Below are positions 1 through 33,993 of a stretch of 33,993 nt of DNA, piece by piece. The notes below the pieces were generated by a model. The model was not told the origin of the DNA. It saw nothing but the letters and a program-made list of their open reading frames with translations, and made no database searches. Within the stretch, counting starts at the first letter, position 1. The number at the start of each line of letters is the position of its first letter. This DNA comes from Pedobacter sp. (GTDB taxonomy: Bacteria > Bacteroidota > Bacteroidia > Sphingobacteriales > Sphingobacteriaceae), in contig JACMPF010000029.1 of the NCBI GenBank assembly GCA_014377665.1, positions 1-33,993 of the forward strand, given 5' to 3'. The translations under genes and the position numbers were made by a program.

Positions 1-117
1 AATGATGTTTTGGAAAGTACTTCTGTTGATGGAAAGCGCGCATTAATTTTGATGGGAAGCTTTAGTATCTTTGATAATAAGCCGTACAACAATATCATTA
101 GGGTAACCATAGAGTAA
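1..117 (+). CDS. C-terminal tail of a truncated upstream gene
   Basis: The window opens inside a reading frame that runs from base 1 to a TAA at 115-117, giving 38 residues ending in IIRVTIE. The frame is fixed by the stop, which lies just before the next gene. The piece is too short to assign to a family. The alternating hydrophobic pattern looks like the last beta strands of a secreted glycan-binding or SusD-neighbour protein, which would suit the lipoprotein genes downstream, but this is inference from context only. Confidence 0.5.
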   Translation, partial: NDVLESTSVDGKRALILMGSFSIFDNKPYNNIIRVTIE

Positions 118-167
118 TAATGAGAGATCAGTTTAAAACTAACCAATTGAAAAATAAACTAAAGAGT

Positions 168-1952
168 ATGAAAAATTTTAAATTCCAGTCATATATTGGA
201 GCATCTCTCTTTGTAGCAACATTTGCCACGTCGTGTAAAAGTGACTTCGATAAAGTTACTCCTGGTGCACCGCCGGTTTCTACTAATGTTGATTATAAAG
301 TTCCAAAGGTGCTTTACATTATCGCTGATGGGGCGAGAGGTACTTCCGTTAGAGATGCAGAAAGCATAAATATTAAATCGCTTATTGGTAACTCAATATA
401 TACATGGACAGGATTAGCTGACACCACGAAAACTGATGCAACCAACTGGGCTGACATGGTTACTGGTGTAAAGAAAGAAAAACATGGTGTTATTTCTGAG
501 GATTTCGTAGGCAACAAACTGACGCTATATCCTTCTATTTTTACTAGAATTAAAGCTACAAATCCTAAGCTTAGGATTGCAAGCTTTGCATCTTCTGAGG
601 TGTTCAAAACAAAATTGACTGGAGGTACAGATATCTCTGAGTCTTTCGCGGGAAATGACGATGCAACCAAAACAAGAATGGTTGAGTTTCTTAAAACTGA
701 TACCGCTGCTTTAGTGTTGGGACAATTCACTGGAGTGCAGACAGCTGGTAAAGCATCAGGATTTGATAACTCTTTTGCGCCATATAAGGCTGCCATTAAT
801 GCATTTGATGCTAAAGTAGGCGAATTGGTTGCTGCTGTTAAAGCTAGACCCACATATGCAAAAGAAAACTGGTTAGTAATTATAACTTCAAACCGGGGTG
901 GCAATTTTACACTTCCTACGAATCTAGACGATAAAACGGTATTTAGTAACACTAATGCTAACGTCTTTACAGTTATCTACAACCCAAGCTTTAAACCTAC
1001 ATTTATTGGTAAACCATTTTTAGGAAACTCTTTCGCCGGATCGGCTGTAAGGTATAAGGGTGATCCAAATAGAACAGCTGGAGTAACTGCTGCCGACAAG
1101 TCTGGTAATTTCAACTTTGGATCGAATACTAATTTCAGTATTTCTGTAAAAGTAAAAAAAGGATTCACTAAGAACAGGTCTCGTGGTGACTATTTTTATC
1201 AATGGCCTTCTATACTTGGTAAGCGAGCGAATTCAGGATGGGGAGAAGGCAACCCAGGTTGGGATTTCTCGTTATTTTACAACGGCTGGCGCTTCTTTGC
1301 TTCTGGTGGTCCAAATTGGGGTGGTGGAACCGAAATTGGTGGTTTGGATTTCAGTGGAGACACCTGGCATGATCTAACTGTGGTAATTGAGAAAAAAGCT
1401 GATGGATTCAAGTATGTGAGGGTTTACACAGACGGTGTTTTAGGAACAACAAATAGAAATGGTGGGTCTGTGGCCACGCCTTCTAAAACTGAAGTAAGAT
1501 TAGATGGTCAGCCGAACTTTGACAATAATGCACCTGTTCGTGTTGGATACAGCCCAGGAGAAATAGATGGTGATTTTGGTAATATTAACATTAACCTGGC
1601 TGAATTGAAAATATGGAAGGTTGCGTTGCCTGATGCCGTTGTTAAACAGTATGCTTGTGATCCTACTATGGATTCAAGTCATCCTTATTATGATTTCCTA
1701 GTTGGATACTGGCATTTGAACGAAGGATCAGGATCTTCAATGAAAGACTTGGGACCATTTGAAGCTAACATGACTTTGCAGGGTACCTACGCATGGGAAT
1801 CATTCACTGACCTTCTTTGCTCACCAACTGTAACTGCTCTAGGAAATCTTGTTCCAAAGAACTCTGATTTACCTGCGCAAATTATTAGTTGGTTTAATAT
1901 TCCTCGTCAAGAGTCTTGGGCTTTGGACGGCAAAGTTTGGATCTCAAATTAA
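168..1952 (+). CDS. Lipoprotein with phosphodiesterase (alkaline phosphatase-fold) domain and LamG-like domain, DUF4983-type
   Basis: A 594-residue exported lipoprotein. The start at 168 is preferred over the ATG at 120 because it places a signal peptide directly before the lipobox FATSC (Cys23). Residues ~45-260 resemble the type I phosphodiesterase / nucleotide pyrophosphatase fold: VLYIIADGARG supplies the first metal Asp (about residue 54) and TNWADMVTGV resembles the nucleophile region. The later ligand motifs are changed: the place of VDxxGH reads VQTAGK and the place of DHGG reads NRGG. Residues ~300-580 form a LamG/jelly-roll domain rich in Trp and Gly, with LNEGSGSSMKDLG typical of such domains. 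The protein is probably surface-anchored and glycan-binding rather than catalytic. It lies 50 bases after the upstream gene's stop and 58 before the next gene, in one apparent operon. Confidence 0.75.
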   Translation: MKNFKFQSYIGASLFVATFATSCKSDFDKVTPGAPPVSTNVDYKVPKVLYIIADGARGTSVRDAESINIKSLIGNSIYTWTGLADTTKTDATNWADMVTGVKKEKHGVISEDFVGNKLTLYPSIFTRIKATNPKLRIASFASSEVFKTKLTGGTDISESFAGNDDATKTRMVEFLKTDTAALVLGQFTGVQTAGKASGFDNSFAPYKAAINAFDAKVGELVAAVKARPTYAKENWLVIITSNRGGNFTLPTNLDDKTVFSNTNANVFTVIYNPSFKPTFIGKPFLGNSFAGSAVRYKGDPNRTAGVTAADKSGNFNFGSNTNFSISVKVKKGFTKNRSRGDYFYQWPSILGKRANSGWGEGNPGWDFSLFYNGWRFFASGGPNWGGGTEIGGLDFSGDTWHDLTVVIEKKADGFKYVRVYTDGVLGTTNRNGGSVATPSKTEVRLDGQPNFDNNAPVRVGYSPGEIDGDFGNININLAELKIWKVALPDAVVKQYACDPTMDSSHPYYDFLVGYWHLNEGSGSSMKDLGPFEANMTLQGTYAWESFTDLLCSPTVTALGNLVPKNSDLPAQIISWFNIPRQESWALDGKVWISN

Positions 1953-1959
1953 AGAATTC

Positions 1960-1984
1960 AGCGGAGCTTGAAAATGGCTCCGCT
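1960..1984 (+). other. Intergenic hairpin between two lipoprotein genes
   Basis: An 8-bp perfect stem (AGCGGAGC at 1960-1967 with GCTCCGCT at 1977-1984) encloses a 9-base loop and begins 7 bases after the stop of the preceding gene. No T-run follows, so it is unlikely to be a simple intrinsic terminator. It may protect or process the operon mRNA. Confidence 0.5.
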
Positions 1985-2010
1985 TACACAAACTATTTAT
2001 AATCTTATAT

Positions 2011-3489
2011 ATGAAAAAAGTTTTTACGCTATTGCACTTTTGCCTTCTTGCAACTGGTGCATCTTTATTCATGTCATGTGAGAAAGAAAAACTTGCTGAC
2101 GTGTTGTCAAAAGAACAGTTTGATAATGTAGCAATTTCTCTCGCTACGAAGACTGAAATTGGTACGGGAAGTACTTTTACCTTAACAGGTGGAGAGTTAA
2201 CCGTTCCTGTTACTGTTGATTTTTCTACTGCCACTACCAGAGCTTTTACTGTTCAGCTTACAGCTAATGCTGATACCGTTGCTCAGTTGGTTACCGCTGG
2301 AACTTTGGCTACTGGTACTGTGCCAATCAGCACAGGCTCATTCTCTATACCTACGGTACTTAACGTTCCAATTGGAGTTACAAAAACAACATTTAACCTT
2401 GTTGTTAGTCGGTCTTTTCTTGAGGTAAATTATGGTAAAACAGTTGCTTTGGCTTTGAAGATGACAAGTCCTGCAAAAGGTAATACTATTGCTCAGGGCA
2501 AGAGTGTTGGTATAATTACCATAAAAACGGCTGAAGCGATCACAGCTGATGCAGTTCATTACATTGGTTTCGCAGCAAGTACATTATTAGTTCCGGACAA
2601 CAATAACTTTGTCCTTGGATCTAGAGATCTCACTATTACTTTACCGATTTCATTATCAGGTATTGCTGGGCCAACCTTCACCGTTGAAGTAACGAAAGAT
2701 GCTGCTGCATCACAAGCGCTTATTACAAGCGGTGGTGTTACTAATGCTGCAATTTTACCTAGTGACAGGTTTGAAGTTGGAATCGGTAAGGTTACATTCG
2801 ATCTATCTAAAAATACAACTAGTATAGTATTGAGCACTAATTTCTCGCAGTTAATGGCGCTTACTGATAAAAAATGGTTATTGGGTTTGACACTTACCAA
2901 TCCGACAAAGTACCAAACCAGTGCTACCAAAAAATCTATTGTTGTTATTATAGATGGTACTAATCTTTCCAGACCGTATATTGGTAATGAAACTACTTTA
3001 GTTCGTCCTTATACCGGCACTCCTTTCGTAATCTCGGGAACTATTGACCAGGCCTCGGAATTGATTCCTGCTGCAATTTACGATCTTGGTGGAGAAGGTG
3101 TTGCATTCCATGACAATGGTGGTAAAGATGGTGCTACTGGATTCCGTCCTAACGATCAAGTTGATATAGCAAACAATATTCCTCGTGTTGCTGTTGGATG
3201 GACTGGTGATGGCGAATGGTTGACTTATACTGTCAATGTAGAAGCTGACGGAACTTATGAGCTTAACTCAATTATCGGCTCCGCTGGTGATGATGGTCGT
3301 TATACCATTTACTTTGACGGGGTAGCTATTACTCCATTGTTATCTGCGAAAAAAACTCCAGGTGCTTATGGAGATCAACAGCCTAATTACACCACAGTTA
3401 GTCTTAAGAAAGGAAGGCATATATTTAAGTTCTTCATGAATAGAGCTACTTATGATGTAAAAGGCTGGATCTTCACTAGAAAAAGCTAA
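2011..3489 (+). CDS. Lipoprotein with two DUF1735-like repeats and C-terminal CBM6-like domain
   Basis: A 492-residue protein with a signal peptide and lipobox FMSC (Cys23) followed by EKEK. Residues ~35-175 and ~180-320 are two related beta-rich repeats. Each carries a strand-rich Thr/Val pattern with a VxVDF or TLPISL core and ends in xSIVVII or GIITIKT, as in the DUF1735/BT_3987-type N-terminal modules of Bacteroidota glycan-locus proteins. Residues ~330-492 look like a CBM6-type carbohydrate-binding domain: a RPNDQVDI stretch is followed by VGWTGDGEWLTYTVNVEADG, which matches the canonical W-x-Y-x-V-x-V core, and the domain ends in GWIFTRKS. The protein is expected to bind glycan at the cell surface. 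The domain order is clear, but family names are from memory of the patterns. Confidence 0.7.
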   Translation: MKKVFTLLHFCLLATGASLFMSCEKEKLADVLSKEQFDNVAISLATKTEIGTGSTFTLTGGELTVPVTVDFSTATTRAFTVQLTANADTVAQLVTAGTLATGTVPISTGSFSIPTVLNVPIGVTKTTFNLVVSRSFLEVNYGKTVALALKMTSPAKGNTIAQGKSVGIITIKTAEAITADAVHYIGFAASTLLVPDNNNFVLGSRDLTITLPISLSGIAGPTFTVEVTKDAAASQALITSGGVTNAAILPSDRFEVGIGKVTFDLSKNTTSIVLSTNFSQLMALTDKKWLLGLTLTNPTKYQTSATKKSIVVIIDGTNLSRPYIGNETTLVRPYTGTPFVISGTIDQASELIPAAIYDLGGEGVAFHDNGGKDGATGFRPNDQVDIANNIPRVAVGWTGDGEWLTYTVNVEADGTYELNSIIGSAGDDGRYTIYFDGVAITPLLSAKKTPGAYGDQQPNYTTVSLKKGRHIFKFFMNRATYDVKGWIFTRKS

Positions 3490-3536
3490 TTACGATTCAG
3501 AATAATACCCAAACAAACTATAACCACCACAAGGAG

Positions 3537-4568
3537 ATGAAAAGATTTTTCAGACCACTAGCATTACTTCTTTTAGCGGGAGCGCTCTTCTCCTGCGAAA
3601 AGGACCGTCTTATGAGTATCGAAGATGAAGGACCTGTTGTTAATCCATTAGCGAATTTTGAGGTCACCAAGGATCCAGCTGATGGTTTTTCCTATAGTTT
3701 TAAGAATTTATCTTCTAACTACGAAAAGCTGGAATGGAGATTTGGCGATGATACGTTAAGTACACTAGCTTCACCTAGTCATGTATATTTAACCACCGGT
3801 AAATTCCAGGTTGATTTGAAAGCGTTTTCCTCTACTGGTGCTGTTACCAGGAAACTGGTAGACATCAATATTGTTGCTGATAGCGTGGCCAAAGTTACAG
3901 CAGTGAAGACAGGAGTGTTAAACCAAGTAAAATTTGGGATATCTGTAAAGGCTAAAATTAAGACCATTATGTGGACTTTCTTAGATGTAACACCAAATGT
4001 ACAATCTAGCTCTATGGAGCCAGTAAGGAACTATAATGCAGGATCATTTAATGCATTTAGTGTACGTGTTGAGACTGAGAAAGGATCTGTAATTAATTTG
4101 TCGAAGTTTGTTACTCCTGAAGGAATCGCAGAAAACATTACGCAAAATTATACTTCTTTTACTGCTTCCACAAACAACAGCAATACAAATGAAAATGCTG
4201 CCAAATTGGTTGATAATAACCTAGACACGAAAATTTATCTTGGAGGACCACCTTTACCGCTTACATTTAAATTTCAGTATGCCTCTGCCCAGACTGTTAA
4301 GATCTATGCCATTGGGTCTGCGAACGATTCTGACACAAGAGATCCTAAAATCTGGACAATGGAAGGTTCCAATGATGATAATGTGTGGACTGTTCTGGAT
4401 TCAAGAACCCAGACAAGTACATTTTATGCCCAAGCTGGTAACCAATTTAAAAAGTTGTTTTACTTCACTATTGCGGAACCTAAACCATTTGTATACTATA
4501 GGTGGAGAATAACTTCGATGTCAGGAAGCGCTAACTTTCAGGCATCTGAGATTAGATTGTTTAGATAG
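3537..4568 (+). CDS. PKD-domain lipoprotein with C-terminal F5/8 type C (discoidin-like) domain, paralogue 1
   Basis: A 343-residue lipoprotein with lipobox LFSC (Cys20) followed by EKDR. Residues ~40-112 are a PKD domain (LEWRFGDDTLS, then SPSHVYLTTGKFQVDL). Residues ~115-200 are a second, more divergent Ig/PKD-like repeat. Residues ~215-343 form a discoidin-like domain (NENAAKLVDNNLDTKIY, YYRWRITSM, ASEIRLFR), a fold that often binds sugars. AAGGAG lies at 3531-3536, directly abutting the ATG at 3537, which is too close for a normal Shine-Dalgarno spacing, so it may be coincidental. The gene starts 47 bases after the previous stop and is followed by a strong terminator. It is a close paralogue of the next gene. 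Confidence 0.8.
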   Translation: MKRFFRPLALLLLAGALFSCEKDRLMSIEDEGPVVNPLANFEVTKDPADGFSYSFKNLSSNYEKLEWRFGDDTLSTLASPSHVYLTTGKFQVDLKAFSSTGAVTRKLVDINIVADSVAKVTAVKTGVLNQVKFGISVKAKIKTIMWTFLDVTPNVQSSSMEPVRNYNAGSFNAFSVRVETEKGSVINLSKFVTPEGIAENITQNYTSFTASTNNSNTNENAAKLVDNNLDTKIYLGGPPLPLTFKFQYASAQTVKIYAIGSANDSDTRDPKIWTMEGSNDDNVWTVLDSRTQTSTFYAQAGNQFKKLFYFTIAEPKPFVYYRWRITSMSGSANFQASEIRLFR

Positions 4569-4591
4569 AAATTTTCCTTAGAAAACTTGCA

Positions 4592-4622
4592 AGGCGGCTT
4601 TAAACAGCCGCCTTTTTTTTTT
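4592..4622 (+). terminator. Rho-independent terminator
   Basis: The stem GGCGGCT/AGCCGCC (4593-4599 with 4606-4612) with a 6-base loop is followed by an uninterrupted run of at least ten T. It sits 23 bases after the stop of the first PKD lipoprotein gene and closes the transcription unit that starts upstream of the window. Confidence 0.92.
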
Positions 4623-4710
4623 GGGATATTGTAATAAATTGGGTACTTATGCGATTTAGCTGCCGATGGCATATAATTTGCCTAATTTCACGTATTATTT
4701 GATACAATAA

Positions 4711-4726
4711 CCCCCCCCCAAAAAAA
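4711..4726 (+). repeat. C9/A7 homopolymer tract immediately before a start codon
   Basis: Nine C (4711-4719) are followed by seven A (4720-4726, the last being the A of ATG). The tract lies where the ribosome lands on the second PKD lipoprotein mRNA and is the only such C-run in the window that I noticed. Length change by slipped-strand mispairing could alter the leader, but not the reading frame, because it lies outside the coding region. Confidence 0.85.
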
Positions 4727-5754
4727 TGAACAAAATTTTTAAACCTTTCCTATTACTGGTATTTGCTGCCATGATAGTTTCCTGTGAGAAAGATCAGGTG
4801 TTAGTGGAAGAACCACTCAATTCTGAGAAACTTCCTTTAGTAGATTATGCAATCGTCCCGGGAGATGATCCTTTTACTTTTAAATTTGAGAATAAGTCCA
4901 GCGGCTTTGAGAAAGTCGAGTGGCGTTTTGGTGATGACACTTTGTCAACTGTCCTATCACCTACACATGTATTTTTGGCGCCAGGACTTTATCAGGTAGA
5001 CCTACAAGCCTTTAATTCAGAAAATGCCGTTTCCAGGAAACTAGTTGATATTAAAATTGTTCCAGATAGTGTGGTAAAAGTTACGGCTACGAAGACAGGT
5101 GTATTGAACCAGGTTAAATTTAATCTGAGTAGTAAGGCTAAGATCGTATCCGCTAAATGGACTTTTAATGATGTGTCGCCATCTGTTGTTTCTGAGAGCA
5201 TGAATCCTGTTAGAGATTATCAAGCTGGATCCTTCAATAGTTTTTCAGTAACTATTACTACCGATAAGGGCTCTATGGTGACTTTTGATAAGTTCGCTAC
5301 TCCTGAGGGTATCGCCGATAACATCACTCAAAACGCGCTGTCTTTTGTAGCGTCGACTGATAACAGCAATACCAACGAAAATGCTGCCAAATTAATAGAT
5401 AATAACCTTGATACTAAGGCCTTGCTAGCAGGACCTACGTTACCGTTAACTTTTAAATTCCAATTTAACTCTGCTCAAACTGTAAAAATTTATGCAATTG
5501 GGTCTGCGAACGATTCAGACTCTAGAGATCCAAAGGCTTGGACACTCGAAGGTTCTATTGATGGTTCAGCGTGGACTATACTTGATTCACGAAGTTTAAC
5601 AAGCACATTTTACACTCAGGCAAATAGCCAATGGAAACAGTTGTTTTATTTTACTATTGCTGAGCCAAAACCTTTTGTCTTTTACAGGTGGAAGATTACA
5701 TCTATCTATAATGATGCGAATTTTCAGGCCTCTGAAATTAGATTGTTTAGGTAG
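4726..5754 (+). CDS. PKD-domain lipoprotein with C-terminal F5/8 type C (discoidin-like) domain, paralogue 2
   Basis: A 342-residue lipoprotein with the same plan as the gene before it: Cys20 lipobox (IVSC, then EKDQ), PKD domain at ~40-112 (VEWRFGDDTLS), a second Ig-like repeat, and a discoidin-like domain at ~214-342 ending in ASEIRLFR. The two C-terminal domains are nearly the same over long stretches (IYAIGSANDSD, LFYFTIAEPKPFV), so this is a recent tandem duplication or one kept similar by conversion. It is flanked by terminators on both sides, so it forms its own unit. The start codon directly follows the C9/A7 tract. The likely role is glycan recognition at the cell surface. Confidence 0.8.
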   Translation: MNKIFKPFLLLVFAAMIVSCEKDQVLVEEPLNSEKLPLVDYAIVPGDDPFTFKFENKSSGFEKVEWRFGDDTLSTVLSPTHVFLAPGLYQVDLQAFNSENAVSRKLVDIKIVPDSVVKVTATKTGVLNQVKFNLSSKAKIVSAKWTFNDVSPSVVSESMNPVRDYQAGSFNSFSVTITTDKGSMVTFDKFATPEGIADNITQNALSFVASTDNSNTNENAAKLIDNNLDTKALLAGPTLPLTFKFQFNSAQTVKIYAIGSANDSDSRDPKAWTLEGSIDGSAWTILDSRSLTSTFYTQANSQWKQLFYFTIAEPKPFVFYRWKITSIYNDANFQASEIRLFR

Positions 5755-5773
5755 TTTACACACATGATTAAAC

Positions 5774-5805
5774 AAAGCCAATTCGGAAACGGGTTGGCTT
5801 TTTAA
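5774..5805 (+). terminator. Rho-independent terminator
   Basis: The stem AAAGCCAA/TTGGCTTT (5774-5781 with 5794-5801) with a 12-base loop runs into a short T-run. It starts 20 bases after the second PKD lipoprotein gene stops. Confidence 0.85.
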
Positions 5806-5811
5806 TTACAA

Positions 5812-5819
5812 TATATTTG
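5812..5819 (+). promoter_or_regulatory. Possible Bacteroidota -7 promoter element
   Basis: TATATTTG matches the Bacteroidota -7 consensus TAnnTTTG, lies just after a terminator and 104 bases before the third PKD lipoprotein gene. No convincing TTTG -33 element sits at the usual distance, so this is only a candidate. Confidence 0.3.
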
Positions 5820-5922
5820 TTACAATAATTTTTGGTGAGTAGTACAATATTCATTACATTTATATAATTAAATCAACTTTCAAATAGTTAAGTAAATATA
5901 AACCAAATATAATTTTCCACCC

Positions 5923-7029
5923 ATGAACAAAATCCTTAAACCGATTTTATTTCTGTTCTGTGCGGCAACTATTGTTGCCTGCGAGAAAGACCGTGTGCTA
6001 CCAATTGATAACACAGAAATTGGCGAACGCCCATTTGTTGATTACGAGATTGTTGCAAAAGATGATCCTTTCACATTTGAGTTCAAGAACAAATCAACCA
6101 ACTTTAAAGCCATGGAGTGGCGTTTCGGAGACGATAGTTTATCCAGAGAAGTTTCGCCAACGCACTTATTTCTTAAAGATGGAAAGTATGAAGTTGTCTT
6201 GACAGCCATCTCAGAGACTGGTGCAACCGCTAAAAAACTGGTTGTTGTGAAAATTGATGCAGAAAAAGTGGCGAAAGTAGTTGCGTTGCCAAACGGAACT
6301 GCTAATACTGTTAAGTTTAGAATAGCTACTACCGCTCAAGTTAAGTCCGCTAAATGGGACTTCGGAGACGGAACTACCTCGACAGAATTAGAACCTGCGA
6401 AAGCTTACGCTGATGGGAAACTTTTTACTGCTAAAGTCGTTTTAACTACTATAAACGGTTCTCAGGCAACTGTTAGTAAATTAGTTTCTTCTAATGGGAC
6501 GCTAGAAGAGGTAACCACTCAATTTATTAAAAATGCCGGCCCTAAATTTGCAGCGTCGGAACGTGTTGGAGGCAGATGGGGTGTAGTTGCAGATTGGAGA
6601 GTAAACCAAGCGGTTAGACAAAGAGAAGGCGGCATGGGCGGCTGGGATGAATGGGAAGGAAATAGCATGTCTATGGAGAAATGGGGTGGCGAACCAGATA
6701 TTGTGAATGGTAAGATTGAGCAAACTTCTCTCGTAGAATTGCCTGTAGGAAAATACTTCTATGTATTACAATTCCACGATTTCCAAGTAAAGGATAAGCT
6801 ATATAATGTTATCTCAAAAGCTAATAATCTACCTGATGTTAACAATGTCGAAACTGATGCAAATGTTCTTGGATTCTTGAAGTTGAGTGGAAATGGACCG
6901 TTAAACTCTACAACTCCGTTTGAAATAAAAGAAGTCAGAAAGGTTACTTTTGGATTTGCCGCTACCTTCCAGCAGTCAGATCAGAATTTTAAACTAACTT
7001 CAATAAAGCTCTATAGACAAGACAAGTAA
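5923..7029 (+). CDS. PKD-domain lipoprotein with a different C-terminal domain (DUF5013-like)
   Basis: A 368-residue lipoprotein whose first ~110 residues match the two preceding paralogues (signal peptide, Cys20 lipobox IVAC then EKDR, PKD domain with MEWRFGDDSLS). A second, more canonical PKD repeat lies at ~120-195 (AKWDFGDGTTS). The last ~170 residues are unrelated to the discoidin domain of its neighbours. They contain a Gly/Trp-rich loop (GGMGGWDEWEGNSMSMEKWG), then LPVGKYFYVLQFHD and a VTFGFAATFQ strand, in the style of DUF5013-type binding domains. The shared front and new back point to module swapping. It is probably another surface glycan-binding protein, with its own terminator. 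Confidence 0.75.
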   Translation: MNKILKPILFLFCAATIVACEKDRVLPIDNTEIGERPFVDYEIVAKDDPFTFEFKNKSTNFKAMEWRFGDDSLSREVSPTHLFLKDGKYEVVLTAISETGATAKKLVVVKIDAEKVAKVVALPNGTANTVKFRIATTAQVKSAKWDFGDGTTSTELEPAKAYADGKLFTAKVVLTTINGSQATVSKLVSSNGTLEEVTTQFIKNAGPKFAASERVGGRWGVVADWRVNQAVRQREGGMGGWDEWEGNSMSMEKWGGEPDIVNGKIEQTSLVELPVGKYFYVLQFHDFQVKDKLYNVISKANNLPDVNNVETDANVLGFLKLSGNGPLNSTTPFEIKEVRKVTFGFAATFQQSDQNFKLTSIKLYRQDK

Positions 7030-7052
7030 TTTTTTCTTAATTTTAAATTATT

Positions 7053-7085
7053 AAAACCCGGTTGATAAGAACAGCCGGGTTTTTA
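7053..7085 (+). terminator. Rho-independent terminator
   Basis: The stem AAAACCCGG/CCGGGTTTT (7053-7061 with 7075-7083), extendable by wobble and Watson-Crick pairs into the loop, ends in T5. It starts 24 bases after the third PKD lipoprotein gene. Confidence 0.9.
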
Positions 7086-7130
7086 GTAATATGATCAAGA
7101 TGAATTTATACTTACACTTCGCCCCATATA

Positions 7131-9596
7131 ATGATTAAAAGATACCTACTAACCAGTTTCGCAGTTTTTATTTCCACGGTTGTTTTAGCTCAGGAGGAAA
7201 GGGCACCATCTTACCCCCTAATTACCCATGATGCTTATTTCAGTATCTGGTCTAGTACGGATCAGCTGAATGCCTCAGTTACCAATCATTGGACAGGAGC
7301 TGAACAGTCCTTATTGGGGATTATTAAGGTTGATGGTAAGTCTTATCGTTTTCTTGGAAATTCATCGCAAAATTATAATGTAATCCTTCCTTCATCTGAA
7401 GACAAGCATTATAATTTTAGCTATACTGAAACTGCGCCTGGTGGAGACTGGAAAGCTGCTGAATATAGTGCGGGCGACTGGAGAACTGGAGCTGCGCCGT
7501 TTGGTGATGTTTCTCAATTTGCTAAAACTGCTTGGTCATCAAAAAATCTGTGGGTGAGGAGATCTTTCGATTTGGCTGATCCCATGCTAAAAGAGCTTGC
7601 TTTGAAACTCAATCATGATGATAACATTGAAGTTTACTTAAATGGAAGTTTGATATATAGTCATGTTGGATGGACCAATAATAAATTCGTATACATTCCT
7701 ATAGCGATTTCGGTGTTGAAAGGACTGAAGAAAGAGAACAATGTGCTGGCTATACACATCGCTAATACTGCAGGTGGAGCCTGGTTGGATGCGGGATTGG
7801 TATCTAAAACGATTTTGCAAAACCCTGTGGCTCTTGCGCAGCAGAAAAGTGTGAACATTACCGCAACTCAGACAAAGTATGAGTTTAAATCGGGCGGTGT
7901 GGATTTGTCCTTAACTTTTACTTCGCCATTGTTATTGGGTGATTTACATATGGTATCAAGACCAATTTCTTATGTTACCTATAAAGTTAAATCAAACGAC
8001 AAGAAGGTTCATAATGTGGATATACTTTTCAATGCTTCAACAAGTATAGCTACGAATACCTCAGGACAGGAAGTTAAAGCAGATGTAGCCAACTCTGGAC
8101 CATTAGCAATCTTGAAAGCTGGTACAACCGAACAGCCGATTTTAAAAAAGAGAGGAGATGACATTAGAATTGATTGGGGTTATATGTATGTCGCAACGCC
8201 GTTGGCAAACAAAGCCACTCAGTATATTATTCCTCAGAAAAATGCTATTTCGGAATTTACCAAGGGACTGAAGATTATAAGACCTTCTTCGGAAACAGGA
8301 ACAGGGTTATCTCTAAGCACTGTTCTTTCATTTGGGAAAGTTGGTTTAGCTGAAAAACAACAATATGTGATGGTGGGGTACGACGACCAGGAAGCTATTC
8401 AATACTTCGGACAAAATTTAAAGGCATACTGGAATAGCGACGGTATGAAAACCTTCAACAGCGAGCTTGTTAAAGCTAGTGCGGATTATGGTAAGATCAT
8501 ACAAAAAAGTATTGCTTTTGATGTATCAATGTATAAGAATGCCTTGGCCGCCGGTGGTGACAAATATGCTAAACTTTGCGTATTGGGCTATAGGCAATCT
8601 ATTGCCGCACATAAACTAGTAAAAAGTCCTAATGGCGAGCTCTTATTTATGTCAAAGGAAAATTTTAGTAATGGATCTATTCATACGGTTGATGTAACCT
8701 ATCCCTCTGCACCATTATTTTTGGTTTACAATCCGGAACTGGTAAAAGGGCTTTTAAATGGGATTTTCGCTTATAGTGAAAGTGGGAAATGGGTGAAGCC
8801 TTTTGCGGCACATGATTTAGGAACCTATCCATTAGCAAATGGGCAAACGTATGGTGAAGATATGCCTGTTGAAGAATCGGGAAACATGATTATTCTGACA
8901 GGCGCAATTGCCAAAGCCGAGGGTAATGTGGAATATGCTAAAAAGCATTGGAAAACATTAAGTGTTTGGGCAGAATATTTAAGTAGAGAAGGCTTTGATC
9001 CCGGTAACCAGTTGTGTACAGATGATTTCGCTGGTCACCTTGCAAGAAATTCGAATCTATCGGTGAAAGCTATCGTTGCTTTAGGAACTTATGGTATGTT
9101 GGCAGAAAAACTTGGTGAAACCGCGCAAGCAAAAAAATACACTGCTATGGCGAAAGAGATGGCTTTAAAGTGGATGATTATGGCTGATGATGGAGACCAC
9201 TATGCATTAACATTTGATAAGAAGGGTACTTGGAGTCAAAAATACAATTTGGTATGGGACAAGCTACTTGGTTTGAATCTTTTCCCCAAATCTGTTTACG
9301 ACAAGGAAGTAAAGTTTTATCTGACTAAGCAGAATCCTTACGGACTACCATTAGATAGTCGCAAAACTTATTCAAAATCTGATTGGATCTTATGGACTTC
9401 TGTATTGGCAGATAATAGGGCTGATTTCGAAGCCCTAGTAAATCCTGTTTACAAGTATGCTAACGAAACGACCTCGAGAGTTCCACTAAGCGATTGGCAT
9501 GAAACCACTACAGGCAGAATGACTGGCTTTCAGGCTAGAAGTGTTGTGGGTGGTTATTTTATTAAGATGCTAGAGTACGAATGGAATAAGAAATAG
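7131..9596 (+). CDS. Secreted GtaA-like protein (DUF4964/DUF5127/DUF4965/DUF1793) with jelly-roll insertion
   Basis: An 821-residue exported protein with a signal peptide ending near VVLA-QE (residue ~21). Residues ~25-90 match DUF4964 (PSYPLITHDAYFSIW). Residues ~95-228 form an extra beta-sandwich of galactose-binding type (VRRSFDL, NHDDNIEVYLNG, NNVLAIHIAN). DUF5127 follows, then DUF4965 from ~450 and DUF1793 from ~625 (CTDDFAGHLARNSNLSVKAI). The whole is named after fungal glutaminase A. In Bacteroidota it commonly sits in glycan loci, so a glycan-acting role is at least as likely as glutamine hydrolysis. The alpha/alpha-barrel part resembles glycosidases. It is preceded by a terminator and ends tail to tail with the minus-strand gene (no gap). 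Confidence 0.82.
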   Translation: MIKRYLLTSFAVFISTVVLAQEERAPSYPLITHDAYFSIWSSTDQLNASVTNHWTGAEQSLLGIIKVDGKSYRFLGNSSQNYNVILPSSEDKHYNFSYTETAPGGDWKAAEYSAGDWRTGAAPFGDVSQFAKTAWSSKNLWVRRSFDLADPMLKELALKLNHDDNIEVYLNGSLIYSHVGWTNNKFVYIPIAISVLKGLKKENNVLAIHIANTAGGAWLDAGLVSKTILQNPVALAQQKSVNITATQTKYEFKSGGVDLSLTFTSPLLLGDLHMVSRPISYVTYKVKSNDKKVHNVDILFNASTSIATNTSGQEVKADVANSGPLAILKAGTTEQPILKKRGDDIRIDWGYMYVATPLANKATQYIIPQKNAISEFTKGLKIIRPSSETGTGLSLSTVLSFGKVGLAEKQQYVMVGYDDQEAIQYFGQNLKAYWNSDGMKTFNSELVKASADYGKIIQKSIAFDVSMYKNALAAGGDKYAKLCVLGYRQSIAAHKLVKSPNGELLFMSKENFSNGSIHTVDVTYPSAPLFLVYNPELVKGLLNGIFAYSESGKWVKPFAAHDLGTYPLANGQTYGEDMPVEESGNMIILTGAIAKAEGNVEYAKKHWKTLSVWAEYLSREGFDPGNQLCTDDFAGHLARNSNLSVKAIVALGTYGMLAEKLGETAQAKKYTAMAKEMALKWMIMADDGDHYALTFDKKGTWSQKYNLVWDKLLGLNLFPKSVYDKEVKFYLTKQNPYGLPLDSRKTYSKSDWILWTSVLADNRADFEALVNPVYKYANETTSRVPLSDWHETTTGRMTGFQARSVVGGYFIKMLEYEWNKK

Positions 9597-9914
9597 TTAG
9601 TATAGCTGGGTGTTATTGCCTAATGCTTCATAGATTTCTGTAAGCAGTAATCCACTTCCGCCACCGTAATGCTGCACAATTGGTACTTTATGCTGCAATT
9701 GGTTAAGATTTTCAATCAACTCTTTCTCCTCCTCAAGTTTTAAACCAGCGCCAATTAGCACCAATTGAAAAGAAGTTGATTTGAATAGCGTTAGTGCTTG
9801 CTCGAGCGTATTTGCTCCCGTGCCCCGCATTGAGGTATTTGAGTTGATCAGACGCACTATCGTTTTCAAGATTTCGTCATGGCTACAAACTATTAGTATT
9901 TCCGTTTTATCCAT
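9597..9914 (-). CDS. Small degenerate receiver-like protein
   Basis: A 105-residue protein beginning MDKTEILIVCSHDE, with the alternating strand/helix layout of a CheY-type receiver. The strand that should carry the phosphorylated Asp reads LVLIGAGL, with Gly where Asp is expected, and the usual acidic pair near the N-terminus is weak (SHDE). It is therefore unlikely to accept phosphate and may be a structural or protein-binding relic. It lies 1 base downstream of the pirin gene on the same strand, so the two are almost certainly cotranscribed. Confidence 0.6.
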   Translation of the reverse strand: MDKTEILIVCSHDEILKTIVRLINSNTSMRGTGANTLEQALTLFKSTSFQLVLIGAGLKLEEEKELIENLNQLQHKVPIVQHYGGGSGLLLTEIYEALGNNTQLY

Positions 9915-9915
9915 C

Positions 9916-10632
9916 TTAGTAATTCATTGGAACTTCCATAAGTAATATTTTACTTCCTTTAAATGCTTTAATCACAACATTATCAATGTCCCATATACCA
10001 AAGCCATCTCGTTCATTCAGCGCTTGTTCGCTAAACTTTGCCGACCCCTTAATCATAAATATATATAAGCCGTTAGCTTTGTTTTTTAGCGTGTAAGTGC
10101 TAGTGGTTTCTTGATCAAATTCGGCAATGCTAAACCAGGCATCTTGATAGATCCAGACACCAGAATCGTTGCTATCAGGAGAAAGGATTTGTTTAAATTT
10201 ATTTGTAGAGATATCATCCGAGTACCTCTGTTGCTGATACCTTGGCGCCACATTTCTTTGATTTGGGAATAACCATATTTGGAGAAACTCAGCAGGTTCA
10301 TCCGCATTTTTATTGAACTCTTTGTGATAAATACCTGTTCCAGCGCTCATAACCTGGATCTCCCCTGATTCAATAACGGCAACATTATTCATACTATCTT
10401 CGTGCTGTAAGGAACCACTTAATGGGATAGAGATGATTTCCATATTGTCATGCGGATGCTCACCAAAGCCCATTCCTCCTTTCACCCAATCATCATTGAG
10501 TACCCTCAACGCCCCAAATTGAATACGTTCAGGATAATAGTTGCCGCCGAAACTGAAAGTATGATAGCTTTTCAACCATCCATGATCTGATTTGTCTCTA
10601 CTTTCTGCGGTATGTAATATTGACTGTGCCAT
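9916..10632 (-). CDS. Pirin family protein (YhhW-like)
   Basis: A 238-residue bicupin. The N-terminal cupin shows the pirin signature (HTFSFGGNYYPER, FGALRVLNDD, FGEHPHDNMEIIS) with the two metal-binding His of HPHD and the trailing Glu. A further metal His is in GTGIYHKEFN. This fits the YhhW-type pirins, some of which have quercetin 2,3-dioxygenase activity; the natural substrate here is unknown. The length is normal for YhhW-like members. The protein is cytoplasmic, with no signal peptide. The gene is divergent from the outer-membrane gene at 10817, with the degenerate receiver gene directly downstream. Confidence 0.9.
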   Translation of the reverse strand: MAQSILHTAESRDKSDHGWLKSYHTFSFGGNYYPERIQFGALRVLNDDWVKGGMGFGEHPHDNMEIISIPLSGSLQHEDSMNNVAVIESGEIQVMSAGTGIYHKEFNKNADEPAEFLQIWLFPNQRNVAPRYQQQRYSDDISTNKFKQILSPDSNDSGVWIYQDAWFSIAEFDQETTSTYTLKNKANGLYIFMIKGSAKFSEQALNERDGFGIWDIDNVVIKAFKGSKILLMEVPMNY

Positions 10633-10729
10633 GTTACTCGTGTTAAGTTTAACTCAAAGATACTTCTCTTCTATATTTTAAATCTTAACATAGAATAAGA
10701 AAACGAGGTATCGTGTTTGCTTAATATGA

Positions 10730-10737
10730 TATATTTG
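10730..10737 (+). promoter_or_regulatory. Possible Bacteroidota -7 promoter element
   Basis: TATATTTG matches TAnnTTTG and lies 79 bases before the start of the outer-membrane gene, in the divergent intergenic region with pirin. A TTTG at 10715-10718 is too close to act as a canonical -33 box. Confidence 0.35.
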
Positions 10738-10816
10738 TTAACGTTATCGATTTGATTGGTTAATAAGTTTCCAATACATCAAAAAGCTATATATTTAGCC
10801 CATTAAAAAATGCTTT

Positions 10817-11821
10817 ATGCGGATCAGGATCCTATCAATCATCGCTTTTATATTAACTACCTTTAATACTGTCCGTGCCCAAAATGTAGAAGGAAGCTTA
10901 GGCTTACACACTTTTGCGGACAATAGAGAATACGGCAAATCCCGAAGATATCCTCAAACTATTTTTGGAATCAGGTTCTCTCCGGAATTGGGAGTGTTGC
11001 TAGACAGCACCCATAGGATTCGTGTGGGATTCAATGCCCTTCACGAATTCGGATCTCCAAGTTTTACCAACCGTATTGATCCTGTAGTTTATTACCAATA
11101 CCTAAAAAATGATTGGAATTTCTATATGGGGGCTTTTCCAAGGTATAAGTTGCTTACAGATTATCCGCGCTCTATTCTCACTGATACTCTTATCTATTAT
11201 CGCCCGAACGTAGAGGGTATGTTGCTGAAGTATGAAAATGAGCACTTCAGACAAATCCTGTGGATTGATTGGACGAGTAGACAAACCGCTACAGCAAGGG
11301 AGAACTTCCTTTTCGGATTATCAGGAAAGTATAAAACTGGTCTTTTCTTTATTTCTCATTATGCGATGATGCTTCACAATGCTGGTCCTGCGGTTAGCAT
11401 AGAAGGAGATCATATTGAAGACAATGGTGCCTTAGCAATTAAAGTGGGCATAGACCTTTCTGAGAAAACATTTTTAGACTCGTTAACCTTCAGTGTGGGT
11501 GGATTAATGTCATTTGAACGTGTCCGCACGGTAGGTGGTTGGCAAACACCTAAAGGTATGCTGGTCGATTTTCATGCAGAATACAAGAGATTTGGAATCA
11601 TAAACTCTTATTATAACGGCGAAGGCCATAACATAAGATTTGGAGATCGCTTTTACACCTCTAAAGTTTACAACAGAACCGACCTTACCTGGAGACCAAT
11701 CCTTTTTAAGAACATTGAAGGTATCCTTGATCTTTCTTTCCATTTTGTGGATGGGGTGGTGGATAGTCAGCAGGCTTTTGGGTTGCGCTATACTATTATG
11801 GGTAGCAAGAAAATCAGATAG
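10817..11821 (+). CDS. Putative outer-membrane beta-barrel protein of unknown function
   Basis: A 334-residue protein with a clear signal peptide (MRIRILSIIAFILTTFNTVRA, cleavage before QN). The mature part has repeated amphipathic strands with aromatic girdles (WNFYMGAFPRYKLL, FRQILWIDWTSRQ, GLFFISHYAMML) and ends in an aromatic-bearing strand, FGLRYTIMG, followed by a short basic tail. This is the pattern of a small outer-membrane barrel or a porin-like phospholipase/alginate-type protein. I do not recognise the family. It stands alone, with about 250 bases to the next gene. Confidence 0.6.
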   Translation: MRIRILSIIAFILTTFNTVRAQNVEGSLGLHTFADNREYGKSRRYPQTIFGIRFSPELGVLLDSTHRIRVGFNALHEFGSPSFTNRIDPVVYYQYLKNDWNFYMGAFPRYKLLTDYPRSILTDTLIYYRPNVEGMLLKYENEHFRQILWIDWTSRQTATARENFLFGLSGKYKTGLFFISHYAMMLHNAGPAVSIEGDHIEDNGALAIKVGIDLSEKTFLDSLTFSVGGLMSFERVRTVGGWQTPKGMLVDFHAEYKRFGIINSYYNGEGHNIRFGDRFYTSKVYNRTDLTWRPILFKNIEGILDLSFHFVDGVVDSQQAFGLRYTIMGSKKIR

Positions 11822-12070
11822 TAATGACAAGCATCTTCATACTTATTACTAGCTCTTTCTTCTATAAGTATATCTGCTGCTAAGTCATGGATCAATAAAA
11901 AAGGGTAAGAGCTTTCATATTGAAGTGGAGAACTTCAGTCCAAAAAGTAAGTATATTAAGTAGGGGACACTCAGTTTGAACGAAGTTTCCATAAAGCATT
12001 TAAAGGAAGATTTGCTAGGCAAAACATAAGTTATTATTTGTTGTTTTACGAGTCAAATAATGTATAGGCT

Positions 12071-13798
12071 TTGAATACAAACAAACCATCGGCTATAAAA
12101 CGTATAGCTATTCTTGGCGGTGGCCCAAGTGGACTTTTCTTATTTAAACGTTTTGTTGATTTGGGAATGACCAACATCGAGATCGAAATCTTCGAAAAGA
12201 AGGATACTCTTGGAGCAGGCATGCCGTATAGCAAAGACGGTGCTAACGACGAACACATCACAAATGTTTCTGGTAATGAAATACCTGAGCTCGTAACATC
12301 AATTTCAGATTGGATAAAAACTATCTCTAAAGATACTGTAGACCGTTTTCATATAGACCCACTTAGATTTAATGAATATAAAGTGCTGCCACGTCTTCTA
12401 TTTGGCCAGTACTTGAATGCACAGTTCACTATGCTCTTAAAGCAGGCAAAAGATATAGGAATCAGTAGTAAAGTTCACTTCAATAGTCAGGTTACTGATG
12501 TTATCGATCATCCGCAGAAGAATTACATTGAAATTATAGTAAACGAACATGATCGCTATCAATTTGACCATGTTGTTATTTGTACAGGCCATAATTGGCC
12601 AACCAAATATGAAGGTAAAATTGAGGGCTATTTTGATTCTCCATACCCGCCTTCAAAACTAGGTCTTAAGGTAAACCATCCTGTCGCGATAAAAGGGTCG
12701 TCATTAACTGCTATAGACGGAATAAGAACGTTGGCGAGATGGAACGGAAACTTTTCTACTAATGCTAGCGGAAAAGTCCAGTACCAAATAGCTGATGATT
12801 CGCGAGAGTTCAAACTTATTATGCATTCTAGAAATGGTATGCTTCCGGCAGTACGGTTTCATCTTGAAGATTCACATCTTTTAAAAGATTCGATAATTAC
12901 CAAAGAGGAGTTAGCAGAGAACAGAGCGATGAACGATGGGTTTCTCTCCCTAGACTATCTCTTTGACCACAACTTCAAGCGCATGATCAGAATTAAGGAG
13001 CCAGAGTTCTATGACCGTATCAAAGACCTACGGATGGAAGAATTTGTTGAACTAATGATAGAACTGCGCGAACGTTTGGAGCCTTTTCAACTTTTTCAGG
13101 CTGAATATGTTGAAGCTGACAAATCTATAAAACGTAAGGAGTCTGTTTATTGGAAAGAGATGCTGGCCGTGCTTAGCTTCGCGATGAATTATCCCGCAAA
13201 GTATATTTCTGCAGAAGATATGCTACGACTGCAAAAGGTGTTGATGCCTTTGATCTCAATTGTAATTGCATTTGTACCACAAAGTTCCGTAGAAGAATTG
13301 CTTGCGCTTCACGATGCAGGTGTTCTAGAAATGGTTGCAGTTGGGCCGGATAGCCATGTTGAACCTCAAAAGGATGGAGGAATTATTTACCACTATACGG
13401 ATGATAATGGTAGTTCAAGTTCTAAGACATTTAAAATTTTTGTTGATTGTGTGGGTCAGCCGCATCTGTCCTACGAAGATTTACCCTATAAAAGTTTAAT
13501 TGCAAACAAAACGGTCAGTCCAGCTAAAATATGGTTTCGAGATAATGAGAAGGCATTGGACTCTAACGATAAAAACATTGGCAAAGATGCTGAAGGTAAT
13601 TATTACCTTCGCGTTTCCGGTGTCACTATCAACGACAATTTTCAGTCTGTTGATGAATATGGAGCGCTCAATGAGCGCGTTTATATAATGGCCGTTCCGT
13701 ATATTGGGGGATATAATCCTGACTATTCGGGGCTTGACTTCTGCGAGGCGGCGTCAGACTTGATTGCTGAAAGTATTGTAGAACAAATGTATGATTGA
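12071..13798 (+). CDS. FAD/NAD(P)-binding protein (NAD_binding_9 / HpyO-like)
   Basis: A 575-residue flavoprotein-like protein. The Rossmann motif IAILGGGPSGLFLFKRF is at residues ~12-28 and a second glycine-rich stretch lies further on (VVICTGHNW). The layout matches the large FAD/NAD(P)-binding family PF13454, which includes FAD-dependent urate hydroxylase HpyO and many uncharacterised members. The substrate cannot be told. The start is TTG at 12071: a TAG lies in frame two codons upstream and the next in-frame ATG would cut into the nucleotide-binding motif. It overlaps the next gene by 8 bases (ATG at 13791, stop at 13796-13798), so the two are translationally coupled. Confidence 0.8.
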   Translation: MNTNKPSAIKRIAILGGGPSGLFLFKRFVDLGMTNIEIEIFEKKDTLGAGMPYSKDGANDEHITNVSGNEIPELVTSISDWIKTISKDTVDRFHIDPLRFNEYKVLPRLLFGQYLNAQFTMLLKQAKDIGISSKVHFNSQVTDVIDHPQKNYIEIIVNEHDRYQFDHVVICTGHNWPTKYEGKIEGYFDSPYPPSKLGLKVNHPVAIKGSSLTAIDGIRTLARWNGNFSTNASGKVQYQIADDSREFKLIMHSRNGMLPAVRFHLEDSHLLKDSIITKEELAENRAMNDGFLSLDYLFDHNFKRMIRIKEPEFYDRIKDLRMEEFVELMIELRERLEPFQLFQAEYVEADKSIKRKESVYWKEMLAVLSFAMNYPAKYISAEDMLRLQKVLMPLISIVIAFVPQSSVEELLALHDAGVLEMVAVGPDSHVEPQKDGGIIYHYTDDNGSSSSKTFKIFVDCVGQPHLSYEDLPYKSLIANKTVSPAKIWFRDNEKALDSNDKNIGKDAEGNYYLRVSGVTINDNFQSVDEYGALNERVYIMAVPYIGGYNPDYSGLDFCEAASDLIAESIVEQMYD

Positions 13799-14384
13799 AA
13801 TAAATACTGGTAATACCTTGAAGCTTTTCATGGTTTTGCTTGGGTCTAAAGCTCCAAGGAGAAATGTAGAACAGCACGACTATTTTTTCGGGATAGCAAG
13901 TACTATAGGAGATCTGGTGCCCGAAATGAAGGCCTTTTGGCCGGAGGCTGGAGCCAGCTTGCATGTAGATGGTTGGAGGGAAGTGACCAGTGTGAAGGGA
14001 TATTCAATCAGAGTGGTTTCTAGAACTGAAGAAAACCTAAAATCTCAGCAAAAGCTTTTTTTTATCAATCTTGGTGGTTACCAGAGCGATAAGCTATCAG
14101 AGCAGCACCATACGGTATTGACTGTACAGAATGATTGTGCTATTGCTATAGCAGAAGCTAAAAAAACTGTGTTTTATAAGACAAATACGTTCAATAATGC
14201 CAATTCTCACATTGATGAAAAGTACGGAATCGATGTAGACGATATTTATAGGGTGGAAGAAATTCTTTCCTCTTCTCTAAAAGCAAAGTATCATATTCAA
14301 ATTGAGCCATCTTCAGGATTACCTGATGACCAGATTATTTTAGGTTATTTTAAGATTGATAAGCTGGGAAAGCTTAATCTATAG
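13791..14384 (+). CDS. DUF1543 domain-containing protein
   Basis: A 197-residue cytoplasmic protein. The first half carries the DUF1543 pattern: KLFMVLLGSKAPRRNVEQHD, then FFGIASTIGDLVPEMKAFWP and LHVDGWREVT. A second, similar region follows (LFFINLGGYQSD, EQHHTVLTVQND), so the domain appears duplicated. The function of DUF1543 is unknown. The gene is coupled to the upstream FAD/NAD(P)-binding protein and converges with lycopene cyclase, overlapping its 3' end by 6 bases. Confidence 0.8.
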   Translation: MIEINTGNTLKLFMVLLGSKAPRRNVEQHDYFFGIASTIGDLVPEMKAFWPEAGASLHVDGWREVTSVKGYSIRVVSRTEENLKSQQKLFFINLGGYQSDKLSEQHHTVLTVQNDCAIAIAEAKKTVFYKTNTFNNANSHIDEKYGIDVDDIYRVEEILSSSLKAKYHIQIEPSSGLPDDQIILGYFKIDKLGKLNL

Positions 14385-15533
14385 GTATCTGAAGACAACT
14401 TTTGTGAACCATTTTAAGAATGGCCAAGTTCTTAGGCTTTTCATGACTTTCAGTTCTTCTATGATACTACTTTCTCCGTCTAAAAACGAGAATACAGTTT
14501 TCGCTTTTGTGCCTTTAAACAAATCTGTGAATAGTTGATGGCCTTCATAATTGCCCTCGGCAAGAACATTTAGAAGTGTAGAATCATAAAGCTTTTCTAT
14601 TGAACCAAGGTGTTCGTTCTTAAAAAAAGGCGTGCCAGTCCTTTCAAATGCTTGAACAATTTTTGTAATGGTTTTTTGAACATTCGTAAAAGTATAACCT
14701 GTAGACCCCCGCGTATCGCCACCGGCAGTTCCGATATTCATCACATTTCCAGATCTTCGTTTAAACTTAAAATCCGTCATTGGAATCACGCCAAACTCGC
14801 TGTCAATCAGATCGTAATCTGAGACCCCAAGCACATTAGTAATATAAGTTTTGAGCTCATGATCATAGATGTCTTCCGTAAGCAGTTCTTTTGAAAATAG
14901 TGTGTATTCAATAAAGACCTCATTTTCGCTCATTGGCAACGTATAGAAAAACGTTGTTCCATTTTTTTGCGAGGTACGAAAGTCCATCAAAAAAGCTTGA
15001 TCAGGATTAAATTTCCGATTGCCAGTTCTGATAGTTACCCCCTTAAAATGTTGAAGAAAATACTGATCTCCGTACTTCAAATCCGGCTTTTTATACCTAG
15101 AGTCGAAGGCAAACTTGCATTCATAGCGACCTTTGTCGGTTTTTACTAAACAGTGGTCGCCTGGGGATTCGACTGATTCGACCGACTCCTCAATCCATTC
15201 CACTTGGGTAAGTTTTTGTAAAAAGCTGCGCACATATTTGTAAAAATCTAATCCCTTTATGGTTTTATATTTATAAGGTAGATGCTGCAAATCTATCCGC
15301 TGTTGATCATTTGTAAAAAAAACCAACTGGTTCCATTTGTGGTGAACAAGAGACTCGAAAATACCCGGTGATTTTTCCCAAAAGGACCAAGTCCGATCAT
15401 TTGTGTCTTTCGTAGATTTATCGATAATTAAAACCCGCTGATTCGTCCAAACACCTGAGGAAAGGGCGCTGTATGCTAGACTAAGACCGGCAAGTCCAGC
15501 ACCACAAATAATAATGTCGTATTTTTTTGTCAT
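14379..15533 (-). CDS. crtY: Lycopene cyclase (CrtY/CrtL type)
   Basis: A 384-residue flavoprotein that would cyclise lycopene ends to beta-rings in carotenoid synthesis. The N-terminal dinucleotide motif IIICGAGLAGLSLAY is present, followed by the family motif NDRTWSFWE. The middle shows VFIEYTLFS and the later part shows GTAGGDTRGSTGYTF, typical of lycopene cyclases. The length agrees with bacterial CrtY. No other carotenoid genes are nearby, so the rest of the pathway must be elsewhere. It is 21 bases downstream of the small lipoprotein gene on the same strand. Confidence 0.88.
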   Translation of the reverse strand: MTKKYDIIICGAGLAGLSLAYSALSSGVWTNQRVLIIDKSTKDTNDRTWSFWEKSPGIFESLVHHKWNQLVFFTNDQQRIDLQHLPYKYKTIKGLDFYKYVRSFLQKLTQVEWIEESVESVESPGDHCLVKTDKGRYECKFAFDSRYKKPDLKYGDQYFLQHFKGVTIRTGNRKFNPDQAFLMDFRTSQKNGTTFFYTLPMSENEVFIEYTLFSKELLTEDIYDHELKTYITNVLGVSDYDLIDSEFGVIPMTDFKFKRRSGNVMNIGTAGGDTRGSTGYTFTNVQKTITKIVQAFERTGTPFFKNEHLGSIEKLYDSTLLNVLAEGNYEGHQLFTDLFKGTKAKTVFSFLDGESSIIEELKVMKSLRTWPFLKWFTKVVFRYL

Positions 15534-15554
15534 CTCGAAAAGTCAAATACTAAA

Positions 15555-16067
15555 CTACTTCCAGTAAAAAAAACTGAAGCTATCTTTCACTATCAACCCG
15601 CTTATATTTTGAGCGTTATATTCCAGTTTGTAAGTTGAAGGTTTAGTAATATTATAGCCTATTGCAAGATCAACGATGACAGACAAGCTATCTTTTGGTG
15701 CAATTTTAACGTAACTATTTGCGGGAGGTGGTATTACTCGTTTAGCCATTGCGCCTTTACAGTTGGCTTCTTCGCCGCTTTCATTTGTAATATCCAGATA
15801 TTTACTAATCAATGGTTTAAAAAGACTGTGCCATTTGCAGAATTGTTGAATGCTGTTAGCATCGTTATAGACGGTGAAACGCATTTGCATAGGTTTACCC
15901 ATTTTAATTGTCGGAGAGACAGTCATTTTTGCATAAAGTTGTGACGAAATTTTTGCAATTGCGTTGTCTAGTGCCGAAGAATCGGCGGATGCTGATTCTG
16001 CGTTTCTGGTATTTTGACTACAAGATGCGAGCGCAACTGCTGCTAAAATAGGAATAGAATTTTTCAT
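15555..16067 (-). CDS. Small lipoprotein with Ig-like domain resembling M35/BsuPI-type N-terminal modules
   Basis: A 170-residue lipoprotein: short signal peptide with lipobox LASC (Cys16). Residues ~50-168 are beta-rich. The PPPANSYVKIAPKDSLSVIVDL run followed by a YKLEYNAQ strand resembles the N-terminal immunoglobulin-like module of deuterolysin-type (M35) peptidases, but no peptidase domain or HExxH is present. The function is unknown, and the resemblance is by eye. It is probably cotranscribed with lycopene cyclase. Confidence 0.6.
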   Translation of the reverse strand: MKNSIPILAAVALASCSQNTRNAESASADSSALDNAIAKISSQLYAKMTVSPTIKMGKPMQMRFTVYNDANSIQQFCKWHSLFKPLISKYLDITNESGEEANCKGAMAKRVIPPPANSYVKIAPKDSLSVIVDLAIGYNITKPSTYKLEYNAQNISGLIVKDSFSFFYWK

Positions 16068-16213
16068 AATTATATGATCGAAAATAACAGGAACGATGCC
16101 ACGATTAGCATAGATATACGAAGGTAGGTACTTTTTACTATTATCAGGTTGATAACCTTATAGTACAGGACAGTTTTGAATCAGAAAGCTATATTTTGTT
16201 AAATAGTAGCTAA

Positions 16214-16423
16214 CTTTTTTCTATCATCTTTTCATGGCTTGCATTTGCAACGAATCTTCCGTTTAAACCTGTAAGTGTTCCAAAAATAGACTGCCAGTTT
16301 GAAGGAATGAATTACGCTTTTAAAGCGCTGGAAGAAGCTTTTAGCGAGCCGAATAGTCGAACAGTATTTAGGATCAGTCCTTCGAACAACTCGATACTTT
16401 TAAATCTGGCTGATAGTAAATAG
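16214..16423 (+). pseudogene. Possible gene remnant of unknown origin
   Basis: The frame is open from just after a TAA at 16211-16213 to TAG at 16421-16423, 69 codons, with protein-like composition (VSVPKIDCQFEGMNYAF, then ALEEAFSEPNSRTVFRISPS). The only in-frame ATG is at 16307, in the middle. Without a start and with no recognised family, it looks like the 3' end of a lost gene, but chance is possible. Confidence 0.25.
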
Positions 16424-16508
16424 TCAATGAATACAGTTCAAATGCGATTTTCATAAGTTAAATAATGTTAAATGACATTTAGCCGAAAGCTAAGGAGTAT
16501 CGTGATGG

Positions 16509-16592
16509 TATATTTGAAGCTTAGACCTTTTCATACAGGTTATATTTGGTTAGAAAAGGGGGTTATCCGGATGGAAATCCCCTTTTGTTTTT
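16509..16592 (+). ncRNA. Possible short transcript with two TATATTTG boxes and terminator hairpin
   Basis: TATATTTG occurs at 16509-16516 and 16541-16548, each matching the Bacteroidota -7 consensus, and a strong stem AAAAGGGG/CCCCTTTT (16554-16561 with 16579-16586) followed by GTTTTT lies directly downstream. The hairpin does not follow an intact gene. A very short transcript or attenuated leader of the gene at 16626 would fit. The terminator itself is better supported than the RNA. Confidence 0.35.
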
Positions 16593-16625
16593 CAATTTCA
16601 ATTTAAATGCTAATATTTGTAGCAT

Positions 16626-16946
16626 ATGTCTCGCGAACTAACAATAACAGTTTTGGCTATCAATGAGCCCAGGTCTGGTAACAACCTGCCATTACACAAG
16701 GTGATGGACAACAGATTGGCTAAATTTGCTTCAGAAATGCAATCCGAATTAGATGTTTTGCTGGAAGGCGAGCAGGATTGTGATGACCTTGTGGTCTGGA
16801 TTAGTTACACCTCTAACTATGCAATCCGTTGGAAAATTGTCAATGATGTCCCAACTCAGATTGAAAAGATAGTTTACGATCTTTGTGCAAAGTTGGGTTA
16901 TATCATTTGGAAGGGAAGCATCATCAGTATTAAACGGAATTCGTAA
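16626..16946 (+). CDS. Hypothetical protein
   Basis: A 106-residue soluble protein with no signal peptide or membrane segment and a mixed alpha/beta pattern: MSRELTITVLAIN, then a helix around LAKFASEMQSELDVLLEG, then strands DLVVWISYTSNYAIRWKI and GYIIWKGSIISIKR. I do not recognise it. It ends 1 base before the ATG of the next small gene, so the two form a coupled pair. Confidence 0.5.
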   Translation: MSRELTITVLAINEPRSGNNLPLHKVMDNRLAKFASEMQSELDVLLEGEQDCDDLVVWISYTSNYAIRWKIVNDVPTQIEKIVYDLCAKLGYIIWKGSIISIKRNS

Positions 16947-16947
16947 T

Positions 16948-17160
16948 ATGACAACAGGAGAAATAGAGGATATCGAAGGGATATTTCAGGGAATTGATTT
17001 AACAGAAGGGCCGATTGAATTGAATGCTGCAACGCGAATCATTGATGTCAAAGCTTTTATCCAGGCTCAGTTGAGCATCATCAAAAATGCTCCTGAAAGC
17101 AGAATGAGCATACCGGCGTATGAGCGGCTTGTCACTTTGAAGGAGATCCTGCTGGCCTAA
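16948..17160 (+). CDS. DUF6965-like small protein
   Basis: A 70-residue soluble protein. The start at 16948 is preferred over the upstream in-frame TTG at 16885 because it lies 1 base after the stop of the preceding gene. The pattern IEDIEGIFQGIDL, then INLNAA-like RIIDVKAFIQAQLSII and a final YERLVTLKEILL recalls the short family annotated as DUF6965 in Bacteroidota. Function is unknown. These small proteins are common in Bacteroidota accessory regions. Confidence 0.6.
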   Translation: MTTGEIEDIEGIFQGIDLTEGPIELNAATRIIDVKAFIQAQLSIIKNAPESRMSIPAYERLVTLKEILLA

Positions 17161-17217
17161 ATATTCAAAAAGACAACCTGTCATTGGTAAACCCATTCTA
17201 AGCTCATTCGTTAAAAA

Positions 17218-17946
17218 ATGTTCACACTTTTCAAAGCCGATATTGAGCAATTCCATATCCCAGACGTCCTTAGCCTCACAACTGACATACCGCATGAACT
17301 TTGTCTTCTGGCGGCAAAGGAATTACAACAACATCTTAGTCAGAACCAGTTCTTCAATCATAATTTCGGTTTGAAAGAAGAAAATGACTCAGCTATCATT
17401 GGAAAAATGTTTGGCGTTCTGGTTGTAAAACTAACCACTGGCAACTTGGGATACCTTTCTGGATTTTCCGGAAAGCTGGGTGGCAAAAACACCTATACCG
17501 AGTTTGTGCCCCCAGTCTTTGATCTGTTAACTGAAGGCAGCTTCCTAAATGCAGGAATGCAGAAGTTAACCAGAATGAATGAGGAAATCAAAGCGACAAA
17601 ACTCGATCATATCAAATTGAAAGAACTCAAGGCTGTACGCCGCATCCATTCCGCCACATTACAAAATAAGATATTTGATCAATACCACCTTTTAAACCAA
17701 GCAGGAATGCCTAAGAGCCTCCGCGGAATCTTTAACAACGCTGGCTATAAAAATCCTCCGGCAGGAGCAGGAGAATGCGCAGGGATTAAACTGTTACAGT
17801 ATGCCTTCCTTCATAATATGAAACCTCTGGCTTTAGCCGAATTCTGGTGGGGGCAGTCTCCCAAGTCTGCAACCTGGAAGCACAGCCAGTTTTATCCCTG
17901 TTGCAAAGAAAAATGTGAGCCTATACTTCAGCACATGCTCAGTTAG
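17218..17946 (+). pseudogene. N-terminal half of RluA-family pseudouridine synthase; catalytic domain absent
   Basis: A 242-residue ORF that matches the N-terminal accessory region of the long (~550 residue) RluA-type pseudouridine synthases: GKMFGVLVVKL, GYLSGFSGKLGG, FVPPVFDLL, then PPAGAGECAGIKLLQYAF and ALAEFWWGQSPKS, with cysteines in FYPCCKEKCEPILQHML. In the family a catalytic RluA domain with an RLD signature follows. Here TAG comes immediately after HMLS and no trace of the catalytic domain is seen in the next 100 bases. It is either a pseudogene cut at the domain border or a stand-alone domain protein. The coding frame itself is intact. Confidence 0.7.
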
Positions 17947-18027
17947 ATTCACTCAAAACCCTGTTACCAAAATAATTTCCCTTGTCAAGTAGTTTATCGC
18001 TAAATATTAATCTGAACATACAATATG

Positions 18028-18388
18028 GAAAATTATACAATGTTGAAGTATTTTGAAAGCCGGACCTAGCGGTCACGCTGGTGGAAAACCATGATACGCA
18101 ACCTTTTCAATAGCTCCGTTGCCCCAATTGGCAAATTTATTGCAATTACGTAAAAAGCAGGCCTATGGTGAGGAAAGAGATTACTTCGATCATCCGAGTT
18201 GTATTGCTGTCGTTCTTTCTAACGGAGATAAAGGTTTTAAATCTATGGAGATTGGTAAAAAATTTGCCAGAAATGTACTTAGAGACGCGCTTGGTCATTG
18301 TGAAGGTGAGGTCTTGATTAATGAGAAGGGTTGGGGAGAGTTCCATTGTGAAGCAGGATCAGTATCTGTTTGGGCAATCTGCGAATAA
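18028..18388 (+). pseudogene. Remnant of GH13 alpha-amylase (C-terminal fragments, frameshifted)
   Basis: Pieces of a cytoplasmic-type alpha-amylase remain in three frames. At 18057-18110 a frame reads PDLAVTLVENHDTQPFQ, the conserved HDTQ region of GH13, preceded in another frame by a short stretch ending KYFESR. From 18119 a different frame reads PQLANLLQLRKKQAYGEERD, then DYFDH, then AVVLSNGDKGFK, and ends in GWGEFHCEAGSVSVW, the C-terminal beta-domain of the family. About 50 residues between HDTQ and PQL and about a dozen after DYFDHPSCI appear lost. The catalytic barrel is gone. The TTG at 18119 is not a credible start. Confidence 0.8.
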
Positions 18389-18427
18389 AACCTAACTTCG
18401 TCTTATCGAAACGAAACTTCCTTCAAT

Positions 18428-19537
18428 ATGAACAAAAAAGGTTTACTATTCATCCTACTATCTGTTTTTAGCAGCAGTCTTCTTTTCTCAAAAGAAAAGG
18501 ATTTCTATAAAAAAGAGTTGCAATCATTGCAGGCTTCTATTCAGAAGAATTTTTACGATCAGGCGGCCGGCTATTATCTGATAGTGACTGATCCATCACA
18601 ACGGGAAACTAAGAATGGTTACTTAAGAGAGTACACCTATTTTTGGTCCTTATGTGCCATGTACCAGGCAGCAAACGAGATAGAGAAACTTGATCCTAAG
18701 GAAAATCTTATGGAACCTTTAATAGCGAATATGGCAGATTATTATAATTCTGCTCCTCCAAAAGGTGGCTATACTGATTATATCATGAAGCTTAAGCCAG
18801 GTGAGCGTTACTATGACGATAACCAATGGATCGGAATTACCGCATTAGACGCTTACGCCAGGAAAAAGAAGAAATCTGATCTTGCACTGGGTAAATCAAT
18901 GTATGATTTTATGATGACAGGATATAACCAGGTTTTGGGTGGTGGTATCTATTGGAAGGAAGGTTCTCTGGATTCTAAAAATACTTGTTCAAATGGTCCA
19001 GGTGTTTTGGTGGCGCTCCAAATGTATCAGGCTACTAAAAAGAAGGCTTATCTGGATACCGCTTTGAAAATATTCAACTGGACAAATACGAAGCTGAGGA
19101 GTCCGGCGGGTCTTTATTATGATAACATCAGAACAACGGATGGTAGTCTAGATAAAACAACACTGTCCTATAATACTGGAACCATGTTGGAGTCGAATGT
19201 ATACCTGTATGAGTTAACAGGTGATAAGAAATACCTAACAGCTGCTAATGAAATAGCAGACAGTTCCCTCCTATTTTTCTATGGTAATAATAAATTTAGA
19301 GATGGTTATTGGTTCAATGCGGTTCTGCTGCGTGGCTATCAACATCTTCTAAAACACAATAAAGACACTAAATACATCAAAGGTTTTCAATCTGCCTTAG
19401 ACAATGCGTTGAACAACGAAAAGAACGAGCTCGGTTTATTCAATGCAAAAAAGGGAGTTCAGAACTTAGTTGAACATGGAGGGATGCTGGAAATACTTGC
19501 TCGATTTGCATGGCTCGAAAAAGAGAAAATTTTGTAA
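18428..19537 (+). CDS. Secreted glycoside hydrolase family 76 protein (alpha-1,6-mannanase-like)
   Basis: A 369-residue exported enzyme with a signal peptide ending near LLFS (residue ~21). The remainder is an alpha/alpha-barrel. It shows YYDDNQWIGI at ~128-137 with the consecutive Asp pair (Asp130-Asp131) that is catalytic in GH76, GGGIYWKEG, SNGPGVLVALQMYQ, and LSYNTGTMLESNVYLYELTG. GH76 enzymes cut alpha-1,6-mannan backbones of fungal cell walls. The length is typical for a single-domain member. It lies 4 bases upstream of an aldose epimerase gene, in an apparent operon, which fits a sugar-processing role. Confidence 0.88.
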   Translation: MNKKGLLFILLSVFSSSLLFSKEKDFYKKELQSLQASIQKNFYDQAAGYYLIVTDPSQRETKNGYLREYTYFWSLCAMYQAANEIEKLDPKENLMEPLIANMADYYNSAPPKGGYTDYIMKLKPGERYYDDNQWIGITALDAYARKKKKSDLALGKSMYDFMMTGYNQVLGGGIYWKEGSLDSKNTCSNGPGVLVALQMYQATKKKAYLDTALKIFNWTNTKLRSPAGLYYDNIRTTDGSLDKTTLSYNTGTMLESNVYLYELTGDKKYLTAANEIADSSLLFFYGNNKFRDGYWFNAVLLRGYQHLLKHNKDTKYIKGFQSALDNALNNEKNELGLFNAKKGVQNLVEHGGMLEILARFAWLEKEKIL

Positions 19538-19541
19538 CACA

Positions 19542-20657
19542 ATGGTAGTTTATTATTACAAGTCTGCTATTTTAATTTTAATATTCATCGGAACCTCCCT
19601 AATTAGCAATGCTAATGGAATAACTAAGCATCTCTTTGGTGAAATTTTCGGACAGAAGGTTTACCAGTATACGCTAGTCAATAAAAAGGGAATGGTAGTA
19701 AAAGTTATTACCTATGGCGCTAGCATTACGGATGTAATCACTGCCGATCGAAATGGTAAGATGGGTAATGTGGTGTTTGGGTTCGATTCTCTTAGTTCAT
19801 ACACAGGCCCTCAGAATGCTTTAATGGGCGCTATAGTTGGTCGTGTGGCTAACAGAATCGCTGGAGGTATGTTTACACTTAATGGTCAGCAATACCGGCT
19901 AAGCGCCAATATTCATGGCGGCAAGATGGGCTTTGATAAGAAAGTTTGGACTCCAGAGGAGTCACCTTCCGGAAAACAAACAGCCCTGAAACTAAGCTAC
20001 TTCAGTAAAGATGGCGAAGAAGGTTATCCGGGTAATTTAAAAGTCAGCGTAACTTATTTATTGACAGATGACAATGAACTGGTGATAAAATATGCTGCTA
20101 CCACCGATAAGCCAACGCACGTTAATTTGACTAACCATAGTTATTTTAACCTCTCAGGTGGAATCGATCCGACAGTATTGAATACCAATCTAACAATTGC
20201 TGCTGATCAGTATCTTGAGGCTGGAGGTGGAAACATTCCAACGGGTAGGTTGATTAATCTCAAGGGCAGTCCGCTAGATTTCAGTGTTGCACACGAAATT
20301 GGCGAAAGAATAATGGAGAACCATCTGTCTTTAACACAAGGTAAGGGTTACGACCTCACTTATGCATTACGCAGCCAAAGCGGTAAATTAAAACTTGCCG
20401 CAAGAGCCTATGAGCCAATTTCAGGGAGAGTGCTTCAGGCATATACAACGGAACCGGGACTGGTATTTTACACTGCAAATCACTTCAATTCAACTTTGAT
20501 TGGAAGGGGAAACAAGCCTTCAGTTAAGTATGGTGGTTTTTGTCTGGAAACCCAGCATTATCCTGATGCTCCAAATCAACCAAAGTTTTCAACTACGGTT
20601 TTAAATCCTGGTCAAACCTATAAGTCGGAAACGATTTTTAAGTTCTCCGTTCTATAA
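19542..20657 (+). CDS. galM: Exported aldose 1-epimerase (galactose mutarotase)
   Basis: A 371-residue protein converting alpha and beta forms of hexoses. The start at 19542 is 4 bases after the GH76 stop and gives a hydrophobic N-terminus ending near SNANG, so the enzyme is probably periplasmic. Family motifs: ITYGASITDVITAD, GRVANRIAGG, IHGGKMGFDKKVW (His125), THVNLTNHSYFNL (His199) and CLETQHYPDAPNQPKF (Glu336 as the catalytic base). The length agrees with GalM. Co-location with GH76 suggests that mannose-type sugars released in the periplasm are its substrate. Confidence 0.9.
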   Translation: MVVYYYKSAILILIFIGTSLISNANGITKHLFGEIFGQKVYQYTLVNKKGMVVKVITYGASITDVITADRNGKMGNVVFGFDSLSSYTGPQNALMGAIVGRVANRIAGGMFTLNGQQYRLSANIHGGKMGFDKKVWTPEESPSGKQTALKLSYFSKDGEEGYPGNLKVSVTYLLTDDNELVIKYAATTDKPTHVNLTNHSYFNLSGGIDPTVLNTNLTIAADQYLEAGGGNIPTGRLINLKGSPLDFSVAHEIGERIMENHLSLTQGKGYDLTYALRSQSGKLKLAARAYEPISGRVLQAYTTEPGLVFYTANHFNSTLIGRGNKPSVKYGGFCLETQHYPDAPNQPKFSTTVLNPGQTYKSETIFKFSVL

Positions 20658-20728
20658 TATTACTCTCTGTAACTAAGCTCCTAATGTCAGATAATTTGCT
20701 ATTTTTGGTTAACCGTAAGACCAAAAAA

Positions 20729-22507
20729 ATGAATAAGATTTTTCTAATTCCAGTCTGCATTTTGACAATAATGTCCTGCAAGCAAGCCGCAAAAAAAGAC
20801 TCGACTGTAGCGAATATACAATTTTTAGCGATGTGTGAGCAATACTATCAGGATGGTTTAAAAATCAATCCATTGGCCGCTACATATATTGGTGATGAGC
20901 GGTATAACGACCTGTTGGCGAATGATGGTTCAGTTACTTATATTCAGGACTACAAAAAGTTTAATGAAAGGTACCTGGACAGTTTGAAGGTTTACGACAG
21001 GGAGAGCTTGGATACCAATGATAGATTGTCGTTCGATTATTTGAAGGATCAACTGGACATGAATATTGAAGGATTGAAATACCATTCTGAATATCTTCCT
21101 TTCAACCAAATGTTTGCCTTGCCGTTAACCATTGGGCAACTGGGATCCGGAACGGGTGCCCAACCCTTTAAAACAGTCAAAAACTATGAAGACTGGTTGA
21201 AGCGTGTATCTGCGTTTTCAGTTTGGGCTGATACTGCGATTGCGAACTTCAGAAAAGGCGAGGCTTCCGGAATTGTGCTTCCTAAGGCTTTGGTAGTTAA
21301 AATGATCCCTCAAATGCAGGCGCTGGTTGTAACTGATCCAAAAGCGAGTTTGTTTTATGGGCCGATCAACCTGATACCGAAAACTTTCAGCGCAGAAGAA
21401 AAACAGAAGCTTACCCAAGACTATATTAATGCAATTTCTACGGTAATTATACCAACCTATAAACGATTGGGTGACTTTCTGCAGAATGAGTATTTATCTA
21501 AAGCAAGAACTACTTCGGGTTATTCCGATATGCCGGGAGGTGCAGAATGGTATGCTTACCTTGTTAGACAACAAACCACCACAAATAAAACTCCTGAAGA
21601 AGTTTATCAAACTGGATTAAAAGAAGTTTCAAGAATTAAATCTGAAATGGATAGTATCAAAAACCTAGTTGGTTTCAAAGGAGATCTAAAAGCATTCTTT
21701 GAATACATGAAGACGGATAAGAAGTTCATGCCTTATAAAAACGCTAAAGAAATTCTTACTGCTTTTGAAAACATTCATCAACGGATGAAGCCTAATCTGA
21801 AAAAGATGTTTGATAAGGAACCTAAAACGCCCTTTGAGATTCGTCAGACGGAAGCTTTTCGCGCCGCATCAGCGAGTGCAGAGTACAATTCGGGTTCCGC
21901 CGACGGTAAGCGCCCTGGAATATTTTACGTTCCGATACTTGATGCAAAAACATTCAATACCACTTCAGGAATGGAGTCTTTATTTCTCCATGAAGCAATT
22001 CCTGGTCACCATTATCAAATTTCATTGACGCAGGAGAATACCTCACTCCCTAACTTCCGTCGTTTTGGAGGTCATAATGCATACGTAGAAGGCTGGGCAT
22101 TATACTGTGAGTCGCTGGGTAAGGAGCTTGGCCTATATCAGGATCCTTACCAGCATATGGGTGCATTAGGTGATGAAATGCACAGAGCCGTCCGTTTGGT
22201 AGTCGACGTAGCAATTCATACTAAAAACATGAGCAGGGAGGATGCGATAAAATACATGACCGACAATGAAGCAATTAGTACTGAAGGAGCTACTGCAGAA
22301 ATAGAGCGTTATATGGGTATTCCGGGACAAGCTTTAGGGTACAAGACTGGTGCAATGAAGATTAGAGAGCTTCGCACGAAATACATGAAGCAGCTTGGAG
22401 GTCAATTCAAAATTGCTGCATTTCATACAGAGGTGCTGAAAGACGGATCTTTGCCCTTATCAGTATTCGAATCTAAAATGGATGCCTGGGCAGATAGGCA
22501 GAAATAG
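20729..22507 (+). CDS. DUF885 family lipoprotein, putative metallo-dipeptidase-like
   Basis: A 592-residue lipoprotein. The start at 20729 puts MNKIF... before the lipobox IMSC (Cys17); the upstream ATG at 20684 would add an unlikely leader. The family marker LHEAIPGHHYQ (His421, Glu422) is intact, with a later EGWALYCESLG helix that supplies another metal Glu in such enzymes. DUF885 members are predicted zinc peptidases; substrates are mostly unknown. The length is normal. It follows the epimerase by 71 bases on the same strand and could share its transcript. Confidence 0.85.
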   Translation: MNKIFLIPVCILTIMSCKQAAKKDSTVANIQFLAMCEQYYQDGLKINPLAATYIGDERYNDLLANDGSVTYIQDYKKFNERYLDSLKVYDRESLDTNDRLSFDYLKDQLDMNIEGLKYHSEYLPFNQMFALPLTIGQLGSGTGAQPFKTVKNYEDWLKRVSAFSVWADTAIANFRKGEASGIVLPKALVVKMIPQMQALVVTDPKASLFYGPINLIPKTFSAEEKQKLTQDYINAISTVIIPTYKRLGDFLQNEYLSKARTTSGYSDMPGGAEWYAYLVRQQTTTNKTPEEVYQTGLKEVSRIKSEMDSIKNLVGFKGDLKAFFEYMKTDKKFMPYKNAKEILTAFENIHQRMKPNLKKMFDKEPKTPFEIRQTEAFRAASASAEYNSGSADGKRPGIFYVPILDAKTFNTTSGMESLFLHEAIPGHHYQISLTQENTSLPNFRRFGGHNAYVEGWALYCESLGKELGLYQDPYQHMGALGDEMHRAVRLVVDVAIHTKNMSREDAIKYMTDNEAISTEGATAEIERYMGIPGQALGYKTGAMKIRELRTKYMKQLGGQFKIAAFHTEVLKDGSLPLSVFESKMDAWADRQK

Positions 22508-22561
22508 AGAAACGATCTGGCATGGTTGTAGCGTTGATGCTGTTTAATTAAACTAAGCCAA

Positions 22562-23137
22562 ATGCTAAAATTATCAATGAGTTCATTTAGTCCGAAAAAT
22601 ATTAGTTCCGAACTTAGGAAAGGTATCAAGCGCCTTTCAACTGGGGGATTTAAGCAGATCTTCTCCAGAATTGATCAATTGGGAATCAAGAATGGTGTAG
22701 ATAAATTGGGTATTGATAGGTTTATCAATCAATGTGCTTACATGGCAGCAGGGTCAGGGCTGGTGACTGGAATAGGAGGATTGAGCTCTCTGCTTATCGG
22801 CGTTCCTTTAGATGTCATTAACCTCATCACGCAGCAGTTCAGGGTAACCTTGGCTATCTCTTATCATCAAACAGGTAGTTATAAGATCAATTTCGAAGAT
22901 TTCTTCAGAATTGTCGCCTCAACTGTTAAAGCTGATGCCAAACTAGCCCTAAGCAAAAATATTATGGAAGAAGTAGCAGAAAAGCTTGTGCTAACTTTAG
23001 GTTCAAAAACTTCTCAGAGACTAGTTCCCATAGTTGGTGGATTAGTAGGTGGGACAGTTAATTACTTCTTTATAAAGGGGGTGGCGAAGACGTTGTTAAA
23101 CAATGAAGAATCTGACAATAAAATGCTTTCTATCTAA
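22562..23137 (+). CDS. EcsC-like protein
   Basis: A 191-residue protein. The central part (residues ~55-95) reads AYMAAGSGLVTGIGGLSSLL then GVPLDVINLITQQFRVTLAISYH, which follows the AxGSGLxxGxGGxxxLxxGxPxDxxxLxxQQFRxTxAI pattern of the EcsC family. A final hydrophobic stretch is near LVPIVGGLVGGTVNYFF. The Gly-rich stretches suggest membrane insertion or association. The function of EcsC-like proteins in Bacteroidota is unknown. A small antisense ORF overlaps its last 4 bases. Confidence 0.65.
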   Translation: MLKLSMSSFSPKNISSELRKGIKRLSTGGFKQIFSRIDQLGIKNGVDKLGIDRFINQCAYMAAGSGLVTGIGGLSSLLIGVPLDVINLITQQFRVTLAISYHQTGSYKINFEDFFRIVASTVKADAKLALSKNIMEEVAEKLVLTLGSKTSQRLVPIVGGLVGGTVNYFFIKGVAKTLLNNEESDNKMLSI

Positions 23138-23229
23138 GTTTTCAGGTTTTTGTTTATGCGAAACAAATCATATACTGCCGCTGCAATTGCGACCAGAACA
23201 AAAAGTAGAATGGGATAATTGAATTTCAT
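23134..23229 (-). CDS. Possible 31-residue single-pass membrane peptide
   Basis: An ATG at 23227-23229 on the minus strand opens 31 codons ending in TAG at 23134-23136. The peptide starts MKFNYPILLFVLVAIAAAVY and ends in a basic tail (DLFRINKNLKT), the layout of a one-helix inner-membrane peptide. It overlaps the end of the EcsC-like gene by 4 bases. There is no recognised family and no strong ribosome site, but the hydrophobic run and clean charge pattern make it more than a random ORF. Confidence 0.4.
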   Translation of the reverse strand: MKFNYPILLFVLVAIAAAVYDLFRINKNLKT

Positions 23230-23519
23230 ATGGTTTGTATTTCTATTCACTATAAAGATGCAAACGCAATATGAACAAAATGTTAATCTCCTGTAAACAT
23301 TTATTCCGATTTCAATTCAAGGATTAAATAGGATTACAAAAGAATTGAACAGATAGAATTTTCAACAAATCAAAGTCCCTCAAAATAATTGCTCAAGAGC
23401 TCATAGATATCCGCTTGACAAACCCCAGGAACATAATTATGATTTTTCCCAAAGATATTATTTTTAGCTTAGTAAAAAAAATTGAAATGATAACCAATTC
23501 ATTTCCTAAATAGCTTAAT
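23230..23519. other. Intergenic region, about 290 bases, no gene seen
   Basis: This AT-rich stretch lies between the small minus-strand peptide and the lectin gene. I see no RNA gene, terminator or long repeat in it. It presumably carries the divergent promoters, but no clear -33/-7 pair was found. Confidence 0.5.
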
Positions 23520-24020
23520 ATGAAAACCATAACTTCTTTCTTTTGTCTGCTTTTAATATTCAGTTACGCGTATTCCCAAGACATAAAAGGTACCTATGCG
23601 ATTAAAAATGTGAAGACAGGCATGCTCCTTCGAATAAAAGATGCCAATGGTAAAAATGGAACGCCTTTAGTTGCTTACGGTCCACAAAATTGGAAATGCA
23701 TGACATGGGATTTCCAGTCTATGGGAGATAACACTTATCAACTGAAAAATCTTTTCACAAAAAAAACCTTTCAGCCCTTAGGTGAAGCAAAGGAGACGGT
23801 GGCTCTTGAAGAACAGCCGCTTTTAGTGGATGCTGTAAATCAGCAATATGAATTTATTAAGGTTAAAAAGGATACTTATTTAATCCGCCTCAAGGCAACT
23901 GAACTTTATCTGACTCCGGCGGATGCTGATGGTAGTACAAATTCAGCAATCGTATTGGCAAAGAAGAAAAATTCAAGCGAGCAACAATGGATTATCTATC
24001 TCCAAAACCCAACGATTTAG
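23520..24020 (+). CDS. Secreted ricin-type (RICIN/beta-trefoil) lectin-like protein
   Basis: A 166-residue exported protein with a signal peptide ending YAYS-QD (residue ~20). The rest looks like a single beta-trefoil: GTYAIKNVKTGMLLRIKD, a TYQLKNLFTKKTF repeat, and a final EQQWIIYLQ that recalls the QxW motif (Q-Q-W). It is probably a sugar-binding domain on its own in the periplasm or outside. It stands alone on its transcript, immediately upstream of a truncated sulfatase gene. Confidence 0.7.
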   Translation: MKTITSFFCLLLIFSYAYSQDIKGTYAIKNVKTGMLLRIKDANGKNGTPLVAYGPQNWKCMTWDFQSMGDNTYQLKNLFTKKTFQPLGEAKETVALEEQPLLVDAVNQQYEFIKVKKDTYLIRLKATELYLTPADADGSTNSAIVLAKKKNSSEQQWIIYLQNPTI

Positions 24021-24101
24021 TGAAATTCAGAATTCCTACAATATTTAGTATTAGAATTGGTGATTTACCAAACTTATGTTTAAACAGATATTTAAGACTA
24101 G

Positions 24102-24689
24102 GTACGCTATATCATTTCTTATCCGTTTCTATTTAGCAACAGTTATGCTGAATCAAGTGATAATCGCTACCCGAATGAACTTTCGAAGACGGGTATCTAT
24201 TCTTTCTTTTTTGCCTTCAAGAATAATGAGCTCCACTATTATGATTTCTATTCCTTAGTTTTAGAAAGCGAGTTGTATAAAATAATGCGAGATCAACTAA
24301 TTAATCACAACAGTCACTTTGTTAGTCCAGACAATTCTATACGAAGAAAGATTATAGTCGCTGGAAAATCCTTTAGGCCGAATGTGGTAATGATTGCCGT
24401 TGAAAGTTTAAGCGCCGATTTCTTAGCCCATTTTGGTAGTACGCAAAAGTTGACTTCAACATTGGATTCTTTAGCAGATCAAGGTCTGCTTTTCAGCAAT
24501 ATGTATGCAACGGGTACTAGAACTTTTAGGGGGATGGAAGCATTAAGTTTATCTATCCCGCCCACGCCAGGTAATAGTATAGTAAGACGTCAGGATAATC
24601 AAAAACTGCTGCAAGGAAAATGTGCCATTTTAATAATCAGTATTTATCAAAGCGTAAGTATGAATTTCAAAATGATTAGAGGAATTTAA
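24102..24689 (+). pseudogene. Core of an LTA-synthase-like sulfatase; membrane and C-terminal parts missing
   Basis: One frame is open from just after TAG (24099-24101) to TAA (24687-24689) and has no proper start in its first part. It reads ELSKTGIYSFFFAFKNNEL, then PNVVMIAVESLSADFLAHFG (with the metal Glu), then ATGTRTFRGMEALSLSIPP (with the nucleophile Thr) and PGNSIVRRQDNQ. This is the start of the periplasmic domain of Bacteroidota LTA-synthase-family sulfatases. The N-terminal ~200 membrane residues are absent, and after DNQKL the homology is lost; a shifted frame there reads HFNNQYLSKRKYEFQND then stop. Its TAA directly abuts the ATG of the response regulator. Confidence 0.78.
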
Positions 24690-25364
24690 ATGAAGGTGTT
24701 AATTATTGAGGATGAACCCCAACTTGCTGCCAATATGATAAGCTACCTCTCCGGTCAAAACTATGTCTGCGAACTTGCCTCAGATTACAGCCAGGCGTTA
24801 GCTAAGATAAGTTCTTATCGGTACGATTGCATCTTACTGGACCTCATGTTGCCTGGCGGTAACGGGCTGAATATCCTAGAAGAGCTTAAGCGTTTAAAAA
24901 AGGAGGATGGCGTCATTATCATTTCGGCAAAAAATGCTCTGGAAGACAAAATCTCAGGACTAGAACTTGGCGCGGATGACTATCTTGCTAAGCCTTTCCA
25001 TTTATCTGAATTGTCGGCACGTGTTTTTTCTGTAATTAGAAGACGTAGTTTCGCTAATGCAAATATCATCCAACACGGTGAGTTAACGGTAAACTTGCCT
25101 GCAAAAACTGTAGAGGTTTGTGGAAAAACCGTAGTATTGACAAAAAAGGAATTTGAGCTGCTTATCTTTTTTATAGGCAACCGTGGAAGGGTAATTTCAA
25201 AAAGCGCCATTGCTGAACACCTTTCTGGTGATCTGGCAGATATGCTGGATAGCCACGATTTCATTTATGCTCACGTAAAAAACCTCAAGAAGAAATTGTC
25301 GGATGCAGGATGCGGAAGTTATTTGAAAACACTTTACGGCAACGGATATAAATGGGACATATGA
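24690..25364 (+). CDS. OmpR/PhoB-family response regulator
   Basis: A 224-residue DNA-binding regulator. The receiver domain (1-~118) has MKVLIIEDEP, the phosphoacceptor Asp51 in ILLDLMLP, the Ser/Thr position in IIISAK and Lys101 in LAKPF. The winged helix of OmpR type is at ~130-224 (LTKKEFELLIFFIGNRGRVI, YAHVKNLKKKL, LYGNGYKW). It overlaps the histidine kinase gene by 4 bases (ATGA) and starts directly at the stop of the sulfatase remnant, so its own promoter may lie within that remnant. Confidence 0.93.
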   Translation: MKVLIIEDEPQLAANMISYLSGQNYVCELASDYSQALAKISSYRYDCILLDLMLPGGNGLNILEELKRLKKEDGVIIISAKNALEDKISGLELGADDYLAKPFHLSELSARVFSVIRRRSFANANIIQHGELTVNLPAKTVEVCGKTVVLTKKEFELLIFFIGNRGRVISKSAIAEHLSGDLADMLDSHDFIYAHVKNLKKKLSDAGCGSYLKTLYGNGYKWDI

Positions 25365-26644
25365 TTAAGTTACTGGATAAGCCATTAAGAGCTTTCACCA
25401 CTTACTCAATGATCGTCCTTTTGTGTAGTATACCAGCCTATTTTATAATCATCGATCTGATTTGGGTACATGAAATCAATGAACATAATCAGCTCCTAGC
25501 GGAAGCTACAAAGAAAAACCTGGTTCGCTTAAATTCAGACCAGACGCAGTTGTTGGCTGCGATTAGTTTATGGAATACCCTGCAGCCCAAAACTAAAATC
25601 CAGCCTGTTAGGGCTTTAAAAAATGACAGTACCTACAATGTTTACAGGAAGAACAATTACAATGCTGATGGGGGCTATGACCGTTTTCAGGGCCTGGTCA
25701 CCTATGTTGAAATTAACCGCCAGCCCTACAGCCTTACTGTGGAAGCGAATGTGGAAGAAAGCTATGAAACAATCATCGCAATCACTGCAATTACCATCCT
25801 GTTCTTTGTCATTTTGCTTGTAGGCTTTATCAAGTTAAATAAGAACATTTCCAAAAGGCTCTGGGCCCCTTTCTATCATACCCTCCAGCAAATAAAAGCC
25901 TTTAATTTAAGCGATGACCAGGTAGTACAGTTCGCTCCGAACACTATCATCGAGTTTCAAGAACTCAATGACAGCATAGCCAGATTGATGGAAGGTAATC
26001 TCTCGACTTTTAAACGCCAGAAGGAATTTACAGAGAACGCCTCTCATGAACTGCAAACTCCACTGGCAATTGTTCAGTCAAAGTTGGATTTGCTGATCCA
26101 GGACGATTCCATTACTGCTGATCAATCCCGGCTGATTGAGGAAACCAATAACGCATTGTCCAGGGTGTCAAGAATTAATAAAAATTTATTGTTATTAGCG
26201 AAAATTGAAAACCAACAATTTTTAGCAAAGCAGTCCATCAACATGTCTTTGAAATTAGGTGTGATGCTTGAATTATTAACTAATCTAATTGAAACCAGGG
26301 AGATTGCCTTTCAGGTACATGCAGAATGCCAAGTAGAGGCAAATTCAACTTTAACAGAGATCATGCTGACAAATTTATTGATGAACGCAATAAGGTATAC
26401 ATGCAATGATGCAAAACTCGACATTTCTCTGTTCTCGGATAAGTTAGTGGTTTCCAACGCTGGAACTTATCCCCTGGAAGACCAAAAGTTATTTTTAAGA
26501 TTTGGTTCCACATCGGTTCAAACTCCTGGTAGTGGTTTGGGGCTTTCGATTGTAAAAGAAATTTGTGACCGTCACGGTTGGATAGTTTCTTATAACTTTA
26601 CTGAGTGCAGGCATAGCTTTACAATTACATTTAATTCTGCTTAA
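25361..26644 (+). CDS. Sensor histidine kinase, partner of the upstream regulator
   Basis: A 427-residue inner-membrane kinase. The start at 25361 gives the classic ATGA overlap with the regulator; an ATG at 25352 would add three residues. Transmembrane helices lie at ~15-35 and ~138-157, with a periplasmic loop of about 100 residues between. The HisKA domain has phosphorylated His229 in NASHELQTPLAI. The ATPase domain has the N box NLLMNAIRYT and the GSGLGLSIVKE G2 box; the G1 box reads VVSNAG instead of DxG, a change common in this group. It belongs with QseC-like kinases; the signal cannot be told. Confidence 0.9.
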   Translation: MIKLLDKPLRAFTTYSMIVLLCSIPAYFIIIDLIWVHEINEHNQLLAEATKKNLVRLNSDQTQLLAAISLWNTLQPKTKIQPVRALKNDSTYNVYRKNNYNADGGYDRFQGLVTYVEINRQPYSLTVEANVEESYETIIAITAITILFFVILLVGFIKLNKNISKRLWAPFYHTLQQIKAFNLSDDQVVQFAPNTIIEFQELNDSIARLMEGNLSTFKRQKEFTENASHELQTPLAIVQSKLDLLIQDDSITADQSRLIEETNNALSRVSRINKNLLLLAKIENQQFLAKQSINMSLKLGVMLELLTNLIETREIAFQVHAECQVEANSTLTEIMLTNLLMNAIRYTCNDAKLDISLFSDKLVVSNAGTYPLEDQKLFLRFGSTSVQTPGSGLGLSIVKEICDRHGWIVSYNFTECRHSFTITFNSA

Positions 26645-26682
26645 TTCAAAATATATTCAGAATTCGCACTCAAATTCGAAAA

Positions 26683-29106
26683 ATGAATGATTTCTTAAAA
26701 TATATCAAACACTTAATAGTTGGCTTACTGCTCCTTCCTTTTTTTGTGTCTGGCCAGACCTTGCAAACTATTACACTATCAGGCCATGTGCAAGACGCAA
26801 AAAAAGCGCCCCTACCTTATGCAAACGTCGTTCTAAAAACTCAAAAAGACAGTTTATTTGTCGTTGGAACGATAACCAACGAGAATGGAGGTTTTAAGAT
26901 TGAGAACTTGAAGAGTAGCATTTATATCCTTGAAGTTAGCATGGTTGGTTTTGTTACTCATAAGCAAAATTATACAGTAGGGTTATTGAGCCCCTTTCTT
27001 AATTTGGGTGTGGTAGAATTAGAAGCAGATGCGCGGATTCTGACGGAAGTTTCGATCGTTGCCGAAGCACGCGATGGAGTATCTGAAAAGATGGATAAAA
27101 AGACATTCAATTTGTCCAACAACGTTACGCAGATAGGGGGATCTGTGCTACAAGCTATGCAAAACCTTCCAGGCGTCACCATTCAAGATGGAAAGGTACA
27201 ACTGCGTGGCAATGATAAGGTGGCTGTTTTGATTGACGGCAAACAAAATGCAGTGACAGGATTTGGATCACAAACAGGTTTGGACAATATACCTGCATCA
27301 GCAATTGAAAGAATAGAAATTATAAACAACCCCTCTGCCAGGTATGATGCAAATGGCAATGCGGGAATTATAAACATCATCTATAAAAAAAATAAACAAG
27401 AGGGATTTAACGGTAAAGTGGGACTAACATCTGGTTTGGGTGCGCTATGGGTTCGAAAGGAAAACCTTCCAGGTATCAGGCCTCAGTATCAAGCAACTCC
27501 GAAGGTAAACCCTTTTCTTTCTTTGAATTATCGGAAAAACAAGGTCAACACCTTTTTACAGGCAGACGTTCTATCTACCCAGACACTAAACAGAAATGAT
27601 TTCGGAGAAAGGATTTACGATGATGGAACAGTAATCCGACAACAGGTTAAAAGAAATAGGACGACTACCTTTTCGACGTTGAAGATGGGTGTCGATTGGA
27701 ATCCGGAAGATCAGAATAGCTTTACTTTTTCTGGATATTTAAACAAAGAAAGGATTCTGGATCGTGGGGATATTCCATACTTCAATGCAGACTTAAGTGT
27801 GAGGAGCAGACTTTGGCAATTTTTAGAAGATGAGGTGAAGTACACTGCAACTGCCTCGGCAGTGTACCAACATAAATTTCAACAGCCTGGTCATGTTATT
27901 AATGCTGGATTCAACTACACTTTCCATCGGGAGGATGAAAAATACTTCTTTACGAACATAAAACCCACTTTTACTGGCGAAGACTCATTTAAACTACTTT
28001 CTGATGAGCATGTTGCTGACATAAATTTTGATTACATCAAACCTCTAAAACACGGTCGCCTGGAAACTGGCGTAAAATTCAGACGGCGTACGATTCCTAC
28101 CAACATGCAGTTTTTTCCAGGATTAAATTCTCCTCTGGATGTCGATGCGGGTGGCTGGGCAGATTATAAAGAGACCATCCCTGCACTCTATGGAAATTAT
28201 GTTTACGAAAGTGTAAAATTTGAAATAGAAGCTGGTTTGAGGCTGGAGTACGTCAAAGTTAATTACGATGTAAACCCAGGGCACAATACCTACACTAGCG
28301 ATGGTTATGATTACTCTAAACCTTTTCCTAATCTAAGGATGGCGTATAAGCTTAGTGATAAGCATAAAATCTCCGTGTTTTATAATGAGCGAGTAGATAG
28401 ACCCAACGAAGTCGACATCAGGATTTTCCCGAAGTATGATGAACCTGAGGTGATAAAAGTTGGAAATCCAACCTTACGGCCACAGTTCACGAAAAGCATA
28501 GAACTTGGACACAGAGCAACCTGGCAGAAAGGGAGCATTTACTCTGCATTGTTCCTGAAGAATGTTGATGCTACAATTACGAGGATTGCCACTACCGTTC
28601 CTGGAAGTAGTTTGATTTATAACATTTTTCAGAATGCAGACAAAAGTAACAATACGGGGGGAGAGGTTACGCTAGATCAACAATTGACATCCTGGTATAA
28701 AATGAATATTAGTGCATCCATCTACCGAAACACAATTGATAGGTTTACGGTGACTAATAAATATCCCGTTCCAACAACCTATCATATGAATGAGGATGCA
28801 ATTACATCCTGGAATGCGAAATTGAATAGCTCCGTTAAATTGAGCAATCAATCCAACTTGCAGGTTTCTGCTATCTATTTGGCACCAGATATTATTCCGC
28901 AGGGTAAAATTGGCTCAAGATTCTCGGTAGATATGGGTTACAAGATTCAAATCCAGAAAGGCAAAGGAGAACTCTTTTTCAATGGAACAGATATTCTCAA
29001 TACCTTATACACCCGTCGGGAAATCTTTGGAAATAATTTTGTATTAAGAAGCACAGATTATCTGGAGACTCAAGTCTTCCGTATAGGATATAGTTACAAG
29101 TTTTAA
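26683..29106 (+). CDS. Outer-membrane beta-barrel receptor, TonB-dependent type (OMP_b-brl_3)
   Basis: An 807-residue outer-membrane protein. A signal peptide runs to about residue 25 (FFVSG-QT). A carboxypeptidase-regulatory-like domain is at ~30-110 (TLSGHVQDAKKAPLPYANV), followed by a plug at ~125-225 (LQAMQNLPGVTIQDGKVQLR, IPASAIERIEIINNPSARYD). The rest is the barrel of the PF14905 type, ending in an aromatic C-terminus (GYSYKF). Such proteins are widespread in Bacteroidota and the ligand is usually unknown. The gene follows the kinase by 38 bases, so the regulator, kinase and receptor probably form one operon. Confidence 0.9.
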   Translation: MNDFLKYIKHLIVGLLLLPFFVSGQTLQTITLSGHVQDAKKAPLPYANVVLKTQKDSLFVVGTITNENGGFKIENLKSSIYILEVSMVGFVTHKQNYTVGLLSPFLNLGVVELEADARILTEVSIVAEARDGVSEKMDKKTFNLSNNVTQIGGSVLQAMQNLPGVTIQDGKVQLRGNDKVAVLIDGKQNAVTGFGSQTGLDNIPASAIERIEIINNPSARYDANGNAGIINIIYKKNKQEGFNGKVGLTSGLGALWVRKENLPGIRPQYQATPKVNPFLSLNYRKNKVNTFLQADVLSTQTLNRNDFGERIYDDGTVIRQQVKRNRTTTFSTLKMGVDWNPEDQNSFTFSGYLNKERILDRGDIPYFNADLSVRSRLWQFLEDEVKYTATASAVYQHKFQQPGHVINAGFNYTFHREDEKYFFTNIKPTFTGEDSFKLLSDEHVADINFDYIKPLKHGRLETGVKFRRRTIPTNMQFFPGLNSPLDVDAGGWADYKETIPALYGNYVYESVKFEIEAGLRLEYVKVNYDVNPGHNTYTSDGYDYSKPFPNLRMAYKLSDKHKISVFYNERVDRPNEVDIRIFPKYDEPEVIKVGNPTLRPQFTKSIELGHRATWQKGSIYSALFLKNVDATITRIATTVPGSSLIYNIFQNADKSNNTGGEVTLDQQLTSWYKMNISASIYRNTIDRFTVTNKYPVPTTYHMNEDAITSWNAKLNSSVKLSNQSNLQVSAIYLAPDIIPQGKIGSRFSVDMGYKIQIQKGKGELFFNGTDILNTLYTRREIFGNNFVLRSTDYLETQVFRIGYSYKF

Positions 29107-29296
29107 ACTTTCAATGTATTTGAAACAAATACTCTTCAAAACGGAAATTACCCTGCCATTTTGAAGCGGTGCGCTAGGTGGTGATTTTCTGCTAATATTA
29201 TCTTTTGATTGAATCTGATCTCTAAACTAAGCTTTTGATATAATTTTTGATAAGGGCATTGCTTTTGGAACACGCATTTCAATCAAGAGAATTAAA

Positions 29297-29665
29297 ATGA
29301 ACAATCAAATGATATTTGTGCGTATTGCTACCATAAATGATATCAAATACGTCTATGAAATAATTAAAGAAACAGAAGCTTCAGATATCGCCAGGGGAAC
29401 AGGCATTAGTAAACGAGCTGGGATTGATCTTGGAAGAAAAACGTATTTATCCCCCACTAGTTCAGATCAAGGCTGGTTGAATATGCCTTCAATAAAAGTT
29501 GGACCGGGAGATTCTGCAAGATCTCACAGCGCAGATGAGTTTATATACTTATCGAAAATCAGTGATGGCATCACTATTTATATAGATTTATTAGATTCTA
29601 TAATTCCCTATCTTGCGAAAGATAATTTAGTGGATTTAGAAGTATATGAATCACAACACCAATAA
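29297..29665 (+). pseudogene. Chimeric ORF: N-terminus of a GNAT acetyltransferase joined in frame to the C-terminus of an M20 (ArgE-like) deacetylase
   Basis: A 122-residue ORF with two unlike halves. Residues ~6-43 read as the start of the Bacteroidota arginine-pathway GNAT acetyltransferase (FVRIATINDIKYVYEIIKE, then IARGTGISKR). From about residue 44 it reads as the last part of an M20-family deacylase (GRKTYLSPTSSDQGWLNMPS, then KVGPGDSARSHSADEFIYLS, a His/Asp-bearing family motif). Neither half has its catalytic core. The acetyltransferase is normally about 200 residues and the deacetylase about 350. The ORF is translated in frame, so it could be expressed, but it most likely marks a deletion. 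It overlaps the longer start of the next gene. Confidence 0.65.
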
Positions 29666-29675
29666 AATTTCACCA

Positions 29676-31010
29676 ATGCAAGATACAGTTTTGATCATCG
29701 ATGATGAGAAAAAAATATGTAGTCTTTTGGCCCGCATTATTGAATTGGAAGGCTTTAAAGTTTTTCAAGCTTCAACAGGCAAAGAAGGGCTTAAAATACT
29801 TAAAATGGAAGAAGTTCTTGTTGTTTTGAGTGATGTGAAGCTTCCAGATTATAATGGAGTAGAGCTGGTATCTGAAATTAAGAAAATCAATCCGATCATA
29901 GAAGTTATTAATCTCACGGCTTTTGGCACAATAGCAGATGGCGTAATGGCCATGCGGAATGGTGCTTTTGACTACATCACAAAAGGGGACGACAATGACA
30001 AAATTATTCCCCTTGTTTACAAAGCAATGGATAAAGCTAAGCTCAGCGCTCGTGTTTATGAATTGGAGAAGCGGATCGTAAAGAAGTATAATTTCGATGC
30101 TATCCTTGGTAATTCAAAGTCGATAAAGGAAGCTATTGCACTGGCACAAAAAGTTGCTGCTACCAGTACAACGGTTCTTCTACTGGGAGAGACGGGTACT
30201 GGAAAAGAGGTATTTGCCCAAGCTATTCACTACGAAGGTCCAAGAAAACTAAAGCCTTTTGTAGCAGTAAACTGTAGTGGACTTAATTCAGAATTACTCG
30301 AGAGTGAATTGTTTGGTTACAAAGCCGGGGCATTTACCGGTGCTGCCAAAGACAAGAAGGGTTTGCTTGAAGAAGCGAATGAGGGCACCATATTTTTGGA
30401 TGAGATTGGAGAAATGAGCCTTGACCTGCAAGCTAAACTCCTGCGGGTGTTAGAAAATCAGACTTATATCAAAGTGGGAGATACACAGACTAGCCTGGTC
30501 AACGTTCGGATTATCGCAGCCACCAACAGAGATTTGAAAACTGAAGCTGAAGCCGGCAAGTTTAGATTAGATCTTTTTTACCGACTCTCTATTTTTTCAA
30601 TAGAACTCCCGCCGTTGTCGCACCGAAGGGAAGATATCCTGCCTATCGCAATGCATTATCTTGCTGAATTTACAGCGAAAGTTAATAAGCCTGATTTTAC
30701 AGTTGATAAAGAATTTACAAAACTGTTGACTGGTCACAATTGGAAAGGAAACATCCGAGAGCTGAAAAACGTCATGGAACGCGTTGTGATTCTTGCAGAT
30801 GATGCCTTTATTACCTCAAGCCTGCTGCCCTATGAATTTCACCATCAATCCAAATCTGCCGACCCATTGAATATGCATACAGTAGAAAAGCAACACATCA
30901 TAAAAGTCTTAAAATTTACAAGAGGGAACAAAACAGAGACAGCCCGTTTACTTGGTATCGGACTAACAACATTGTATCGAAAAATTGATGAATATAAATT
31001 AGAAGCTTAG
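29676..31010 (+). CDS. Sigma54-dependent response regulator (NtrC family)
   Basis: A 444-residue regulator. The start at 29676 puts [12 protein letters not shown] at the N-terminus; an ATG at 29646 would add ten residues and overlap the upstream ORF. The receiver carries Asp53 (LSDVKLP). The AAA+ domain has Walker A GETGTGKE (171-178), the sigma54-contact loop GAFTGA (218-223) and Walker B IFLDE (~239-243). A Fis-type helix-turn-helix closes the protein ([18 protein letters not shown]). It lies upstream of the kdp genes, and this arrangement is recurrent in Bacteroidota, so control of K+ uptake by sigma54 is likely. The partner kinase is not in the window. Confidence 0.92.
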
Positions 31011-31040
31011 AAACGCAGCCTTCTGGTTGCTCACCCCACT

Positions 31041-31079
31041 ATGACAAAAACCCTTCCATTATGGAAGGGTTTTTGTCAT
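31041..31079. terminator. Perfect 39-bp palindrome, bidirectional terminator
   Basis: atgacaaaaacccttccat (31041-31059) is repeated as its exact reverse complement at 31061-31079 around a single central T. The T-rich 3' arm follows the C/G-rich stem, so it should stop transcription from both sides. It lies 30 bases after the regulator gene and separates it from the kdp operon. Confidence 0.9.
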
Positions 31080-31154
31080 TTAAATGATACCAATTGCTGT
31101 TTTTTGTAATGTAAGTCACTGACAATAAGTTTATTGTGATTTAATTCGTAATTA

Positions 31155-31172
31155 CGGCATCTATATTGGCAT
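31155..31172 (+). promoter_or_regulatory. Weak candidate for a sigma54-type (-24/-12) promoter
   Basis: CGGCATCTATATTGGCA contains a GG and, downstream, a GC dinucleotide, but the spacing is one base longer than the canonical distance. It lies 26 bases before the first small gene of the kdp operon and after the palindrome. The adjacent NtrC-type regulator makes a sigma54 promoter here plausible, yet the match alone is poor. Confidence 0.2.
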
Positions 31173-31197
31173 ATGGCTTTTAACAAATAAACATATT

Positions 31198-31281
31198 ATG
31201 CTTACAATCTCATTATTCTTAGCCTTGCTGATTCTCTGCTGGGTAGTTTACAAATCCATCGACTGGTTCGAAAAAATCTAA
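31198..31281 (+). CDS. 27-residue membrane peptide preceding kdpF
   Basis: ATG at 31198 opens 27 codons to TAA at 31279-31281. The peptide is one hydrophobic helix (LTISLFLALLILCWVVY) with a short polar tail KSIDWFEKI. It begins 5 codons' distance ahead of kdpF (5-base gap) on the same transcript. Its size and position suggest a small subunit or assembly partner of the K+ pump; I know of no name for it. It is too short for most gene finders. Confidence 0.65.
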   Translation: MLTISLFLALLILCWVVYKSIDWFEKI

Positions 31282-31286
31282 AAATT

Positions 31287-31364
31287 ATGATCGCATTATT
31301 CATTATCGCAGTCGCCGTTTTCATTTACATGATCTACGTGCTGATTAAACCTGAAAAATTTTAA
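31287..31364 (+). CDS. kdpF: KdpF, small subunit of the K+-transporting ATPase
   Basis: A 25-residue single-helix peptide (MIALFIIAVAVFIYMIYVLI, then KPEKF). The last residues, YVLIKPEKF, follow the KdpF pattern (YxLxxPExF). In other bacteria KdpF stabilises the KdpABC complex in the inner membrane. It lies between the 27-residue peptide and kdpA (ATG 10 bases after its stop), in the standard kdpFAB order. Confidence 0.85.
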   Translation: MIALFIIAVAVFIYMIYVLIKPEKF

Positions 31365-31373
31365 TTGAACGCC

Positions 31374-33092
31374 ATGAACACAGAATTACTAGGAGTTATA
31401 GCCACGTACGGGCTCACGCTCTTGATCGCTATTCCGCTAGGGAAGTACCTGGCAAAGGTATTTGCCGGTGAGAAAGTCTGGACAGACTTTCTTAAACCTA
31501 TTGAATCAGGAATCTATAAACTTTCGGGAATTAATCCCAAAGAGGAAATGAACTGGAAGCAGCATATGAAAGCGCTTCTTACCATTAACCTTGTATGGTT
31601 GGTATACGGGTTTTTTATATTGATATTTCAGGATAAGCTTCCTCTTAATCCAGACGGAAATCCAGGTATGACTCCTGATCTTTCTTTTAATACCATCATC
31701 AGTTTCGTAGTGAATTGCAATTTGCAGCATTACTCTGGTGAAAGTGGTGTGACTTATTTGACTCAACACGTCGTTATGATGTTTTTGATGTTCGTAAGCT
31801 GTGCAACTGGTATTGCGGCTGCGGTAGTATTTTTTAAAGCTTTCCGCGATAAGACGAGTGAGAAATTAGGAAACTTCTGGGAGTTCTTTGTGAAATCAAT
31901 CACCAGATTGTTATTGCCATTATCTCTAATTGTAGCGTTGATACTTGCATTTAATGGTACCCCGACCAGCTACGAAGCTAAAGACCAATTTATCTCACTA
32001 CAGGGAGATACAGTCAATGTATCAAGAGGACCTGCAGCAGGCATGATTGCCATTAAACACCTGGGTACAAATGGTGGTGGCTGGTTTGGTGCAAACTCAA
32101 CGCATCCACTTGAAAATCCTAATTACGTTACAAATATGGTAGAGCTGATTGCGCAGGTGATTATCCCAATTGCTATGGTTATTGCTTTCGGTATTTTTAT
32201 AAGGAGAAGAAAACTTGGCTGGATCATATTTGGAGTAATGACCATCGGGATGTTTCTATTGCTCATCCCAACCATAAGTTCAGAACTCGGTGGTAGCCCT
32301 GCCTTGGCAAAATTGGGGATTTCTCAATCTACAGGAGCAATGGAAGGTAAGGAAGTTCGTTTCGGGCCAGCTATTTCCGGATACTGGAGTACGGTTACTA
32401 CTATCATTTCTACGGGATCCGTAAACAATATGCACGATAGTACCATGCCATTGACAGGTGCATGGCAACTATTAGGTATGATGGTTAACTCCTTTTATGG
32501 AGGTTGCGGTGTTGGTATCTTAAACTACTTTATTTACCTGATCATAGCTGTATTTATATCCGGTTTGATGGTAGGAAGAACACCAGAATTTCTCGGTCAT
32601 AAGGTTGAAGCAAGAGAGGTGAAAATAGCAGCGATCATTACGCTTCTAAGTCCTTTCTTAATATTGGCAGGAACAGCAATCGCGAGTTACACCTTTACAA
32701 ACCACGGAGACGCTGCTTGGGCAGTGCAACCGCAGAACTGGTTGAACAACCCAGGCTTCCATGGCTTTTCCGAAATGTTATACGAGGTCACTTCTTCCAA
32801 TGCCAACAATGGTTCTGGATTTGAAGGATTGGGAGATAACAACGTATTCTGGAACGTACTAACAGGTTTCGTAATGCTGATCGGTCGTTTCATTCCAATC
32901 ATTGGTCCTGTTGCTATCGCCGGTTTATTGGGTGCAAAGAAATACATCCCAGAATCTGCAGGGACCTTAAAAACAGATACACTTACTTTCGGTCTGATGA
33001 CCTTCGCAGTAATTGTTGTCTTAAATGCACTTTCTTACTTCCCTGCTCTGGCTTTGGGTCCATTGGCAGAATATTTTACTATGCTTAAATAG
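31374..33092 (+). CDS. kdpA: KdpA, potassium-binding and translocating subunit
   Basis: A 572-residue inner-membrane protein with about ten transmembrane helices. The start at 31374 is an ATG nine bases after a weaker TTG at 31365. The pore signatures of the KdpA/KtrB superfamily are present: HYSGESG, TNGGGWFGANSTHPLENP from Thr232, NNMHDSTMPLTG and NNGSGFEG. These carry the filter glycines. KdpA takes up K+ at low external concentrations using ATP hydrolysed by KdpB. It lies 10 bases after kdpF and 13 bases before kdpB. Expression is expected to depend on the regulator upstream. Confidence 0.96.
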   Translation: MNTELLGVIATYGLTLLIAIPLGKYLAKVFAGEKVWTDFLKPIESGIYKLSGINPKEEMNWKQHMKALLTINLVWLVYGFFILIFQDKLPLNPDGNPGMTPDLSFNTIISFVVNCNLQHYSGESGVTYLTQHVVMMFLMFVSCATGIAAAVVFFKAFRDKTSEKLGNFWEFFVKSITRLLLPLSLIVALILAFNGTPTSYEAKDQFISLQGDTVNVSRGPAAGMIAIKHLGTNGGGWFGANSTHPLENPNYVTNMVELIAQVIIPIAMVIAFGIFIRRRKLGWIIFGVMTIGMFLLLIPTISSELGGSPALAKLGISQSTGAMEGKEVRFGPAISGYWSTVTTIISTGSVNNMHDSTMPLTGAWQLLGMMVNSFYGGCGVGILNYFIYLIIAVFISGLMVGRTPEFLGHKVEAREVKIAAIITLLSPFLILAGTAIASYTFTNHGDAAWAVQPQNWLNNPGFHGFSEMLYEVTSSNANNGSGFEGLGDNNVFWNVLTGFVMLIGRFIPIIGPVAIAGLLGAKKYIPESAGTLKTDTLTFGLMTFAVIVVLNALSYFPALALGPLAEYFTMLK

Positions 33093-33105
33093 AATTTTCC
33101 AGAAT

Positions 33106-33993
33106 ATGAAAACTTCATCAAATAAATTATTCGAACCTGCTTTAGTGCAAACTGCATTAAAACAGTCCTTCATAAAGCTTGACCCCAGGGTAATGATTAA
33201 AAACCCGGTTATGTTTACTGTAGAGATCGGAACAGTGGTCATGGCTTATGTGACCGTATATTCCATCAGCAACACAGGGCAAGGTTCTCCCACTTACAAC
33301 TTCTTGATCTTTCTAATATTATTGTTAACGGTGCTTTTTGCGAATTTTGCGGAAGCAATAGCTGAAGCCAGAGGTAAGGCCCAGGCTGACTCCTTAAGAA
33401 AAACCCGGGAAGAAACTCCTGCAAAAGTGGTTTTAGAAAATGGCACTATTGAAACAAGATCATCATCGCTACTTAAAAAAGGAGATGTATTTATCTGCGA
33501 AGCAGGAGATACGATTCCGACAGACGGTGAAATCATCGAAGGTATTGCTACTATTGACGAGTCTGCAATCACAGGAGAGTCTGCCCCAGTAATCCGCGAG
33601 TCCGGAGGTGATAAATCATCTGTGACCGGTGGTACGAAGGTATTGTCTGATCAGATTAAAGTACAAGTGAATACGCAACCAGGTGAAAGCTTTTTGGATA
33701 AGATGATTGCATTAGTCGAAGGCGCGTCCAGACAAAAAACACCCAATGAAATTGCTTTAACAATTCTGCTAGCAAGTTTCACTCTTGTGTTCATCATTGT
33801 TTGTGTTACGCTTAAGCCATTCGCAGATTATGCACATACACCAATCACTATAGCGGCCTTAATTTCACTATTTGTATGTTTGATTCCAACAACTATTGGA
33901 GGATTACTTTCTGCTATTGGTATTGCGGGTATGGACAGGGCATTACGAGCCAATGTGATTACAAAATCCGGTAAAGCAGTGGAAACGGCAGGG
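33106..33993 (+). CDS. kdpB: KdpB, ATPase subunit (5' part, cut by window end)
   Basis: The first 296 codons of the P-type ATPase of the K+ pump. The start is ATG at 33106, 13 bases after kdpA. Visible are the first membrane helices (VMFTVEIGTVVMAYVTVY), the A-domain motif ITGESAPVIRE and the conserved CLIPTTIGGLLSAIGIAGMD helix. The window ends in ...KSGKAVETAG, just before the DKTGT phosphorylation site, so catalysis cannot be checked. The subunit energises the KdpA pore. Confidence 0.95.
   Translation, partial: MKTSSNKLFEPALVQTALKQSFIKLDPRVMIKNPVMFTVEIGTVVMAYVTVYSISNTGQGSPTYNFLIFLILLLTVLFANFAEAIAEARGKAQADSLRKTREETPAKVVLENGTIETRSSSLLKKGDVFICEAGDTIPTDGEIIEGIATIDESAITGESAPVIRESGGDKSSVTGGTKVLSDQIKVQVNTQPGESFLDKMIALVEGASRQKTPNEIALTILLASFTLVFIIVCVTLKPFADYAHTPITIAALISLFVCLIPTTIGGLLSAIGIAGMDRALRANVITKSGKAVETAG

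Follow-up and report, generated by a model that had tools for sequence, protein, structure and literature searches.

A chimeric GNAT–M20 reading frame beside kdpA in Pedobacter as the probable product of a deletion in an accessory gene pair

A fusion of two truncated genes upstream of kdpA

The window, a stretch of 33,993 nucleotides of Pedobacter DNA, contains on its plus strand a called open reading frame of 122 codons (29297–29665, ATG to TAA) that is a real in-frame join of the start of one gene to the end of another. Codons 1–40 (29297–29416, plus strand, the junction placed by comparison) belong to a GNAT acyltransferase gene termed GNAT2 here, and the last ~82 codons (29417–29662, plus strand) belong to an M20 deacylase gene termed M20-2. 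Comparison with related genomes indicates that the chimera was very probably made by one illegitimate deletion of ~1.38 kb in a GNAT2–M20-2 pair on the kdp side. Such a deletion would have spared only one fifth of each gene, at the beginning of GNAT2 and at the end of the adjacent M20-2, and would have left the upstream promoter-like element, the NtrC gene and kdpA in place and the frame open. What survives would then serve at most as a leader whose translation sustains NtrC expression from the spared promoter, and both enzyme activities would be lost. The deletion fusion, situated in a dispensable kdp-side pair, is probably recent and ordinary in kind, and what has happened to the pair in other genomes is of more interest than the scar in the window.

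The sequence-only reading had taken this reading frame for an in-frame chimera of GNAT and M20 deacylase parents, and separate matches of the two halves bear out both points. Among 59 genomes searched, the source genome included, residues 1–48 best match a GNAT protein (75% identity to GNAT2 of genome G034, E 2.9e-15) and residues 40–118 align with the C-terminal end of an M20 protein (72%, E 8.5e-36, G002; 72–73% to M20-2 of G002, G034, and G097), and among the matches listed both halves fall into one match only in the source genome itself. Some match to the chimera at E 1e-5 is present in 142 of 145 genomes of the genus, but the best E-value is 8.9e-78 in the source genome versus 1.7e-37 elsewhere (residues 40–122, G080), and the strongest non-self matches listed span residues 40–122 at most. 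A chance reading frame is rejected, as both halves match GNAT and M20 proteins far beyond chance; the minus strand of 29297–29665 has stops within the translated frame. Seven matches to residues 8–103 were considered as possible homologues of the chimera and rejected, all being complete M20 proteins.

An established family of 122-residue fusions is likewise rejected, since the chimera occurs in no other genome searched. The occurrence of the same architecture in other species, which the sequence-only reading had named as evidence against itself, is not found in the 145 genus genomes or in any of the 62 loci returned from a collection of 84,980 species; these loci belong to Pedobacter, Mucilaginibacter, and metagenome-assembled genomes labelled Bacteroidetes, Sphingobacteriales or Sphingobacteriaceae. 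Nor was the same scar found in another strain in either set.

Domain content is consistent with two fragments. In Pfam the chimera reaches 16.5 bits for PF01546, against a cut-off of 24.6, over profile positions 152–204 of 206 only, and PF07687 is not found, whereas both domains are found in the full-length M20-2 of G034; complete M20 catalytic and dimerization domains are thus lacking by Pfam. The best NCBIfam matches, all far under cut-off, are to the ends of the acetylornithine deacetylase and succinyl-diaminopimelate desuccinylase models. The acyl-CoA-binding part of the acyltransferase is missing as well, the chimera holding residues 1–40 of GNAT2 only; PF00583 matches residues 52–110 of GNAT2 from G034, slightly under its cut-off (19.4 versus 20.7 bits), and the motif RNSGVA at residue 91 of that protein is taken here to be the acyl-CoA loop. 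A GNAT enzyme needs its acyl-CoA loop and an M20 enzyme its N-terminal metal-binding half. Because the GNAT part of the chimera ends before RNSGVA and the M20 part is without the N-terminal metal-binding half, neither reaction could run, and the chimera is almost certainly enzymatically dead.

Junction and size of the deletion

The junction lies between Arg40 of GNAT2 and an Ala-Gly of M20-2, with the frame kept. The two-part build of ~43 and ~78 residues proposed earlier therefore stands in outline, with the boundary moved from residue 43 to directly after Arg40. By eye, the sequences of G034 and G080 share a few bases at most at this point, and no sizeable or assembler-word-size repeat is found there in comparison with relatives. 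Since the relatives' sequences share only these few bases, both homologous recombination and a repeat-induced misassembly are unlikely.

Downstream of the chimera lie an NtrC-type response regulator of 444 residues (29676–31010, plus strand, from the ATG at 29676; PF00072, PF00158, and PF02954), whose orthologues occupy the same place in relatives and whose PF00158 domain is a sigma-54 activator domain, and kdpA, encoding subunit A of the potassium pump (31374–33092, plus strand; PF03814, E 2e-223; 94% identity to G034). The start of GNAT is separated from the start of NtrC by 382 bp in the window versus 1741–1949 bp in 16 intact loci; relative to G080 (1758 bp) the loss amounts to 1376 bp. 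The NtrC–kdpA layout is unchanged with respect to relatives, in which the parents of the chimera are adjacent, in the same order and between conserved flanks. The single deletion suggested by the sequence-only reading is consequently retained, with ~1.38 kb lost between neighboring parents, while its identification of the deleted stretch as an arginine operon is not. No second intact copy of either parent is found in the source assembly (80.6% complete), where the only M20 gene besides the chimera is that of the arginine operon.

A false contig join, or an error of binning, in an organism whose gene pair is intact would produce the same picture. The assembly is fragmented (296 contigs, 80.6% complete), the chimera is seen in no other genome searched, and the codon models described below detect no clear decay in it, all of which this explanation would accommodate. 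It is nevertheless unlikely: the junction carries no repeat of assembler word size, the join is in frame within an NtrC–kdpA layout like that of relatives, and further deletions of the same pair occur in genomes G085 and G159.

The arginine operon as an alternative source

The sequence-only reading had proposed that the chimera is the scar of an arginine operon deleted from inside its GNAT gene to inside its M20 gene, and that arginine synthesis had been lost here. The proposal has real grounds, as the parents of the chimera come from these two families, and the operon order that it assumed, with GNAT first and M20 near the end, is the order seen in G034 (locus L043) and G002 (L044): GNAT-argG-argC-argD-argF-argB-proC-M20-argH. 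Matches over NCBIfam cut-offs are obtained for argG and argC of L043 and for argB, proC, and argH of the source genome (L033). Matches of argD and the carbamoyltransferase to their own families, and of the operon M20 to DapE-ArgE, stay under cut-off, and the operon GNAT has no NCBIfam match at E 1e-8. The BT3761 protein is of the GNAT type. Most Bacteroidetes, including a Pedobacter strain, are reported to make arginine via succinylated intermediates, a route in which BT3761 probably acts as N-succinylglutamate synthase and the desuccinylase is likely to be a distant relative of DapE (PMC7311316). The GNAT and M20 genes of the Pedobacter operon fit these roles as putative orthologues of BT3761 and of BT3549, the candidate N-succinylcitrulline desuccinylase, and they are of the same two families as the parents of the chimera.

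The parents themselves are nonetheless better sought elsewhere. The best-matching genes form a second, paralogous GNAT–M20 pair beside kdp, distinct from the pair of the arginine operon, and gene tables drawn for twelve fetched regions resolve these two settings, arginine operon and kdp side. The kdp-side paralogues are 72–75% identical to the chimera, whereas the operon M20 is 53% (source genome), 58% (G034) or 61% (G002) identical; operon-type GNATs are 51–55% identical to GNAT2 among the matches listed, and the operon M20 of the source genome is 57–59% identical to M20-2 by domain. The NtrC and kdpA genes that flank the chimera are the flanks of the kdp-side pair. Unlike the genes of the arginine operon, the parents adjoin each other there or have NtrC between them: the comparison with relatives that had been proposed earlier shows GNAT2, M20-2, NtrC, and kdpA, with no argG, argC, argD, argF or argB in the kdp-locus gene tables.

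The source genome furthermore retains argD, argF, argB, proC, a whole operon M20 and argH, in this order, on contig C243 (L033), where 75 bp separate the argD start from the contig end that cuts the operon (G000:C243, 11103–12311). A full GNAT, argG, and argC are not found in the assembly (80.6% complete), and their position would be past the end of C243; a genome-wide search for arginine genes, as proposed earlier, thus recovers argD, argF, argB, and argH without argG and argC. This absence could be held to favor a lost operon. Control searches of five genomes with the same queries recover argG in three and argC in four, the source genome being missed by both, and argG is likewise absent from G129, which is also 80% complete. 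A GNAT match is present in all 132 genus genomes that are at least 90% complete, and the four genomes without one are all less than 90% complete. The simplest reading of the missing genes is an assembly gap, a true loss of them being the less simple alternative, and the arginine operon as the source of the chimera is improbable in the extreme. A chimera of two fragments from arginine-pathway families invites the tempting but unwarranted inference of an arginine requirement, which the present analysis corrects.

The GNAT2–M20-2–NtrC–kdpA unit in Pedobacter

The kdp-side pair into which the deletion is placed occurs in several layouts, among them GNAT2-M20-2-kdpA in G034 and GNAT2-M20-2-NtrC-kdpA in G029. 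A survey was anchored on kdpA, which is found in 136 of the 145 genus genomes; the region before it was taken for 131 of these (all but G001, G065, G121, G137, and G144), and with two second copies this gave 133 loci that were scored for GNAT, M20, NtrC, and kdpA, as well as for isolated lid-domain reading frames, within 7.5 kb before kdpA. The intact order GNAT-M20-NtrC-kdpA is present in 16 loci (13 plain, two with an extra reversed NtrC, one with an extra lid reading frame). NtrC alone is found in 40 loci, two NtrC genes in one, and GNAT, M20, and NtrC are all absent from 37. The others comprise GNAT-M20 (10), GNAT-lid-NtrC (8), GNAT-lid-NtrC-M20 (2), the pair reversed before NtrC (5, including L182, where part of M20 lies beyond 7.5 kb and was seen in the wider region), GNAT-NtrC (3), NtrC-GNAT-M20 (3), M20-NtrC-lid (2) and M20 only (2), the remainder being the window and three loci with a broken GNAT2 (L140, L184, and L186).

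Neither GNAT2 nor M20-2 lies within 7.5 kb before kdpA in 78 of the 133 loci, a count in which some absences are weak because contig ends truncate several of the regions. A full GNAT2 (64–100% identity) is present in 72 of the 145 genomes, near kdpA in 47, and 73 lack it; where the pair is missing from kdp, it is in many genomes present at another place (e.g., L038, L178–L180). Since 73 genomes are without a full GNAT2 and 78 kdp loci have neither gene, the pair is, on this gene content, dispensable. It stands beside kdp in both orientations and also beside a second kdpA.

In the arginine pathway, the presumed paralogues of GNAT2 and M20-2 are N-succinylglutamate synthase and N-succinylcitrulline desuccinylase, respectively; the two kdp-side genes would form a dispensable acylation and deacylation pair tied to potassium uptake. 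Their kinship to acylating and deacylating arginine enzymes, together with their repeated placement at kdp, suggests for the intact pair that an N-acylated amino acid may take part in adaptation to potassium or osmotic conditions, a role that becomes directly testable. The listings obtained from the open-licence literature, with subscription journals mostly outside its scope, show nothing on a GNAT–M20–NtrC unit beside kdp. The picture that emerges is of an accessory unit of GNAT, M20, and an NtrC activator beside the Kdp pump, whose enzyme pair is often cut or lost and appears to be the parent of a selected lid domain.

Locus L034 encodes a KdpD sensor-domain protein without a kinase (15175–16308; PF02702 only over cut-off) and, in a gene of its own after it, a histidine kinase that has HAMP and PAS domains (16476–18254), an arrangement that suggests that KdpD is split in Pedobacter.

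Additional scars in the GNAT2–M20-2 pair

Further scars are present in the pair. In G085 (L107, 5468–5572), codons 1–24 of GNAT2 are joined in frame to the C-terminal RKNKCNCLCTA, and the resulting 46-codon reading frame runs into the start of an intact M20-2; a whole GNAT2 is found on another contig of this genome. In G159 (L186, 6371–6598), codons 1–17 are joined in frame to approximately the last quarter of GNAT2, beside a second, divergent kdpA. These deletions resemble that of the window in being in frame and in beginning near the start of GNAT2 (within the first 17–24 codons, 40 in the window), and differ from it in leaving M20-2 whole. In G131 only a ~50-codon end of M20 remains, directly before NtrC, and GNAT2 is frameshifted in L140 and L184. 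With scars in G085, G159, G131, L140, and L184, the pair is, as far as these loci can be read, repeatedly lost or cut.

All three large deletions found to start inside GNAT2 are in frame, which gives a hint, though only a hint, that the following gene depends on the first being translated; L140 and L184, with frameshifts, are counter-examples. At L186 (G159:C18) the pair with the cut GNAT2 is a second GNAT2–M20-2 pair, divergent from a second kdpA that is only 43% identical, which ties the pair to kdp once more. At L160 (G063), GNAT2 is followed by an NtrC without its first ~180 residues, a further deletion at a kdp-side locus.

An inherited fusion of GNAT2 with the M20 lid domain

A different fusion of the same genes is found in ten genomes (G002, G012, G059, G076, G084, G087, G088, G097, G109, and G134), in which GNAT2 and the isolated M20 dimerization (lid) domain form one reading frame of 323–343 residues (L035 7184–8143, L040, L116, L117, L118, L123, L125, L127, L167, and L168). 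It lies at kdp in eight of the ten, and in G076 and G134 it lies beside NtrC on another contig. The lid also occurs as a separate reading frame (L036 10839–11243, L037 8531–8929, L039 6742–7230, L107 about 8266–8574, and L119), after GNAT2 in G014 and G028 and between NtrC and kdpA in G018, G080, and G085. In the complete M20-2 of G034 the lid corresponds to PF07687 (M20_dimer); the assignment is by BLAST, the domain being unrecognized by Pfam at E 0.01 in the L035 fusion and the L036 reading frame, the two that were scanned.

In a tree of 39 lid sequences the ten fusions group with G018, G080, and G085 in one clade (support 100), with G014 and G028 placed next to it without support and deep nodes weak. 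Values of dN/dS are about 0.05–0.13 for seven pairs of fusions and 0.24 for the separate-frame pair G085–G018, versus 0.03–0.04 for the same domain in whole M20-2 (two pairs), so that the lid fusions are, by these ratios, under purifying selection but less constrained than the domain in the enzyme. The lid fusion looks like an earlier deletion-type fusion of GNAT2 and M20-2 that turned into a lasting protein, and not every GNAT2–M20 fusion is dead. Like the window, it combines GNAT2 and a piece of M20-2 in one reading frame before NtrC; unlike the window, where the start of GNAT is joined to the end of M20, it has a whole GNAT and the central M20 domain, and it is inherited.

A more general account may be drawn from these cases, in which the pair is a recurrent source of new reading frames, in-frame deletions are kept since expression of M20-2 or NtrC requires that GNAT2, in front, be translated, the lid fusion became stably inherited, and the window is the youngest example. 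This account is speculative and on balance rather doubtful.

Age and constraint of the chimera

Selection on the chimera was estimated with a codon model in which kdpA (100 codons), NtrC, and the two parts of the chimera have branch lengths in common, for ten taxa (G126 dropped) on a topology built from an alignment in which NtrC rows were frame-shifted. If the chimera has its own omega on the window branch, the multiplier comes to 1.15 and the log-likelihood rises by 0.1 units, with the profile ~1.9 units lower near 0.6 and 2.0. With a background omega of 0.04–0.06, this range of multipliers would leave room for neutral evolution along no more than a few per cent of the window branch. When the flanking genes are instead assigned a separate value, the multiplier is 0.56 and 2.75 log units are gained. 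These genes thus evolve more slowly along the window branch than on the rest of the tree, and measured against them the chimera may show a relaxation of about twofold. Both estimates of selection are weakened because synonymous sites are near saturation. Separate-partition fits are unreliable, with saturated synonymous sites, window branches of 9–12 for two sets, and an omega of 2.2 on a near-zero branch for the GNAT part. Private changes at conserved sites number 1 of 17 and 1 of 30 in the window, and 0–1 and 0–3 in other taxa.

The codon models thus give neither a clear decay signal nor a clear excess of amino acid changes in the chimera, which would be consistent with a recent deletion, a constrained reading frame, or a false join. 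The second of these would mean that the deletion created a small protein with a function of its own, which selection then retained, a parallel to the older lid fusion. An open frame without a clear excess of amino acid changes is compatible with such a protein, and the ten lid-fusion genomes, with their low dN/dS in seven pairs, provide a precedent. However, neither half contains a complete domain (only the M20 end is seen, below threshold), the chimera is confined to one genome, the precedent retains the whole GNAT that the window lacks, and the multiplier of the flanks may indicate a mild relaxation of the chimera. A selected new protein is accordingly very improbable, and a recent deletion that left an inactive reading frame is preferred.

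Promoter-like elements upstream of GNAT and kdpA

The element that the deletion would have spared is a putative promoter, GGGCAT-N5-TTGGA, 43 bp before the start of the chimera (29254–29269, plus strand), with three mismatches to the sigma-54-type consensus used here for scoring. In 33 of 55 regions upstream of GNAT, the best sigma-54-type site starts 41–45 bp before the gene. The window differs in that its best site in the scan is 31 bp upstream with two mismatches, against three for the site at the conserved position. Against shuffles that preserve single-base content only, and with one place counted twice (L163/L183), the mean best mismatch is 2.98 versus 4.07 for GNAT (55 sites), 3.98 versus 4.09 for NtrC (54), and 3.48 versus 4.10 for kdpA (80). 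Upstream of kdpA the best site, often TGGYAY-N5-TTGGC, lies at 210–245 bp in 73 of 80 regions, and it may represent either a promoter of kdp or a portion of a small open reading frame located upstream.
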